From: Cellvibrio zantedeschiae
GTDB taxonomy: Bacteria; Pseudomonadota; Gammaproteobacteria; Pseudomonadales; Cellvibrionaceae
Length of the DNA: 64,000 nucleotides
Assembly: GCF_014652535.1 (NCBI RefSeq)
Contig: NZ_BMYZ01000002.1
Span: 248,001 to 312,000, forward strand
Reading direction: 5' to 3'
Part shown: piece by piece, positions 1-64,000 of the stretch
Position numbering within the stretch: position 1 is the first letter of the stretch
Layout of the letters: each line of letters opens with the position of its first letter
Position numbers and translations under genes: made by a program
The notes under the pieces: model-generated
What the model saw: only the letters and a program-made list of their open reading frames with translations
Told to the model about the DNA's origin: nothing
Database searches by the model: none

Positions 1-2394
1 AATTTTATTCGTTTTACCCATCAGGATGGTCGCCCCGGGTATTTAAGCAGCAATTCTATTCGCAGCATTTTTGAAGATAATATAGGTGATTTTTGGGTGG
101 GCACCTATCCATCGGGTGTCAATGTTTACGATCACTCCACGTCTGCAATTACCGTTTACAAAAAAGAGGCAAACTTGCAACAAGGTTTGCTCGACAATAA
201 CGTTGAAGCCATTGAAGAAGATAAAGACGGCAACCTGTGGTTAGGTGCAGGTGGTGTCACGCGGCTGAATCGCAAAGCTGGAACCTTTACCCATTATCAA
301 CACACCGATGACAAAGACTCGCGCGTTTCCACCAAATCTATTCTCAATGGTTTGATCGATTCTGATGGCGAAATTCGATTTGGTTCCTGGGCGCACGGAA
401 TCAATATTTATAACCCCAAGACTGATCGCTTTGACGAAGTTCAGGTGGATTCTACCCTCACCAAACGCGGTGAAAAATCCAGCATGCTTTTTAATGACCG
501 TATGGTGTGGAGCGTGTATGAAGACAAACAAAAAAATATCTGGATCACCACACATTTTAATGGCATCACCAAGCTCGATAAAAAATCGGGGCTCTACACC
601 TTTTACCCACCTGATATTAATAATCCTAAGGCTATATCTACGGCAGTCGCCTGGATTTCTTTCGAAGATTCCAAGGGGCGTTTTTGGGTAGGCACTGCGC
701 GAGGTCTTAATTTGATGGACCGTGAGCGTGGTACTTTTAAAGTGTATTTACCCAATCCGGAAAATCCACGTAGTCTTGCAAATGAATCTGTATTGTCAAT
801 TCATGAGGACCATAAAGGACGCTTATGGTTTGGTACCGACGCAGGCCTGCATCTTTATCATCCCGATACTGATGACTTTACGCTTTACGATACTAAAAAT
901 GGATTTGTTAATCAGGGCATTCGCGCTATTACCGAAGATCAGCAAGGTAATTTATGGTTGGGCACTAACAACGGTGTTGTTATGTTTAACCCGGATAACA
1001 ATACCGTTAGAAATTACACGCGTTACAACGGCGAATTAATTGGTGGTATTGCCACAGGTGCAGCGCTCACAACCAGTGCAGGTGAAATTGCATTTGGAAC
1101 CAGAAATGGTCTGTTTATTTTTAACGCCAATAAATTATTAATTAACACAAAAATTCCGCCCGTTGTATTAACCGAATTTAGAATTTTTACGCAGAAAGTT
1201 CCCATCGTTGAGTCGGACAATAATGGAACGGAAAATATTCTCACCAAAACGATTAACCAAACTGAGGAAGTGATTTTAGATCATACTAAATCCATGATCT
1301 CGTTTAGTTTTGCCGCGTTAAATTATCGCGATCCCGAAAAAAACCAATACGCATATAAGCTTGAAGGGTTTGACGATAAATGGCGCGAAGTGGGTAACCA
1401 GCGCACCGCGTTATATACCAACTTGCCAGCAGGCAATTATCAGTTCCGCGTTAAGGCTAGTAACAATGACGGCATTTGGAATACCGAGGGTCACAGTGTT
1501 CAATTAACCATACTGCCGCCGCCTTGGAAGACTTGGTGGGCTTATTGTATTTATGTGTTGATTGGGATGAGTTTGCTCCTCTATTTTGTATACACGCAAC
1601 ACAAGCAAGTATTAATTGAACGTAAAACCAGCCGCGAGCTGGAATTAAAAGTTGCTGAGCGAACCGCCGAGTTGCAACGCAAAAATGGCGAGCTTGGTGA
1701 AGCCTACGCGCAGTTAGAAGCTATTAGTTTGTCAGATCCCTTAACAGGTTTAAGCAATCGTCGCTATTTACAAAAAATAATGCCGATGGATATTGCGAAG
1801 GTCCAGCGCGAGTACGACAACAAGCATTCCAAGGCTCCGCGCAAAACCCAATCACCAGATCTCACTTTCTTTATTTTGGATGTGGATTACTTTAAATCGG
1901 TGAACGATATTTATGGGCACTCAGCGGGCGATTTGCTGTTGATAGAACTGTCCGATCTCTTGATGAAAATTTGCCGTGAATCTGATTGCGTTGTACGTTG
2001 GGGTGGTGAAGAGTTTTTAATTGTCAGCCGCTTTGCCGACCGTGAAGAGGCGCCGCTCATGGCAGAACGTATTCGCAAAGCAATGGAGAAACACGACTTT
2101 GTGTTAGCTGATGGAAAAGTCTTGAAAAAAACCTGCTCTATTGGATTTGCCTGTTTTCCTTTCTTACCTAATCACCCCTTGGAACTGTCGTGGGAGCAAG
2201 TCATTGATATTGCTGACCATGCACTTTACGCCGCGAAAAAATCTGGCCGTAACCGCAGTGTTGGGCTTGCTGCTAATACGGATACTAATCATCACCACTT
2301 GCATCAACGCATTAGCAGTAATCTCAAAGAGATGATTGCCCACAAGGATATATCGGTAATAGCGACAGAGGGCGATGAGTTAGTTTGGGATTAA
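1..2394 (+). CDS. Two-component-type beta-propeller / Y_Y_Y / GGDEF diguanylate cyclase (5' end cut off by window)
   Basis: The reading frame is already open at base 1 and encodes propeller repeats there, so the start lies outside the window. The N-terminal two thirds hold repeated blades of the Reg_prop type (for example EDKDGNLWLGAGG, EDHKGRLWFGTDAG, EDQQGNLWLGTNNG), then a Y_Y_Y domain ending in YQFRVKASNNDGIWN, one membrane segment (about WAYCIYVLIGMSLLLYFVY), a short coiled coil and a GGDEF domain. The active-site signature is intact (RWGGEEF) and an RxxD inhibitory site (RESD) sits five residues before it, so the protein should make cyclic di-GMP and be product-inhibited. The propeller is expected to be periplasmic and to sense a ligand, often a carbohydrate in this family; the ligand cannot be told. 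It ends 22 bases before a convergent gene. Confidence 0.93.
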   Translation, partial: NFIRFTHQDGRPGYLSSNSIRSIFEDNIGDFWVGTYPSGVNVYDHSTSAITVYKKEANLQQGLLDNNVEAIEEDKDGNLWLGAGGVTRLNRKAGTFTHYQHTDDKDSRVSTKSILNGLIDSDGEIRFGSWAHGINIYNPKTDRFDEVQVDSTLTKRGEKSSMLFNDRMVWSVYEDKQKNIWITTHFNGITKLDKKSGLYTFYPPDINNPKAISTAVAWISFEDSKGRFWVGTARGLNLMDRERGTFKVYLPNPENPRSLANESVLSIHEDHKGRLWFGTDAGLHLYHPDTDDFTLYDTKNGFVNQGIRAITEDQQGNLWLGTNNGVVMFNPDNNTVRNYTRYNGELIGGIATGAALTTSAGEIAFGTRNGLFIFNANKLLINTKIPPVVLTEFRIFTQKVPIVESDNNGTENILTKTINQTEEVILDHTKSMISFSFAALNYRDPEKNQYAYKLEGFDDKWREVGNQRTALYTNLPAGNYQFRVKASNNDGIWNTEGHSVQLTILPPPWKTWWAYCIYVLIGMSLLLYFVYTQHKQVLIERKTSRELELKVAERTAELQRKNGELGEAYAQLEAISLSDPLTGLSNRRYLQKIMPMDIAKVQREYDNKHSKAPRKTQSPDLTFFILDVDYFKSVNDIYGHSAGDLLLIELSDLLMKICRESDCVVRWGGEEFLIVSRFADREEAPLMAERIRKAMEKHDFVLADGKVLKKTCSIGFACFPFLPNHPLELSWEQVIDIADHALYAAKKSGRNRSVGLAANTDTNHHHLHQRISSNLKEMIAHKDISVIATEGDELVWD

Positions 2395-2416
2395 TACGGA
2401 AAGTCGCAAAAATAAT

Positions 2417-3208
2417 TTACGTTGCCACGTTCATGCGCTTTTCAATTTTCGGATGCTTTTCAATAAGATGTTTCCAGTAGCGTTTTGGCATATGCCGCAA
2501 ATGCAAACGCAGGTTACTGCGTTCCTTGATGTTTACGCTGTGAAAATAAACGCCCCATAGTTTTTGAAAAGCTAATTCTTTATCATCCATTTTATGAGTA
2601 GATTGCTGGTCGCGGATATTAATGTTATGTGCATCTACAAATTGGCATTCCTGTAAATCATAAACCAATCCATAACTGCGTTTTTGATCCACAATCAACC
2701 AGCGCTGGTCGGCGTAGCGCCGTTCAAAGTGTTCGCCTATTAAAGGCAATACATTAAAGTCGGGTTCAATCTCTGCGTAAAATAATCCGTTTTCCAATTT
2801 TTGAAAGCGTACAAAGGCATGCATGCGATGAACTTCGCGGCTAATCATGCGATCAATTTGCGCGACTTCCAAAACGGTGGCATTGGCAAAGTTGCTTAAT
2901 ATAGTCACATCTTTGGCGGCCATAATAATTTTTACCATGTTATAAATCAGCATCTCCATGTGTGTCAGTTCGGATAAAAAAAGGCGATACAATAGTTGCG
3001 CGCCGCGTTCGCTGGAATAAAGATCAACTGCTTTTAATACGCGCTCAGCCTGGTCCAGGTCGGTTGCAATCAACACAGTTTCATCCAGCAAACTAAATTG
3101 CGTTAAACCCTCAATCGCAATAGCGGTGGGTGGAACTTTGGTTTGGAAAATAGCGAATATGCAACTCAACAAACCTTCAAAGCTTCCATCGTACGCATAA
3201 ATTTTCAC
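2417..3208 (-). CDS. DUF4130 / TIGR03915-type DNA metabolism protein
   Basis: About 263 residues. The N-terminus (KIYAYDGSFEGLLSCIF) and the C-terminal part (RHMPKRYWKHLIEKHP) match the family called probable DNA metabolism protein, which is almost always encoded beside a radical SAM protein, as here. The reaction is unknown; a role in DNA repair or base modification is proposed from the pairing and from similarity of part of the family to uracil-DNA-glycosylase-like folds. The frame is open further upstream, to a TTG at 3277 inside the radical SAM gene, but I chose the GTG at 3208: it is preceded by AGGA at a good distance, begins the protein where the family normally starts, and removes the overlap, leaving 22 bases between the two genes. 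The pair is probably one operon. Confidence 0.85.
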   Translation of the reverse strand: MKIYAYDGSFEGLLSCIFAIFQTKVPPTAIAIEGLTQFSLLDETVLIATDLDQAERVLKAVDLYSSERGAQLLYRLFLSELTHMEMLIYNMVKIIMAAKDVTILSNFANATVLEVAQIDRMISREVHRMHAFVRFQKLENGLFYAEIEPDFNVLPLIGEHFERRYADQRWLIVDQKRSYGLVYDLQECQFVDAHNINIRDQQSTHKMDDKELAFQKLWGVYFHSVNIKERSNLRLHLRHMPKRYWKHLIEKHPKIEKRMNVAT

Positions 3209-3230
3209 TGCTGTATTTTCCTGGATGTTG

Positions 3231-4469
3231 TCAGCCAAATAATGACATCTGGGTTTTTTGTACGGTTTTGTCTGCAATTAATAGCTGCCGTAAATCATGC
3301 ATCTGCAAATCTTTTCGTTGCACGGGTGCGCCGGGGCATTGAATAAAATAACGCGCGCGTTTTAGCGCTACGCCCATTTGCTGTAAGTGATCCATATGTA
3401 AACGCTGATGAATACGCGAGCTTACAATTTTCTGGGCAGATTTCACTCCAACACCAGGGATTCGCAAAATCATTTCGTAATCTGCATGGTTAATATCTAC
3501 TGGAAACAAATGCGGATTGCGCAGCGCGTAACTGACTTTCGGGTCTACTTCCAAATCAAGATTCGGATATTGGTCATTGACTATATCGCCCACGCCAAAT
3601 TTATAAAAACGCAGCAACCAATCGGCTTGATAGATTCGGTTTTCGCGAATTAACGGCGGCGCCGAAAGCAGGGGAACGCGATTATCTGTTTTAATCGGCA
3701 CATAGCCAGAGTAATAAACCCGCTTTAATTTTTGTGTGTTGTAGAGGTTATCGGCAAGCTGCAAAATTTGGTGGTCGTTTTCCGATGTCGCACCCACAAT
3801 CAATTGCGTGCTTTGGCCTGCCGGTAAAAACAACGGCGTTTTCTTAAAATGCTTTTTGTCGTCGGTGTAGCGAAATTTTTCCTCCGTCAAATAATTCATG
3901 GGTGTGATGATATCGGTGTAATTTTTTTCCGGCGCGACTTTTTTAAGGTTCATCTCTGAGGGAATTTCAATATTCACACTTAAGCGGTCAGCGTAGAGGC
4001 CGGCTTCATGTAATAACTCGGGGCTTGCGCCGGGAATCGCCTTTAAATGTATATAGCCATTAAAGTTGTGTGTGGTGCGCAAGGTTTTGGCAACGCGTAC
4101 CAAACGCTCCATGGTGTTGTCGGCGCTTTTAAAAATCCCCGAGCTTAAAAACAAGCCTTCAATGTAATTGCGGCGATAAAAATTAATCGTTAAATCCACA
4201 ACTTCTTCTACCGTAAAGCCTGCGCGCTTTACATCGTTGCTGCGTCGGCTTACACAGTAGGCGCAATCGTAAATGCAGTGGTTGGTTAAGAGGATTTTCA
4301 GCAGCGAAACACAACGCCCGTCTTCCGTATAACTGTGGCAAATCCCCATGCCGGTGGCGTCGCCCAAGCCTTTATTGTGATTGGCGCGTTTGCTGCCACT
4401 GGAGGAACAGGATGCATCGTATTTGGCTGCATCTGACAAGATTGTCAGCTTTTCTAATATGTTGCCCAC
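3231..4469 (-). CDS. Radical SAM protein, putative DNA modification/repair (TIGR03916 type)
   Basis: About 412 residues. The radical SAM cysteine motif CIYDCAYC (CxxxCxxC) binds the [4Fe-4S] cluster that cleaves S-adenosylmethionine. A helix-hairpin-helix motif near the C-terminus (LRIPGVGVKSAQKI) suggests DNA binding. The N-terminal run AAKYDASCSSSGSKR is characteristic of the family. GTG at 4469 is chosen as start because GGGGAG precedes it by six bases; a further in-frame GTG at 4511 has no ribosome site. The gene is followed by its partner DUF4130 gene and diverges from acs. The substrate is unknown; DNA is inferred from the helix-hairpin-helix motif and the partner. Confidence 0.88.
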   Translation of the reverse strand: MGNILEKLTILSDAAKYDASCSSSGSKRANHNKGLGDATGMGICHSYTEDGRCVSLLKILLTNHCIYDCAYCVSRRSNDVKRAGFTVEEVVDLTINFYRRNYIEGLFLSSGIFKSADNTMERLVRVAKTLRTTHNFNGYIHLKAIPGASPELLHEAGLYADRLSVNIEIPSEMNLKKVAPEKNYTDIITPMNYLTEEKFRYTDDKKHFKKTPLFLPAGQSTQLIVGATSENDHQILQLADNLYNTQKLKRVYYSGYVPIKTDNRVPLLSAPPLIRENRIYQADWLLRFYKFGVGDIVNDQYPNLDLEVDPKVSYALRNPHLFPVDINHADYEMILRIPGVGVKSAQKIVSSRIHQRLHMDHLQQMGVALKRARYFIQCPGAPVQRKDLQMHDLRQLLIADKTVQKTQMSLFG

Positions 4470-4587
4470 AGCGTTCTCCCCATGAATAAAGAATGATAAC
4501 TGTATATCCACACAGTATTTGTGGCAAGCTAAAAATTGGGCGTTTACAGTGAGAGCTAGGTTTCAAAAACAATAAATTTTTGTTTAG

Positions 4588-4599
4588 GACAACGTTGTC
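4588..4599. promoter_or_regulatory. 12-bp perfect palindrome in the acs / radical SAM divergent region
   Basis: GACAACGTTGTC reads the same on both strands and has the central CG typical of LacI-family operators. It lies about 120 bases downstream-side of the radical SAM start and 140 bases before acs, in a divergent intergenic stretch of about 270 bases. A regulator is not identified; a chance palindrome is possible. Confidence 0.35.
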
Positions 4600-4740
4600 A
4601 TTGAAAAAAGTTCGAATGAACTGTTAAGCTAGCTGCCCTGATTTTCCGGGTTGGGCTCATATCCTGTAACCCGTTACACCATGCTTCAAACGGCATTGGT
4701 CAGAGTAGTCATAACAAAATAACAGCAGTGAGAATCAACC

Positions 4741-6678
4741 ATGTCAGAAGTGCACGTGTATCCCGTTCCCGACAGTTTTAAGAACTCTTCCTCCATTGAT
4801 TTGGAGGGCTACCAAGCGATGTACGATCAATCGGTAAATGATCCTGATACCTTTTGGGCGGAGCAGGCAAACCAGTTTTTGACATGGCAGGCGCCTTGGT
4901 CACAAGTCACTAAAAGTGATTTGAACAAAGGCGAAGTAGCCTGGTTTATTGATGGCAAGTTGAACGTAAGCCTTAACTGTATTGATCGCCATTTGCCTGC
5001 GCGTGCCGACCAAGTTGCAATCATTTGGGAAGGTGATGACCCGGATGAAGATCAATTTATTTCCTATCAAGAATTGCATGACCAAGTTTGCCGGCTTGCC
5101 AACGCTTTGCGCGCGCGCGGCGTGAAAAAGGGCGACCGCGTTTGCATCTATATGCCAATGATTCCCGAAGCGACCTACGCTATGTTGGCCTGTGCCCGCG
5201 TGGGTGCCGTGCATTCAGTGGTGTTTGGTGGCTTCTCACCAGAAGCCTTGAAAGACCGCATTTTGGATGCGGATTGTCAGGTGGTAATCACTGCCGATGA
5301 AGGCCTGCGCGGTGGCAAACGTGTTCCCTTAAAGGCGAATGCAGATACGGCTTTGGCAAATTGCCCGAATGTTCATACCTGCATAGTTGTGCGCCGCACT
5401 GCCGGTTCCATCAGTTGGGACGGTGCCCGCGATTTCTGGTATCACGACTTAATCGCCAAACAAGCGGCCACCTGCGAACCAGAAGTAATGGATGCGGAAG
5501 ACCCGCTGTTTATCCTTTACACATCAGGTTCAACCGGTAAGCCAAAAGGTGTGTTGCACACCACCGGTGGCTATTTGTTGCAGGCGGCCATGACTCACAA
5601 ATACGTGTTCGATTATCAGGAAGGCGAAACTTACTGGTGTACGGCAGATGTGGGTTGGGTGACTGGCCACAGCTATATTGTTTACGGCCCTCTCACTAAC
5701 GGCGCGACGACCTTAGTCTTTGAAGGTATCCCAACTTATCCAGATGCCTCGCGCTTTTGGCAAGTAATCGATAAGCATCAAGTAAACATTTTCTACACAG
5801 CCCCAACCGCCATTCGCGCGCTTATGGGCGCGGGCGATGATTGGGTGAAAAAGACTGCGCGTACCAGTTTGCGTGTGCTTGGCACCGTGGGCGAACCAAT
5901 CAATCCTGAAGCTTGGGAGTGGTATTACCGCGTGATTGGCGATAGCCGTTGCCCGATTGTGGATACGTGGTGGCAAACTGAAACCGGTGCGCACATGCTC
6001 ACTCCATTACCGGGTGCAATCGCGCTTAAACCAGGTTCTGCAACGCTTCCATTCTTTGGCGTGCAACCCGCGTTGCTGGATGCCGAAGGCAAAGAAGTAC
6101 AAGGTGCAGGTGAAGGTAATTTGGTGATTAAAGCTGCATGGCCAAGCCAAATTCGCAGCGTTTATGGCGATCACCAACGTTGTATCGATACCTACTACAG
6201 CACTTACCCCGGTTACTACTTCACCGGCGACGGCGCACGTCGCGATGAAGATGGTTACTACTGGATTACCGGTCGCGTGGACGACGTACTCAACGTATCC
6301 GGCCACCGTATGGGTACTGCAGAAGTTGAATCTGCGTTGGTGTTACACGAAAAAGTAGCTGAAGCTGCAGTGGTGGGTTACCCGCACGATATTAAAGGCC
6401 AAGGCATTTACGCTTATGTGACTTTGATGAGCGGCGAAGAGCCCAGCGATGAATTGAAAAAAGAATTGCTGGCGTTAGTCGTAAAAGAAATCGGCGCAAT
6501 TGCACGCCCGGATATTATTCAGTGGGCACCGGGTTTACCAAAAACTCGCTCCGGTAAAATCATGCGTCGTATTCTGCGTAAAATTGCCGCAAATGAAATT
6601 GATAGTTTGGGTGATACCTCAACGCTTGCAGACCCTTCTGTTGTGACGCAGTTAATTGAGAATCGGGCGAATAAATAA
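4741..6678 (+). CDS. acs: Acetyl-CoA synthetase (acetate-CoA ligase)
   Basis: 645 residues, full length for the family. It activates acetate with ATP and CoA to acetyl-CoA through an acetyl-AMP intermediate, in the cytoplasm. The AMP-binding signature [19 protein letters not shown] is present, followed by [11 protein letters not shown], the hinge region [18 protein letters not shown] and the C-terminal acetylation/catalytic lysine motif [11 protein letters not shown]. The ATG at 4741 gives the usual N-terminus; its ribosome site is weak. It is monocistronic: a divergent gene lies upstream and a hairpin terminator follows 22 bases after the stop. Confidence 0.98.
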
Positions 6679-6700
6679 TTTGTGATTCATGCTGAAGTAA

Positions 6701-6742
6701 AAAACGGCGGTGCCTTGAAAGAGGTACCGCCGTTTTGCTTTT
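6701..6742 (+). terminator. Rho-independent terminator of acs
   Basis: The 14-base arm AAAACGGCGGTGCC pairs with GGTACCGCCGTTTT (one G-U pair), with an 8-base loop and T-rich bases after it. It starts 22 bases after the acs stop. Confidence 0.88.
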
Positions 6743-6783
6743 ACGATTCCGATATTTTTATTAAAGAAATACGTTATTAAATA

Positions 6784-6815
6784 GGGAGTCGTCATCCTCG
6801 CGTAGCGGGGATCCA
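6784..6815. repeat. REP-like dispersed repeat (GTCATCC...GGGGATCCAG family)
   Basis: The bases GTCGTCATCCTC followed by GCGGGGATCCAG recur at 26788-26880 as an inverted pair, and 23 bases from 6784 are the exact reverse complement of 24505-24527. This palindromic type is common in many bacterial genomes between genes. Confidence 0.7.
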
Positions 6816-6884
6816 GCTGTTAAAAAAGTCGCAGTGTACTCTATTCAAAAAAGCTAAAGCTGGTAGTGTAGTTTATAAAATTTA

Positions 6885-7241
6885 TTAGCAAATTATCCCA
6901 TTCTTGATTTTCTGTGTTTTTAAATCAATGCCGAACCAGCAACTATAAGTTGTTCCATTTGAGGATACTGAGCACTGTATATTTTGTGCTTGTTTTGTAA
7001 TGGTTCCGTCATCCAGACATACGTCTCGCACTCCTTTAACTTGAAGTTTTTTATATAAGTCCTCAGCTGCTGTGCCCGTTAAGTGAATTCTCATATTCGG
7101 ATTTAGTGGTTTATCGGATTCCTCCATAGGCTCACCTTGAGCAAAATAATATTCTCCAGTAAGGGGTTTGGTTTTCTCCTCCTCTGCAACAGCTGGAATT
7201 GAAAACAAGATGACAAAAAAAGCAAATAATAAATTTTTCAT
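6885..7241 (-). CDS. Small secreted protein of unknown function
   Basis: 118 residues. A clear Sec signal peptide (LLFAFFVILFSIPAVA, cleavage likely after AVA) points to the periplasm. The mature part has four cysteines (RDVCLDD, IQCSV, YSCWF and the final residue), which could form two disulfides. AGGAG precedes the ATG at 7241 by six bases. I do not recognise a family. An array of TAGCTCG heptamers lies only about 20 bases upstream of the start, in the promoter or leader. It is flanked by repeats on both sides and may belong to a recently acquired or unstable stretch. Confidence 0.75.
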   Translation of the reverse strand: MKNLLFAFFVILFSIPAVAEEEKTKPLTGEYYFAQGEPMEESDKPLNPNMRIHLTGTAAEDLYKKLQVKGVRDVCLDDGTITKQAQNIQCSVSSNGTTYSCWFGIDLKTQKIKNGIIC

Positions 7242-7260
7242 ATGTTTCTCCTATAATGCG

Positions 7261-7305
7261 TAGCTCGTAGCTCGTAGCTCGTAGCTCGTAGCTCGTAGCT
7301 CGTAG
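7261..7305. repeat. Heptanucleotide tandem array (TAGCTCG x 6, plus TAG)
   Basis: Six exact TAGCTCG units are followed by a partial unit. The array sits directly upstream of the ribosome site of the secreted-protein gene at 7241, reading leftwards. Exact short tandem repeats of this kind change copy number by slippage, which would alter promoter spacing or leader length. Confidence 0.95.
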
Positions 7306-7500
7306 TACACATGTTAATCCTCAGGTATTAAAAGGCTGCGAGGGGTGCAATTAAAACTGATTTGAAAGTCCTGCTCATCACATTCCAATGTTCCCGCAAC
7401 CCCCTCTGCTAAATGTCATGCTCACCATTTGTATGAGCACTGCATTCTACATTTTGTTGATTTCATGCGTACGATTACGCTGCGCTAATCGTACCTACGG
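7306..7500. repeat. Degenerate copy A of a palindrome-ended repeat element
   Basis: This fills the gene-free stretch between 7242 and 7552 together with the heptamer array. It aligns along its length with 8716-8913 (shared blocks such as CTAAATGT and ATCCAAT), and the last 40 bases (TTTCATGCGTACGATTACGC onward) are identical in both. The left inverted end found in copy B is missing here and the heptamer array stands in its place. No ORF with a ribosome site was seen in it. Confidence 0.75.
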
Positions 7501-7552
7501 AGGCTTGGGCACAAGATAATTGATTAATTTTAGGACTTATCAAAAAATTAAC

Positions 7553-7876
7553 TTACCAGTCTTTTGGTAATTTGGGATCTTTGTAGCGCATGCTTTTGTA
7601 TTTTTTGCTTCTTTCAGCTCTTTGAACTTCCCTTCGACGGTTTTCATTAATTTTTTTCCACCTGCCTTCTTCTATTTTTTCTGATAAAGCTGAGAAAAAG
7701 TCATATAGTTTTGTTATTTCAAGCAATGGACGAAGACCTATTCCAAGGAAAATAAGCAGCGCGACATAATAGGCTAACAGATTGGTGAAATGCCAACCTA
7801 TAACTATAGTGAACCAAAGCATTCCGATATAAATGCCACGTGGAAGCGGACCCCATTCAAATTTTGGTTCTCTCAT
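7553..7876 (-). CDS. Small two-segment membrane protein, unknown function
   Basis: 107 residues from the ATG at 7876. Two hydrophobic segments (IYIGMLWFTIVIGWHF and LLAYYVALLIFLGIGL) form a hairpin in the membrane, followed by a strongly basic, charged tail (RWKKINENRRREVQRAERSKK) that should be cytoplasmic. A TTG at 7897 in the same frame would add seven residues but has no ribosome site; GGAA lies before the ATG. The next gene on the same strand ends 43 bases upstream, so they may be co-transcribed. No family recognised. Confidence 0.65.
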   Translation of the reverse strand: MREPKFEWGPLPRGIYIGMLWFTIVIGWHFTNLLAYYVALLIFLGIGLRPLLEITKLYDFFSALSEKIEEGRWKKINENRRREVQRAERSKKYKSMRYKDPKLPKDW

Positions 7877-7919
7877 AGAGCAAGTTCCGTTGCACAAAAT
7901 TATTTAAATTATTCTGCGT

Positions 7920-8648
7920 CTAAAGTGGCAAGAATGTGTACACGGTATCGTACGGGTATTTACCGTTGGTGCGTTCGGAATGGACGTGAAGGCCGTCGTC
8001 CTTGAATGTTCCCTCCATTTTGAACGAGCCGAATGCGGCTTTGAGACGCGCGCTGAACGCATTGATGCCGGGTTTGTAATTACCCTTTACGATAAATGCA
8101 TCACCAGTGATAAAGGTATCCATCACTGAGCGCGCGGGAAACCGCCCACCGATGCTTTGCCAGAAGATCTTTCCATCGGAGGTGAAGCATAGATAGCTCC
8201 AGCTCTCTTTCATACGTGTCTCGTATACGCCGTCGAACCGTACACCAGATTTGCATTGAGTGGGTGATCCTATCTCCGGGATGATTACCGATGTGCTGGC
8301 TTCGCTGCCGTCGGAGAGATATAGAACATAGCCTTCGGGATCGAAGATATGCACACCGTGATGCTTGGCAATCGCGCGCAGCTGCTGCAAGCGCTCGGCA
8401 TCGAATTCGCTGAGTTCGAATACCATGGTGAGCATCAATCCTGCAGGTTGATTGTGAGTAAAGTCTTCGTGCCAGACGGCGCCCTTCGATTCATCTTCCG
8501 GCCAGGTTTGTAGCAGGCGCACGAAGAAAGTGGCGATGCGCGCACTTGGCGCTTCCTTGGTATCCTGCCATTTTTCAACAAAATGCATGGCTGCATCCGC
8601 ATCTTTCACATGTGATGCGTCAATCGCATACATGATTGCTTCGCTCAT
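7920..8648 (-). CDS. Hypothetical cytoplasmic protein, 242 residues
   Basis: No signal peptide or membrane segment. The first 110 residues are helical and charged; the C-terminal part (about 140-242) is rich in aromatic and glycine residues (for example SWSYLCFTSDGKIFWQSIGG) and looks like a beta-rich fold. AGGAG stands seven bases before the ATG at 8648, so the start is secure. It is flanked upstream by the palindrome-ended element of 8685-8913. I do not recognise the family. Its base composition appears more GC-rich than the two small genes downstream of it. Confidence 0.75.
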   Translation of the reverse strand: MSEAIMYAIDASHVKDADAAMHFVEKWQDTKEAPSARIATFFVRLLQTWPEDESKGAVWHEDFTHNQPAGLMLTMVFELSEFDAERLQQLRAIAKHHGVHIFDPEGYVLYLSDGSEASTSVIIPEIGSPTQCKSGVRFDGVYETRMKESWSYLCFTSDGKIFWQSIGGRFPARSVMDTFITGDAFIVKGNYKPGINAFSARLKAAFGSFKMEGTFKDDGLHVHSERTNGKYPYDTVYTFLPL

Positions 8649-8684
8649 TGGTAATTCTCCTATGGGCCGAATCTTGCGTCAGTT

Positions 8685-8913
8685 CGTAGGTACGATTAGC
8701 GTAGCCTAATCGTATGCATGTTATATCCAAGTATTAACTGGTTGTGACGAATACACTCAAAATCACGTTGAAATGCGTACTCATTAAAAATCCAATATTT
8801 CCGACAATCCCTCTACTAAATGTTGTGCTAACCGTGTTGTATTAGCGTTGCACATCTGCAAATGTGATTGGTTTTTCATGCGTACGATTACGCTGCGCTA
8901 ATCGTACCTACGG
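8685..8913. repeat. MITE-like element with about 36-bp inverted ends (copy B)
   Basis: The left end (8685-8720, CGTAGGTACGATTAGCG...) is the reverse complement of the right end (8878-8913) with three mismatches in 36 bases. Each end is itself palindromic (GTACGATTA / TAATCGTAC). About 157 bases lie between them and align with copy A at 7306-7500. No transposase is encoded. The structure fits either a miniature inverted-repeat element or a pair of REP sequences. It occupies nearly all of the 290-base gap between genes here. Confidence 0.75.
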
Positions 8914-8939
8914 GGCTATTGATAAGAATTTAACTCTTT

Positions 8940-9935
8940 TTACGGATCAAGCAACCCCGCACGAATCGCAATAATTTTCGGTAACGCAATTTGAAATGCT
9001 TTTACTAACTCTGGATCAAATTGTTTGTTGGATTCATTGAGAATGTAATTGGTCGTATCTTCAATCGACCAAGGCTCTTTATAAGGGCGTTTGCTGGTGA
9101 GTGCATCGAATACATCGGCGAGTGCAACTATGCGTGCTTCAAGTGGAATAGCTTCGCCGGCTAATCCATGTGGGTAGCCGTTGCCATCCCATTTTTCGTG
9201 ATGATAGAGCGCAATGCGGCTGGCCAGTTGTAAAAGTGTTGAGCTGTCGTCGCCAATAATTTCTGCGCCGACCTGTGCGTGGGTTTTCATGATTTCCCAT
9301 TCGTCGGGTGTGAGCTTGCCGGGCTTTTGTAGAACCGCGTCGGGGATGCCCATTTTGCCGACGTCGTGCATGGGTGCTGCATTAAATAATTCTTCTGCAT
9401 CTACTGCGCTCATACCGGCGGCCAAGGCGATTTCGCGTGCGAAATGGCTCATGCGGATTACATGTAAACCTGTTTCGTTATCTTTGTATTCGGCGGCGCG
9501 GCCTAGCCGCTGAATAATTTGCAAACGGGTTTCGCGCAATATTTTTGCGCTGACTAACGACAGTTGGGATTTAATTCGCGCGAGCACAATGGGCGCGCTC
9601 ACAGGTTTGGTAATGTAATCCACACAGCCCACAGCAAAGCCTTCTGTTTCGTCGCGGTCATCTGCAAGTGCAGTCACAAATATAACGGGAATACTTTGCG
9701 TATCCGGATTTTGTTTGAGGCGCTGGCAAGATTCCAATCCGGTGAGGCCGGGCATCATAATGTCGAGTAAAATTAATTGCGGCTGTTCAGCTTGTGCGAG
9801 TGCTATGGCCTTCTCGCCGTCGCGGGCAAAAATCAGTTGGTAATCATGCTGCAATATTTGCCGCAACACTTGCAGGTTAAGTGGTTCGTCATCGACGACT
9901 AAAATAATTGGGCGGCTATCGCGATGTGTGATCAT
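8940..9935 (-). CDS. Response regulator with HD-GYP cyclic-di-GMP phosphodiesterase domain
   Basis: 331 residues. An N-terminal receiver domain (about 10-125) has the acidic pair in VVDDE, the phosphorylation aspartate in LLDIMMPG and the lysine in DYITKPVS. The HD-GYP domain follows (about 150-325) with the metal ligands in MHDVGKMGIPD and the signature HHEKWDGNGYP, so it should hydrolyse cyclic di-GMP when phosphorylated. It begins 17 bases after the stop of the hybrid kinase 9953-13228 on the same strand, so the two are almost certainly one operon and a signalling pair. GAGAAG lies before the ATG. Confidence 0.95.
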   Translation of the reverse strand: MITHRDSRPIILVVDDEPLNLQVLRQILQHDYQLIFARDGEKAIALAQAEQPQLILLDIMMPGLTGLESCQRLKQNPDTQSIPVIFVTALADDRDETEGFAVGCVDYITKPVSAPIVLARIKSQLSLVSAKILRETRLQIIQRLGRAAEYKDNETGLHVIRMSHFAREIALAAGMSAVDAEELFNAAPMHDVGKMGIPDAVLQKPGKLTPDEWEIMKTHAQVGAEIIGDDSSTLLQLASRIALYHHEKWDGNGYPHGLAGEAIPLEARIVALADVFDALTSKRPYKEPWSIEDTTNYILNESNKQFDPELVKAFQIALPKIIAIRAGLLDP

Positions 9936-9952
9936 GGTGCTTCTCTAGAAGG

Positions 9953-12900
9953 TTAATTTGGTCGTTTAACCCAGTTGGCTGAACTCATCCATTCTTCCAG
10001 CAACGCAGTTGCTGCATCGAAATCAAATTGATCAAGCGCGTTTTCCAATTGCGACCAATCTGCTTCTGACAATAATTTTTTTAATTCACCCAAGCTTTCG
10101 TCATCAATTGCAGAATGTTTGCAGGTGTCGGCGATGCGTTGAAGTAAAGCGAGTGGAACTTCGCTGTTAGCTTTTTGCGTTTGCGAGGGTACCGGTGTGC
10201 GATTGCGAACGTGTGTTTCTACTTCGCTTAACGCCAGTGCAAGTGATGCAAGTTGTGTTGGCTCCGGCTTTGGATTTTGTTCTATCTCCGCCAATATTTT
10301 TGTCACTTGATTAAGGCCAAGGTTGGCGGCTGCGCCTTTGAATCTGTGTGCGAGGGCCTGGCTGTTTTTGCTATCTGCGAATAGCGGATTGCGTTTGATT
10401 TCTTCACAAAATTGAGCGATCGCTTTATACAATCGGTCGCTATCGCCCCAGCGCGCCTCGGCAGTGGCTGTATCTATTAGCACAGGCTTTGAATCTACTG
10501 GGCGATTATTGTTTGTTGTTGATTGCGGGTTGGCAACATTCAGGCTTAGGCAGCTGGCCATTTCGGCATAGAGCGCGGTTTTGTCGATAGGCTTGGAGGC
10601 AAAACCATTCATGCCTGCATCGTAGGCATCCTGCCGATCTTTGGGCAGTACACTGGCGGTAAGGGCGATGATAGGAATGGAGTTGCGATGCTGCAATTTT
10701 TCCCATTCGCGAATAATTTTGCTCGCTTGCAGGCCGTCCACATCCGGCATTTGGATATCCATAAGAATAAGGTCGAAGATTTCCTCTTGAAATTTGGTCC
10801 AGGCGTCCAGGCCATTGCTGGCGCTGCGTACTTGATGCCCATCGCGCTTGAGCATTAATTCCAGTAGCTCAATGTTTTGCGGTACATCATCTGCAATCAG
10901 GATTTTTAGTGGCGGAAGCTGCGCACCTGTGTGTTTTTCCGGGCGGACTTGGGGGCTTGCGACCGTAAGCGGCAACTTGATGGTAAAGCGGCTTCCCTGG
11001 CCCTCGGTGCTGGTGACATTGATGGTGCCACCCATGAGTTCCGAGAGTTGGCGGGCAATAGACGTGCCTAAACCTGTGCCGCCAAAACGACGGGCCATGG
11101 AGGCATCGGCTTGGGTAAAGGGTGTGAAAATGTGCTCGATGCGGTCGGCAGCTATGCCTATGCCGGTATCGATAACTTGCAGTTGTACACCTTTATACAT
11201 GTTATCCACCTCAAGCCGAACTTCGCCTTTCAGGGTGAATTTAACCGCGTTGCCAATGATATTGACCAGGATTTGGCGAACGCGTAGCTCGTCTCCTATC
11301 AGATAATCGTGGGTTCCATTCGGGTAATCCAAAATCAAGGCCAAGCCTTTTTTATCGGCCTGCAATTGCTGCTCGGCGATTATCTGCTCGCACAATTGGC
11401 GAAGGGAAAAAGGGCGTTTGTCCAGCTCGAGTGCACCGCGCTCCATCTTTGCGGTATCCAGAATATCGTTTAGCAAGCCGAGCAGTGAACGCGCGGAATA
11501 GCGAACCGTCTGCATGTGTTTTTGCTGAAGGGCGTTGAGCGGCGAATCCATGAGCAGTTCGGTAAAGCCAATAATCGCGTTCATGGGGGTGCGAATTTCG
11601 TGGCTCATATTGGCGAGGAACATGCCCTTGGCTACGGCGGCTTGCTCGGCGCGGTCTTTGGCGATAAGCAGGTCGTGCTCCATGGCTTTGCGATCGGTGA
11701 GGTCTATGGCAACTTTAAAGACTTTCCAGGGTTTTCCGCCTACATCCAAAATCGGGTTATAGGCGGCCTGAATCCAGATTGAGTTACCTTGGCGACCAAT
11801 GCGCCTATATTCGCCGCTTTGGAATTTGCCCGCCTTGAGATTTTCCCAAAAAATTTTGTAGTCTGCGCTGCCGGATTCTTCTTCCGAACACAGAATGCGA
11901 TGGTGACGCCCCGCAAGTTCTTCTTTGCTGTAACCCGTAAGCCGCAAAAAATTATCGTTTACGGCGATGATAAAACCATCCATATCAAATTCGGCTACGG
12001 CGAGCCCACGTCCAATAGCTTGTACCACGCCTTCAAATTCATTCGCGCGCAAGATTGAATCCGAGATATCGATAATCACCCCGTCGATCCATACGGGTTT
12101 GTCTGACTCGTCGTAAACACCGCAGGAGGTTTCAGAAACCCAGTGTTCTCTGCCATCTTTATGGATGACGCGGTATTCGCAATGCAGCGAGCGTTTGTTG
12201 CGCAGGGCGTCCTGTAATTGTTTGTCGATGCGCGCTATGTCATCCGGGTGAATAACATCGCCGATGTTGATGCGGCCCGACATAAAATCTTCTGCATTCC
12301 AGCCAGTGAGCCGTTGCACCGCGTCGCTTATAAAAAAAGTGCGCCAGGGCGGAGCCAGTTCGCAGCGAAAGGTAATGCCCGGCATGTTGCTAATTAAACT
12401 GCTGTATTGCTGTTCGCGTTCGCGCAACCGCGATTCGCTGCCCTGCAGCTGGGTGTAAAGTTGGCGATAACGCAGCAGCAGGTTACCCGCAAGCGCAAAT
12501 ACGCTTAAGGCGATAGTGGTGGCAGTGATGATAGAGGCAAGGAAGATATGGTTTTCAGTGATCTCGGTGGCATTGTTCAGCGTTCCAAAAAAACGCGCAG
12601 CTTTCATACCGGTGTAATGCATGCCTGCAATCGCAAAGCCCATTACCACACTGGCGAGCAGGTTCTTTTGCAGGTAAGTCAGCTGACGCTGCTCGCGCAA
12701 ACCAAAGCGAATCCATAGCGCAATTATGGCCAGCATAACGGCAACCAGAATTGAAACGCCAAACCAAACAGGGTCGTACTTAAGCGTCATGCTCATGTGC
12801 ATAGCGGCCATGCCGGAGTAATGCATGGTGCCAATACCTGCGCCTACAAGCACCCCACCCAGCAGTAACCGCTTTTGGCTTATGGATTCGCTCGACAGCA

Positions 12901-13228
12901 TTTGTAACGCAACCCAGGATGCAAATACTGATGGTGCCATGGAGGCGAGCGTAATCAGCGGGTCGTAGTGAACATGGTCGCCCAGGCGAAATGCGAGCAT
13001 GCCAATGAAGTGCATGGACCAAATACCGCCACCCATCGCCAATGAACCCGTTAGCAATGCAATCTGTGCATGCATACCTTTGGGTGCCCGGCTTGCCATG
13101 GCCGCGATTTGTAAGCCGATATAGGACGAGCCAATAGCAATCAAAATAGAAAGGGTGACCAACCAAGGATTGTAAGTTCCATGGATAAGTGTGGCGGGGT
13201 CGATGTCGACGACAAAAAGATTCTGCAT
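9953..13228 (-). CDS. MHYT-domain hybrid sensor histidine kinase
   Basis: About 1091 residues. Domains in order: MHYT membrane sensor with seven predicted segments and the motifs MHFIGM, MHYSGM and MHYTGM (about 20-230), two PAS domains (about 275-515), HisKA with the H-box MSHEIRTPMNAIIGF, HATPase (DTGIGIAADRI, RRFGGTGLG), a receiver domain (LIADDVPQN, LMDIQMPDVDG) and a C-terminal HPt domain with the phospho-histidine motif AHRFKGAAANLG. MHYT domains are proposed to sense oxygen, CO or NO through copper. The ATG at 13228 gives a normal start for the family; a GTG at 13276 is possible and neither has a strong ribosome site. The phosphorelay most likely feeds the HD-GYP regulator encoded next. 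Confidence 0.93.
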   Translation of the reverse strand: MQNLFVVDIDPATLIHGTYNPWLVTLSILIAIGSSYIGLQIAAMASRAPKGMHAQIALLTGSLAMGGGIWSMHFIGMLAFRLGDHVHYDPLITLASMAPSVFASWVALQMLSSESISQKRLLLGGVLVGAGIGTMHYSGMAAMHMSMTLKYDPVWFGVSILVAVMLAIIALWIRFGLREQRQLTYLQKNLLASVVMGFAIAGMHYTGMKAARFFGTLNNATEITENHIFLASIITATTIALSVFALAGNLLLRYRQLYTQLQGSESRLREREQQYSSLISNMPGITFRCELAPPWRTFFISDAVQRLTGWNAEDFMSGRINIGDVIHPDDIARIDKQLQDALRNKRSLHCEYRVIHKDGREHWVSETSCGVYDESDKPVWIDGVIIDISDSILRANEFEGVVQAIGRGLAVAEFDMDGFIIAVNDNFLRLTGYSKEELAGRHHRILCSEEESGSADYKIFWENLKAGKFQSGEYRRIGRQGNSIWIQAAYNPILDVGGKPWKVFKVAIDLTDRKAMEHDLLIAKDRAEQAAVAKGMFLANMSHEIRTPMNAIIGFTELLMDSPLNALQQKHMQTVRYSARSLLGLLNDILDTAKMERGALELDKRPFSLRQLCEQIIAEQQLQADKKGLALILDYPNGTHDYLIGDELRVRQILVNIIGNAVKFTLKGEVRLEVDNMYKGVQLQVIDTGIGIAADRIEHIFTPFTQADASMARRFGGTGLGTSIARQLSELMGGTINVTSTEGQGSRFTIKLPLTVASPQVRPEKHTGAQLPPLKILIADDVPQNIELLELMLKRDGHQVRSASNGLDAWTKFQEEIFDLILMDIQMPDVDGLQASKIIREWEKLQHRNSIPIIALTASVLPKDRQDAYDAGMNGFASKPIDKTALYAEMASCLSLNVANPQSTTNNNRPVDSKPVLIDTATAEARWGDSDRLYKAIAQFCEEIKRNPLFADSKNSQALAHRFKGAAANLGLNQVTKILAEIEQNPKPEPTQLASLALALSEVETHVRNRTPVPSQTQKANSEVPLALLQRIADTCKHSAIDDESLGELKKLLSEADWSQLENALDQFDFDAATALLEEWMSSANWVKRPN

Positions 13229-13508
13229 GAGCGAGATGAGCAAATAGAAAAGATTACATTGAAGCCTAGTAGACACCTATTCGGTCGTCCATCTTGTGGC
13301 GCCTGAAGAATTATTTTTGCTGATTTTTTTGCAAGAAGGATCACCTGAAAAAGGTGAACTAATAACTATCTAAAAATAAGTCCGAAAATGCTGACTATTA
13401 AGTGCTGTAATGCTTCGTAAATATGAGTAAAAAGCTACCCGCCTCGCGGTGTTTTCGCCAACAATCGTAGCCCCCTTATAGGGTTCACCTAATAAAAACG
13501 AGGACACT

Positions 13509-15020
13509 ATGAATATAAGAATAGTTAAATTCGGCATGGCAGGTTTATTGGCAATGACATATTCAATCGCAAGCTGGGCAGAGTCACTTGGGCAGTTTGC
13601 GAATCACACCGATGTAGGTGCAGTTAAGCACGCGGGTAAAGTAGTTTATGACCCGGCGCAGCAGACCTACAAAATCAGCGCGTCTGGCAAAAACATGTGG
13701 GGCGCTGAAGACCAATTGCATTACGCCTTCAATCAGATCGCTGGCGATTTTATCGTGCAAGCGCAAGTTGCGTTTGAAGGTGAGGGCGTAGATCCCCACC
13801 GCAAAATTGGCTGGAATGTTCGCAGCAGTTTGGATACAGCATCTCCCAACATCAACACGGCAATTCATGGCGATGGTCTGGTTTCTTTGCAGTTCCGTGA
13901 AACATCTGGCGGCGAAACTGATCAATACCCAATGCAAATAAAAGCGGCGAATGTTATTCAGCTTGAGCGCCGCGGCGATACTTATATTTTTAGCGCAGCA
14001 AAAAAAGGCGAGCCGTTTCAGATTACGTCTGTTTCCCATGTGAAGTTGGGCGAAAAAGTCTATGTAGGTTTGGCTTTGACTGCGCACAACGCCGATGTGG
14101 TTGAAACTGCCATTGCTTCAAATGTGCGAATTACAATTCCTGCGGCTAAGGATTTCAAACCTTACAAAGATTACATTGGCAGCAATTTGGAAATTCTGGA
14201 TTTAACCACGGGCAATAGCCGAATTGTGTTCCGCGCACCCGATTCAATCCAGGCACCGAATTGGACGCACGATGGAAAGTCACTTATTTATAATTCAAAT
14301 GGTTTGCTTTACAACTTTGACATCGCCAGTGGAAAACCCACGGTAATAAACACGGGTTATGCGAAATACAATAACAATGATCATGTCTTGTCCTGGGATG
14401 GCAAGCAAATTGGTATTAGCAGTCATGTGAAAGAAGATAGCAACAATTCAACGCTCTATACCCTGCCTATTAAGGGCAGTAGCAAGCCTGTACAAATCAA
14501 TGCAACGGGTGCGGGTCATTCGTATCTACACGGTTTTTCACCGGACGATAAAAAACTGGTATTCACTGGTCAGCGCAATGGTACGTTTAATATTTTTACC
14601 ATTGATTTAAAAACCAAAAAAGAAACACAGCTAACAACATCTCCTGCGTTGGATGATGGCGCAGAATATACGCCTGATGGTAAGTATATTTATTTCAACT
14701 CTAATCGTACCGGTTTGATGCAATTGTGGCGCATGCTTGCAGACGGCAGTAAACAAGAGCAACTGACCTTCGACAATCACAACAATTGGTTTCCCCATGT
14801 TTCTCCCGATGGTAAAAAAATTGTGTTCTTGTCTTATATGACCGATATAGATCCCAACGAGCATCCGTTTTATCGTCACGTTTATTTACGTGAGATGCCG
14901 ATTGATGGCGGTGAAGCAAAAATTATTGCTTACGTTTACGGGGGGCAAGGCACAATCAACGTTCCCAGTTGGTCGCCCGATGGAACCAAAATTGCGTTCG
15001 TTAGCAATACCAAAATGTAA
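13509..15020 (+). CDS. Secreted TolB/PD40-type beta-propeller protein
   Basis: 503 residues. A signal peptide (ends near ASWA) exports it. Residues about 30-210 resemble a DUF1349/LamG-like sandwich; residues about 225-500 carry PD40-type blades (APNWTHDGKSLIYNSN, FSPDDKKLVFTGQRNGTFNIF, YTPDGKYIYFNSNRTG, VSPDGKKIVFLSY, SWSPDGTKIAFVSN). Proteins of this build are often linked to carbohydrate or peptide handling in the periplasm, but no catalytic motif is visible. GAGG stands before the ATG. A strong terminator follows 20 bases after the stop, so it is transcribed alone. Confidence 0.9.
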   Translation: MNIRIVKFGMAGLLAMTYSIASWAESLGQFANHTDVGAVKHAGKVVYDPAQQTYKISASGKNMWGAEDQLHYAFNQIAGDFIVQAQVAFEGEGVDPHRKIGWNVRSSLDTASPNINTAIHGDGLVSLQFRETSGGETDQYPMQIKAANVIQLERRGDTYIFSAAKKGEPFQITSVSHVKLGEKVYVGLALTAHNADVVETAIASNVRITIPAAKDFKPYKDYIGSNLEILDLTTGNSRIVFRAPDSIQAPNWTHDGKSLIYNSNGLLYNFDIASGKPTVINTGYAKYNNNDHVLSWDGKQIGISSHVKEDSNNSTLYTLPIKGSSKPVQINATGAGHSYLHGFSPDDKKLVFTGQRNGTFNIFTIDLKTKKETQLTTSPALDDGAEYTPDGKYIYFNSNRTGLMQLWRMLADGSKQEQLTFDNHNNWFPHVSPDGKKIVFLSYMTDIDPNEHPFYRHVYLREMPIDGGEAKIIAYVYGGQGTINVPSWSPDGTKIAFVSNTKM

Positions 15021-15039
15021 GCAAAGAATCATGTGTGTT

Positions 15040-15065
15040 GGGCGCCTTAGGGCGCCCTTTTTTTT
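15040..15065 (+). terminator. Rho-independent terminator
   Basis: GGGCGCC, loop TTAG, GGCGCCC, then eight T. It ends the propeller-protein transcript. Confidence 0.95.
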
Positions 15066-15147
15066 GCCCAATTTTGTGAGTTGCGTGTCAACCGATTCCG
15101 CACTGGTGCGTTAAAGGAGTATCGCAAACAGAAAAGAGGGTTGGGTT

Positions 15148-16155
15148 ATGGAAGTCAGATGTAAATATAAGTTGAGTGCGTATATTTTTGCTTCATGTTT
15201 GTTAAGCATAACGGCAAGTGCGGCAACCTCGCCGGTAATGGCAAATGCGCTGCGCACTCATGCAGCCACGCAAACGGCGCAGAATAATGCTGCTTGCACT
15301 GCTATTCAGCCATTCTATTGGGAAATTGGTAATCAAACGGAGGCTTTGGCTTCTGGCTCGGTAGGCGGTAGAACTTACACGGCAAACACGCTTATGCCTA
15401 TTGCATCTGCATCTAAATGGATCTTTGGCGCTTATGTGGTTCAAGCGCGTCAGGGGCAATTGAATCAGGATGATATAGCCGCATTAACTATGTCTTCTGG
15501 TTACACCAATTTTGGTTCGACTTCCTGTGTAAAACTTTTAGCTGCAATCAGAGATGCGCAGACCGTAAATCAATGTTTTCAAACCGATAATCCAAGAGGT
15601 GGGAATAACGCTGATTACAATGCAGATGCGCTCGGAAAATTCTTTTATAACGGTGGTCATTTTCAAAAGCTCGCACTGGATTTAGGCTTGGGTGCAGACA
15701 ATAACACTGCGCTGCAACGCGATATGCAAATGTACTTGGGCACTGATTTTAAATTTACTTTTGGTTCGCCGCAGTTGGCTGGTGGTGTAAATACCTCGGC
15801 CAGTAATTACGCGATTTTCTTGCGAAAAATTCTTAACAAGCAACTTTATATTGGTGATTTTCTCGGAGCATATTCGGTCTGCACTAATCCCAAAACCTGC
15901 ACTAACGCGATTTACACTCCCGTACCTGCAAATTTACGTTGGGATTATTCGTTGGGGCATTGGGTTGAGTCAGATCCTGTGTCAGGCGACGGAGCATTTA
16001 GCAGTGCAGGTGCGTTTGGTTTTTATCCGTGGATTGATAAAAGTAAAACTTTTTATGGAATTATTGCGCGCAAAGATAGCGCAGGCAGCGGTTCTGATTC
16101 ATCAGCATGCGGCCGCTTGATCCGTAAAGCCTGGGTGACCGGAAGAGCGCAGTAA
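15148..16155 (+). CDS. Secreted serine hydrolase of the beta-lactamase/penicillin-binding fold
   Basis: 335 residues with a signal peptide (LSAYIFASCLLSITASAA). The motif IASASKWI gives the SxxK catalytic serine and lysine of the beta-lactamase/transpeptidase-like superfamily. Near the C-terminus DGAFSSAGAFGFYPWID sits where the third motif (HTG/KTG) of the family is found, here without the usual basic residue. Six or more cysteines suggest disulfides. It may be an esterase or peptidase and not a true beta-lactamase. AGAGGG precedes the ATG by seven bases. Confidence 0.82.
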   Translation: MEVRCKYKLSAYIFASCLLSITASAATSPVMANALRTHAATQTAQNNAACTAIQPFYWEIGNQTEALASGSVGGRTYTANTLMPIASASKWIFGAYVVQARQGQLNQDDIAALTMSSGYTNFGSTSCVKLLAAIRDAQTVNQCFQTDNPRGGNNADYNADALGKFFYNGGHFQKLALDLGLGADNNTALQRDMQMYLGTDFKFTFGSPQLAGGVNTSASNYAIFLRKILNKQLYIGDFLGAYSVCTNPKTCTNAIYTPVPANLRWDYSLGHWVESDPVSGDGAFSSAGAFGFYPWIDKSKTFYGIIARKDSAGSGSDSSACGRLIRKAWVTGRAQ

Positions 16156-16182
16156 AAATCTAGTAATGGGATGATTTTCCTT

Positions 16183-16214
16183 TACGGCCATTCCTGATAA
16201 GAATGGCCGTTTAG
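16183..16214 (+). terminator. Hairpin terminator after the serine hydrolase
   Basis: ACGGCCATTC pairs with GAATGGCCGT around a 7-base loop; the following bases are only moderately T-rich (TTAGTTTAGG). Confidence 0.7.
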
Positions 16215-16299
16215 TTTAGGCATATTTTATTTCGGCTCTAGCAAGAGCTGGGTTCATGGCATATCCTGCGCGAATTACATATTTTCCGAAGGTATACCC

Positions 16300-17322
16300 A
16301 TGTTGTTGAAGGTTGGTCAGTTAGCAAAACAAGTTTGCTTAAGTGTTCGCACGCTGCATCACTATGATGAAATTGGTTTACTTTCACCCTCTGTACGTAC
16401 CGATGCTGGGCACAGACTTTACAACACCAAAGATATTTCCCGTTTGCATCGCATTCAGGCGCTCAAACAACTTGGAATTCCGCTTCAAAAAATTGCTGAC
16501 ATTATTCAGGAAAATTCTCAACCTCTGCCAGATATTATCGCGCAACAAATTGCCAATCTTGAACGCGAGCTTGAACAAGCCACACAACTTAAGGCCAAGC
16601 TCATTAAGTTACAGGAAAATCTGAACACAGCACATGAGCCGGATATAGCGGGCTGGCTTGATACTTTGGCGTTAATGAATGTCTACGAAAAATATTTAAC
16701 AGCAGAAGAAATTGAAGAGCTGAATAGCCATGCGTTTGCCGTCAAACATGAAATCGACCACGAATGGCCGGAGATGGTTAAAAAGCTACAGGCGATGATG
16801 GATAAAAAAGTGCCAGCTGATGCTGACGAGGTGACAGAGTTTGTTATTCTGTGGACGGAAAAGCTGGAGCGTTTGGTTGGGCATAATCCCAATTTATTAT
16901 TAAAAATTCATTTCATGTCGAATGAAACTGAAATGCGAATACAGCGCGGTATTAGTCAGGAGATGACAGCGTATCTCGGTGAAGCTATGAGTGCTTTGCA
17001 CCAGAAGATTTTCACCAAATATCTCTCGCCCGAACAAATACAGTTGCTGAATAAAAATCGACAAAAAAATAAAGAAGACTGGCCACCGCTCATTGCGGCA
17101 ATTCGTGAAAAAATGCAGGCCGGCGTTGATTCCGAAAGTGAAGAAGTTAAGCCGCTTGCGATGAAATGGAAAACATTATTTGAAACATCCGCAACGGGTG
17201 GTGATCCGGACATTGCGGAAAGATTGCGTCTGGCATACGAGCGTGAACCTTTGCTTATTCAGGGCACTGGTCTTGATCAGGAGTTGTTTACCTATATTCG
17301 TCAGGCTATGGATGGCTTATGA
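16300..17322 (+). CDS. MerR-family transcriptional regulator with TipAS-like effector region
   Basis: 340 residues. The first 70 residues are a MerR winged helix (VGQLAKQVCLSVRTLHHYDEIGLLSP), followed by a dimerisation coiled coil (about 75-115). The rest contains two related alpha-helical segments (YEKYLTAEEIEELN... and FTKYLSPEQIQLLNK...), resembling a duplicated TipAS/antibiotic-recognition domain, so it probably binds a small drug-like or hydrophobic molecule. AAGG lies before the ATG. A methyltransferase gene follows, with a MerR-type operator candidate between them, suggesting the target gene. Confidence 0.9.
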   Translation: MLLKVGQLAKQVCLSVRTLHHYDEIGLLSPSVRTDAGHRLYNTKDISRLHRIQALKQLGIPLQKIADIIQENSQPLPDIIAQQIANLERELEQATQLKAKLIKLQENLNTAHEPDIAGWLDTLALMNVYEKYLTAEEIEELNSHAFAVKHEIDHEWPEMVKKLQAMMDKKVPADADEVTEFVILWTEKLERLVGHNPNLLLKIHFMSNETEMRIQRGISQEMTAYLGEAMSALHQKIFTKYLSPEQIQLLNKNRQKNKEDWPPLIAAIREKMQAGVDSESEEVKPLAMKWKTLFETSATGGDPDIAERLRLAYEREPLLIQGTGLDQELFTYIRQAMDGL

Positions 17323-17341
17323 GGGATAATCTATAAAATGC

Positions 17342-17394
17342 TTGCTCCTAACGTAAGGTGAGGTTTTAAGGTGGCCACAATCGAGTCACCTTAA
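17342..17394 (+). promoter_or_regulatory. Candidate MerR-type promoter/operator before the methyltransferase gene
   Basis: TTGCTC (17342-17347) and TAAGGT (17367-17372) are spaced by 19 bases, the long spacing that MerR-family activators compensate. Inside the spacer lies the dyad CCTAAC...GTGAGG (five of six positions symmetric). A second inverted repeat, TTAAGGTG / CACCTTAA with 13 bases between (17366-17394), overlaps the -10. Inferred only; no binding data. Confidence 0.5.
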
Positions 17395-17410
17395 TCTAAC
17401 AGGAACCTCT

Positions 17411-18301
17411 ATGTACGATGCCATCTCCAGTGTTATGCAAAAGCAATTCTGTACGGCGCACAATCTTGATAATGCCAAGCCTAGCAGCCAGGCAGTTGCA
17501 GTTTGGCGAGCAGCTCATCAAATACTTGAACAACCCCTTATTTTTAATGATCCCCTCGCGCTAAAAATCCTTGGTGCCGCAAAATCAGATGTGGTCGATA
17601 AACTTGAGTCGCACAAAGACCCGCTCAGTTCAGCCATGCGGGTTGCCATTGCTGTACGCAGCCAGTTTGCGGAAGATGAACGTGAGGCAGCACTAGAGTT
17701 TGGCGTGAATCAATATGTAATTCTGGGCGCGGGGCTGGACACTTACGCATACCGCAGTAAAAAACCGCATGAAAAAGTATTTGAAGTGGATTTGCCCGAC
17801 ACCCAAGCAATGAAAGTTTCACGGCTTAAGCAACAGGAAATTAATCCCACATGTTCTGTACATTATGTGGCTTGTGATTTTGAGGAAAATGCCTTGGAAA
17901 AAAGTTTGCTTGCAGCAGGTTTTGACAAAAATCAAAAAGCATTTTTTTCGTGTTTAGGTGTAGTGACTTATTTGGATTTAAGTGCGTTTGAACAAACGCT
18001 TCGGTTTATCACTAGCTGCGCTCCCGGTTCAATATTAACTTTTGACTATATTGTTGACCCCAATAACTTGAGCGAAATAGAACGAATAGTGCTCGATGTA
18101 TTATCGGCGCAATTAGCTGCGGGCGGTGAACCGCTGAAATGTTTTTTTGATCCGCAGCTGCTCGCTAAAAAATTGAGTGATTTAGGATTTTCGCATATTG
18201 AAGACATAAGTCCTGATTACCTTAATAATCGTTATCTCGCAGCGCGCAACGATGGTTTGCGAGTGGGAAATGTCACACGCATGTTTATCGCAATCGTATA
18301 G
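17411..18301 (+). CDS. SAM-dependent methyltransferase, Tcmp/leucine-carboxyl-methyltransferase type (TIGR00027)
   Basis: 296 residues. The SAM-binding motif YVILGAGLDTYAYR and the acidic residue in VFEVDLPDTQ identify the class I methyltransferase family related to LCMT/PPM1. Members often methylate carboxylates or polyketide-like small molecules; the substrate here is unknown. AGGAACC lies eight bases before the ATG. Its position after a MerR/TipAS-like regulator suggests induction by a small molecule. Confidence 0.88.
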   Translation: MYDAISSVMQKQFCTAHNLDNAKPSSQAVAVWRAAHQILEQPLIFNDPLALKILGAAKSDVVDKLESHKDPLSSAMRVAIAVRSQFAEDEREAALEFGVNQYVILGAGLDTYAYRSKKPHEKVFEVDLPDTQAMKVSRLKQQEINPTCSVHYVACDFEENALEKSLLAAGFDKNQKAFFSCLGVVTYLDLSAFEQTLRFITSCAPGSILTFDYIVDPNNLSEIERIVLDVLSAQLAAGGEPLKCFFDPQLLAKKLSDLGFSHIEDISPDYLNNRYLAARNDGLRVGNVTRMFIAIV

Positions 18302-18339
18302 GAACCGCTGAAGAATTAACTTGCTTGGTCTGGCGTTGT

Positions 18340-18402
18340 TTAATTTCATTAAAAATGCTCATTTACTTCGTGTAAACTCCGCCTTTTTAATAAAATTTGC
18401 CT
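18340..18402. repeat. Dispersed repeat shared with 25625-25692
   Basis: TTTACTTCGTGTAAACTCCG and the A/T-rich bases around it align with the reverse complement of the bamD/rluD intergenic hairpin over about 55 bases. TTTAC...GTAAA is a short inverted repeat. Confidence 0.6.
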
Positions 18403-18483
18403 AGCCATACCCGCGCCGTAAACATTTTTTAGCGATTCCTTTAATAAAATAACAGATATTGTTTTTCAAAAAGGATTCAAATC

Positions 18484-18879
18484 ATGAAACCCAAAATGAT
18501 AATTCCCATGTTGGTATGCCGTGATGCAAAAGCAGAACTCGAATTTTGCGTGCAGGCATTCGGCGCGACAGAGCTTTCTCGTCGCACAGCTGAGGATGGA
18601 AGTGTTGTGCATGCAACGCTAATGATTCATCAATCGCTGATTATGGTGCACGATGAATCACCTCATTTAGCAAGCAAAGCACCGCAGGCAGATGGCAGCT
18701 CCTCGGTAGTAACTTATCTGTATGACGAAAACGTTGACGAAATAATGAACCGTGCCGTTGCTTTAGGCGCTCGTGTACTTATGCCAGCCGAAGATCAATT
18801 CTGGGAAGATAGGGTAGGGCGAATCATAGATCCCGCCGGGCATGTATGGAATATTGCAGCGCGGATTGGTGAAGATTGA
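18484..18879 (+). CDS. VOC-superfamily protein (glyoxalase/bleomycin resistance-like, PhnB type)
   Basis: 131 residues, one full VOC domain of two beta-alpha-beta-beta-beta modules. The family start PMLVCRDAKAELEFCVQAFGA and the end VGRIIDPAGHVWNIAAR are typical of PhnB/YdcJ-like members. A metal ligand set is plausible but cannot be assigned by eye. AAGGA lies nine bases before the ATG. Function unknown; such proteins bind or isomerise small molecules. Confidence 0.88.
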   Translation: MKPKMIIPMLVCRDAKAELEFCVQAFGATELSRRTAEDGSVVHATLMIHQSLIMVHDESPHLASKAPQADGSSSVVTYLYDENVDEIMNRAVALGARVLMPAEDQFWEDRVGRIIDPAGHVWNIAARIGED

Positions 18880-19028
18880 ACCCTTGGTAACGGGGTGCTT
18901 AAGGAACAAATGTGAAAAAACTCGTGCATGGCGGATAAAAACTTAATCTTATAAATCCTGGACTCAACTCTTTACCCGTGGGCAGGAATATTAAATATAA
19001 TAGCGGTCTGATTTTCTGTATTCCGTAG

Positions 19029-19613
19029 ATGTTTCTCATGACCGATCAAGACGACGATTTTTTCCAGCAGCAAATGAAAGGCGTAAAGCCAATTAAGGTA
19101 GAGGCCAAGGTTGATTTGGCTAAAGCTACGCTAGACAAAAGTGCTGCGGAACAACGCCGCAAAGCGGCTACTGCGGAGCTGGCGAAAGATAAGAACTTTC
19201 TTTCTGGCGAATATATCGAGCCGGTTGATCCTTTGTCAGTTATCGAATTTAAACGCGATGGCGTGCAGACCGGCGTGTACCGCAATTTGCGTTTGGGTAA
19301 GTACCAAATTGATGCGCGATTGGATTTACACCACATGACAATTGACCAGGCGCGCAATGCAGTTTTTCAATTTATTAGTGATTGTATGAAACACGACATT
19401 CGCTGTGCGCTTATTACTCACGGAAAAGGCGAAGGTCGCAGTTTACCCGCTCAATTAAAAAGCTGTTTAAATCACTGGCTCCCGCAATTCGATCAGGTTC
19501 TCGCATTTCACTCCGCACAAAAACATCACGGCTGGGTTGGCGCGACTTATGTGCTTTTACGTAAAAGCGAAAAGAAAAAATTAGAAACATGGGAAATGCA
19601 TAATAAAAGATAG
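19029..19613 (+). CDS. smrA: Smr-domain DNA endonuclease SmrA-like
   Basis: 194 residues. A charged N-terminal region (about 1-90) precedes an Smr domain (about 98-185) with the family motifs LDLHHMT and ITHGKGEG. Smr domains related to the C-terminus of MutS2 nick or cleave DNA or RNA. An in-frame ATG at 19038 gives the usual family N-terminus (MTDQDDDFF) and may be the real start; neither has a ribosome site, and TATAAT at 18996 suggests a short leader. The 3' region carries the stem-loop repeat of 19656-19770 and then a terminator. Confidence 0.88.
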   Translation: MFLMTDQDDDFFQQQMKGVKPIKVEAKVDLAKATLDKSAAEQRRKAATAELAKDKNFLSGEYIEPVDPLSVIEFKRDGVQTGVYRNLRLGKYQIDARLDLHHMTIDQARNAVFQFISDCMKHDIRCALITHGKGEGRSLPAQLKSCLNHWLPQFDQVLAFHSAQKHHGWVGATYVLLRKSEKKKLETWEMHNKR

Positions 19614-19655
19614 GTTTGCGATTTTTTCTGCAAATATAAATGGTTAGCGAGTGGG

Positions 19656-19770
19656 ACTAAACGGCACGACTGCATGGATGCAGGAGGTAGGGCAACGCAG
19701 GAGCAGTTGCCGAGGACTGCCGTTTTGCACAGCCGAAGGCTGCCCGAAGGGCGAACGCCATGGATGGCGT
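19656..19770 (+). repeat. Structured repeat with GGA in hairpin loops (smrA 3' region)
   Basis: ACTAAACGGCA (19656-19666) can pair with TGCCGTTTTG (19717-19726), enclosing CTGCA-TGGA-TGCAG and GGCAAC...AGGA...GTTGCC. Three more hairpins follow: CAGCC-GAA-GGCTG, GCCC-GAA-GGGC and ACGCCA-TGGA-TGGCGT. The second half is nearly identical to the 96-bp units at 24288-24505. It lies between the smrA stop and the terminator at 19804, so it should be part of the smrA transcript. Confidence 0.85.
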
Positions 19771-19803
19771 GAGTGAACTTCACAATAAAAGATAAGAACT
19801 AAA

Positions 19804-19835
19804 TAAAAAAGCCGATCTTATGATCGGCTTTTTTA
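19804..19835. terminator. Bidirectional terminator
   Basis: AAAAAAGCCGATC, loop TTAT, GATCGGCTTTTTT. It serves smrA on the plus strand and the membrane-protein operon on the minus strand. Confidence 0.95.
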
Positions 19836-19846
19836 TTTAGTGAAGA

Positions 19847-20257
19847 TTAGTTTTCAATCTCATCCACATCTACTTGGCCCGACCAACGCAAACTAATGTG
19901 TGACCAGCACATGCCTGCGGCCAAGAGTAGCGCTAATAAAATTTCAACTACCCAGGCGACGGCTGAAGTGTTTTTGACATCGAGAATTTTCCAGTAAACA
20001 AATAACCAAATCAGGCAGCCGAAAAGCGCGCTGGCTAACAAAATTCCCGCAATGCCTAGCGAATTAATAGTGGCTTTGATATAAATCGCCCAGCCGATGA
20101 GCAGGATTAAACCGGCGATTGCGATGTAGGGTGTAATGGAGTGGAGGTTGGTATATACCCAATGAAAGTACGAATAACCGCTGGGGTTATAACTGAGTAA
20201 AACGAGCAATATAGAAAACAGAAAACGCAGAGCAATTCCAGAACTGGTGAGTCGCAT
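19847..20257 (-). CDS. DUF6524-type inner-membrane protein
   Basis: 136 residues with four predicted membrane segments (about 8-25, 42-60, 68-90, 102-120). The C-terminal pattern LALLLAAGMCWSHISLRWSGQVDVDE is typical of the family as I know it. AGAGGAAA lies before the ATG at 20257. It begins 11 bases after the stop of the acetyltransferase gene and is the last gene of the operon started by the pilS-like kinase. Function unknown. Confidence 0.8.
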   Translation of the reverse strand: MRLTSSGIALRFLFSILLVLLSYNPSGYSYFHWVYTNLHSITPYIAIAGLILLIGWAIYIKATINSLGIAGILLASALFGCLIWLFVYWKILDVKNTSAVAWVVEILLALLLAAGMCWSHISLRWSGQVDVDEIEN

Positions 20258-20268
20258 GATGTTTCCTC

Positions 20269-20712
20269 TTAAGTAAAATGTCTTCGTTTTTTAATAAAGC
20301 CGGTTTTTGCGTCTGAATCGTAACCCATAGCAGTGTAAAAATCGTGAGCGTCGTGCTTATCGCTTCCGCTGAGTAACATAATTTTTGAACAATCAGCCGC
20401 TAAACAGAAAGCTTCAATATGTTTCATCAAGGCTTTACCTATACCTTTACGTTTGTGATGCTGGCTGACAATAACATTTTCAATAATCGCAAACGGTTGC
20501 CTGGTGAACATAACATCCTTGCACAAGCTTACCAATGCAGTTGCTACAATCTCGCCATTTTCATCGCCTACAAGCAGATAGGTATTTTCATCCGCTGCAA
20601 TTTCAGCAATGCGATCGGGTAATACATTGATGGGCGCAGCGGGCACCAGTTCCCGGTATAAATTTGCAATCGCTTCGGCGTCTGCTGCGGTGGCTTTACG
20701 AAATTCCTGCAT
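20269..20712 (-). CDS. GNAT-family N-acetyltransferase
   Basis: 147 residues, a single GNAT domain. The acetyl-CoA loop HHKRKGIGKALM (motif A, R/QxxGxG/A) is clear, preceded by AIIENVIVSQ and followed by the C-terminal FYTAMGY. Substrate unknown. It starts seven bases after the kinase stop on the same strand, a position where Pseudomonas has pilR. Confidence 0.88.
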   Translation of the reverse strand: MQEFRKATAADAEAIANLYRELVPAAPINVLPDRIAEIAADENTYLLVGDENGEIVATALVSLCKDVMFTRQPFAIIENVIVSQHHKRKGIGKALMKHIEAFCLAADCSKIMLLSGSDKHDAHDFYTAMGYDSDAKTGFIKKRRHFT

Positions 20713-20719
20713 GCTAATC

Positions 20720-22330
20720 CTAAAGCGTTTTATCCGGATGGGCCAAATGTATGTGGAAGCAGCTCAAGCCTTCGTGCGTGTGCTCATAAGAAATTAATGC
20801 CTGGTTGCTTTCGCATAATTCTTTGCAAATATACAAACCTAAACCTGATCCGGTATTTTCGGTGGTGAAAAATGGTTCAAATAAATGCGCAAGGTTTTCT
20901 TTACTGATGCCATCACCAAAATCAATAATTTTTATAAAAGGTTGTTGGCTGTTGCTATCAATTCCTGCCTCCAGTACTAAATGCGGGCAGTTCTCTGGGG
21001 GATGACTATAGCGCAAACCGTTGTCGCACAAGTTGGTGAGCACTTGTTGTAATTGGCCGAGGTCAAACTTAGCCTGAATGGGATCAGCTGCGATGCAATC
21101 TATCCAGGGTTTGTCTTTTGGGCTTTTAGTCGCAGAGTAATCGCTAATAAATTTTGGCAGCCATTCATCCAACCGAATGGTTTGCGGGTTGGAGATACGG
21201 CGGCGCGATAGCTGCAAAATGTTTTCAATAATTTGGTTCACACGTTTGGTGTGCGAGCCAATAATTTCTACCAGACGTTTATCGCTGGGCGGTAATGAAC
21301 TGTCTTCTGACAATAATTGGCTTGCGTGGCTAATTGCAGCGAGAGGATTGCGAATTTCATGAGCGATGCTTGCTGTTAAACGTCCCAACGAAGCTAATTT
21401 TAATTGTTGCGCCTGTTGGGTGATTGCACGATTGTCTTCCAAAAATATGAGCGTGTGGGCATTTTCGTCCTGATCGAGCTTGGCAAAATTAACTTTTACT
21501 TCGTCATTGCTGTCGCTATCGGCGCGTAAAATTGGGCTCGGATTTTTGTGCGTACGTTGCCAGTGCTCTACTTTTTCTTGCAGCTCTGGTGAACCGGCAA
21601 GTTGCGGTGAATTGTTATTGCCCAAGCCCAGGAGTTTTGACGCTGCGTTGTTAAACATGGTGATTTTGTTTTCCCGATCCAACACCATAATGCCTGTGCG
21701 CATACGCTCAACAATTTGTTGCGCCATTTTTTGAAGGTGCGCAGCGTGGTGGGCTTGCGATAAAGCCTCTTGATTGCTGGTAACAATTTTTTTGGTGAGA
21801 TATTGGAAAATTATCGCGCTGATAAAAATCAAAGCGCCGAGAATTCCCGCCGAAAAAAATGCGTTGGAATTAGTGGGTAGTGTATCGGTTAATGCACGAT
21901 AAACTGTTTCAGAAATAACCGTAATACTGGCCAAGGCTGCCAGGAAAAACGCAATCTGCCCCCGTAACAACATCCCCCCGGCGGCAGCGGCAACTAATAG
22001 TAAATATCCGAGCGCGCTGGATGCACCACCACTGCTGTGCATGAGCGCAACTACGGCAGCAATTTCAATCAGGAATAAACTGAAAAGCAGTTTTTGCGAA
22101 GGTGAAAAGCGTACTCGCCACAGCAACAACAGGGTGCTGATATTGAAAACTGTATAGCCAACAGCCGCATAGAAAAATAGCGTGGGGTTACTCATGCCCA
22201 ATACATTGGGTGTGAGCTGCCCTTCAAACATAATCAATAAAACTATGCCGAGCAGGGTGCGGTAAAAGGTGTAGACCCGGAGTAGTTCAAAAGGGTTGTA
22301 ACTGGTGGGTATGGGTGTAAATGATTTCAT
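20720..22330 (-). CDS. pilS: PilS-like membrane sensor histidine kinase
   Basis: 536 residues. Six predicted membrane segments (about 20-185) are followed by a PAS domain (about 205-310), HisKA with the H-box SIAHEIRNPLAAISHASQLL, and HATPase (NLCDNGLRYS, DFGDGIS, GSGLGLYICKEL). The build and the neighbourhood (bamD, rluD, pgeF) match PilS of Pseudomonas, which senses pilin level and drives pilA transcription through PilR. No pilR follows here; an acetyltransferase and a DUF6524 protein take its place. Assignment as PilS is from domain build and gene order. Confidence 0.82.
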   Translation of the reverse strand: MKSFTPIPTSYNPFELLRVYTFYRTLLGIVLLIMFEGQLTPNVLGMSNPTLFFYAAVGYTVFNISTLLLLWRVRFSPSQKLLFSLFLIEIAAVVALMHSSGGASSALGYLLLVAAAAGGMLLRGQIAFFLAALASITVISETVYRALTDTLPTNSNAFFSAGILGALIFISAIIFQYLTKKIVTSNQEALSQAHHAAHLQKMAQQIVERMRTGIMVLDRENKITMFNNAASKLLGLGNNNSPQLAGSPELQEKVEHWQRTHKNPSPILRADSDSNDEVKVNFAKLDQDENAHTLIFLEDNRAITQQAQQLKLASLGRLTASIAHEIRNPLAAISHASQLLSEDSSLPPSDKRLVEIIGSHTKRVNQIIENILQLSRRRISNPQTIRLDEWLPKFISDYSATKSPKDKPWIDCIAADPIQAKFDLGQLQQVLTNLCDNGLRYSHPPENCPHLVLEAGIDSNSQQPFIKIIDFGDGISKENLAHLFEPFFTTENTGSGLGLYICKELCESNQALISYEHTHEGLSCFHIHLAHPDKTL

Positions 22331-22653
22331 GGATACAAATACTTTCTTACGGATCGGTTATACAGATCGTTTTATGTTATGTGGGTTAAAGCCAAGCTGG
22401 TGTCGACTACAGGATTTTGGATACAGGTTTATGCTATGGATTTTGCAGGCAAAAGCGAAAAACCGATAAATGACGCGGCTTTGCCTTTGCTTATAGGGGC
22501 GGATTAGCCGACAATGCGCTCCTTTTTTGCGCTCTCCTTTTGGGCGAGTACCAAGGCCGCTAGTTTACGCTGGTTTGTCGCCTTCTTGGCTATTCTGTTT
22601 CACAGCGCTGTTAAATTTTGCTGATTTCGTAAAAACGTTTAGAGATTTCTGCC
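22331..22653. other. Intergenic region between pilS-like gene and nadE
   Basis: 323 bases between divergent genes. It must hold both promoters. I see no ORF with a ribosome site, no strong hairpin and no clear -24/-12 sequence. GGATACA occurs twice (near 22331 and 22418), which is weak evidence of a site. Confidence 0.6.
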
Positions 22654-24279
22654 ATGTCCTCACTGATTATTGCGTTGGCGCAGTTGAATACCTACGTTGG
22701 TGATATTCCGGGCAACACCCAAAAAGTTATTGAGTTCGCACGCCGTGCTGTGGGTGAGCTCCACGCTGACGCGGTGATTTTCCCCGAGCTAACACTAACA
22801 GGCTATCCACCTGAGGATTTGCTGTTGCGCCCGAGCCTGGATTTGCGAATTGAGCGAGCCCTATCGGAAATCAAAGCTGCCAATCTGCCGTTGGCAGTGA
22901 TTGTGGGTTACCCCAAGCGCGTCGACGGCAAATTATTCAATATGGCAGGCGTGATTCAGGCGGGCGAGTTAATTGCGGAATATGCCAAACATTGTTTGCC
23001 CAATTACCAGGTTTTTGATGAGAAGCGTTATTTCAGTGCCGGTAGTAAGGCTTGTATGTTTAATCTTAAAGGTGTGCCCAGCGCCCTAACCATCTGTGAA
23101 GATATTTGGTTTCCAGAGCCGATGGCGCAAGCAAAGGCTGCCGGTGCGCAGCTAATGCTTAACCTCAATGCCTCGCCCTACCATCAGGGCAAACAATCAG
23201 AGCGCGAAGCTATTGTGGCGGCGCGTGCGCAAGAAGGCGCTATGCCGGTGGTTTACGTTAATTTGGTTGGCGGTCAGGATGAGCTAGTGTTTGACGGTGG
23301 CTCAGTGGTTGTAGATGCCCAAGGCAAAACCCAATTCCGCGCTCCCGCCTACGACGAAGCACTATTTTCAGTAGATATTCAGGTCGACCAAGGCGTGGTG
23401 GTGCCGCCGCAAGCCTTGGCCGCAATCCCCAATAATCACGAAGCGGTTTATCAGGCTCTCGTATTGGGAATGCGCGATTACGTCAACAAAAACCGCTTTA
23501 AAGGCGTGGTGCTAGGTCTGTCGGGAGGGATTGATTCCGCTCTTACGCTGGCTATGGCGGTGGATGCTCTGGGCGCAGATCGCGTAGAAGCTGTGATGAT
23601 GCCGTTCCGCTACACCTCAGATTTAAGTAAAGATGATGCCGCCGAGCAGGCGCGCCGTATGGGCGTGCGCTACAGCTCAATAAGCATTGAACCCATGTAC
23701 GAAGCTTTTATGGCGCAGCTAGCCGAAGAATTTGCGGGCACCAAACGCGACACCACAGAAGAAAACCTGCAGGCGCGCTGCCGCGGTGTACTCCTGATGG
23801 CAATCTCCAACAAGAAAGGCTATTTAGTTCTGACTACCGGCAACAAATCAGAAATGGCTGTGGGCTACTCAACGCTCTATGGCGATATGGCGGGCGGTTT
23901 TGATGCTCTTAAAGACGTGCCGAAAACTCTGGTGTTCGCACTGGCGAAATACCGTAACACCTTAGGCGAAGTTATTCCCACAACGGTAATTACCCGTCCG
24001 CCGTCAGCAGAATTGGCTCCCGACCAAAAAGACGAAGACAGCTTGCCGCCTTACGATATTTTGGACCAAATTCTCTACTGGTATGTAGAGCAAGACTTAA
24101 GCGCAGAAGCGATTATCGCCAAAGGCTTCGCCCGTGACCAGGTTGAGCGCGCCGTGCGTTTGGTTGATGTGAATGAATACAAACGTCGCCAGGCACCGGT
24201 GGGGATACGCATTAGCCAGCGCGGGTTTGGCCGGGATCGGAGATACCCAATCACATCCGGTTGGAAGATGGGAGACTAA
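22654..24279 (+). CDS. nadE: Glutamine-dependent NAD+ synthetase
   Basis: 541 residues, the usual length for the two-domain form. The N-terminal nitrilase-like glutaminase domain has the catalytic glutamate in FPELTLTGYPPEDLL, lysine in KHCLPNYQVFDEKRYF and cysteine in ALTICEDIWFPEP. The C-terminal synthetase domain has the ATP-binding loop LGLSGGIDSALTLA and the end KRRQAPVGIRISQRGFGRDR. It makes NAD+ from nicotinic acid adenine dinucleotide, ATP and glutamine. Its stop codon lies inside the first stem-loop of the repeat array that follows. Confidence 0.97.
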   Translation: MSSLIIALAQLNTYVGDIPGNTQKVIEFARRAVGELHADAVIFPELTLTGYPPEDLLLRPSLDLRIERALSEIKAANLPLAVIVGYPKRVDGKLFNMAGVIQAGELIAEYAKHCLPNYQVFDEKRYFSAGSKACMFNLKGVPSALTICEDIWFPEPMAQAKAAGAQLMLNLNASPYHQGKQSEREAIVAARAQEGAMPVVYVNLVGGQDELVFDGGSVVVDAQGKTQFRAPAYDEALFSVDIQVDQGVVVPPQALAAIPNNHEAVYQALVLGMRDYVNKNRFKGVVLGLSGGIDSALTLAMAVDALGADRVEAVMMPFRYTSDLSKDDAAEQARRMGVRYSSISIEPMYEAFMAQLAEEFAGTKRDTTEENLQARCRGVLLMAISNKKGYLVLTTGNKSEMAVGYSTLYGDMAGGFDALKDVPKTLVFALAKYRNTLGEVIPTTVITRPPSAELAPDQKDEDSLPPYDILDQILYWYVEQDLSAEAIIAKGFARDQVERAVRLVDVNEYKRRQAPVGIRISQRGFGRDRRYPITSGWKMGD

Positions 24280-24505
24280 ACGGCAGGAAAGCCGTTTAGC
24301 ACAGCCGCAGGCTGCCCGAAGGGCGAACGCCAAGGATGGCGTGAGTGACCAAGCCTACGATTGTTAAGAAGCAATTGCCGAGGAAAGCCGTTTAGCACAG
24401 CCGCAGGCTGCCCGAAGGGCGAACGCCAAGGATGGCGTGAGTGACCAAGCCTACGATTGTTAAGAAGCAATTGCCGAGGAAAGCCGTTTAGCACAGCCGC
24501 AGGCT
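24276..24505 (+). repeat. 96-bp tandem repeat of stem-loops downstream of nadE
   Basis: Units start at 24288, 24384 and 24480; two are complete and the third breaks off after 26 bases. The array opens with a perfect 9-bp hairpin, CTAAACGGC-AGGAAA-GCCGTTTAG (24276-24299), that overlaps the nadE stop. Each unit carries CAGCC-GCA-GGCTG, GCCC-GAA-GGGC and ACGCCA-AGGA-TGGCGT. The core is shared with 19720-19770. Apparent ORFs across it only reflect the repeat. The flank 24505-24527 belongs to the GTCATCC repeat family. With the terminator at 24575 it explains the 339-base gap between nadE and bamD. Confidence 0.93.
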
Positions 24506-24574
24506 ACGCGAGGATGACGACTCCCTTCTAAACTGAAGGACAGATTTTTCCAGTCTGGGACAAATCCCAGGCAC

Positions 24575-24602
24575 AAAAAAAGCGGGCTAACCCGCTTTTT
24601 TT
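24575..24602. terminator. Bidirectional terminator between nadE and bamD
   Basis: AAAAAAAGCGGG, loop CTAA, CCCGCTTTTTTT. A smaller hairpin (CTGGGA-CAAA-TCCCAG, 24555-24570) lies just before it. Confidence 0.95.
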
Positions 24603-24618
24603 AAACCATCGCGCTAAC

Positions 24619-25530
24619 TTATTTAGCTACACGCGGTGCCTTTTGATATTGAGCGTCGTAAAGCTCGCGGGTATCAAAACCAATGGTTTCTTGTTTGGTA
24701 AACAAGCCCAGGGTGATAGAGCCCAGAAGATTGCGCTCGTGATCCTGGAAGGCGTAATCGTAGTCAAACTCACCTTTTTTGTTGAGTGCGGGGAAGTTTG
24801 GATAGTTGGTGCGGAGCACGCCTAAAACTTCATCTGCACGATCTTGCATGCCGAGCAGGTGATAACCCTGTACCATAACGGCCAGTGCGTCCGGAGTAGC
24901 TGGAGCTTGTGGATAGTTTTCGATCACATAGCGGCCACGGCTAATAGCGGCAACATAAGCTTGGCGTTTGAAGTAATAGTTAGCTACGTGTACTTCGTAA
25001 CGGGCCAAACCATTGCGTAGGAACAACATACGCTTCTTGGCGTCGGCAGCGTAAGGGCTGTCAGGAAAACGGTTAAGAAGCTGGGTAAAGTTGGCCAAAG
25101 ATTCACGCGCATCACCCGGGTCGCGCTTGGTCATGTCGGTCGGCATAACACGCTCGAACATGCCCTTGTCTTTGGTGAATGAGCTTAGGCCCATCATGTA
25201 ATAGGCGTAGTCAACATTGCGGTGTTGCGGATGCAAGCGAATAAAGCGGTTCGCCGTGGCGATAGCTTCATCGGGCTTGTTGTTATTGAAGTAAGCGTAA
25301 ATCAGCTCAAGCTGGCCTTGTTCGGCGTAGGCTCCAAAAGGGAAGTTCTCTTCCAACTTTTGCAGGTTCTTGATAGCGGTTTCCCACTGCTCGTGTTCCA
25401 GCTGTTCTTCGGCGGCATTGTAAAGATCGGCCTCGCTGGTGAACTTCTCCTCTTTCTTGTCACTGGAAGAGCATGCGGTCAGCAGCGCAAGTGAGGCAAT
25501 CAGAGCAAGGGGCAAAAATCGCTTAAGCAT
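24619..25530 (-). CDS. bamD: Outer-membrane assembly lipoprotein BamD (ComL)
   Basis: 303 residues. A lipoprotein signal with lipobox LLTAC places it on the inner face of the outer membrane. TPR-type repeats (for example AAEEQLEHEQWETAIKNLQ, EQGQLELIYAYFNNNKPDEAI, DYAYYMMGLSSF) match BamD, the essential partner of BamA in beta-barrel insertion. The neighbourhood with rluD and pgeF is the conserved gammaproteobacterial one. It diverges from rluD and ends at the shared terminator with nadE. Confidence 0.97.
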   Translation of the reverse strand: MLKRFLPLALIASLALLTACSSSDKKEEKFTSEADLYNAAEEQLEHEQWETAIKNLQKLEENFPFGAYAEQGQLELIYAYFNNNKPDEAIATANRFIRLHPQHRNVDYAYYMMGLSSFTKDKGMFERVMPTDMTKRDPGDARESLANFTQLLNRFPDSPYAADAKKRMLFLRNGLARYEVHVANYYFKRQAYVAAISRGRYVIENYPQAPATPDALAVMVQGYHLLGMQDRADEVLGVLRTNYPNFPALNKKGEFDYDYAFQDHERNLLGSITLGLFTKQETIGFDTRELYDAQYQKAPRVAK

Positions 25531-25624
25531 AAAAAGTTAACTCAAATAGTTTGGTGATAGATTTTTATCATCATTGAAATAAGCAGAAAGAAGGTGCCAA
25601 AACGTCATGAGCGAAGGCTAGATG

Positions 25625-25692
25625 AGGCAAAAGTCAGCAAAAAAACGGAGTTTACACGGAGTAAACGAGTATTTTTTGTTGGCTTTTAACGA
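25625..25692. repeat. Long imperfect hairpin in the bamD/rluD divergent region
   Basis: AAAAGTCAGCAAAAAA (from 25630) pairs with the segment ending TTTTTTGTTGGCTTTT, and inside it GTTTAC-ACGGA-GTAAAC is a perfect 6-bp stem. The same sequence family appears at 18340-18402 in the opposite orientation. It lies about 95 bases from the bamD start and may be in the leader of bamD. Confidence 0.65.
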
Positions 25693-25802
25693 TATATAGT
25701 CGAGCGTAATAGTTTTGACGCGTTCTTTTAGCGGCGTATTTAAACACAGAGCTTGCCGATACCAAAGCGGCATTCGTTTTTAAACTGAGGTTTTACTTCT
25801 AA

Positions 25803-26771
25803 ATGAAAGATGTTTTTGAACTTAGTGTGCAAGTGCCATTCTCCATGAGTGGGTTGCGCTTCGACCAAGCGGCCTCAGAGTTGTTCCCTGATTTCTCGCG
25901 TTCACGCTTACAAAGTTGGATTAAAGATGGCCAACTCAAGGTCAACGGCAAATTAGGTAAGCCGAAAGACAAGTTGATCGGCGGTGAAACCCTTGATTTG
26001 AATGCAGAACTGGAAGCCCAGGGCGATTGGCAACCAGAAGAGATCACGCTGGATATAGTCCACGAAGATGAAGATTTGCTGATCATCAACAAACAAGCTG
26101 GCTTAGTAGTTCACCCTGCAGCTGGCAATTACACGGGTACCTTGGTTAATGCTTTGCTTAATCACATCCCTGAATTGATTAACCTGCCGCGTGCAGGGAT
26201 TGTGCATCGCCTGGACAAAGAAACCACTGGCTTGATGGTTGTCGCCAAGACTTTAGAGGCTCACACTGATTTGGTCGCCCAACTAGCTGACCGCACCGTA
26301 AGCCGCGAATACGAAGCCGTCGCTGTAGGCGCTATGACCGGTGGTGGAACCGTAAACGCTCCTATGGGACGCCACCCGATTCACCGCAAATTGATGGCGG
26401 TGCTGAGCCAGGGTGGTAAGCGCGCCGTGACTCACTATCGTGTTGCGACGCGTTTTCCGCATCACACCCACATTAAAGTAAAACTCGAAACGGGCCGTAC
26501 GCACCAAATTCGTGTGCACATGGCGCATATTGGTTTTGCTCTGGTGGGCGATAAAACTTACGGCAAGAGTTTTAAAATTCCCAAGGGTGCTAACGAGCAT
26601 TTGGTTGAAGCGCTAAAAGCTTTCCCGCGTCAGGCATTGCATGCGGCCAAGTTAGGTTTGGAGCATCCGGGTACCGGCGAATACACCGAATGGACAGCGC
26701 CGCTACCCGAGGATTTTAAAAATCTGTTAGAAGCGCTCAAGCATGGTTATGAGCATGAACCGAAGGATTAA
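25803..26771 (+). CDS. rluD: 23S rRNA pseudouridine(1911/1915/1917) synthase
   Basis: 322 residues. An N-terminal S4 RNA-binding domain (RLQSWIKDGQLKVNGK) is followed by the RsuA/RluA catalytic domain with the active aspartate in GIVHRLDKETTGLMVVAKT and the motif LETGRTHQIRVHMAHIG. It isomerises three uridines in helix 69 of 23S rRNA. The ribosome site is weak (GAGG 12 bases before ATG). pgeF follows after a palindromic repeat. Confidence 0.95.
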   Translation: MKDVFELSVQVPFSMSGLRFDQAASELFPDFSRSRLQSWIKDGQLKVNGKLGKPKDKLIGGETLDLNAELEAQGDWQPEEITLDIVHEDEDLLIINKQAGLVVHPAAGNYTGTLVNALLNHIPELINLPRAGIVHRLDKETTGLMVVAKTLEAHTDLVAQLADRTVSREYEAVAVGAMTGGGTVNAPMGRHPIHRKLMAVLSQGGKRAVTHYRVATRFPHHTHIKVKLETGRTHQIRVHMAHIGFALVGDKTYGKSFKIPKGANEHLVEALKAFPRQALHAAKLGLEHPGTGEYTEWTAPLPEDFKNLLEALKHGYEHEPKD

Positions 26772-26787
26772 ATAGCTTAAGTAGAGA

Positions 26788-26880
26788 GTCGTCATCCTCA
26801 GCTGCGCCCCCTGGCTAGCGGGGATCCAGCGCCTTTAAAGTCAAAAGCAAAGTCACTGGATCCCCTACGGGGATGACGAT
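26788..26880. repeat. Inverted pair of REP-like repeats between rluD and pgeF
   Basis: The left arm GTCGTCATCCTC...GCGGGGATCCAG is mirrored by the right arm ACTGGATCCCC...GGGGATGACGA, with about 24 bases between. Same family as 6784-6815 and 24505-24527. Confidence 0.85.
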
Positions 26881-26922
26881 TGCCTGCTTAAATAATTCAA
26901 CATAGATAATTATTTCTTCATC

Positions 26923-27687
26923 ATGGATAAGACCAACCACATTATTCCCAATTGGGCTGCACCGGCAAATGTAAAAGCCTGTATCACCACTCGCAAAGGT
27001 GGTGTTAGTCGTGCGCCTTATGAAAGCAATAATTTTGGTTTGCACGTGGGGGATGACGCACAAGCTGTTACGCAAAATCGTTCAGCGCTTTGTGATGAGT
27101 TAGGTTTAATTCAAAGTCCTCAATGGCTTGAACAAATTCACGGCATAAAAGTTGTCAACGCGAAAAGTGATGGCTTGGTACGCACTGCCGATGGCAGTTA
27201 TAGCAATGAAAAGGGCCAAGCCTGTTTGGTGATGACGGCAGATTGTTTGCCGATTTTATTGTGCGATGAAAAAGGCACAGAAGTCGCTGCGATTCACTGC
27301 GGTTGGCGCAGCCTTGCCAAAGGTATTACCGAACGTGCACTCGCAAAATTTTCTGCTTCACCGGAAAATGTTCTCGCTTATTTAGGTCCCGCAATTTCGC
27401 AACCTAATTTTGAAGTGGGGGTGGATGTGTTGGAGGCTTTTTTCAAAGCAGCACGCAACCCAGCCCATGCAGATGCAATCGCCAAGGCTTTTATTTCTGC
27501 GCAGCGCCCGTTACATTTTTATGCAGATATTTACGCGCTGGCACGCGCTGAATTAAATGCGTTAGGCGTAACAAAAATATACGGCGGGAATTACTGTACC
27601 TACGCGCAAGCTGAGGATTTTTATTCTTATCGCCGCGATAAAACCACCGGGCGTATGGCGAGTTTGGTTTGGTTGGCTAATGATTAG
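26923..27687 (+). CDS. pgeF: Peptidoglycan editing factor / laccase-domain protein
   Basis: 254 residues, full length. The family motifs QIHGIKVV, MTADCLPILLCD and AIHCGWRSLAKGI supply the conserved His-Cys-His metal site. Members act as purine nucleoside phosphorylase/adenosine deaminase-like enzymes, and in E. coli the homologue prevents misincorporation of serine into peptidoglycan stems. No clear ribosome site precedes the ATG. Eight bases at its end overlap the next gene. The Pseudomonas order continues with clpB, which is absent here. Confidence 0.93.
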   Translation: MDKTNHIIPNWAAPANVKACITTRKGGVSRAPYESNNFGLHVGDDAQAVTQNRSALCDELGLIQSPQWLEQIHGIKVVNAKSDGLVRTADGSYSNEKGQACLVMTADCLPILLCDEKGTEVAAIHCGWRSLAKGITERALAKFSASPENVLAYLGPAISQPNFEVGVDVLEAFFKAARNPAHADAIAKAFISAQRPLHFYADIYALARAELNALGVTKIYGGNYCTYAQAEDFYSYRRDKTTGRMASLVWLAND

Positions 27688-28033
27688 CATGTGGCTGGTG
27701 AAACATAAAAAGAAACTGATTTTACTTTGCGGTATTGTGTTATTTTTGGGATTAATCTATTTCCTGTTTATTTATTATTTAGTCACCAATGGCTTCAGGA
27801 ATTACCAGAAGTTCTGCTCTAACTACATTCCACAAATAGAAAGCTATCAAGCCAAACATGGCATTTATCCCTCGGCTATTAATGATTTTGAAAAGCCTTC
27901 GTTTTCATGGCGCTATGATGCCGAGGAATGTAATTACATTGCAGACCCTGATGGTTTTAGCTTTCAAGTGGCAGACGGGTTATTTGGCATATCTATCTAT
28001 ATCTCCAAAGAAAAACGCTGGGTTTATGATTAA
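27680..28033 (+). CDS. Small single-span membrane protein of unknown function
   Basis: 117 residues. One membrane segment (about LILLCGIVLFLGLIYFLFIYYL) near the N-terminus anchors a C-terminal domain of about 75 residues with two cysteines (KFCSNY, EECNYI), probably periplasmic. The layout resembles minor pilin-like or envelope-maintenance proteins, but I see no prepilin cleavage site. The start overlaps pgeF by eight bases, which suggests translational coupling; an ATG at 27689 is an alternative. Confidence 0.75.
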   Translation: MISMWLVKHKKKLILLCGIVLFLGLIYFLFIYYLVTNGFRNYQKFCSNYIPQIESYQAKHGIYPSAINDFEKPSFSWRYDAEECNYIADPDGFSFQVADGLFGISIYISKEKRWVYD

Positions 28034-28056
28034 ACAAGAGCCCTGATGACGCGTCA

Positions 28057-31000
28057 TTATGGGAGATTATTGATTGTAGTTTTTAAATCATTTATCCCCA
28101 CTGGTCGCGCAAAATAGTAGCCTTGGTAAGCATCGCATCCCATTTCGGCTAGCGCATCACGCTGCTCGGCAGTTTCTACCCCTTCTGCAATTACTCGCAA
28201 TCCCAAACTATGCCCAAGTGCAACAACGGTTCGTGCAATTGTTGCGTCGTTGTTGTCGGTGAGTAAATCGCGCACAAAAGATTGATCAATTTTTAGTTGA
28301 TCAAGTGGCAAGCGTTTTAAATAAGATAAAGATGAATAACCCGTACCGAAATCATCGAGCGAGAAGGTGACGCCCAGGGTTTTTATTTCAACCATTTTGA
28401 CGATCACTTCTTCCACATCTTTTGCCAACATGCTTTCGGTGAGTTCAAGTTTAAGGTGATGAGGATTGGCGCCGGTTTTTTGCAGTGCAGTCGTTACTGT
28501 TGCAACAAAATCCGGATGGGCAAATTGAATAACACTAACATTCACCGCCATGCACCAATTAGCTGTTTGCGGTGATTTTGCCCACTCCACCAATTGCATG
28601 CAGGCAGTTTCCAATACCCATTGTCCGAGTGGCAAAATCATTCCAGTTTCTTCCGCTAAGGGAATAAACGCAGCAGGCGAAATCATGCCATGTTGTGAAT
28701 GTTTCCAGCGCACCAGTGCTTCTACACCTATGGGTGAGCCCGTGCGATCAACCTGCAATTGGTAGTGCAAAATAAATTCCTGCCGCTCCAAGGCTTTGCG
28801 CATACTTTTTTCCAGTTCGATTCGAACTGAAACGGCAGCTTGCATAGTGGGATCAAAAAAGCGCGCCGTATTGCGGCCTGCGGTTTTGGCTTGATACATG
28901 GCGACGTCGGCTTTTTTAAGCAACTCTTCCATAGAATCGGTTTGGTGCAGGAACACCACAATGCCAATGCTCGGGGTAATTACATAGGAATGGTCGCGCA
29001 GTGTATAAGGGTGCGAAAGGGCTTTTAATACTTTGTGGGCAATCATTTCCGCTTGTGAAGCAGCCTCGTTGGGGTAGGGGCTGAGGGCTTCAATCAACAT
29101 TACAAATTCGTCACCGCCCATGCGCGCCACAGTATCGCCTTCGCGTCCGCAACTTTGCAGTCGCGTTGCAACTTGTTGCAGCAACACATCCCCTAAATCG
29201 TGACCAAGGCTGTCGTTGAGCTGTTTGAAATAATCCAGATCCAAAAACATCAAGGCGCCGTGTTGGTCAGTGCGGCTAGAGGTAATCATGGCCTGCTGCA
29301 AACGGTCGTAAAGTAAACGGCGATTAGGCAGGTTGGTGAGTGGATCGTAAAACGCCAGGCGATAAATTTCTTCCTCATCCTGCCGCTGTTGGCTGATATC
29401 GCGTACAAGCCCAACAAAAGTTACTTTACCCGCGCGCAAAATTTTAGAAATCGACAAGCTCATGGGGAAAATTTCGCCGTCTTTGCGTTGACCTTCCACT
29501 TCGCGCAAGGTGTTGAGTACCGGGCCATCTAAAGATTGGTTGTGGCGATGCAGGTAAGCTTCGTGTTGGCTTTTAAAATGGCTGGGCATTAGCTCAGTGA
29601 CATTGCGCCCCAAGACTTCAGCAGACGTGTATCCAAAAATTTTACTGGCAGCGACGTTGAAAGATTCAATCACACCTTCGGTGTTAATGGTGATAACACC
29701 GTCGAACATATTGTCCAGAATCGCTTGGGTGTGTTGCAGGGATTCTTGCAGCGCCAGCTCGGCGAGTTTGCGCTTGGTAATATCCATCACGACTACAAAC
29801 AGGCCCTCAACCTGGCCGTTTTCAACATCGGGAATGTATTGCGTCCACACGTAGCGGCTGCCACCCGGGCGCGGAATTACACGCTCAAAACTTTGTGCAG
29901 TGCCGGCCAATGCGGCGAGCATATAGGGTTCATTTTCACGGTATAAAGCTTCGCCGATGATGTCTTGCGGTTTGGATCTGTAGACTTCCTCAATCGTTTT
30001 ACCAAACCAGGTCAAATATTCTTTGTTGGCGAAGTTGCAGCGTAAATCTTTGGTCCAGTGCGACACCATGCCGGGAATGTTGTGCGCCAGTGTGGCAATA
30101 AAGCGCTCGTTTTGGCGAACCGCTTCTTCTGCCAGCTTGCGTTCGGTAATGTCGTGGGCAACGGCGAGCAGCAGCGGTTCCGGTTGCTGGCTGATGAAGC
30201 GCGCAGACAATTGGATAAAACGAATGTCGCCGTTTCGCCGGCGCAGTTGGAACTCGAAGTTATCGATTTTGCCTTCACTGAGCAGGTGCTGCCGCATGTT
30301 CTCCCGTTCAAGTGGATTGACCCAAAGACCCAACTCCACGGTGGTGCGCCCAATAACTTCTTCGCGTGTATAGCCTGTCGCTTCACAAAAATTATCGCTG
30401 CAATCAATCATAACTCCGTCAATGTTTTGCAGTGTTAAGGGGTTGGGAATGAGCTTGAAGGTGCGGCGGAATCGCTCATCCGCACGACGCAACGCGGCTT
30501 CAGATTGGTATCTCGCGGTGACATCGCTGAACACCAGGACTATACCGATAATCGTTCCCGCTGAATCGCGAATAGGAGCGGCGCTATCGGCAATTTGGTA
30601 TTCAATTCCGTCCCGGGCGATGAGTGTGGTGTGGTTCGCCATGCCGACAATTTGGCCGCTTTCGATAACCTGTTGTACCGGATTATTCGCTATTTCACGC
30701 GTGTAGGCGCTGATGATGCGGAAAACCTCGGTTAAAGGCTGCCCAATGGCGTCAGTTAACTTCCATCCGGTCAGCCGCTCAGCGGTAGGATTCATTCGGG
30801 TAATGCGGCCTGCGGCATCGGTTGCGATTACCGCGTCACCAATAGATTGCAGGGTGATTGCAAGATTTTCTTCGCTTCTGCGCAGCTTCTCTTCCGCTTG
30901 TTTGCGTTCGGTAATGTCTATAGCGATAGACATGAGAGTTCCATCGGGCAAAGTGGTCGCTATGATGTCGGCGGGAAAGCTCGAGCCGTCCTTGCGCAGT

Positions 31001-32178
31001 AACAACCATTCGCGGAAGTAAGGTGCGCCCGAGGCTATTTTCTCCAAAGCAGGATCTACCAGATCAAGTTCTGCCGGTGTGACCACATCTTTAGGGCGCA
31101 ACTGACGCAATTCATCCCTGGTGTAACCCAGTAACCTAAGAAAAGCAGGATTACCATCAATTAAGAAGTCGTCGGGGTTCGGCGAGACAATATTGATGCC
31201 AATAGGGCAGCTGTCAAACAGTATGCGATAGCGCTTATCGCTCTCTGCTTGCGCATCTTCAGCGGTCAGGCGCTGCTGTAGCATTGTGCGTAAATTTTGC
31301 TGGGTTTCAGCCAGCCAGCCCAAGACACTGTTTTTCCGGTTGGCATTAACAGAAATTGGAGCAGAAAAATCGCCCTTACCCAAACGTGCAATCTGGGTAT
31401 AAACCTCGGCGACCGAGCCGCCCAGGGTAATGCGTAGGATTTGGCTTATGCGCCATAAAAGCACGGCCAGGCTAACGCCGAATCCGATGAGCGTAAGCCG
31501 TGTGAATGCGAGGGTTTCTTTGGACTGAATAAGGGCATGCCGGGTGCGGGAATCTATTTGTCTGTAGAACTTATCGATTGGAACAATGATGGCTGCTTTG
31601 GCTTGGTCATAGCTGTGACCAAATAAGAATGATAAGGCCTTGCGGCGGTTCTCCTCCCCTTCGGCACCAGTACCTGCATTGTCAATCAGGTTTATGGCGT
31701 TGAGTTCGGCTGTAGTCAGTACATCAGCGTTGGCTTTAGCGTCATAAAGTGTGCGTAGTTCTTCCTCATTCGCACCTGCCTCACGTATTAGTTCCAAGAG
31801 GGCTATTTTGCGTTCGTTTGGAGCTGCCTTGGGTTTGCCGGCGATAAGTGCTAAATGCCAATAATTGTTTTGATAATTGTGGGGTCTGGGCAAGTTGCCG
31901 TCGCGAATAGCCACAATATCTTGGTAATATTGTTTATAGATGGGGTTGCCAGTTGCCGCGTAACTGCGCACCATGCGCGTCAAATCATCGGAAGACTGCC
32001 GTAACTCATCGGCATATTGGAGCGATAGATTGCGCTGGTCGTTAGCAATATCAACCTGTTTTTCAGAGTGGACATAGGTAATAAACGTGATCACTAGCGC
32101 AGCAAATAGGCTAAGCGCTAGCCAAACACTAAACGAAACATCGGTATAACTTTTTCTGGCGGACATCTCGATTTCCAT
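28057..32178 (-). CDS. Multi-PAS GGDEF-EAL cyclic-di-GMP protein
   Basis: 1373 residues. Two membrane segments (about 16-35 and 225-245) bracket a periplasmic region of roughly 185 residues of no clear family, followed by a HAMP-like linker and five PAS domains (about 312-930). The GGDEF domain (about 940-1100) has RMGGDEF with an RxxD inhibitory site (REGD). The EAL domain (about 1115-1365) has VEALVRW and DDFGTGYSSLSYLKRLP. Both domains look catalytically competent, so the protein may switch between synthesis and breakdown. ATG at 32166 (GGAA six bases before) is an alternative start. It is monocistronic. Confidence 0.95.
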   Translation of the reverse strand: MEIEMSARKSYTDVSFSVWLALSLFAALVITFITYVHSEKQVDIANDQRNLSLQYADELRQSSDDLTRMVRSYAATGNPIYKQYYQDIVAIRDGNLPRPHNYQNNYWHLALIAGKPKAAPNERKIALLELIREAGANEEELRTLYDAKANADVLTTAELNAINLIDNAGTGAEGEENRRKALSFLFGHSYDQAKAAIIVPIDKFYRQIDSRTRHALIQSKETLAFTRLTLIGFGVSLAVLLWRISQILRITLGGSVAEVYTQIARLGKGDFSAPISVNANRKNSVLGWLAETQQNLRTMLQQRLTAEDAQAESDKRYRILFDSCPIGINIVSPNPDDFLIDGNPAFLRLLGYTRDELRQLRPKDVVTPAELDLVDPALEKIASGAPYFREWLLLRKDGSSFPADIIATTLPDGTLMSIAIDITERKQAEEKLRRSEENLAITLQSIGDAVIATDAAGRITRMNPTAERLTGWKLTDAIGQPLTEVFRIISAYTREIANNPVQQVIESGQIVGMANHTTLIARDGIEYQIADSAAPIRDSAGTIIGIVLVFSDVTARYQSEAALRRADERFRRTFKLIPNPLTLQNIDGVMIDCSDNFCEATGYTREEVIGRTTVELGLWVNPLERENMRQHLLSEGKIDNFEFQLRRRNGDIRFIQLSARFISQQPEPLLLAVAHDITERKLAEEAVRQNERFIATLAHNIPGMVSHWTKDLRCNFANKEYLTWFGKTIEEVYRSKPQDIIGEALYRENEPYMLAALAGTAQSFERVIPRPGGSRYVWTQYIPDVENGQVEGLFVVVMDITKRKLAELALQESLQHTQAILDNMFDGVITINTEGVIESFNVAASKIFGYTSAEVLGRNVTELMPSHFKSQHEAYLHRHNQSLDGPVLNTLREVEGQRKDGEIFPMSLSISKILRAGKVTFVGLVRDISQQRQDEEEIYRLAFYDPLTNLPNRRLLYDRLQQAMITSSRTDQHGALMFLDLDYFKQLNDSLGHDLGDVLLQQVATRLQSCGREGDTVARMGGDEFVMLIEALSPYPNEAASQAEMIAHKVLKALSHPYTLRDHSYVITPSIGIVVFLHQTDSMEELLKKADVAMYQAKTAGRNTARFFDPTMQAAVSVRIELEKSMRKALERQEFILHYQLQVDRTGSPIGVEALVRWKHSQHGMISPAAFIPLAEETGMILPLGQWVLETACMQLVEWAKSPQTANWCMAVNVSVIQFAHPDFVATVTTALQKTGANPHHLKLELTESMLAKDVEEVIVKMVEIKTLGVTFSLDDFGTGYSSLSYLKRLPLDQLKIDQSFVRDLLTDNNDATIARTVVALGHSLGLRVIAEGVETAEQRDALAEMGCDAYQGYYFARPVGINDLKTTINNLP

Positions 32179-32345
32179 TTCTACTAAGCCAAATGGCTTT
32201 AAGATAAAGCCTTATTTTATAAAGCACACCGGGTGCCAAATAATCCTGCTAACGAAGCGCTCGGTGTTTGATCGGAAAAACGTCAGATTTTTAAATAATC
32301 TGTCATTATTGTAGAAGCAAAATAATAAAACGTTAGGTAAATCCG

Positions 32346-32372
32346 TGGCACAAGTGTTGCTCAGTTCAAAAT
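32346..32372 (+). promoter_or_regulatory. Sigma-54 promoter of the amino-acid permease gene
   Basis: TGGCAC-N5-TTGCT (32346-32361) matches the -24/-12 consensus exactly in both elements and in spacing. The start point would be near 32372, giving a leader of about 77 bases. An inverted repeat, CAGATT-N7-AATCTG (32284-32302), lies upstream where an enhancer-binding activator could sit. Confidence 0.85.
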
Positions 32373-32448
32373 ATTCAATTCTTTTTTTTAATAAAAACTA
32401 ATTAAATTTTATAAATAAAGCCTATTGGAAAAAAATCCGGAGAATAAG

Positions 32449-33897
32449 ATGGCACATGGCTCGTTTTTGAATGCATTACTGCGCAAAAAGGCAGTGGTAG
32501 ATGATGTAGACAACATTGGCTTAAAGCGCTGTTTAAGTGCATTCGATTTAACATTAATGGGCATAGGCGCCATCATAGGGACTGGCATTTTTGTGCTAAC
32601 GGGTGTTGCCGCCGCAACAACGTCCGGGCCAGCTGTCATTATTTCATTTGTACTTGCCGGTTTGGCCTGTGCATTTGCTGCGCTCGCTTATGCGGAATTG
32701 GCGTCAAGCGTTGGCGGCGCGGGTAGTGCTTATGGATATTCCTACGCGGCTTTCGGCGAATTCATCGCGTGGATTATCGGTTGGGATTTGATTTTGGAAT
32801 ACGGAGTTGCAACGGCGGCGGTGGCCAATGGTTGGGCGGGTTATTTTAATAATGCCTTGCACGCGATTGGTTTGGGCTTGCCTGATTACCTGACCAAAGG
32901 CCCTTTCGCTGTTAATGCAGCAACGGGTTTGCCGGACGGTGGAATCGTCAACCTTCCTGCTTTCGGAATTATTTTTGTTTTAATGATTATGCTGATTGTG
33001 GGCGTTAAGGAGAGCGCAAAAATAAACACGGCCATGGTATTTGTAAAACTTATGGCGATTGTAATTTTTTTATCCGTTGGTATTTTTCATATCAATCCAG
33101 AAAACTGGAGTCCCTTTATTCCTTTTGGTTGGTTTTCGCACGATGAGTTGGGTAAACCTCTCGGAATTTTTGCCGGTGCATCTGTCGTGTTTTTTGCCTA
33201 CGTAGGGTTTGATGCGGTATCTACTGCCACCGCAGAAGCAAACAAACCGCAACGCGATATTCCCATTGGTATTCTCTGCTCACTCATTTTCTGCACACTC
33301 ATTTATATTATTGTGTCTGGTGTATTAACGGGCATGGTTTCCTATAAAGAATTAAATGTTTCATCGCCCGTTGCATTTGGTTTGCAGCGTGTTGGTGTTA
33401 ACTGGGCATCTGCGTTAGTGGCAACAGGTGTTATCGCCGGCTTAACAACTGTTATGTTGGTGCTTTATTACGCTTTGACTCGAATTCTTACTGCCATGTC
33501 GCGCGATGGTTTGGTTTCACCCTTCTTCGCCAGTGTAAATTCCAAAACCCAAACCCCGGTAAAAAACACCGTTATTTGCGGATTAATCATGGCTGTTATG
33601 GCTGGATTTATTCCGCTTAACGCTCTAGCAGAGCTGGTCAACATAGGCACGCTTACAGCCTTCGTGTTGGTTTGCATTGGTGTTATTGTGTTGCGTTTCA
33701 CGCATCCTGATTTGAAACGACCTTTTAAAATGCCTTACGGAATAGTGTTGTCGGTCTTAGGTGTTATCTCCTGCGCGCTCTTGATTATTCCTCTGCCATG
33801 GCAAACGCATTTACGTTTTGTTTTATGGTTGGCGGTTGGTCTGGTCATTTATTTTGCTTACGGTATTCGTAAAAGCCATTTACGGAAACCAGAGTAA
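32449..33897 (+). CDS. APC-family amino-acid permease (cationic amino-acid transporter type)
   Basis: 482 residues with 12 predicted membrane segments. The first-helix motif GIGAIIGTGIFVLTG and the segment FFAYVGFDAVSTATAEANKPQRDIP are typical of the YfnA/CAT branch of the amino acid-polyamine-organocation superfamily. It should import an amino acid by cation symport or exchange; the substrate is unknown. CGGAG lies seven bases before the ATG at 32449, so the TTG at 32425 is not used. The sigma-54 promoter upstream suggests control by nitrogen supply. A strong terminator follows. Confidence 0.93.
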   Translation: MAHGSFLNALLRKKAVVDDVDNIGLKRCLSAFDLTLMGIGAIIGTGIFVLTGVAAATTSGPAVIISFVLAGLACAFAALAYAELASSVGGAGSAYGYSYAAFGEFIAWIIGWDLILEYGVATAAVANGWAGYFNNALHAIGLGLPDYLTKGPFAVNAATGLPDGGIVNLPAFGIIFVLMIMLIVGVKESAKINTAMVFVKLMAIVIFLSVGIFHINPENWSPFIPFGWFSHDELGKPLGIFAGASVVFFAYVGFDAVSTATAEANKPQRDIPIGILCSLIFCTLIYIIVSGVLTGMVSYKELNVSSPVAFGLQRVGVNWASALVATGVIAGLTTVMLVLYYALTRILTAMSRDGLVSPFFASVNSKTQTPVKNTVICGLIMAVMAGFIPLNALAELVNIGTLTAFVLVCIGVIVLRFTHPDLKRPFKMPYGIVLSVLGVISCALLIIPLPWQTHLRFVLWLAVGLVIYFAYGIRKSHLRKPE

Positions 33898-33908
33898 ATT
33901 GAAGTGTT

Positions 33909-33942
33909 TAAAAAAAAGACGCATCCAAAGCGTCTTTTTTTT
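33909..33942 (+). terminator. Rho-independent terminator
   Basis: AAAAAAAGACGC, 7-base loop, GCGTCTTTTTTTT, 12 bases after the permease stop. Confidence 0.93.
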
Positions 33943-34022
33943 CGTCTATTGATTCCGTGTTAAGAGTTCTGCCTTTTTCAAAAAGGCTCGAACTTCAGAT
34001 TATTCATAACAAGGAATTTTCC

Positions 34023-34676
34023 ATGCAAAAGAAATTTACTCTCGGTTGGGTCGCGCCCACTCTTTGGTTTCTGGGTGCGCTGGCAATTTATTCTGCGGTT
34101 GATCGCATGCTTATTACCTTTGGTTCCTTATTAAGCGGCGTTATACCGTCTGACCCAGCCGATGCGCACTATGTTAAACACGCGCTTTTAATCAGTTTTC
34201 ATATAATTCCAGGGTTTCTTTTTTTGGTTTTAGGGCCGCTGCAATTTATTTCGTCCATAAGATCGCGCTGGCCCAAGGCGCATCGTATTAGCGGGCGAAT
34301 TTTTATTGCCTGCGGATTTATAACTGCTGTATCTGCAATTGCAATTAACATAATGTTTCCACCGTTCGGCGGATTATTCAAAAGTATTGCCGTATATGTG
34401 TTCAGTCTTGCGCAAATCTTTACATTAATTGTTGCGCTACGAGCAATTTTGCGCCGGGAAATAGCGCGTCACCGAGCGTGGATGATTCGCGCTTTCGCTA
34501 TAGGGTTGGCGATATCTACCATGCGCATATTTTTTATTCCCGCTTATCTACTTTATGGTATGCCCAGCGATTTTACGGTTGCGTTAGGAATGTGGATTGG
34601 CTTTTTAGTCAATATTGCCGTTGCGGAATTTATTTTATGGCGAGAGCGAAAAACCCAAAGGGTTAAGCTTGGGTAG
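34023..34676 (+). CDS. DUF2306-type membrane protein
   Basis: 217 residues, about six membrane segments. The pattern HIIPGFLFLVLGPLQFISSIRSRWPKAHRISGRIF followed further on by RHRAWMIRAFAIG (shown here in parts) fits DUF2306 membrane proteins, whose function is unknown. AAGGAA lies before the ATG at 34023; the frame is open 66 bases further upstream but without a ribosome site. It ends at a bidirectional terminator. Confidence 0.85.
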   Translation: MQKKFTLGWVAPTLWFLGALAIYSAVDRMLITFGSLLSGVIPSDPADAHYVKHALLISFHIIPGFLFLVLGPLQFISSIRSRWPKAHRISGRIFIACGFITAVSAIAINIMFPPFGGLFKSIAVYVFSLAQIFTLIVALRAILRREIARHRAWMIRAFAIGLAISTMRIFFIPAYLLYGMPSDFTVALGMWIGFLVNIAVAEFILWRERKTQRVKLG

Positions 34677-34691
34677 TCGTGAATGGATTAT

Positions 34692-34720
34692 AAAAGGGGA
34701 CATACATCCCCTTTATTTTT
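34692..34720. terminator. Bidirectional hairpin terminator
   Basis: AAAGGGGA, loop CATACA, TCCCCTTT, then TATTTTT. It overlaps the stop of the small gene on the minus strand. Confidence 0.85.
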
Positions 34721-34913
34721 GCAGCTGAGCTTTTAAGCGGGTTAAATGACACCGAAAATTAACGGTTAAAAAATCCTTGTGAGCATGACTAATATTTTTC
34801 GCTGCGGAGGAATCATAGTAACTCGCCGTATAAAATCCAAAAGCCCATTGGCTAATGACACCCATAGAAAATACCAGTAACGCAGCAGCGGCTAAACCTT
34901 TGCTTTCATCCAT
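34713..34913 (-). CDS. Small membrane protein, 66 residues
   Basis: One hydrophobic segment (GLAAAALLVFSMGVISQWAFGF) near the N-terminus and a polar, basic tail. AGGAG lies six bases before the ATG, which is the main support that this is a gene. It ends in a terminator and no neighbour on its strand is close. Function unknown. Confidence 0.6.
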   Translation of the reverse strand: MDESKGLAAAALLVFSMGVISQWAFGFYTASYYDSSAAKNISHAHKDFLTVNFRCHLTRLKAQLQK

Positions 34914-34972
34914 TATAAGCTCCTATAAAAATCTGGTATTAACCCGGTCAAACCATGGTTTGATGCAATGCG

Positions 34973-35368
34973 TTAATCTCTGACAAAACGTACTTCGGTA
35001 ATCAAATTGTTTTCAACTTTATAAATTGAAATATATTTAGTTTTCTTACCAAGATATTCCACAGTTTCATGGTTGATAACATAGCTATCATTTTCTAGTT
35101 GCGTATGAATGGTCACATGCACAACACCCTCTTTAAACATTGGCTCAAAAATGGACTTCAAATGTTCCTTACCCTTTGCAAGCGATGTGGTTGGGTAGGT
35201 ATAAACCTCAATATTTTCTGCATAGGTATCCAAAAAGGATTTTAGGTCGTGTTTGTTGTAAGCATCCATTCGTTTATTAACAACCGCAAGTGGCGAGGAC
35301 GTGTTTGCTGCAAATGTAGGGGTTGAAAATACGGATAGCGCAATGAATAGCAGAACAGCAAATCGCAT
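34973..35368 (-). CDS. Secreted SnoaL/NTF2-like protein
   Basis: 131 residues. A signal peptide (MRFAVLLFIALSVFSTPTFA) is followed by an NTF2-like domain (VVNKRMDAYNKHDLKSFLDTY typical of the first helix). AAGGAG stands seven bases before the ATG at 35368, so the longer frame to 35428 is rejected. Enzymatic activity is not predictable; many members bind small molecules. Confidence 0.82.
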   Translation of the reverse strand: MRFAVLLFIALSVFSTPTFAANTSSPLAVVNKRMDAYNKHDLKSFLDTYAENIEVYTYPTTSLAKGKEHLKSIFEPMFKEGVVHVTIHTQLENDSYVINHETVEYLGKKTKYISIYKVENNLITEVRFVRD

Positions 35369-35513
35369 CTTTATTTCTCCTTGAATGAATTTTGACGAAA
35401 TGATTAAGGTCAATCCCTTAGATGGCATAACCTTGATTTTAGATGCACCTCTTTTTATATATTAAGCAGTTAAAGTGTTAAGTTTTGTTGTGGCGAATGG
35501 GGGTAGAGTGCGT

Positions 35514-35536
35514 TGACAAAAGTCACCGATTTGTCA
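35514..35536 (+). promoter_or_regulatory. Inverted repeat overlapping a -35-like TTGACA
   Basis: TGACAAA and TTTGTCA are perfect inverted arms nine bases apart; the left arm overlaps TTGACA (35513-35518). It lies about 95 bases before the MAPEG gene and could be an operator. No convincing -10 is seen at the usual distance. Confidence 0.4.
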
Positions 35537-35629
35537 CTTTGGTTAGTCTCCAAGCCGTGAATCATTGATTTCCCTTCAAATTGTCCCCACTCTTCTTAAG
35601 ATTTCATTTTCCCCCGCTAAGGAGTTTTT

Positions 35630-36028
35630 ATGGCAATGCATTTTCCGGCAATCATTACTTTGCTTTCGCTAGTGTTATTTTTTGTGATTGTTCTTTATGT
35701 CGGCTATGCCCGAACTAAATACGGAATTAAAGCACCTGCTACAACCGGTAATCAGGAATTTGAGCGCGTCTTTCGCGTACAAATGAATACCCTGGAAAAT
35801 CTAATTTTATTTTTGCCGGCCCTTTGGTTGTTCAGTCATTACGTAAGTCCCTTATGGGCGGGCCTGGTAGGTGTGGTGTGGTTAATTGGCCGCATTGATT
35901 ATGCATTCAGTTACTCACGCAATGCAGAGGCGCGCAGTCGTGGTTATGCCATAAGCGCGCTTGCATTTATAGTTTTGTTAGTGGGTGCAGCTCTAGGTGT
36001 TGTGTTGCGAATAATGGCAGGCCTGTAA
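35630..36028 (+). CDS. MAPEG-family membrane protein
   Basis: 132 residues with four membrane segments. The signature FERVFRVQMNTLENLILFLP (Q and N-x-x-E) is that of MAPEG proteins, which in other organisms are glutathione S-transferases or peroxidases acting on lipophilic compounds. AAGGAG lies six bases before the ATG. The ABC exporter gene begins 21 bases after the stop, so the two are probably co-transcribed. Confidence 0.92.
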   Translation: MAMHFPAIITLLSLVLFFVIVLYVGYARTKYGIKAPATTGNQEFERVFRVQMNTLENLILFLPALWLFSHYVSPLWAGLVGVVWLIGRIDYAFSYSRNAEARSRGYAISALAFIVLLVGAALGVVLRIMAGL

Positions 36029-36049
36029 AATAATTTTTTGGAAATCCAT

Positions 36050-37813
36050 ATGTCCGAATCTACCGCTTTGCCTATTCCTAAACGCTTAAGCCCTCTGTTG
36101 GGTTTGCTTCCGTTTGTAAAGCCTTATTGGCTGCGCTGGATATGGACATTTATCGCTTTGGCCGTTGCCGCTGGTACCACACTCACTTTACCGGTAGCGT
36201 TTCGCTATTTAATTGATTCGGGTTTTTCATCCGGGCATAGCGAACATTTGAATCGCTATTTTATTTTGCTATTTGGTTTGTCGATAATCTTAGCGGTGGC
36301 AACAGCCTTGCGATTTTATTTTGTATCCTGGTTGGGCGAACGCGTAACCGCCGATATTCGCAGCGCGATTTATTCTCATATTTTACGCATGAGTCCGCAA
36401 TTTTTTGAAATCACCAAAACCGGCGAAGTGCTTTCGCGTTTAACAACAGATACCACTTTAATTCAAACCGTAGTGGGCACCAGCCTGTCTATGGGTTTGC
36501 GCAACTTGTTTATGTTGATCGGCGGCATTGCCATGCTGATAGTTACCAGTCCAAAGTTGGCCGGATACATTTTAGTAACCCTGGTTTTTGTAATTGCTCC
36601 AATTTTATTGTTCGGCAGAAAAGTACGCAGGCTGTCGAAGGACAGCCAGGATCGTGTCGCAGACTCCAGCGCAGTTGCAGGCGAAGTATTAAATGCAATG
36701 CCGACGGTGCAATCCTACACTCAGGAAGATCGCGAAAGCGTGCGCTTTGATTTATCGGTTGAAAATGCATTTCAAACAGCACTCTCGCGTATTCGCGCGC
36801 GCTCAATGCTAACTGTTGTGGTAATTGTATTAATTTTCGGTGCTATTTCATTTGTATTATGGCTTGGCGCCCAAGCGGTTTTGTCAAACCAAATGACAGG
36901 TGGGCAACTATCACAATTTATTATTTACGCTGTTGTGACTGCAGGTGCAATTGGCGCGATTACCGAAGTGTGGGGCGATTTACAGCGCGCAGCGGGCGCG
37001 ACTGAACGCTTAATGGAATTGTTACATATCCAGTCACCCGTGGTGGAAACCCAGCAACCGAAAAAATTACCGGCATATGGCGAAGGTATCGAGTTTGAAA
37101 ACGTAAATTTTTCCTATCCATCTCGCCCGGACACGCTTTCGTTAAAAAACTTCTCGTTAAAAATTCGCCACGGCGAACATGTTGCACTGGTAGGGCCATC
37201 GGGCGCTGGTAAAACAACCTTGTTCCAATTGTTATTCCGTTTTTATGATCCACAATCTGGTGTGGTGCGTTTCAACGGCGTTGATCTACGCGATTTAACT
37301 TTCAAAGATGCGCGCGAACCTTTCAGCGTGGTTCTACAGGAAACCGTCATTTTTGCAGGCAGCGTGCTAGACAATATTCGCTACGGCAATACCAATGCAA
37401 CTTTGGAAGAAGTAAAGCAAGCAGCGAAAATGGCAGCAGCAAGCGAATTTATTGAAGCCTTACCGCAAGGCTACGATACCTTTCTTGGTGAGCGCGGTGT
37501 GCGTTTATCCGGCGGCCAGCGCCAACGTATTTCGATTGCACGTGCAATTTTAAGTAACCCACCAATTTTATTATTGGATGAAGCTACTAGCGCACTTGAT
37601 GCGGAAAGTGAACGCCAAGTTCAACAGGCGTTGGATAACGCAGCGCACAATCGCACAACCTTAGTGATTGCTCATCGTTTGGCTACAGTGCAAGCCGCAG
37701 ATAGAATTGTGGTAATGGAGGCAGGGGAAATAGTAGCAGAGGGCACTCATGCGCAATTGTTGGTTGAGAGCCCCTTGTATGCGCGATTGGCTAAGTTGCA
37801 GTTTACGGATTAA
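36050..37813 (+). CDS. ABC exporter, fused permease and ATPase (MsbA/multidrug type)
   Basis: 587 residues. An N-terminal domain with six membrane segments (about 25-310) is fused to an ATPase (about 340-580) with Walker A GPSGAGKTTL, signature LSGGQRQRISIARA, Walker B ILLLDEATSALD and the H-loop IAHRLATV. It should work as a homodimeric exporter; the substrate is unknown, with lipids or hydrophobic drugs as usual candidates. The ATG at 36050 has GGAA before it; the TTG at 36038 is not favoured. Confidence 0.95.
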   Translation: MSESTALPIPKRLSPLLGLLPFVKPYWLRWIWTFIALAVAAGTTLTLPVAFRYLIDSGFSSGHSEHLNRYFILLFGLSIILAVATALRFYFVSWLGERVTADIRSAIYSHILRMSPQFFEITKTGEVLSRLTTDTTLIQTVVGTSLSMGLRNLFMLIGGIAMLIVTSPKLAGYILVTLVFVIAPILLFGRKVRRLSKDSQDRVADSSAVAGEVLNAMPTVQSYTQEDRESVRFDLSVENAFQTALSRIRARSMLTVVVIVLIFGAISFVLWLGAQAVLSNQMTGGQLSQFIIYAVVTAGAIGAITEVWGDLQRAAGATERLMELLHIQSPVVETQQPKKLPAYGEGIEFENVNFSYPSRPDTLSLKNFSLKIRHGEHVALVGPSGAGKTTLFQLLFRFYDPQSGVVRFNGVDLRDLTFKDAREPFSVVLQETVIFAGSVLDNIRYGNTNATLEEVKQAAKMAAASEFIEALPQGYDTFLGERGVRLSGGQRQRISIARAILSNPPILLLDEATSALDAESERQVQQALDNAAHNRTTLVIAHRLATVQAADRIVVMEAGEIVAEGTHAQLLVESPLYARLAKLQFTD

Positions 37814-37852
37814 TAGTCATTTGATGTGTATTTATAAAGTGAGGAAATTTAC

Positions 37853-38281
37853 ATGGCCTTAAATAAAAATGAAATAGCGCAACTGTTGGAGTTATATAAA
37901 GCGGCAGTTTTTGAAAAAGATGCCGTAAAATTTCTATCGTTATATGATACATCCTCCAGGGTTTTTGATACCTGGGGTGTTTGGGTATTTGAAGATCTGG
38001 AATCGCGTCGCCCTGTTATTGAGAACTGGTTTGGTTCTTTAGGTGACGAGCGCGTCACTGTAAATTTTGACGATGTTCAAATCACCGGGACGGAAGAAAT
38101 TGCCGTACTTACCGCAGTGGGAACCTATGCGGCTATATCACTTGATAATAAAGAGTTGCGGTCAATGCAGAATCGCTTCACCTGGGCGCTAAAGCGATAT
38201 GCGGCTCAATGGAAAATAGTTCATGAACATACTTCAGTTCCTATCGCCAATGATTTGACTGCCAAGTTGCAGAGAGATTAA
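37853..38281 (+). CDS. SnoaL/DUF4440-like protein
   Basis: 142 residues without a signal peptide, one NTF2-like fold (LYKAAVFEKDAVKFLSLYD at the start, RFTWALKRYAAQWKIVHEHTS at the end). GAGGAAA lies before the ATG. The last strand motif WKIVHEHTS is typical of the ketosteroid-isomerase-like group. It follows the ABC exporter by 39 bases and may belong to the same transcript. Function unknown. Confidence 0.85.
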   Translation: MALNKNEIAQLLELYKAAVFEKDAVKFLSLYDTSSRVFDTWGVWVFEDLESRRPVIENWFGSLGDERVTVNFDDVQITGTEEIAVLTAVGTYAAISLDNKELRSMQNRFTWALKRYAAQWKIVHEHTSVPIANDLTAKLQRD

Positions 38282-38339
38282 TGCGCAGTTGTGACTTACT
38301 GTATTCATCGCGGGTTTAAAAATAATAAAGAGGCAAAAA

Positions 38340-38951
38340 ATGGAAAAGCTTGATTTCAAAAAGCATTATAAAAATTTGTATCAAACCAGCTCGAAAGAAG
38401 TTGTCAGCGTAGAAGTACCGCCACTCAATTATTTTATGATAGATGGCGAGGGTGACCCTAATACCTCGCCTGCCTATGCTGCTGCGGTTGAGGCCTTGTT
38501 TACTTTATCCTACACGCTGAAATTTATGGTCAAAAAAGGCGAGCTGGCAATTGATTATGGTGTTATGCCGTTAGAAGGTTTGTGGTGGGCTGATGATATG
38601 GCTTCATTCAGCGTTGACAATAAAGCCGACTGGAAATGGACTATGATGATTATGCAACCGGATTCTATTACACCTGATCTGGTTGAAAAAGCTGTTGCTG
38701 AAGTTGCTCGTAAAAAGAAGTTGGCTGCCTTGTCTAGTGTGCGTTTTGAAACTTATAACGAAGGCTTGTGTGCACAGCTACTGCATATTGGCCCATTCTC
38801 TGAAGAAGGGCCATCTGTTGCCAAGGTGCATGATTATATTGAAAGCCGGGGAGCCTTATCTGGCATTCATCACGAAATTTATTTGAGCGATATTCGAAAG
38901 GCTGCGCCTGAAAAATGGAAAACCATTATTCGGCAACCAATGACAGTTTGA
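38340..38951 (+). CDS. GyrI-like small-molecule-binding domain protein
   Basis: 203 residues. It matches stand-alone GyrI-like proteins: VPPLNYFMIDGEGDPNTSP near the start, MPLEGLWWADD in the middle and the C-terminal HHEIYLSDIRKAAPEKWKTI. These bind drug-like molecules and some hydrolyse toxic electrophiles. AGAGGC stands before the ATG. It is 58 bases after the SnoaL-like gene on the same strand. Confidence 0.88.
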   Translation: MEKLDFKKHYKNLYQTSSKEVVSVEVPPLNYFMIDGEGDPNTSPAYAAAVEALFTLSYTLKFMVKKGELAIDYGVMPLEGLWWADDMASFSVDNKADWKWTMMIMQPDSITPDLVEKAVAEVARKKKLAALSSVRFETYNEGLCAQLLHIGPFSEEGPSVAKVHDYIESRGALSGIHHEIYLSDIRKAAPEKWKTIIRQPMTV

Positions 38952-38993
38952 ACTTATTGCGAGTGGTTCCGATAACGAATGCGGAGGCAGGGC

Positions 38994-39518
38994 TTGAATT
39001 TCATTATTAATATATTTGATAAAATTGTATTCGGCGCGCTTTTGTTATTGTTTTTCCAAGTGCCGATTTTAGCGGATCACTACTTACAATATGTTAGTGG
39101 CTATTTCGCTGCTATCGAGAGTCAGGTTGAAGGATTCAAAGAAAACGCCGCCAAACATCATTATACAGATGCCTATGCAATGATTAATGATTTGCGGACT
39201 AATTCGAATTCAGTCGTGCGCACAGATGCGGAACAGAAAGTGCAAACCATGCACGAATATGAAGAGCTTAAGAAAACCATTACAACTTTGCAGAACGGAA
39301 ATATTTATCAACGCGCCTGGTTTATGTTTAACCCGGCACGTTGGGATACCTTGAAAAAAGTCGGCGAAAATTTTAAACCCGGTATTCCGCTCAGTTTGAA
39401 CGATATAGGCTTTAGTATTTTGACCGCGTTGATCTTAAGTGTTTTATTAATGTGGCCATTCAGGTTGCTGTTAACCAATCCAAGGCGCACCAAACATTAT
39501 GCAAACAGTTTGCGATGA
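38994..39518 (+). CDS. DUF2937-type membrane protein
   Basis: 174 residues. A membrane segment at the N-terminus (IVFGALLLLFFQVPILADHYLQYV in part) and one at the C-terminus bracket a helical region of about 95 residues, the layout of DUF2937. The TTG at 38994 is chosen because GGAGG stands six bases before it; an ATG at 38979 would place that sequence inside the gene. It meets the next gene tail to tail with no bases between. Function unknown. Confidence 0.8.
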   Translation: MNFIINIFDKIVFGALLLLFFQVPILADHYLQYVSGYFAAIESQVEGFKENAAKHHYTDAYAMINDLRTNSNSVVRTDAEQKVQTMHEYEELKKTITTLQNGNIYQRAWFMFNPARWDTLKKVGENFKPGIPLSLNDIGFSILTALILSVLLMWPFRLLLTNPRRTKHYANSLR

Positions 39519-39899
39519 TTATTTAAATAATTTTACGCGCGCAATCAAAGCAGAAATCGCAACTAGCCCTAAAGCGATCAATGCACCAAGGAATTCGCGG
39601 CACTCTTCAATATAAGGCTTCTGTGGATTCATTCCCTGCATCAAGGGTTCTTCTGTCATATGCAAATAATACTGGTAGGCACCGGGTGCGCTGTTAATAA
39701 TTTCCAACATACAAATTGCTACTGAAAACCAGAACAGTGGTTTATAAAATTTGTTGGCCACCAATAGCAAGGGCACCAGTGCGCAAATAACGTAAAAGCT
39801 CACCCATATCAGTGGATCGGGATCATTAAATTGCAAACCAGCAAAGCCCAATAAAGTGATACCGAAAATTACATAAATTGCTTTGCGAAGATAATCCAT
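39519..39899 (-). CDS. TMEM220-family membrane protein
   Basis: 126 residues with three to four membrane segments. GLQFNDPDPLIWVSFYVICALVPLL (in parts) and ECREFLGALIALG are characteristic of the TMEM220 family. Function unknown. No ribosome site is evident before the ATG at 39899. Confidence 0.85.
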   Translation of the reverse strand: MDYLRKAIYVIFGITLLGFAGLQFNDPDPLIWVSFYVICALVPLLLVANKFYKPLFWFSVAICMLEIINSAPGAYQYYLHMTEEPLMQGMNPQKPYIEECREFLGALIALGLVAISALIARVKLFK

Positions 39900-39933
39900 G
39901 GGGAAAGCCTTTGTGATTGCGCTTGTTTGCGCA

Positions 39934-39970
39934 AGGTTAAAATAGCAATGATCGTGCGCTATTTTAACCT
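39934..39970. promoter_or_regulatory. 13-bp perfect inverted repeat between flgT and the TMEM220 gene
   Basis: AGGTTAAAATAGC (39934-39946) and GCTATTTTAACCT (39958-39970) with 11 bases between. It has no U-run on either strand, so it may be an operator for the TMEM220 gene or a weak terminator for flgT. Confidence 0.5.
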
Positions 39971-40024
39971 GTTGCGGGCTTTCTACTAGCGGGCAAAAAA
40001 TAAATATGCGTAAAGACGCAAGGT

Positions 40025-41167
40025 CTAAGGTGATACGGCTAAAAACTGTCCGGTTAAATAACTGGTCCCACTGATTACGCCAATGCTGTGCGAGGGATAA
40101 ACTTCGCGCAATTCAATTGCCGCATTGCGGTTTACCAAGCGAACCTCATGTTTGTCATAATCTGTCTCGGAGCCTTGCACTACCATTTGGTAGAGTGCGA
40201 GTGTATCGCCCGAGCGCAAACCGTTATTGGCGCCGCCCTGCAATAAAATTTGGGTTTGGCCGGGACGTGAATCAATTTGCGCAATATAAGGTTGGCATTG
40301 GACAACAGCACCCACTTCTTTGGAGGCCATTTTTACTAGCCCTTTAATTTGTTGGCCGTAGTCGGTTTTCCAAAATAGCGGTGAGCCGAATCCAACGTCT
40401 TTTGTTAAACCCCAAATGCCGTAGGTGTCGTAACGTTTGCTAAAAAGTGTTTGGCCGGTAAAGCCATCGCGCAAATTAACCTGAAAGCTAAACACACGTT
40501 CGCGTTTGTCAAAACGATTTTTCATTTCAATAAAATCAAATAATCCGTTTAAAAAGCGCGTGTATAAACCGGGGTTGTAAGTGGCTTCGGGATGCGTCAT
40601 CGCCATATCAATTATTTCGCCGGTTAACACCAGCTGTGTGTGTTGATTGCGCGCGAGCTTCTGAATTTGTTGTGCGAGCAAAGTGTCATCACTCAGTGCA
40701 GGCGAAGGAAGGCTCGCATTTAATTGTACGGGTGCGATTGCACGCTTTTTGGCAACCAGCTGCTCACCCAGCATTTGCGGTAGTTGGTGTTCCGCATCGT
40801 TCAGCGCGCCAGCGTTGGAACTACTTGGATTAATACGTGGGAAAGCAGTCAACAGCAGAGATTTTTGCAGTAAATTGTTCTCGTTGCTGCGGCACTGGTT
40901 GTTGCCCCGTTGATAAGACTCCGCTTTGGATTCGACCACGGTTGCAGTCGGCTTGGGTGCAGGCGTTACCTCTTCTACCGGTGCAGTAGTGCTCGCTTTG
41001 GGAATACTTTGGTTGTCAAAAGGAAGGCTTGTGTTCGCCGGTTCGCCCGCACTCGCTGTAGCTTTGGGTTGCACGGGTTTAAAGTCACCCATTGCCCAGC
41101 CGTCAGCAGCAAAACTCGTTGTCGCTAGAATAATCATTAAACGCAGTAGCCGAGATCGAATAGGCAT
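40025..41167 (-). CDS. flgT: Flagellar assembly protein T (FlgT-like)
   Basis: 380 residues with a signal peptide (LRLMIILATTSFAADGWA). A proline/threonine-rich linker (about 30-90) replaces the usual N-terminal domain. The middle domain (about 95-280; AFPRINPSSSNAGALNDAEHQLP, LVLTGEIIDMAMTHP, FSFQVNLRDGFTGQTLFS) and the C-terminal domain (about 290-380) fit FlgT, which builds the H-ring around the flagellar basal body in Vibrio. GGGAG lies seven bases before the ATG at 41167. No other flagellar gene is in the window, so it is isolated from the main cluster. Confidence 0.78.
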   Translation of the reverse strand: MPIRSRLLRLMIILATTSFAADGWAMGDFKPVQPKATASAGEPANTSLPFDNQSIPKASTTAPVEEVTPAPKPTATVVESKAESYQRGNNQCRSNENNLLQKSLLLTAFPRINPSSSNAGALNDAEHQLPQMLGEQLVAKKRAIAPVQLNASLPSPALSDDTLLAQQIQKLARNQHTQLVLTGEIIDMAMTHPEATYNPGLYTRFLNGLFDFIEMKNRFDKRERVFSFQVNLRDGFTGQTLFSKRYDTYGIWGLTKDVGFGSPLFWKTDYGQQIKGLVKMASKEVGAVVQCQPYIAQIDSRPGQTQILLQGGANNGLRSGDTLALYQMVVQGSETDYDKHEVRLVNRNAAIELREVYPSHSIGVISGTSYLTGQFLAVSP

Positions 41168-41245
41168 GACAAACTCCCGCCACAAGAATTATAAGTACCT
41201 TCGAAATTCATAACCGAAACGGTTGTCGTAAGGATTCTGAAAAGG

Positions 41246-41272
41246 TTATCGGCCAAGGTTTCGGCTTCTTAA
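41246..41272 (-). promoter_or_regulatory. Candidate sigma-28 (FliA) promoter of flgT
   Basis: On the minus strand GCCGATAA (41246-41253) equals the flagellar -10 consensus in all eight bases. Eleven bases upstream is TTAAGAAG (41265-41272), four of eight against TAAAGTTT. The spacing is correct and the leader would be about 70 bases. Confidence 0.55.
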
Positions 41273-41308
41273 CCCTAAATGTGAACTGCTTTCTGACCAG
41301 GAGAAAAT

Positions 41309-41764
41309 ATGTTGTCGGCTAAGGTTTTAGGTGCTGTTTTGGTGGTGGTTTGTGGATGTTTGGTGGCCTGTGGAACGCCCGGCCGCAGCTATACCGATAC
41401 CAAACTGGTGGAAACCCTGGAAATCGAGATTATGCCGAACACAAGCAAGATGTTCGTCTATCGCCTGCGCCTGCCAGAAGACCGAATTGCGAATGGAGTA
41501 AAAGTCGAACGTGGCGGTTTTCAGCGTGGTGATGTTGATCGTGGTGGCGTACCTATCAGCAGCTCCACGCCCAAACGCTTGCTGGAAAACACCGGTTACG
41601 TCGTAGAACGCTTGGGCTACTGTCGCGAAGGTTTTTTGGAAATAGATTCCAGCGTTGCACCTTACAACCTGTGGATGAAAGGCGAGTGCAAAGAAGGCGC
41701 GACTGAAGAAGATAAGAAGAAATTTGGTACGAAGCAAACCTTAGCCGTAACACTCTCCAAGTAG
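41309..41764 (+). CDS. Lipoprotein of unknown function
   Basis: 151 residues. The signal ends in the lipobox LVAC, so the mature protein is lipid-anchored. The rest is beta-rich with two further cysteines (LGYCREG, KGECKEG) that may pair. AGGAG lies before the ATG at a good distance. It has a strong terminator behind it and a divergent gene (flgT) before it. No family recognised. Confidence 0.85.
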   Translation: MLSAKVLGAVLVVVCGCLVACGTPGRSYTDTKLVETLEIEIMPNTSKMFVYRLRLPEDRIANGVKVERGGFQRGDVDRGGVPISSSTPKRLLENTGYVVERLGYCREGFLEIDSSVAPYNLWMKGECKEGATEEDKKKFGTKQTLAVTLSK

Positions 41765-41825
41765 GGCAATTAGGCCTTAGAGATTTGCGGGATAAAAGCT
41801 TTTTCGGGGGAGCGGGCTGTATAGC

Positions 41826-41855
41826 AAAAAAACCTGCTCGCAGGCAGGTTTTTTT
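41826..41855. terminator. Bidirectional terminator
   Basis: AAAAAAACCTGC, loop TCGCAG, GCAGGTTTTTTT. It serves the lipoprotein gene and the PEP-CTERM gene. Confidence 0.95.
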
Positions 41856-41873
41856 GTTTCCGGTGTTAGCTTA

Positions 41874-42518
41874 TTAAGCTTTGCGACGACGAGCTGCCAG
41901 AAGACCAGCAAGGCCGAGTCCGAATAGAGCAATTCCCGCTGGCTCTGGAACACTTGTTGTGGGAACGCCAACAGAGGTTGCGCCAAATTTAAAAAGGTGA
42001 GCGGTAGTGTTATCAAAACGATAGCCGCTACCAAACCCAGCTGCAACGATAACGGTTTCGTTGCTGTTTGGGATTGCTGCGCCCCATGTTGTTTGCGCAA
42101 ATGCCGCTTGTACGTCAACCAAGCTGGCATTGTAAGTTCCGTTGGTAACGGTGCCTAGATCATAACCGCTGAGGAAAGGGCGAACTTCACCACTCATAAA
42201 CACTGGAATGCTGGCTATGTTTATGCCGTTAACTTTGCCACTGATATTCTCTTCTCCGCCGCCGCCCATAGCCAATACATAAAAGGTGGTGTCGCCGGGA
42301 GCAAGATCAAATGTTAGAGTTGAAAGCGCCGGAATCTGGTCCATCCAAACTTTGTTGTTTTGGTAAAGCACATTGTTGATGCTTGTTGATGTTCCACCAA
42401 AAATAGCAAAGTCATTGTCAGCAACCATAGAGATGGTGAACGGAACGGCGCTTGCTGCTCCTGCAGTAATAAGCCCAGCAGACAAGGCAATCGCTTGAAT
42501 AAATGTGTTTTTCTTCAT
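41874..42518 (-). CDS. PEP-CTERM sorting-signal protein
   Basis: 214 residues. A signal peptide (IALSAGLITAGAASA) and the C-terminal tripartite signal VPEPAGIALFGLGLAGLLAARRRKA (VPEP, hydrophobic span, basic cluster; here shown for its parts) mark it as a substrate of an exosortase, which is not in this window. The mature domain is small, beta-rich and cysteine-free. AGGGAA lies before the ATG at 42518; the open frame up to 42641 is not coding. Such proteins are linked to exopolysaccharide and floc formation. A sigma-54 promoter lies about 80 bases upstream. Confidence 0.92.
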   Translation of the reverse strand: MKKNTFIQAIALSAGLITAGAASAVPFTISMVADNDFAIFGGTSTSINNVLYQNNKVWMDQIPALSTLTFDLAPGDTTFYVLAMGGGGEENISGKVNGINIASIPVFMSGEVRPFLSGYDLGTVTNGTYNASLVDVQAAFAQTTWGAAIPNSNETVIVAAGFGSGYRFDNTTAHLFKFGATSVGVPTTSVPEPAGIALFGLGLAGLLAARRRKA

Positions 42519-42585
42519 TGGTTTTTCCCTAAGTTGATGATTGAACCAGTAATAACCAACTCTCGCTATGGCGAGACGGCCATCA

Positions 42586-42614
42586 TTTTCTGGGAGCAAG
42601 CAAACCGCATACCA
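42586..42614 (-). promoter_or_regulatory. Sigma-54 promoter of the PEP-CTERM gene
   Basis: On the minus strand TGGTATG-N4-TTGCTT (42598-42614) has GG and GC at exactly the -24/-12 spacing, with pyrimidine-for-pyrimidine changes from TGGCACG. The start point would be near 42588, giving a leader of about 70 bases. The rest of the 333-base gap up to rlmI shows no other feature apart from the unassigned rlmI promoter. Confidence 0.75.
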
Positions 42615-42851
42615 GCGTCCGTATTGCAGGCTTTCCGGCACGTTTGAAATATAGAAACAGGGATGCCTGTTAAATATTTCGACATTTTTACATTCAATTT
42701 GAATTTCGGGCGCTTATGCTGATTAGGTTACGCGCTTCGCCCACCATGAAAGCGTACGTCATCGAGGACAGTGACACGTCCAAATGATTTGGGTGTTCTT
42801 CGTCGATTCTCGATATAATCCGCTCTTTTTCCGCCTTCTTCTGGATTCCCC

Positions 42852-44045
42852 ATGTCTTTACCTACCCTAATTCTTAACGCCCAAGCCGACCGCCGCTTAA
42901 AACTTGGCCACCTCTGGATTTACAGCAACGAGGTGGATGTTGCGCGCTCGCCACTCAAACAATTTGAAATGGGACAGCAGGCCTTGGTGACGACTCACAG
43001 CGGCAAGCCCTTGGGCATTGCACTGATGAATCCAACCAGTTTGATTTGCGGGCGTATTATCAACCGCGATGAAAAACATCCGCTCAATAAGTCGCTCCTT
43101 GTCCACCGTTTCAAGCAATCCTTAGCGTTGCGTGAGCTCACGTTCGATGAGCCTTTCTATCGCCTTGTGTACGGCGATTCTGATTTGCTACCGGGTTTGG
43201 TGGTGGATCGCTTTGGCGATTATCTGGTGGTGCAAATTGCCAGCGCCGGAATGGAACTGGTTAAAAACGAAATTATTGAAGCGCTCGTACAGGTGATTAA
43301 GCCTCTGGGTATTTTGCTCGCCAACGACCACAGCGCGCGTGCATTGGAAAACCTGCCTGAGTACACCGAAGTTGTTTACGGCGAAGTTCCAGAAGTAGTG
43401 GAACTGGTTGAAAACGGAACGCGTTTTCTTGCACCGGTTCACGGCGGACAAAAAACCGGTTGGTTTTACGATCACCGCGTTAACCGCGCGCAATTGCAGC
43501 AATATGTTCAAGGTAAGCGTGTGTTAGATGTGTTTTCTTATATCGGCGGTTGGGGTGTGCAAGCGGCGGTTGCTGGTGCGAGCGAAGTTTATTGCGTCGA
43601 TGTTTCTGAATCTGCATTGGATTTCGTGGAGCAAAACGCGGAGCTTAATGGCGTCGCCGACAAAATCACTTGTTTTGAAGGTAAAGCGATTGAAGTGTTA
43701 AAACATTTAATCGCAGAAGATGAGCGCTTCGACATAGTCGTACTTGACCCGCCTGCTTTTATCAAAAAACGCAAAGACCAAAAAGCGGGCGAAGCAGCTT
43801 ATCGCCACATCAACGAGCTCGGCATGCGCTTGCTGGGGCGCGATGGATTGTTAGTTGCGGGTTCCTGCTCGATGCATTTGGGTAAAGATACTTTGGTGGA
43901 GATTGTGCGCGCTGCGGGCCGTCATCTGGATCGCCATGTGCAAATTATCGGGCAGGGCGGGCAGGGGCCGGATCATCCTGTGCATCCTGCAATTCCTGAA
44001 ACGGATTATTTGAAAGCGGTGTTTGCGCGGGTTTATTTGGCGTAA
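42852..44045 (+). CDS. rlmI: 23S rRNA m5C1962 methyltransferase (RlmI-like)
   Basis: 397 residues. An N-terminal PUA-like domain (about 1-75) is followed by a class I methyltransferase domain. GQKTGWFYDHRVNR, the SAM loop VLDVFSYIGGWG and the catalytic motif VLDPPAF are all present, followed by the second conserved region AGSCSMHL, whose cysteine is expected to be the nucleophile. It methylates C1962 of 23S rRNA in E. coli. Confidence 0.93.
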   Translation: MSLPTLILNAQADRRLKLGHLWIYSNEVDVARSPLKQFEMGQQALVTTHSGKPLGIALMNPTSLICGRIINRDEKHPLNKSLLVHRFKQSLALRELTFDEPFYRLVYGDSDLLPGLVVDRFGDYLVVQIASAGMELVKNEIIEALVQVIKPLGILLANDHSARALENLPEYTEVVYGEVPEVVELVENGTRFLAPVHGGQKTGWFYDHRVNRAQLQQYVQGKRVLDVFSYIGGWGVQAAVAGASEVYCVDVSESALDFVEQNAELNGVADKITCFEGKAIEVLKHLIAEDERFDIVVLDPPAFIKKRKDQKAGEAAYRHINELGMRLLGRDGLLVAGSCSMHLGKDTLVEIVRAAGRHLDRHVQIIGQGGQGPDHPVHPAIPETDYLKAVFARVYLA

Positions 44046-44084
44046 ACATCTGTATATAAATTTTTCGCGAAACAGGAAACAATC

Positions 44085-44516
44085 ATGTTGTCCATCGAAC
44101 GCCGTATTATATTTCGTATCTTTTTCAGCATTTTGGTGTTCGCACTTGTTGGTGTTTTTGCGGCAGTAAACAAACATTTCCAACGTGATACTCAAGCCTT
44201 GGTTGATAACGCCAATCGTGTAGACGCAGAGATCACCAACAAAAATTGCTCGAATGCCGGTTTGGTTTATTATCGCTTTAATCTTGAAGGCAAAGAATTC
44301 CTGGGCGCGAGTAATGCGTGCGTGGCATCTTGCGCAAAGGCTTTAACGGGTGAAAAAGTACAAGTAACTTATGAGGTGAATAATCCCGACAATTCTATTT
44401 GTGGTTCTGCCGGGCAAATTGCTTCGCGTTTTAGCGCAAATTATTATGCGCTTGGTGCGGTAGGGTTTGGTTTGTTGGTTGTGGTGTTTTATTTAACGCG
44501 ACGCAAAATCGATTAA
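44085..44516 (+). CDS. DUF3592-like membrane protein
   Basis: 143 residues. Two membrane segments (about 9-27 and 120-138) flank an extracytoplasmic domain of about 90 residues with four cysteines (KNCSNAG, SNACVASCAK, NSICGSAG), probably two disulfides. AGGAAAC lies before the ATG. The layout resembles DUF3592 proteins. It is 39 bases after rlmI and ends in a terminator. Confidence 0.8.
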   Translation: MLSIERRIIFRIFFSILVFALVGVFAAVNKHFQRDTQALVDNANRVDAEITNKNCSNAGLVYYRFNLEGKEFLGASNACVASCAKALTGEKVQVTYEVNNPDNSICGSAGQIASRFSANYYALGAVGFGLLVVVFYLTRRKID

Positions 44517-44531
44517 GATTTTAATCGATTG

Positions 44532-44562
44532 AAAAAACCGCTCTCATGAGCGGTTTTTATTT
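44532..44562. terminator. Bidirectional terminator
   Basis: AAAAAACCGCTC, loop TCAT, GAGCGGTTTTTATTTT, between convergent genes. Confidence 0.93.
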
Positions 44563-44571
44563 TGGGACAGC

Positions 44572-45228
44572 TTAATCACGCAAGCTTATGTGCTTCCAAC
44601 CGCGTTCCAGCGCAATTTTGCTCAGGCGCTCGTCGGCATCTACAGCAATCGGGTTGGGCACTTGCTCCAATAACGGCAGGTCATTAATCGAATCGCTATA
44701 AAAATACGCATCATCCAGGTTGTAGTTTTTCTGTTTCAGCCATTCTTGCAAGCGAACCACTTTGCCACTTTGAAAGCAGGGCGTTCCCGTGCCTTTACCG
44801 GTATAGCGGCCATCTTTTATTTCTGCATCGCTGGCCAAAATATCGTCAACACCCAAGTGGGCTGCAATAGGATGAGTCACAAAGCTGTTGGTGGCTGTGA
44901 TGATCAATAAATAATCGCCCTGGTCGCGATGCTGCTGCAAAAGTGCTTTAGCTTTGGGCAGCATCATTGGCTCAATAAGCTCCCGCATAAATTCCGCGTG
45001 TAACACGGCGAGGTCATCCAGCGAATATTGAGTGAGTGGTGCGAGTGAAAAGCTCAGGTACTCATGAATATCCAGCGTCGCTGCTTTGTATTGTTGGTAA
45101 AAACGGTCATTGGCCTCGGCATAAGTTTGCGCATCAACCAACTTTTTCTGGACGAGAAATTCGCCCCAGCTATGGTCGCTGTCGCCAGCAATAAGAGTGT
45201 TATCTAAATCAAAAATAGCGAGACGCAC
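44572..45228 (-). CDS. HAD-IB family phosphatase (SerB-like; possible histidinol-phosphatase)
   Basis: 218 residues. HAD motifs I (FDLDNTLIAGDSD), II (IITATNSF), and III/IV (KVVRLQEWL, YSDSINDLPLLE) are intact, so it should hydrolyse a small phosphate ester through an aspartyl-phosphate. The same gene sits beside rppH/ptsP in Pseudomonas, where the orthologue has been connected with the histidinol-phosphatase step; that assignment is carried over by position only. It diverges from rppH. Confidence 0.9.
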   Translation of the reverse strand: MRLAIFDLDNTLIAGDSDHSWGEFLVQKKLVDAQTYAEANDRFYQQYKAATLDIHEYLSFSLAPLTQYSLDDLAVLHAEFMRELIEPMMLPKAKALLQQHRDQGDYLLIITATNSFVTHPIAAHLGVDDILASDAEIKDGRYTGKGTGTPCFQSGKVVRLQEWLKQKNYNLDDAYFYSDSINDLPLLEQVPNPIAVDADERLSKIALERGWKHISLRD

Positions 45229-45336
45229 AGGTTACCTTCTTGAACAAAATAAGTAGCTTGGATGAGGGCGCTTAGCATAACCAGTGTGTTCTGGCGGCTC
45301 AACAAAGATTTACTCAGGCTCAGTATCAGCGAGGAC

Positions 45337-45364
45337 TTGCGGCTTTGCATAAGCCTGTTATAGT
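45337..45364 (+). promoter_or_regulatory. Sigma-70 promoter candidate for rppH
   Basis: TTGCGG (45337-45342), 16-base spacer, TATAGT (45359-45364), about 48 bases before the rppH start. Confidence 0.5.
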
Positions 45365-45411
45365 GCGGAAAAAGCTGTTCCACAGCCTAACATTTTGTAG
45401 GGATGACTCCC

Positions 45412-45915
45412 GTGATAGATAGCGATGGTTTTCGCCCCAACGTGGGCATTGTTTTGACGAATGACCAGGGTCAGTTGCTTTGGGCGCGTCGGGTAGGCGG
45501 GCAAGATGCCTGGCAGTTTCCGCAAGGTGGTATTAACGAGCGCGAGTCCGCTGAGCAGGCACTCTACCGTGAGCTTCACGAAGAAGTGGGTCTGCATCCA
45601 CAAGATGTAGAAATTTTAGCCTGTACCCGCGGTTGGTTGCGTTATCGTTTGCCGGATCGTCTGGTGCGCCATAACTCCCAACCTTTGTGCGTTGGTCAAA
45701 AACAAAAGTGGTTTTTGTTGCGCTTGCGCAGCGATGATTCGCGTATTTCCCTGAATAACGGTGGCCGCCCCGAGTTTGATGATTGGCGTTGGGTGAGTTA
45801 CTGGTATCCGCTTGGGAAAGTGGTTTCCTTTAAGAAAGATGTTTATCGTCGGGCATTAAAAGAACTTTCGCTTGTCCATGCTCAGTTAGAGCTGGAGTTG
45901 ATGGTTGGCCGCTAA
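45412..45915 (+). CDS. rppH: RNA pyrophosphohydrolase
   Basis: 167 residues from the GTG at 45412, which gives the family N-terminus ([14 protein letters not shown]) and has AGGG nine bases before it; the ATG at 45403 would abut that sequence. The Nudix box [23 protein letters not shown] is complete (stated here by its key residues G, E, REL, EE, G). It removes pyrophosphate from mRNA 5' ends and triggers decay. ptsP follows after 113 bases, as in Pseudomonas. Confidence 0.95.
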
Positions 45916-46028
45916 GTATTAACTGATTGGCTCTCTCGTCAGATAATAAAAAGTAAATTGAAAGGTTTATCTCCATAGCCCCCATAATGAGCTGCACATA
46001 AAAATTAAATAAGGTTTAAATAGTTTCT

Positions 46029-48305
46029 ATGCTGAATTCGCTACGCTCGATTGTCCAGGAAGTGAATGCCGCGCGCGACTTGCCGTCGGCATTGGGCATT
46101 ATTGTATCGAGCGTTAAAAGCGCCATGCGTACCCATGTATGTTCTGTTTACATGCGCGATGACGACGGCGGCTACGTACTCATGGCGACTGATGGCCTCA
46201 ACCAAAATGCAGTCGGCAATGTGCGCCTTGCAGCGGGTGAAGGTTTGGTTGGGCGCGTAGTTGTTCGCGAAGAACCTATCAACCTTGAGCAAGCCGAAGC
46301 TCACCCCAGTTACCAATATTTCCCCGAAACCGGTGAAGAGCGTTATAGCTCCTTCCTTGGTGTACCTATTATTCACCAGCGTAAAGTGCTTGGCGTATTG
46401 GTGGTACAGCAAGTCGAACAGCGCCGTTTTGATGAGGGTGACGAAGCCTTTCTCGTTACCATGTCTGCACAACTCGCCGGCGTAATTGCCCACGCGGAAG
46501 CAACCGGCGGTGTTAACAGTGGCAAAAATGAAGTTGCTACCCAGGCTCGTTTTATGGGGGTGGCCGGTGCGCCGGGTATCGCCATAGGTGAGGCTGTAGT
46601 TATCGCACCGGAAGCTGATTTGCGCTCAGTTTCCTTCAAGCCTTGTGAAGATGTGGATTTGGAAATCGCGTTCTTCCAGCGTTGCCTTATGGCTGTGCGT
46701 GAAGATATCAAAGGCCTTGGAGCACAACTTAAAGAGCGCTTGAATCGCGAAGAGCGCGCGCTTTTTGATGCGTACCTTGCCATGTTGGACGACGCCTCCT
46801 TAGGTGGCGAAGTTACCGAGCGTATCCGCAAGGGTGCCAATGCGTCATTTGCGTGGAGCGAGGTTATCCTCGAGCACGAACAAATTTTCAACAGCATGAA
46901 TGATCCCTACTTGCGCGAGCGGGCAACCGATTTGCGCGACTTGGGTCGTCGTGTGCTGGCTTATCTGCAAGAGTCCAACCGCAAGAAACGTGTTTTCCCC
47001 GACAAAACTATTTTGATTGGCGAAGAACTGACCGCGTCCATGTTGGGTGAAATCCCCAAAGAAAAATTGGTCGGTTTGGTTTCGGTAGAGGGTTCAAGCA
47101 ACTCCCACGTCGCCATTCTTGCGCGAGCGATGGATATCCCCACTGTTATGGGTGCTGTTGATTTGCCCTTCATGCAAATGGATGGCCGCCCGGTTATTGT
47201 GGATGGCTACCGTGGCGCGGTTTATAGCGACCCGAACGAGCATATTCTCAAACACTACACCGCTATCGACCTTGAAGAGCAGGTGCTGTTCAAAGGTTTG
47301 GAAGCGCTTAAAGATTTACCCTGCGAAACCAATGATGGCTATCGTTTACCGCTTTGGGTAAACACCGGCTTGATGGCTGACGTGGTGCGTTCACTCGAGC
47401 GCGGTGCGGAAGGTGTAGGTCTGTACCGTACTGAAGTTCCTTTTTTGATGCGTGACCGCTTTCCATCCGAAGAAGAGCAACGTTCGATTTATCGCGAACA
47501 ATTAGCGGCATTCGCTCCATTACCCGTGACGATTCGTACCCTCGATATTGGCGGTGATAAGGCGCTTCCTTACTTCCCTATTGAAGAAGACAACCCCTTC
47601 CTCGGCTGGCGCGGCATTCGTGTAACACTCGATCATCCGGAGATTTTCCTCGCGCAAGTGCGAGCAATGATTAAAGCCAGCGAAGGCTTGGATAACTTGC
47701 GTATTTTGTTACCAATGATCACCAACATTCCAGAGATGGAAGCTTCAAAAGCGCTTATCACCCGCGTATATAAAGAGTTGGTTGAAGAAGGCTACAAGGT
47801 CAAAATGCCGCCCGTTGGCGCTATGATTGAAGTTCCCGCTGCGGTGTACCAGGCGCGTGAGCTGGCCGCTTTGTCTGAGTTTTTGTCAGTTGGTAGTAAT
47901 GACCTGACGCAATATTTGCTGGCTGTTGACCGTAACAATGCGCGCGTTGCAGATTTGTACCAGGCTTTCCATCCAGCCGTTTTGCGTGCGCTGCAACATA
48001 TTGTGACTGAGGCTCATGCAGAAGGTATTAGCGTCAGTATCTGCGGTGAATTGGCAGGTGACCCGGGTGCGGCAATTTTGTTGATGGCCATGGGTTTCGA
48101 TATGCTCTCCATGAGTGCGACCAACTTGCCCAAAGTGAAATCGGTAATTCGTGGGATTAGTTCAACTCTCGCAAAAGACTTGTTGGCTGAAGTTATGGCT
48201 ATGGGCAACGCTGACCAGATTCGTGAACGTGTAGAGCAAGCCTTGAATGACGCCGATGTGGCACGTTTGATTCGCCCAATGGGTTCGGATGATTTTGAAG
48301 AATAG
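46029..48305 (+). CDS. ptsP: Phosphoenolpyruvate-protein phosphotransferase PtsP (EI-Ntr)
   Basis: 758 residues. An N-terminal GAF domain (about 15-165) is fused to enzyme I: the phospho-histidine in GSSNSHVAILARAMDIP, the PEP-binding region RTLDIGGDKALPYF, and the C-terminal SVGSNDLTQYLLAVDRNN and SICGELAGD. It starts the nitrogen PTS phosphorelay (EI-Ntr to NPr to EIIA-Ntr), which responds to glutamine and 2-oxoglutarate. The ribosome site is weak. Confidence 0.97.
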   Translation: MLNSLRSIVQEVNAARDLPSALGIIVSSVKSAMRTHVCSVYMRDDDGGYVLMATDGLNQNAVGNVRLAAGEGLVGRVVVREEPINLEQAEAHPSYQYFPETGEERYSSFLGVPIIHQRKVLGVLVVQQVEQRRFDEGDEAFLVTMSAQLAGVIAHAEATGGVNSGKNEVATQARFMGVAGAPGIAIGEAVVIAPEADLRSVSFKPCEDVDLEIAFFQRCLMAVREDIKGLGAQLKERLNREERALFDAYLAMLDDASLGGEVTERIRKGANASFAWSEVILEHEQIFNSMNDPYLRERATDLRDLGRRVLAYLQESNRKKRVFPDKTILIGEELTASMLGEIPKEKLVGLVSVEGSSNSHVAILARAMDIPTVMGAVDLPFMQMDGRPVIVDGYRGAVYSDPNEHILKHYTAIDLEEQVLFKGLEALKDLPCETNDGYRLPLWVNTGLMADVVRSLERGAEGVGLYRTEVPFLMRDRFPSEEEQRSIYREQLAAFAPLPVTIRTLDIGGDKALPYFPIEEDNPFLGWRGIRVTLDHPEIFLAQVRAMIKASEGLDNLRILLPMITNIPEMEASKALITRVYKELVEEGYKVKMPPVGAMIEVPAAVYQARELAALSEFLSVGSNDLTQYLLAVDRNNARVADLYQAFHPAVLRALQHIVTEAHAEGISVSICGELAGDPGAAILLMAMGFDMLSMSATNLPKVKSVIRGISSTLAKDLLAEVMAMGNADQIRERVEQALNDADVARLIRPMGSDDFEE

Positions 48306-48306
48306 G

Positions 48307-48330
48307 GAAGCTAGCTCTAGCTTCTCTTCT
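48307..48330 (+). terminator. Hairpin after ptsP
   Basis: GAAGCTAG-CT-CTAGCTTC directly after the stop, followed by TCTTCTTTTG. The T-run is interrupted, so termination may be partial and lgt may be read from the same transcript. Confidence 0.5.
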
Positions 48331-48385
48331 TTTGTTTCCTCATACAATATTCTGCGGGTGATATCTCACCGGTAAGGTTTCTGAC

Positions 48386-49261
48386 ATGCTCCAATTTCCC
48401 AATTTCAATCCTGTCGCTGTATCCATAGGGCCTTTCGATATTATCGGTAAATCCATAGGGCCGTTGGAGGTCCACTGGTACGGCATCATGTATATGCTGG
48501 CATTTTTGTCAGCCTGGCTGCTGGCGCTGTATCGTAGCGGAAAACCCCATTCGCCCATCACCAAAGTGGAAGTAGAAAACCTTGTCACTTACGGTGCTTT
48601 CGGCGTGATTTTGGGGGGGCGTGCGGGTTATGTAATTTTTTACAATTTCGACCGCTGGATGAGTGATCCACTCTGGTTATTCCGCGTTTGGGAAGGCGGT
48701 ATGTCTTTTCACGGTGGTTTGATTGGGGTTCTACTTGCCATGTATGTCTACGCCACTCGTATTCGCGTGCCCTATCTGGCGTTGATGGATTTTGTTGCGC
48801 CTTTGGTTCCGCTGGGGTTGGGCTTCGGTCGTCTCGGAAATTTTATCGGGCAGGAACTATGGGGTCGTGTTAGTGATGTTCCCTGGGCAATGGTGTTCCC
48901 AAAGGCAGAGGACCCTGCAGGCGTCGCTCGCCATCCCTCGCAACTGTACCAAGCCACTCTTGAAGGCTTGGTGATGTTTATTGTGCTCTTTTGGTTCTCT
49001 GCCAAGCCGCGTCCACGCGGAGCAGTCGGCGGGTTGTTTCTGGTGCTCTACGCCAGTTTTCGTTCGATTGTGGAGAACTTCCGCCAACCGGACGCGGATA
49101 TAGGCTTTGATTTACTGGGCTTTATTACCCGTGGTCAGCTCTTGTCTGTGCCCATGTTTGTCGCGGGCGTCTGGCTGTTGGGGTACTCCTATTATCTGGA
49201 GCGCAAAAAACATTTAACACAAAAAAAGCTGGTGGAAACTGATAGCATAGCGCCCCAATAA
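48386..49261 (+). CDS. lgt: Prolipoprotein diacylglyceryl transferase
   Basis: 291 residues with seven membrane segments. The family motifs [28 protein letters not shown] and [14 protein letters not shown] are present. It transfers diacylglyceryl from phosphatidylglycerol to the lipobox cysteine and so acts on BamD and the other lipoproteins of this window. The N-terminus has ten extra residues caused by a 30-base near-repeat (ATCCATAGGGCC at 48421 and 48451). thyA follows by 26 bases. Confidence 0.97.
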
Positions 49262-49287
49262 TTTTCGATGTTTTGTGGATTTTGGTT

Positions 49288-50127
49288 ATGAAGCAATATT
49301 TAGAGCTTATGCGCGACGTGGTCGATAACGGCATTACCCGTGGCGACCGCACAGGTACAGGTACCCGTTCCGTCTTTGGTCGTCAAATGCGTTTTGACCT
49401 GAACGAAGGGTTCCCTTTGGTGACCACTAAAACCGTGCACTTGAAGAGCGTTATTGTTGAGTTACTGTGGTTTCTCCAGGGGCGTACGGATGTAACCTGG
49501 CTAAAAGAGCGCGGGTGCAATATTTGGAACGAGTGGGCCACAGCAGATGGCGACCTCGGCCCGGTATACGGCAAACAATGGCGATCCTGGGCCTGCCCGG
49601 ATGGTTCAACCATCGACCAAATTAGCGAAGTCATTGAGCAAATCAAAACTCGTCCCAATTCACGCCGTCTTATTGTGAGCGCCTGGAATCCCGCTGATTT
49701 GCCGGATGAATCCCAAAGCCCCCAGCAAAATGCTGAACAAGGCCGTATGGCATTGGCTGCATGCCACACACTATTCCAATTTTATGTCGCTGAAGGAAAA
49801 CTTTCCTGCCAGCTTTACCAACGCAGCGCCGATTTCTTTTTGGGGGTGCCATTTAATATCGCCAGCTATGCCTTGCTTACCCACATGATTGCGCAGCAAT
49901 GTGATTTGGGAGTTGGCGACTTTGTGCATACGTTTGGCGATTGTCATCTGTACAACAATCACATCAATGATGAGATTGTTTACGAGCAATTGCGTCGTAC
50001 TCCAAAAGCGCTCCCGAAATTAATTATTAAGCGCCGCCCTGATAGTATTTTTGATTACGAGCTGGATGATTTTGTGTTTGAAGGCTATGAACCGCATCCA
50101 AGAATCGTAGCGCCGATTGCGGTTTAA
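49288..50127 (+). CDS. thyA: Thymidylate synthase
   Basis: 279 residues. The active-site cysteine lies in [14 protein letters not shown] and the dUMP/folate-binding segments [22 protein letters not shown] and GDCHLYNNH (given for key residues) follow. It makes dTMP from dUMP with methylene-tetrahydrofolate, producing dihydrofolate that FolA, encoded next, recycles. The ATG at 49288 is the family start; the TTG at 49273 is rejected. Confidence 0.97.
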
Positions 50128-50166
50128 TCCAAAAATCATTCATCGAGCGCAAAGCTGGTCGCCATC

Positions 50167-50676
50167 ATGAAACTCTCACTTATAGTCGCAACCGCCAACA
50201 ACAATGCCATTGGCCGCAACAACGAACTGCCATGGCATTTACCGCAAGATTTAAAATATTTTAAATCGGTCACTCTGGGTAAACCGGTGATCATGGGTCG
50301 CAAAACTTTTGAGTCCATTGGAAAGCCGCTCCCCGGTCGCACCAACATCGTCGTCACGCGTCAAAAAGATTGGAAATTCGCCGGCGTATTGGTTGCCAAG
50401 AGTGTTGAAGAAGCATTGGAAATTGGACAACAGTTTCGCAATGAACAAGACAGCCTTGCAGAAGAAATTATGGTGATTGGCGGCGCGGAGATTTATCGCC
50501 ATGCGCTGCCGATTGCAGACCGGGTTTATCTCACACGCATAGACGCCAATGTTGATGGCGCGGACGCTCACTTCCCGGAACTTTCAGCTAACCAATGGAA
50601 GTTGGTTTCCAAAATCCCTGGCGATGTTGATGCAAATTTATCTCACTTATTTATGGTATACGAAAGGGTTCACTAA
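50167..50676 (+). CDS. folA: Dihydrofolate reductase
   Basis: 169 residues. LIVATANNNAIGRNNELPWHLP, KPVIMGRKTFESIG and IMVIGGAEIYRHAL are the standard DHFR motifs with the NADPH and folate sites. It regenerates tetrahydrofolate used by ThyA. Its stop lies three bases before the next ATG, so the glycan-module genes may be expressed by readthrough from folA. Confidence 0.97.
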   Translation: MKLSLIVATANNNAIGRNNELPWHLPQDLKYFKSVTLGKPVIMGRKTFESIGKPLPGRTNIVVTRQKDWKFAGVLVAKSVEEALEIGQQFRNEQDSLAEEIMVIGGAEIYRHALPIADRVYLTRIDANVDGADAHFPELSANQWKLVSKIPGDVDANLSHLFMVYERVH

Positions 50677-50679
50677 TTG

Positions 50680-52131
50680 ATGTATTTAAAAGGGATGTTC
50701 AACTTTGAACAGGATTCGCATTTTTCTCGTTATTTGGCTTACTTAGAAATATTTGTACTCGGTAGTTTGTTTTTGCTGCTGCTGGGACAATTGACCGCAC
50801 TATTAAATGTGGATGTCTGGCGCCAGGATTCCATTCATTATGTAACCACGTATGTTGATAAGCTGTCAGAAGAAGGACGCTGGCTTAACTATGTGTTTTT
50901 CAAGCTTTTAAAAATTACACCACCCGCATTATGCGTTGCAGTAAGTTATTTTTGCTTGGGATATTTTGTTTATTCTGCTAGTTACAGAGTTATACAAAAT
51001 AAACGCTATTGTTTAGCGCTTGCGCTTCTTGCTCTCAATGTTCCTGTGTTGGCGGTGCAGTTAGAGTGGCCCGATACATTATTGTTGGCTTTTATTTTTT
51101 TAGCGGCGGCAACCTTCGAATCTAAAAAAATCCCCGACTATATATTTTTTCCTGTTTTTGCCTGCCTGTTTTTTGGCTCGTTTAGCGCGTTTTATTTTTT
51201 ATTGCCGTTGCTTTATCTGGATAGGATTACACCCAAGTATTTTTTGCGCTTATGTATTATTTGGATGCTGTCATTTGTATTCGGTTATTTAATAACAAAC
51301 TTGATTGTGTATGCGTATACCGGTGATTTTATCCGTATCGCCAGTTGGCGTAACCCACATCCCATTCATCACTTTTCGGATATCTTCACTAATATCAAGC
51401 AAGCTAATACTTACTTTATGAGTCACATGGCGAAGTATTTAGCAATTTCAAAAGTTGGTGTTTTAGTTATTGCTGTTATTTATATAGTTGCTTCATGTCG
51501 GTCAATCAACGCTTTTTTAACAATAATTGTTAGCTTGTTTTGCGCCCTGGCTATTTATGTGTCATCAATTCCGGTAGGAATTATTGTTCAAGAGCGCACA
51601 ACCTTAACTTTTTGGGTTGCAGCTTTATTTTTTGGATTGGTAGTTAAAGCATATTCACAATACTACCGGTTTGCGGGTTTGCTAATAATTCTGGTGCTCG
51701 GGTTCCGAATGGGAGAGGTCAGTTATACCTCCATAGGTTCCTATGCGAATGCTACTCATAGCCTTGTAAATCAGATCAAGCTCAGTGTTCCTTATGCAGA
51801 GGAAGAGGTTGATAGGGTTTACATCATGGTGTCTATTCCTGAAGCTCAAGCCGTTTTTAAAAAGCTTGAAAAGAATATCGAATATAAAAACCATTTTTCT
51901 GAAAGTGTATCTGCCCCCCTGGCCTGGATTTCTGCGTTTAAATATCTTGGGTATAAAAATATTGTTCTTTGCGTCAATGACGAAACCGGTTGGTGCGCTG
52001 AGCCGGTAAAACATTACCGTGAGTTGGAAAGTTTTGAACCGGGTGTGCATCTGTTTCAATCCCATCGTTTTGGTGATGATGTAATTTTTACTGTAAATAA
52101 AGCGCTGCTAAGTGAATCAGACCTCCGCTAA
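50680..52131 (+). CDS. Polytopic membrane protein, possible GT-C-type glycosyltransferase
   Basis: 483 residues with about ten membrane segments in the first 350 residues and a soluble C-terminal part of about 130. An acidic/aromatic loop after the first segment (LNVDVWRQDSIHYV) sits where GT-C enzymes carry their catalytic aspartate. It resembles Gtr-type O-antigen glucosyltransferases in layout only. Codon and base use looks more A/T-rich than thyA and folA upstream. ATG at 50680 follows the folA stop by three bases. The function is an inference. Confidence 0.75.
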   Translation: MYLKGMFNFEQDSHFSRYLAYLEIFVLGSLFLLLLGQLTALLNVDVWRQDSIHYVTTYVDKLSEEGRWLNYVFFKLLKITPPALCVAVSYFCLGYFVYSASYRVIQNKRYCLALALLALNVPVLAVQLEWPDTLLLAFIFLAAATFESKKIPDYIFFPVFACLFFGSFSAFYFLLPLLYLDRITPKYFLRLCIIWMLSFVFGYLITNLIVYAYTGDFIRIASWRNPHPIHHFSDIFTNIKQANTYFMSHMAKYLAISKVGVLVIAVIYIVASCRSINAFLTIIVSLFCALAIYVSSIPVGIIVQERTTLTFWVAALFFGLVVKAYSQYYRFAGLLIILVLGFRMGEVSYTSIGSYANATHSLVNQIKLSVPYAEEEVDRVYIMVSIPEAQAVFKKLEKNIEYKNHFSESVSAPLAWISAFKYLGYKNIVLCVNDETGWCAEPVKHYRELESFEPGVHLFQSHRFGDDVIFTVNKALLSESDLR

Positions 52132-52151
52132 TACCGAGACAAGGTGCTCCT

Positions 52152-53579
52152 ATGATTAAGGTTTCAAATATAAAGTGGGCTGTACTTTGTATTATTTTGC
52201 TCGGCGCAATTATTGCCCACATTCCCGCTATTTCTAACCCTGGTTTTTATAACCACGATGAGTGGCAAAAATACGATCATATTAAAGAATTTGGTTTCCG
52301 AAATTTTGCAGCGGCTTATGGAAAAATAAATCCAGGTCCTGAGTTTGGATATCCCATGCGCCCGGTTAGTTTTTTGGAGCAAGGATTTGCGTCCATCTTC
52401 ATGATGGATTTGCCGTGGGTTTCGCATTTGATTGATTTGTCTATTCACTTGGGATCAGGATTACTATTTTTCTTTTTATTACTACGCATTACCAACAGCT
52501 GGCGTTTTTCATTAGTTGCGTTAATTGCTTACGTTTGTTCACCGCTCTCGATTTATTCTACGGCTTGGTTAGGCGCATCGGTGGACCGTGTTTACACTTT
52601 TTGGGGATTGCTGGCCGCGATATCGACTTATTATTTTTGCTACGGAAAATATAAAGCGCTGGCCTTGGTGGGTGTTTGTGCATCGCTGGGCGCTGCACTG
52701 CTGTCAAAAGAAACTGCATTAATGCTGCCTGCAGTGTTGTTGGTATTAGCCTGTTATCTGTCCTTTCAGCAAAGCGGTCAGTTTTTGAGAAATCGCAGCT
52801 TGTATGTGCTTGCTGTTTTCCTGGGTTTGCCTGCGCTGGCTTATCTTATTTATCGTATTCCCGCATTAATGGTTACCTTGCATGGTGGCGGTGTGTCCAC
52901 GTATACACCGAGCATTTCCAACTTGCCGGTTAACGCGCTTTATTATTTTAGCTACCCCTTTATGTATAACGCTACGGATATGGTCTCTATATCTGTACTG
53001 TCACAAAAACCGGTTTGGTTTGGTTTTTTTGTTCATGCAGCTCTTGTGGGGATTTTGATTTATTGCTACGGACTTTTGCGTGGTGTTTTATATATAGGTT
53101 TTTATTTTATATTTTTATTGCCCGTACTTATGCTGCCGCAACCGGGAGCCCATTATTTATATGCCTCGACAATTCCGTTTTCACTCTTGCTGGCTGGCTT
53201 ATGGTGCAAGACCTTACCTGTGAGTAAACCTCCAGGGCTGGCTGCAAAAGTTTTGTTGGTGGTTGTGATGCTTTTTGTGTTTGTGCGCTTTTACCAAATA
53301 GAAAAGTTTTTTTATGTAGAAGGTGTTTGTCAGCGCAATGCTGTTGTTACCTTGAATTCACGCCTTGAGACCGAGCGATTGAAAGGTGCTGAGATTAAAG
53401 AAATTTTGATTGTGGGTGATGTGGGTGCAAAATCCTACGTTGCTCAAAAGGCTTTCTTTGCCCGAGAGGCAATCGGCGAATACAAAGGTATCAAATTTAT
53501 CTACAGCCCTGCTGAGGTAAGCGTTGTGCCAGAAAAACTCTTAAATATTAAGATGTCTACCAGTTGTTTGATGTATTAA
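52152..53579 (+). CDS. Polytopic membrane protein, possible GT-C-type glycosyltransferase
   Basis: 475 residues with about ten membrane segments. The first extracytoplasmic loop contains FYNHDEWQKYDH, an acidic pair placed as in GT-C (PMT/GT39-like) glycosyltransferases using polyprenyl-phosphate sugars. The C-terminal 90 residues are soluble. AAGG lies seven bases before the ATG. It shares its layout with the preceding gene, 20 bases upstream, and with the acyltransferase eight bases downstream. Confidence 0.78.
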   Translation: MIKVSNIKWAVLCIILLGAIIAHIPAISNPGFYNHDEWQKYDHIKEFGFRNFAAAYGKINPGPEFGYPMRPVSFLEQGFASIFMMDLPWVSHLIDLSIHLGSGLLFFFLLLRITNSWRFSLVALIAYVCSPLSIYSTAWLGASVDRVYTFWGLLAAISTYYFCYGKYKALALVGVCASLGAALLSKETALMLPAVLLVLACYLSFQQSGQFLRNRSLYVLAVFLGLPALAYLIYRIPALMVTLHGGGVSTYTPSISNLPVNALYYFSYPFMYNATDMVSISVLSQKPVWFGFFVHAALVGILIYCYGLLRGVLYIGFYFIFLLPVLMLPQPGAHYLYASTIPFSLLLAGLWCKTLPVSKPPGLAAKVLLVVVMLFVFVRFYQIEKFFYVEGVCQRNAVVTLNSRLETERLKGAEIKEILIVGDVGAKSYVAQKAFFAREAIGEYKGIKFIYSPAEVSVVPEKLLNIKMSTSCLMY

Positions 53580-53587
53580 AGGAAACC

Positions 53588-54607
53588 GTGGAATTGAATA
53601 CAATTGATTCATATAGCCAGCAGTCCAATAATAACTTTACGATTATTCGTTTAATTGCTGCATTGTTGGTTATTTATGGGCATTCCTATCCGATATTAGG
53701 TTCTGGTCATCCAGATCTAATTTTGCAGTTGCTCAAGTCACGCTTTGCGGGGGCAGTAGCCGTTGATGTGTTTTTTGTTATTAGCGGTTTTTTAATTTGC
53801 GCAAGTTGGGAAAGAAATTCGTTTAGCCAATTTGTGATTGCTCGTGCTTTAAGAATTTACCCTGCGCTTATTGTATGCGTGCTGCTTTCAGTTTTTGTAC
53901 TTGGTTTCTTGCTTACGACGGAATCATCTTATTTTTCTCGTCCCGAAGTTTGGGAATACTTGAAATACAACGTGTCTCTACTAACTAATAAATATTATTT
54001 GCCGGGTGTATTTGAAACTCATCCAGATAAAGCCGTTAATGGTTCTATTTGGTCATTACCTTATGAAATACGACTTTACGCATGCCTTGCGCTATTGGGC
54101 GTGTTGTCGTTGTTGAAGCCGGGGCGCTATCTTTTGGCCTGTGTTGCAATTGGGCTGGCCTACTCCTTTGATTTATTATCCTATGTACACTTTCCAATGG
54201 ATAAGAGCTGGAAAAATCTGGCGCCGTTTTTTATGGCTGGAGCCTTTTGCTGGATTTATCGTAAATCGATTGTGTTATCTGCCCCCATTCTGGCGTTGAT
54301 GATTATTGGCTGTATTGCCTTTTGCAAAACAGATAAATTTATTTATTTCTATTTTATAACCTTGGTCTACGCGACTTTTTATCTAGTTTATATTCCGCAG
54401 CTTAAATGGAGCCCCAAGAAAGATGTGTCTTATGGTGTTTATCTTTATGGTTGGCCGGTGCAGCAACTTGTGCTCCATTTTGTTCCGGGTTGCACTCCGG
54501 AACTTAATGCTGTGTTGTCGGTGATTTTCGCTTTGATATTAGGTTATTTGTCGTGGGAATTTGTTGAATCCCCAGCCTTGGCCTTGCGAAAAAAAATTAA
54601 GCTGTAA
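53588..54607 (+). CDS. Acyltransferase 3 (OafA-type) membrane protein
   Basis: 339 residues with about ten membrane segments. FTIIRLIAALLVIYGHSYP carries the family arginine and catalytic histidine, and AVDVFFVISGFLI is the second signature. Such proteins O-acetylate or otherwise acylate surface polysaccharides. The GTG at 53588 follows AAGGA and lies eight bases after the preceding stop; a TTG six bases further on is an alternative. With the two genes before it, this suggests a module that adds and acylates a sugar on a surface glycan. Confidence 0.9.
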   Translation: MELNTIDSYSQQSNNNFTIIRLIAALLVIYGHSYPILGSGHPDLILQLLKSRFAGAVAVDVFFVISGFLICASWERNSFSQFVIARALRIYPALIVCVLLSVFVLGFLLTTESSYFSRPEVWEYLKYNVSLLTNKYYLPGVFETHPDKAVNGSIWSLPYEIRLYACLALLGVLSLLKPGRYLLACVAIGLAYSFDLLSYVHFPMDKSWKNLAPFFMAGAFCWIYRKSIVLSAPILALMIIGCIAFCKTDKFIYFYFITLVYATFYLVYIPQLKWSPKKDVSYGVYLYGWPVQQLVLHFVPGCTPELNAVLSVIFALILGYLSWEFVESPALALRKKIKL

Positions 54608-54612
54608 AGCAA

Positions 54613-55146
54613 CTACCGGTCTTTTTCCATCACCAATTGCACGCTTCCAACTTTAAATCCGAACTTTGTCAGTGTTGATTCGTTCAACACTGTCGTTTCA
54701 TCTACGCGCCACATCCAGTCGTCCACGCTCAGGTTAATCATAGAGTTGTTGTACTTTACAGTTAACACATAATTTAAGTTGATTGCGTTGCCTGCAAATT
54801 GTCCCAGGCCCGTGCCCACAATATCACCAGCAGTTGCTGTGAATTTTGTGGGTTGGCTAGGGCTAAGTTTCCAGGTTCGGTATTGAACTTCACCATTATT
54901 GAAAACGAATTTTTCATCGAGCGTCCCAATATTATTTTGCCACGAGGCTTTTATAGTGGCTGTGAAATAACGGGTGACTTTTCCGCTACGGTTTTTCACA
55001 ACGCCTCGTGCAGTAATATTGCCATTAAAAAATTCTTGCGGAATTAGTGTGGGCTGATTTTTTGCGTAGTCGGAAAGTTGGATATTGGAGCAGGATGTCA
55101 ACGCCAAGGTGACGCAGGCAAGCAGGATAGGGTAGATGCGCTTCAT
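54613..55146 (-). CDS. DUF3833-family lipoprotein
   Basis: 177 residues. The lipobox LTSC follows a short signal (KRIYPILLACVTLA). The core EFFNGNITARGVVKNRSGKV, FNNGEVQYRTW and GNAINLNYVL fits DUF3833. The ATG at 55146 has AGG before it and gives a clean lipoprotein signal; an upstream ATG at 55176 does not. It ends five bases from the acyltransferase gene. Function unknown. Confidence 0.87.
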   Translation of the reverse strand: MKRIYPILLACVTLALTSCSNIQLSDYAKNQPTLIPQEFFNGNITARGVVKNRSGKVTRYFTATIKASWQNNIGTLDEKFVFNNGEVQYRTWKLSPSQPTKFTATAGDIVGTGLGQFAGNAINLNYVLTVKYNNSMINLSVDDWMWRVDETTVLNESTLTKFGFKVGSVQLVMEKDR

Positions 55147-55235
55147 GATAGAACCTGTAATTGTGGAAACTTTCATGAATACGTTGGGTAGCAGCGAATG
55201 GATGAGTCTCGCCGCTTCGATGATTTATCGGGCAT

Positions 55236-55264
55236 AAAAAAGCCAACTTTATAGTTGGCTTTTT
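55236..55264 (-). terminator. Terminator of ilvD
   Basis: AAAAAAGCCAAC, loop TTTATA, GTTGGCTTTTT; it follows ilvD on the minus strand by about 20 bases. Confidence 0.9.
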
Positions 55265-55285
55265 GGTAATGCGCGCAGTGTAAAA

Positions 55286-57130
55286 CTAATCCAGCTTACT
55301 TAAATCTCTCACCGCACCTTTATCCGCACTTGTCGCCAGCATTGCATAGGCTTTAAGTGATGCAGATACTTTGCGTGGGCGAACTTCGGTAGGCTTCCAG
55401 GCCGTTGGGCCTTTAGCATTTTCTTCAGCGCGACGAGCATCTAATTCGTTTTCGGTGAGTTGTACGTTGATGCTGCGGTTGGGGATATCGATTTTGATGA
55501 TGTCGCCAGTTCTCACTAAACCAATCGCACCGCCAGCTGCTGCTTCAGGTGATACGTGACCAATACTCAGACCTGAGGTTCCGCCAGAGAAGCGACCATC
55601 AGTCAAAAGCGCGCAAGCCTTGCCCAAACCTTGTGATTTCAAATAGCTGGTTGGATAGAGCATTTCCTGCATACCTGGGCCGCCTTTCGGGCCTTCGTAA
55701 CGGATGACGACTACATCGCCAGCTTTTACTTTTCCATCCAAAATATCCGCAACTGCTTTGTCCTGGCTTTCCACTACATAAGCCGGGCCTTCAAATACCC
55801 AGCAGCTTTCGTCCACGCCCGAGGTTTTTACTACACAGCCGTCTTCAGCAATATTGCCTTTCAGTACCGCCAAACCGCCTTCTTTGGAGTAGGCGTGTTC
55901 AACGGAGCGAATGCAACCTTCTACGCGGTCGGCATCTAGCGTTGGCCAGCGGGTAGATTGGCTGAAGGCAACTTGGGTTGGAATTCCCGCGGGGCCTGCA
56001 CGGTAGAACTCGGCCACTTTTTCATCGCTGGTGGAAATGATGTCCCATTTATCCAAAGCTTCCTGGAAGGTCTTACTGTGAACAGTGGGCAAATTCGCAT
56101 GGAATAAGCCGCCACGATTAAGCTCGGCCAAAATGCTCATAACACCGCCTGCGCGGTGCACGTCTTCCATGTGATATTTAGGCGTATTGGGGGCAACCTT
56201 ACACAATTGCGGAACCTTGCGGCTCAAACGGTCGATATCAAGCATTGTGAAAGGTACTTCACCTTCTTGTGCGGCGGCTAACAAGTGGAGAATGGTGTTG
56301 GTTGAACCACCCATTGCGATGTCGAGTGCCATAGCATTTTCAAAGGCGGCGAAGCTGGCGATTGAGCGTGGCAATACGCTTTCGTCATCTTGTTCGTAAT
56401 AGCGCTTGGTGTTTTCAACAATTCGACGGCCAGCTTCAAGGAAAAGATATTCGCGGTCGGCGTGGGTTGCCAAAGTGGAGCCGTTGCCAGGTAAAGAAAG
56501 ACCTAATGCTTCGGTCAAACAGTTCATGGAGTTGGCGGTAAACATGCCGGAACACGAGCCGCAAGTAGGGCAGGCAGAGCGCTCGTAAGCTTCTACTTTT
56601 TCGTCACTGGCGTTCTTGTCAGTACCAATTACGATGGCATCAACCAAGTCGAGCTTGTGTTCAGAGAGCTTGGTTTTACCGGCTTCCATTGGGCCGCCAG
56701 ATACAAAAATCACCGGAATATTCAGACGCATAGCCGCCATCAGCATACCGGGGGTGATTTTGTCGCAGTTAGATATACACACAATGGCATCCGCACAGTG
56801 GGCGTTCACCATATATTCCACTGAGTCTGCGATGATGTCGCGGCTTGGCAAGCTATAGAGCATGCCGTCATGACCCATGGCGATACCGTCATCTACCGCG
56901 ATGGTGTTGAATTCTTTAGCGACACCGCCAGCTTTTTCAATTTCGCGCGCTACTAACTGGCCCAGGTCTTTAAGGTGCACATGGCCTGGTACAAATTGGG
57001 TAAAGGAGTTGGCGATGGCGATAATAGGTTTGTCGAAATCACCATCTTTCATACCGGTGGCGCGCCAGAGTGCGCGAGCGCCCGCCATATTGCGGCCAGA
57101 TGTGGTGGTTTTGGAACGATAAACAGGCAT
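55286..57130 (-). CDS. ilvD: Dihydroxy-acid dehydratase
   Basis: 614 residues, full length. Cluster ligands appear in [12 protein letters not shown] and [43 protein letters not shown] (C-terminal signature, given in part) is intact. It converts 2,3-dihydroxy acids to the 2-oxo acids of valine and isoleucine synthesis. GAGG lies before the ATG. A 21-residue ORF with a strong ribosome site ends nine bases before the start and may control it. Confidence 0.97.
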
Positions 57131-57139
57131 GGGCTTACC

Positions 57140-57205
57140 TCAAATATAACTGCCGAAAGGGGCGGGTAGTGGCGAAATAGTGTAAAAATGGAAGGCCGTT
57201 ATCAT
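57140..57205 (-). CDS. Short upstream ORF (possible leader peptide) of ilvD
   Basis: 21 codons (MITAFHFYTISPLPAPFGSY plus Ile) with AAAGGAGG nine bases before the ATG, a better ribosome site than that of ilvD itself. Its stop codon TGA overlaps the ilvD ribosome site, so translation of the two is likely coupled. It has three isoleucines and one leucine, not enough to call it a classical branched-chain attenuator peptide. Confidence 0.5.
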   Translation of the reverse strand: MITAFHFYTISPLPAPFGSYI

Positions 57206-57246
57206 AGCAGAAATCCTCCTTTCAAACTTAGCTTTTACGGGTTTCA

Positions 57247-57277
57247 GGAGCATGCCGGTATCTGGAGCATGCCGGTA
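57247..57277. repeat. Short direct repeat, 17-bp period
   Basis: GGAGCATGCCGGTA occurs twice, 17 bases apart, upstream of the ilvD leader ORF. GCATGC is palindromic. It may be a duplicated regulator site or simple slippage. Confidence 0.7.
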
Positions 57278-57318
57278 AATGAGTGACCGTTAAAACGAAT
57301 CACGCGAACGGACTTTCG

Positions 57319-58259
57319 CTATTTAGAATAAAAGGACGGTTCGCCGGGCGGGCGTGTCTTAAAACGTCTGTGTACCCACAAATATTGATCGGGTTGTTTT
57401 CGTATCGCTTGTTCAAAAATTTTATTGATACGCGTGCTATCAGCTAAATCGTCGCCAGACGGAAAACTCTCCAAAGGCGCTTTCAGTTCTATGGAGTAGC
57501 GCCCGTCGGCATCGCGAAAATGTAAAAAGGGAATGACTAGCGCGTTACCCAATTTTGCAAAGCGGCCAGTGCCCGGTACGGTTGCCGCTTGAACACCAAA
57601 AAAAGGTGCAAAAATACTATGTTGGATTCCGTAATCCTGATCGGGTGCATACCAAACGATATGTCCCGCTTTGAGGTTGCGAGCGAGCTTAAGAGTTTCA
57701 ACACTTATGATTGACTCTCCGTTATAACTTTCGCGCGCCTTAACTAACATGTAAGCCAATAGCGGATTGGGATCTTGCCGATAAAAAACGTCAAATTTTT
57801 CATGGAGCGCAAGAATTCTTCCGCAAATTTCCATGGTGGTCATGTGGCAACCCATCAGTAAAACACCTTTACCTTGCGCTTTTGCTGCATGCAAATGCTC
57901 CAATCCATTAATGCGATAAGAATTTTTCAGGCGCTCGGCAGGTCCCCAAAGAGCGACAGCGCCTTCAAAAAAACCTATGCCACAGGAATATATGATGTTG
58001 CGAATCAAAACGTCCCGCTCGTCATCTTTTAGCTCAGGCATACATAAACGCAGGTTGGTATCTGCAATGCGTTTGCGGCGCGTGCGATGTGAAAAAATAG
58101 CCATCCCAAAGCTTTGCCCAGATGAATGTTAATGCTTAAGGGTAAATGCGCTACCAGCTTGAGGAGGCCCAGCATTAGCCAGGTTAGCCAGTAGCGAGGA
58201 CCTAAAAAGGACCAGCGAAAGACAGGCGGAAGGTGTTTGTCTTCAACAAGTTTTTTCAT
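57319..58259 (-). pseudogene. LpxL/HtrB-type lipid A acyltransferase, split by a one-base frameshift
   Basis: The frame from 58259 encodes a normal LpxL N-terminus (FRWSFLGPRYWLTWLMLGLL) but runs out of register near 58090. The next frame, from 58104, encodes the rest: RRKRIADTNLRLCMPEL, the catalytic HX4E motif GCHMTTMEI, VWYAPDQDYG and LWVHRRFKTRPPGEPSFYSK. One added T in the six-T run (58092-58097, minus strand) would join the two into about 313 residues with the spacing seen in E. coli LpxL. All conserved motifs remain, so decay is recent if real. A sequencing error in the run, or slippage during transcription, is also possible. Confidence 0.85.
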
Positions 58260-58357
58260 GCGGTATTATTAAGCGATGATTAATGCGTGAGGATTACGAA
58301 AATTTTCCGCGTTAATAGGGAGTGGAAAATATAAAAAGCATTCACTTTATGATCATT

Positions 58358-58392
58358 CTCCTTCACCAGCTTAACTTCAGCTGGTGAAGGAG
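58358..58392 (-). terminator. 13-bp hairpin after argA
   Basis: CTCCTTCACCAGC, 9-base loop, GCTGGTGAAGGAG, starting nine bases after the argA stop. There is no U-run, so it may protect the mRNA end or act with other factors and not be a classical terminator. Confidence 0.6.
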
Positions 58393-58400
58393 GGGATGAG

Positions 58401-59732
58401 TTAATTAACCAATTGCTTGATAAAAATTTTTGAATTGCGTTGATAGTTGTAAAGCACTTGCTTGGCAATTGGCAGGTCTTCCAATTTGCCTTGCTCAAAA
58501 CCTTGTTCAATAAACCAATGTGCGGTTTGTGTTGTCAGCAAAAATAATTGCTTCAGATTTTGCTTACGAGCTTGTGCTTCCATTTGTTGTAATAAGGCTG
58601 CGGCGCGGCCACCGTTACGATAATCCGGATGAGTTGCCACACACGAAAGCTCTGCCATATCGCTATAAGGATAAAGCGCAGCGCATGCGACTATAGTGCC
58701 GTCTTTATCCATCACGTGAAATTTATTGATTTCAGTTTCCAACAATTCCCGTGAGCGACGCACCAAAATGCCTGCTTCTTCCAGCGGACGAATCAAATTT
58801 AAAATACCCGCCACGTCGTCAATCGTTGCTTTACGCAATTGCTCGTATTGGCCGGAATAAATCATGGTTCCCAAACCATCGCGTGTAAATAATTCTGTGA
58901 GTAAGGCGCCGTCGGTGGCATAGCTCATGAGTTGCGCACGTTGAACACCTTGCAAGCAACTTAAATAACATGCGCTCAGTGCTTGTTGTAAATCGTGATT
59001 AAGGTGCTCGCCATTAGTAGTGAGGTAATCCTGGCATTCTTTTAACGACAACTGACGAACCAGATTACCTTCTTCGTCTGTCACGCCATTGCCTTCAACA
59101 AAAGCGAGCAACTTATCAGCTTTGAGCGCACTGGCAACGTGAGTTGCAACATCGCTAAAAGACAAATTAAAAATTTCACCGGTAGGTGAATAACCCATTG
59201 GAGACAAGAGAACGACCGCACCAGGGTTCAACACACTTTGCAGTGATTGCACATTCACTTTGCGCACTTTGCCCGTGTGTTGCAAATCCACACCCTCGAT
59301 AACACCATAAGGCATAGCCACCACAAAGTTACCGCTAATGACTTGCATGTCTGCATCGTGCATAGGGGAATTCGGCAGCCCGGTAGATAAGGCCGCTTCG
59401 ACAGTTGTACGTGCTTCACCGATGGCTTGGATAACCAGTCGTAAACTTTCGGTATCCGTAATGCGTAAACGCTCGTGAAATTGGCTGTAGGTATCTGCCA
59501 ATTGCAAACGCTCATCAATTTGCGGCCGCGCGCCATGCACAAGCACTAGTTTCACATCCAAACTACATAGCAACGCAATGTCGTGGACAATGTTGTGAAA
59601 GTTAGCGTGAGTGATAGCTTCGCCCGGCAACATAATCACAAAGGTTTTGTCGCTGTGCCGATTAATGTACGGCGTCGAGTGACGAAACCATTTAACGTAT
59701 TCTTGTGTATTAGAGGCTTGAGTGTTGGACAC
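58401..59732 (-). CDS. argA: Amino-acid N-acetyltransferase (N-acetylglutamate synthase)
   Basis: 443 residues. An N-terminal amino-acid-kinase-like domain (about 1-290), which binds arginine as feedback inhibitor in this family, is fused to a C-terminal GNAT domain (about 295-440; LSCVATHPDYRNGGRAAALLQQ). It catalyses the first step of arginine synthesis. The start is a GTG with AAGAGAA before it. It is the third gene of the argE / oxidoreductase / argA operon, 23 bases after the oxidoreductase. Confidence 0.97.
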   Translation of the reverse strand: MSNTQASNTQEYVKWFRHSTPYINRHSDKTFVIMLPGEAITHANFHNIVHDIALLCSLDVKLVLVHGARPQIDERLQLADTYSQFHERLRITDTESLRLVIQAIGEARTTVEAALSTGLPNSPMHDADMQVISGNFVVAMPYGVIEGVDLQHTGKVRKVNVQSLQSVLNPGAVVLLSPMGYSPTGEIFNLSFSDVATHVASALKADKLLAFVEGNGVTDEEGNLVRQLSLKECQDYLTTNGEHLNHDLQQALSACYLSCLQGVQRAQLMSYATDGALLTELFTRDGLGTMIYSGQYEQLRKATIDDVAGILNLIRPLEEAGILVRRSRELLETEINKFHVMDKDGTIVACAALYPYSDMAELSCVATHPDYRNGGRAAALLQQMEAQARKQNLKQLFLLTTQTAHWFIEQGFEQGKLEDLPIAKQVLYNYQRNSKIFIKQLVN

Positions 59733-59755
59733 GGTAGTTCTCTTAAATAAAGTAC

Positions 59756-60793
59756 TTAAACCAAAATAGTTTTTTGCAGCTTATTGCTTTCATCTGCGGC
59801 GAGTAGCATTTCAACTGCTAATAATGCCTGTTGTGCGGGAAAACGCAACGTATCTTTGCCGTTTATGGCATCGGCGATATTGCGGTAAAACATTTCGTAA
59901 CAACCGTGCTCGCTTTCAACTTGTGTTCGCCTAACGCCACCTTCGCCTTGTATCGCCAGTATTCCGATATTATCGCTGCCATGATTTGCCCAGTTGGTTT
60001 GATAGGGGCGTGAACCATTCATAAGTTGTTGCTCTTGTACATCCTGTCCGAATTTTAAAAACGAACCTTTGTTGCCATGTATGCTCACAGTTGCGCCTTT
60101 CTCGCTAACGAAAGTGCTTGAGCGTAAAAGCGCTCGCATATCAGCGTAATGAAAACAGACATTAAAATAATCGGTAGAACCTTCTGCACGGCGCAAGCTG
60201 CGCATATCAGCATTAACTGCTTGTGGTCGTCCAAACAAGGTCAGCATGGAATCCAGCATGTGCACACCCAAATCCCACCAGGTTCCAGAACCGGGCAACT
60301 TATCCTCTTTCCACAGTTTGTGCGTGATGTTGTTACGGTAGCGGTCATAGTGCCATTCAATTTCCACTACGCGGCCGAGCGTTTCATCTGCCAATATCTT
60401 TTGTACAGTGAGGTGATCAGTCTCCAAACGCTTGTTGTGAAAAACTGCCAGAATTTTTTGTTGTTGCTCTGCGAGCGCAATAAGCTCTTTACCCTCTGCA
60501 ATTGACAGCGTAAAAGGTTTTTCTGTTACCACATGTTTGCCAGCGAGCAATGCAGCTTTGGTCATGGGGTAATGGTGTTCATTAGGTGTATTGACCACCA
60601 CAAGATCAATCGCAGGATTAGCGAGAATATCGTTAAAATTTTTTACGATTTGTACATCAGCAAAATCTTGCAACGCACTCTTATCGGAGCGTTGTAAAAC
60701 TGTATGTAAATATAATTGCGGCTCCGCTGCAATCAGCGGAGCGTGAAAAACTTTTCCGGACATGCCGTAGGAACAAAGGGCTACATTCAACAT
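59756..60793 (-). CDS. Gfo/Idh/MocA-family oxidoreductase
   Basis: 345 residues. The N-terminal Rossmann domain has an altered nucleotide loop (CSYGMSGKVFHAPL) and the conserved lysine motif VVTEKPFTL; the C-terminal domain is the family alpha/beta dimerisation domain with WWDLGVHMLDSMLTLFG, where Asp and His are catalytic. It resembles the YdgJ/YhhX group acting on sugars or cyclitols. It lies between argE and argA with gaps of 17 and 23 bases, so it is co-transcribed, though no role in arginine synthesis is known. Confidence 0.92.
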   Translation of the reverse strand: MLNVALCSYGMSGKVFHAPLIAAEPQLYLHTVLQRSDKSALQDFADVQIVKNFNDILANPAIDLVVVNTPNEHHYPMTKAALLAGKHVVTEKPFTLSIAEGKELIALAEQQQKILAVFHNKRLETDHLTVQKILADETLGRVVEIEWHYDRYRNNITHKLWKEDKLPGSGTWWDLGVHMLDSMLTLFGRPQAVNADMRSLRRAEGSTDYFNVCFHYADMRALLRSSTFVSEKGATVSIHGNKGSFLKFGQDVQEQQLMNGSRPYQTNWANHGSDNIGILAIQGEGGVRRTQVESEHGCYEMFYRNIADAINGKDTLRFPAQQALLAVEMLLAADESNKLQKTILV

Positions 60794-60810
60794 ATTAACA
60801 ACACTATTTT

Positions 60811-61965
60811 CTAAGATTTAAAACAAAATTTCCTAATCAATTCCTGCACAATTTTTACTGCCGGTTCAAGTTGGTCGATACTGATAAATTCATCGGGTTG
60901 GTGAGCCTGGTTAATGGAGCCGGGGCCAAGTACCACTGTCTGCATGCCGAGTTGCTGTAAAAAAGGTGCTTCTGTGGCGAAGGCGACACTTTCAGATACA
61001 TGACCGGTTAGTTGTTCACACACTTTTACCAGTTCGGATGTTGCAGGCTCGTCAAAAGGTTCTACGCCTTCAAATAAAGATGAAAAAACAATATCGGTTC
61101 CGCTTGTTTCTGCAATAGGCGTTAAACGATTTTGAATGGCAGTGCGTAATTCTTCATTGTCCATGCCCGGTAACAAACGCAAATCAAAATGCAATTCGCA
61201 TTCACCGCAAATTCTGTTGGCGCCGTCGCCGCCGTGAATGCAGCCCAAATTTAACGTGGGGGTTTGTACGGCAAAACCAGGGTTGCGATATTTCAATTGT
61301 AAATCGCTGCGCAAGCTCATGAGTTCCGTCATTACCTGCGTCATAGCATCCAATGCACTTTTTCCCAAGGCGGGGTTAGATGAGTGACCCGCTTGTCCGC
61401 GCACGCGAATCGCTTCCATCATAATGCCCTTATGCATGCGGATTGGAACAAGTTCAGTGGGTTCGCCAATCACCGCATAGCGCGCTTTGGGCTTGCCCAT
61501 GTCTGCTAATGCGCGTGCACCACTCATGCTACTTTCCTCGTCAGCAGTCGCAAGGATAATAAGTGGTTGTTTTAAGGGTTTATCTAAAAAAGGTTTTATC
61601 GCCGCCAAAATCACGGGGAAAAATCCTTTCATATCCGTAGCGCCCAAACCAAAAAGTTTTCCGTCTTTTTCGGTGAGTTTGAATGGATCTGTCTGCCAGC
61701 GGTCGGCGTCGTAAGGTACTGTATCGCTATGACCTGCCAGTACCAAACCGCCATCACCACTGCCAAGTGTGGCAATCAGGTTTGCTTTGCCCGTTTGTGC
61801 GAGCGGAATAATTTGTGTGTTAAATCCCAAATCGCTGAACCAGGATGCGAGTAGTTCAATGACAGCCAAATTAGGCATATCCCAACTTGCAACTCCGCAG
61901 CTTACAGAGGGTAATGCTACAAGTTGGGCGAGTTGGATTTGATAGGTTTTGAGGTCGATAGTCAT
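60811..61965 (-). CDS. argE: Acetylornithine deacetylase
   Basis: 384 residues, M20 metallopeptidase family. Metal ligands are visible in AGHSDTVPYD, GATDMKGF and ADEESSMSGA, and QAGHSSNPALG marks the lid domain. It releases ornithine from N-acetylornithine. The ATG at 61965 gives the family start; the TTG at 62028 is rejected. It is the first gene of the operon that ends with argA and diverges from the GspE-type ATPase. Confidence 0.95.
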   Translation of the reverse strand: MTIDLKTYQIQLAQLVALPSVSCGVASWDMPNLAVIELLASWFSDLGFNTQIIPLAQTGKANLIATLGSGDGGLVLAGHSDTVPYDADRWQTDPFKLTEKDGKLFGLGATDMKGFFPVILAAIKPFLDKPLKQPLIILATADEESSMSGARALADMGKPKARYAVIGEPTELVPIRMHKGIMMEAIRVRGQAGHSSNPALGKSALDAMTQVMTELMSLRSDLQLKYRNPGFAVQTPTLNLGCIHGGDGANRICGECELHFDLRLLPGMDNEELRTAIQNRLTPIAETSGTDIVFSSLFEGVEPFDEPATSELVKVCEQLTGHVSESVAFATEAPFLQQLGMQTVVLGPGSINQAHQPDEFISIDQLEPAVKIVQELIRKFCFKS

Positions 61966-62153
61966 GTTGTAATCCGTATGCCTAAGCCATAAATGCAGAC
62001 GTTGATATAAGGCTTTAGTTGCAGACAATCGCCCAATGCTCTTTGAATTGCAAGCATGATATTGCGACTTACGGGAATCACGAGCTGGCTAGTGTCCCTA
62101 ATCAGCTAGACTAGCTACAATTCATATATAAAGAAAATATCAGGAATTGGTGT

Positions 62154-63917
62154 ATGGCCTTGGACCTAGTGTTGGATTTGCGTGGCGTCTTAATGGATTT
62201 GGTGGCCGACGGTCGCCTGCTGCAGGAAGATGCAAATGTATTGTTGGGCGCGTCGCGTACGCGTGAACAGGCGATTATGCATCCCATCGTTTATATCGCC
62301 TCGCAAAATTTGGATGATCACAAGCGCCCCGGCAAAATGCTGGATGGCGATGCTTTAACCGAATGGTTAGCCGAAAAATCGAAACATCCGCTCGTTCACA
62401 TTGATCCCATGAAAATCAACACCGCCAAGGTAACCGAAATTATGGGTTATGCCTTTGCGAAGCGCCACGGTATTTTGTGTGTTGAAGTGACACAGGATGA
62501 AGTCGTGGTCGCCTGTACCCAGCCTTTTGTGAGTGGCTGGGAGCCGCAACTTGAGCATGTAGCGCGTCGTCGCGTCAGGCGTGTAATTGCCAATCCGGCG
62601 GATATCGAACGTTATATGGTGGAGTTTTACACACTCGCGCGTTCAGTGACGGGCGCAAGCGGCGGTGCCTCGGCTTCTGCGATTACCAACTTCGAGCAGT
62701 TGGTGGAGTTGGGCAAATCAACTGATCCTGACGCGAATGACCAGCACATCGTAAAAATTGTGGATTGGTTGCTTCAATATGCTTATGACCAGCGCGCGAG
62801 TGATATTCATATAGAACCACGCAGAGAAGTAGGGCGCATTCGTTTTCGTATCGACGGTGTTTTGCATTACGTTTACGAGTTGCCGGCGAATGTTGCGACA
62901 GCGGTTACCAGCCGTTTTAAAGTGTTGGGACGCATGGATATCTCCGAGCGCCGCAAACCGCAAGATGGCCGTATCAAAACTCGCCGTAGCGATGGTAGTG
63001 AAATTGAATTGCGGATGAGCACCTTGCCAACGGCTTTCGGCGAAAAATTGGTCATGCGTATTTTTGATCCAGAAGTATTATTGCGCAGCTTTACTGATTT
63101 GGGGTTGGTGGGTGAAGACTACACGCGCTGGCGCACCATGCTTGATCGCCCTAATGGAATTGTGTTGGTCACTGGCCCAACGGGTTCCGGTAAAACCACA
63201 ACGCTTTATTCGTCCTTGCGCCAAATTTCCACTGCAGAAGTTAATGTAAGCACCATTGAAGATCCTATCGAAATGGTGGAAGAAAGTTTTAACCAAACGC
63301 AAGTGCATCACAAAATTGGTTTGGATTTCGCCGCTGGTATTCGCAGTTTAATGCGGCAGGATCCAGACATTATTATGGTGGGCGAAATTCGCGATTTGGA
63401 AACCGCGCAAATGGCGGTGCAAGCAGCACTCACCGGCCACTTGGTGTTATCAACTGTTCATACTAACGACGCACCTTCAACAGTCGCACGTATGCTGGAT
63501 TTGGGAATTCCTTCTTATTTAATTAATGCCACTTTACTTGGTGTTATGGCCCAGCGTTTAGTGCGCACACTTTGTCCGCACTGCAAGGAAGAAGGGCAAA
63601 TCAGTAGCGATGACTGGCAACAATTAGTTGCGCCCTGGAAAGTAAATGTTCCCGCTAAAATTTGCCGTCCCGTAGGCTGTCTGGAGTGTCGCAACACCGG
63701 TTATTTAGGTCGCCAGGGTTTATACGAGATTTTAGTTTTATCCGAAACACTTAAAGAAAAAATCACCAGTGATTGTAATATTATTGATATGCGCCGCCAG
63801 GCAATGAAAGAAGGTATGCGCACTTTGCGTTTGTCCGGCGCACAAAAAATTGCTGCGGGTTTAACTACTCTGGAGGAAGTTTTACGTGTTGCACCGCCAG
63901 CGGAAAAGGCAAACTAA
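62154..63917 (+). CDS. GspE/PilB-type secretion ATPase
   Basis: 587 residues. An N-terminal GspE/PilB N-domain (about 60-150) precedes the ATPase: ASDIHIEPRREVG, Walker A TGPTGSGKTTTLYSSL, the Asp box EDPIE, Walker B IIMVGEIRDLETAQMA and the His box STVHTNDAPS. The tetracysteine zinc motif CPHCKE...CLECRNTGY is present. It should power a type II secretion or type IV pilus-like machine, but no partner genes are nearby. AGGAATT lies eight bases before the ATG. A similar isolated gene sits near argA in Pseudomonas. Confidence 0.93.
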   Translation: MALDLVLDLRGVLMDLVADGRLLQEDANVLLGASRTREQAIMHPIVYIASQNLDDHKRPGKMLDGDALTEWLAEKSKHPLVHIDPMKINTAKVTEIMGYAFAKRHGILCVEVTQDEVVVACTQPFVSGWEPQLEHVARRRVRRVIANPADIERYMVEFYTLARSVTGASGGASASAITNFEQLVELGKSTDPDANDQHIVKIVDWLLQYAYDQRASDIHIEPRREVGRIRFRIDGVLHYVYELPANVATAVTSRFKVLGRMDISERRKPQDGRIKTRRSDGSEIELRMSTLPTAFGEKLVMRIFDPEVLLRSFTDLGLVGEDYTRWRTMLDRPNGIVLVTGPTGSGKTTTLYSSLRQISTAEVNVSTIEDPIEMVEESFNQTQVHHKIGLDFAAGIRSLMRQDPDIIMVGEIRDLETAQMAVQAALTGHLVLSTVHTNDAPSTVARMLDLGIPSYLINATLLGVMAQRLVRTLCPHCKEEGQISSDDWQQLVAPWKVNVPAKICRPVGCLECRNTGYLGRQGLYEILVLSETLKEKITSDCNIIDMRRQAMKEGMRTLRLSGAQKIAAGLTTLEEVLRVAPPAEKAN

Positions 63918-63919
63918 TC

Positions 63920-64000
63920 ATGGCAACCACAGCAATTATTTATGGCGGCACCCGTAAGCAGGGAAACACGATCAACCTGATAAATGCAGCGGCACAAAAA
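63920..64000 (+). CDS. Flavodoxin-like NAD(P)H-dependent reductase, N-terminus only
   Basis: 27 codons before the window ends. MATTAIIYGGTRKQGNT is the first strand and phosphate loop of FMN-dependent NAD(P)H reductases/flavodoxin-fold proteins. It starts two bases after the ATPase stop, so the two may be co-transcribed. The identification rests on this short segment only. Confidence 0.65.
   Translation, partial: MATTAIIYGGTRKQGNTINLINAAAQK

Follow-up and report, generated by a model that had tools for sequence, protein, structure and literature searches.

In the window, the whole stretch of 64,000 nt of Cellvibrio zantedeschiae DNA that was analysed, a gene for a protein with a PEP-CTERM tail raises the question which promoter it uses and under which regulators it falls. 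A preliminary description assigned a sigma-54 promoter to the gene, noted that PEP-CTERM genes of several environmental bacteria are reported to depend on RpoN and the PrsK/PrsR pair, and proposed that this would tie the protein to an exosortase and exopolysaccharide regulon. Such a dependence agrees with what Haft et al. (2006; PMC1569441) and Xia et al. (2023; PMC9850573) describe in the relevant passages. The element in front of the gene belongs to an already known regulon, and the anatomy of its promoter is what the present analysis adds.

The gene and its upstream region

The gene stands between a divergent upstream neighbour (42852, plus strand) and a convergent downstream neighbour (41309-41764, plus strand) and is followed by a terminator (Table 1); it thus forms a single-gene unit. 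Judged by eye, its product has an N-terminal signal peptide, MKKNTFIQAIALSAGLITAGAASA; it ends in the tail VPEPAGIALFGLGLAGLLAARRRKA, composed of a PEP motif, a hydrophobic stretch and a basic end. This tail scores above the cut-offs of NCBIfam TIGR02595 PEP-CTERM (24.9 bits, cut-off 16) and Pfam PF07589 (29.4 bits, cut-off 20.7), which bears out the designation as a PEP-CTERM gene. The protein body without its tail gave no credible match in NCBIfam and Pfam profile searches, a PHROGs search gave no match, and a scan of named genomes found no relative of the protein. AlphaFold models of the protein and its ortholog (see below) had a mean pLDDT of 39.6 and were unusable.

Table 1 Features of the PEP-CTERM locus (positions in the window)
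Feature	Position	Strand	Remarks
Intrinsic terminator 3' of the gene	41826..41848	-	CCTGC...GCAGG and T run
PEP-CTERM protein gene, 214 aa	41874..42518	-	Start codon ATG 42518; last base of stop codon 41874
Promoter-to-ATG stretch	42519..42598	-	Inferred start site, hairpin, AGGGAA before ATG
Sigma-54 promoter TGGTATGCGGTTTGCT	42599..42614	-	-24/-12 type; GG and GC spacing as in -24/-12 promoters
Spacer, 53 nt	42615..42667	-	Short class, without IHF-like or CRP-like site
Haft motif 1, predicted PrsR box TGTCGAAATATTTAACA, 17 nt	42668..42684	-	Located 53 nt 5' of the -24 element

The minus-strand sequence TGGTATG-CGGT-TTGCT matches the -24/-12 consensus and lies 80 nt 5' of the ATG, confirming the sigma-54 site that the preliminary description had placed at the right distance from the gene. 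The box further upstream, overlooked in that description, is stronger evidence than the sigma-54 site. Haft et al. (2006; PMC1569441) described, in the passages used here, an element made up of motif 1, of 17 nt and ending in TTTACA, and motif 2, of the sigma-54 type, which were read as the binding site of the response regulator PrsR and a sigma-54 promoter, respectively. The spacer between the motifs measured 62.8 +/- 10.6 nt (range 32-92) and the distance from motif 2 to the ATG 71 +/- 38.5 nt (range 23-221); the element preceded 99 of 167 proteobacterial PEP-CTERM genes and tracked PrsK, PrsR and PrsT. Both distances in the window fall within these ranges. The window box, judged against the description in the text of that paper and not against its logo, ends in TTAACA, one base off the commoner ending TTTACA. 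The spacer has five mismatches to the IHF-like site at its usual place in related promoters and five to the CRP-like site. A 6-bp hairpin downstream of the promoter (42576-42561) is absent from the ortholog. A scan for sigma-70-type promoter-like sites found none upstream of the gene, the single one found being inside it.

Box pairs in the genome and among relatives

A genome search for exosortase and prsK/prsR, as the preliminary description had proposed, found all of them in one cluster (C3:95-124 kb), in which a PEP-CTERM gene lies just before PrsK/PrsR and the exosortase and glycosyltransferase-like genes follow. The genome harbours one exosortase (C3:102051; TIGR02602, 112 bits, cut-off 105.55), which scores below the cut-off of the exosortase A subtype (138 versus 208). 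PrsK (C3:96939; 576 bits, cut-off 300) and the adjacent PrsR (C3:98999; 697 bits, cut-off 502.6) are encoded, as are RpoN (495.5 bits, cut-off 277.35) and IHF-alpha. A putative O-glycosylation ligase in the cluster scored 115.7 bits, below the cut-off of 188.1. Elsewhere an IHF/HU-like gene match (C5:47362-47634) contains an internal TAA and is perhaps a pseudogene. The proposed link of the window protein to the exosortase and exopolysaccharide regulon is supported, with dependence on RpoN and PrsR predicted from sequence.

Taken alone, the sigma-54 consensus carries little weight and is near chance genome-wide, since the pattern TGGYRYRNNNNTTGCW gave 25 matches in the 4.27-Mb genome versus 18 for a backwards control; as sufficient promoter evidence on its own it was rejected. 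Two of the 25 matches precede PEP-CTERM genes, namely the window gene and a gene at C5:101533. With a sigma-54 weight matrix, the window site scored 15.2, and only two of 127,970 positions of the 64-kb window reached 14, the site included. Scanning up to 400 nt (174 nt for one gene) 5' of the 25 PEP-CTERM hits in the genome with this matrix revealed sites of at least 12 before seven genes, all 58-105 nt before the ATG, versus ~0.7 expected (25 x 0.027), and three weaker sites (below 12) at 76-84 nt before the ATG. All ten genes with a sigma-54 site also carry the 17-nt box [TC]GTCG-N6-TTNACA, 52-65 nt 5' of the -24 element. The box alone is likewise near background (25 matches in the genome, 32 in the reversed control). 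Eleven of these 25 have a sigma-54 site of at least 7.7 at 52-65 nt downstream, the best score among the remaining 14 being 3.4, and ten of the eleven pairs precede PEP-CTERM genes, the window gene among them. The pair pattern matched 13 times in the genome and never in the reversed control. The second box, 53 nt upstream, thus excludes chance and is what settles the promoter call.

The expectation that other PEP-CTERM genes would have the same promoter was borne out for nine genes besides the window gene. Of the two findings named beforehand as speaking against the sigma-54 reading, absence of an exosortase did not apply, one being present, and PEP-CTERM genes lacking the promoter were encountered in part (15 of 25 at the stringency used); this is no refutation, because Haft et al. 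(2006) likewise found the element before only part of such genes. The gene at C1:1017218, PEP-CTERM-like with 14.4 bits versus a cut-off of 16, is probably a real member, since the full box pair precedes it.

The pair tracks PrsR over 96 genomes. PrsR scored over its cut-off in 57 of them; here the pair pattern matched 188 times (27 times in the reversed control), with at least one match in 50 of 57. The 39 PrsR-negative genomes hold 25 (control 13), with at least one in 13 of 39 (Mann-Whitney p ~1e-9). Outside the genus, 104 matches occur in 38 PrsR-positive versus 13 in 37 PrsR-negative genomes. Exceptions are seven PrsR-positive genomes without a match and two genomes without a PrsR hit, G019 (100% complete) and G002 (85%), with four and eight matches, respectively.

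An ortholog of the window protein, 75% identical, was found in only one of 95 relatives, a member of the same genus (G017:C6). It lies between other genes than the window gene's neighbours, flanked, judged by eye, by sugar-utilisation genes, and its upstream DNA is largely unalignable apart from the boxes, BLAST homology beginning ~25 nt before the ATG. Both boxes are kept (box TGTCGGACTTTTTTACA) at the identical spacing of 53 nt, which argues that the window box is no accident of one genome. The spacer of the ortholog has five mismatches to the IHF-like site and, at -28, a single weak match to the CRP-like pattern (two mismatches). Joint inheritance of the gene with its switch is probable.

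Very probably, the window gene is a single-gene unit for an exosortase substrate that is switched on by PrsK/PrsR through the box and the sigma-54 promoter. PrsK would sense a signal and phosphorylate PrsR, which would bind the 17-bp box and, by looping of the DNA, meet the sigma-54 RNA polymerase at the promoter and activate it through its AAA+ domain. An IHF-like bend site probably aids the loop in sister promoters; the copy in the window has the shorter spacing and is without this site. The signal peptide would direct export of the protein, the C-terminal helix would hold it in the membrane, and the one exosortase would cut it, releasing it to the surface or matrix.

It is improbable that the sigma-54 promoter answers to a different enhancer-binding protein, or to PrsR acting jointly with other such proteins. 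Several NtrC-like regulators are encoded: at E <= 1e-20 the PrsR model finds 11 regions of the genome, of which a single one exceeds the cut-off, and since ten lie below it, the specificity for PrsR is a predicted one. Against such a regulator speak the fact that motif 1 is that of Haft et al., the tracking of PrsR by the pair over the 96 genomes and the scarcity of the pair pattern in genomes without PrsR. Still less probable, indeed very unlikely, is that the sigma-54-like site matches by chance alone and another promoter serves the gene. The near-background count of the consensus alone would fit this, but a second box at the right spacing, the nine sister genes and the conservation in the ortholog argue against it, as does the sigma-70-type scan described above. 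Control by PrsK/PrsR through the box pair is therefore preferred over both.

Spacing classes and further sites in the promoters

For the promoter anatomy, 94 sites were collected, 11 from the window genome and 83 from its genus (all same-genus matches), of which ten were dropped. Seven scored under 7 (L140, L147, L158, L179, L210, L213 and L218) and three were removed by hand despite scores of 7.6-9.0 (L138, L183 and L181); L138 and L183 share a conserved frame with L213 that was taken for a coding region. Restoring these three would add spacings of 51, 51 and 67 nt. Among the 84 sites kept, 79 lead into genes with PEP-CTERM or PEP-CTERM-like tails (72 by pattern, seven by eye); the others comprise two cut by contig ends, one before a sugar transferase gene and an orphan pair. 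The 81 proteins encoded downstream fall into 28 families, and family-level counts are given since the sites are not independent.

The spacings fall into discrete classes of 51-55 nt (12 sites), 60-65 nt (70) and 73-74 nt (2), with none at 56-59 or 66-72 nt; by family these are 7, 20 and 1 families with means of 52.9, 63.5 and 73.5 nt. Outside the genus, 51 of the 117 counted pair matches were fetched, these being the matches listed apart from one overlapping duplicate and two sites of genomes that lack PrsR, and 36 scored at least 7; among the matches listed, their spacings were 48-51 (7), 57 (1), 62-66 (25) and 74 nt (3). The helical fit of the genus family spacings peaks at 11.0 (R 0.82; 0.81 at 10.5), and outside the genus, with a short class of ~50 among the matches listed, R is 0.62 at 10.5. 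A strict helical period of 10.5 bp was only partly supported and not retained; the discrete classes were.

When spacers are aligned at their right ends, they show, at -32/-31 relative to the -24 element, YAANNNNTTGWTW, which we take to be the IHF consensus in reverse. This IHF-like site, allowing for no more than one mismatch within five offsets, occurs in 49 of 84 sites, versus 1.6 (maximum 5) in 200 dinucleotide shuffles; counting forward matches anywhere in the spacers, 46 lie at -32/-31 and others are scattered. Outside the genus it is present in 14 of 36 sites among the matches listed. CRP-like sites (TGTGAN6TCACA, at most two mismatches) occur in 36 of 84 (shuffles 2.6, maximum 8), mostly at -58, -49 or -39 to -41, and their position is fixed within gene families (14/14, 6/6, 7/7 and 4/4). 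In the window genome they lie between box and promoter of two PEP-CTERM genes, in the spacer at C5:101469-101532 (no mismatch) and in that of the promoter at C3:347111 (two mismatches). Neither kind of site was selected for, since the search pattern fixed the two boxes alone. These patterns hint at three novelties: discrete spacing classes, an IHF-like site that most promoters have at one set place and a CRP-like site in some.

The idea that IHF generally activates PEP-CTERM genes was considered and rejected, as the PEP-motif gene GSU1943 of Geobacter sulfurreducens goes up in ihf mutants (PMC7962754, in its Table 2), which speaks against a simple positive role in that species.

Some elements stand before other kinds of sequence. 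One, in G013 (C1:2171491-2171585), precedes a gene for an undecaprenyl-phosphate glucose phosphotransferase (TIGR03023, 510 versus 410.75 bits); this would connect PrsR directly with the priming of exopolysaccharide and tie surface proteins and polysaccharide to one switch. Two sites in G031, outside the genus, precede glycosyltransferase-like genes that are EpsE-like below cut-off. The orphan pair, one copy in the window genome (C1:709608-709704, minus strand) and one in G017 (C184:21642-21737), consists of PrsR boxes with sigma-54 sites scoring 14.6, with no credible gene downstream and no credible Rfam family. Some 115-150 nt downstream are conserved between both genomes, the upstream DNA much less, and fold z-scores are -2.7 and -1.5; a small RNA or a decayed gene is possible.

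It may be proposed, with the chances about evenly balanced, that in this order PEP-CTERM promoters act as switches of three or four parts whose loops have set lengths, composed of PrsR box, IHF bend, sigma-54 promoter and, in several families, CRP, of which the window copy is a short-loop form working without IHF, and that gene and promoter travel as cassettes. If so, the IHF bend would be fixed 31-32 nt before the -24 element and CRP would sit at one of three places ~9-10 bp apart, adding control by carbon state in several gene families. The gain is a testable promoter anatomy of PrsR box, IHF-like bend, sigma-54 promoter and sometimes CRP.

Comparison with published systems

Among the papers searched, none named both PEP-CTERM and IHF. 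A sigma-54 regulator near PEP-CTERM genes is reported in passages of another paper (PMC5744179), which do not describe promoter anatomy. Independent experimental support comes from another species: the pepA gene of Aquincola tertiaricarbonis RN12, involved in floc formation, needs RpoN1 according to primer extension and RT-PCR, and its mapped start lies behind a -24/-12 promoter; against control by PrsK/PrsR, a prsK mutant was not complemented by plasmid-borne prsK or prsK-prsR (passages of Xia et al. 2023; PMC9850573). The window gene resembles pepA in its PEP-CTERM tail, its -24/-12 promoter and its organisation as a single gene with a terminator. However, assignment of its product to floc_PepA (NF033554) was rejected, as the score was 35.8 bits versus a cut-off of 80 and the match was gone without the tail.

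The closest likeness is to the element of Haft et al. (2006): both motifs, their order, the spacing range, the distance to the ATG, the single-gene unit and the presence of PrsK, PrsR and exosortase agree. In contrast to that description, the spacings here fall into discrete classes and many members carry IHF-like or CRP-like sites; within this kind, the window copy belongs to the short class without either. The prediction of 2006 is herewith confirmed site by site in a gammaproteobacterial genus.
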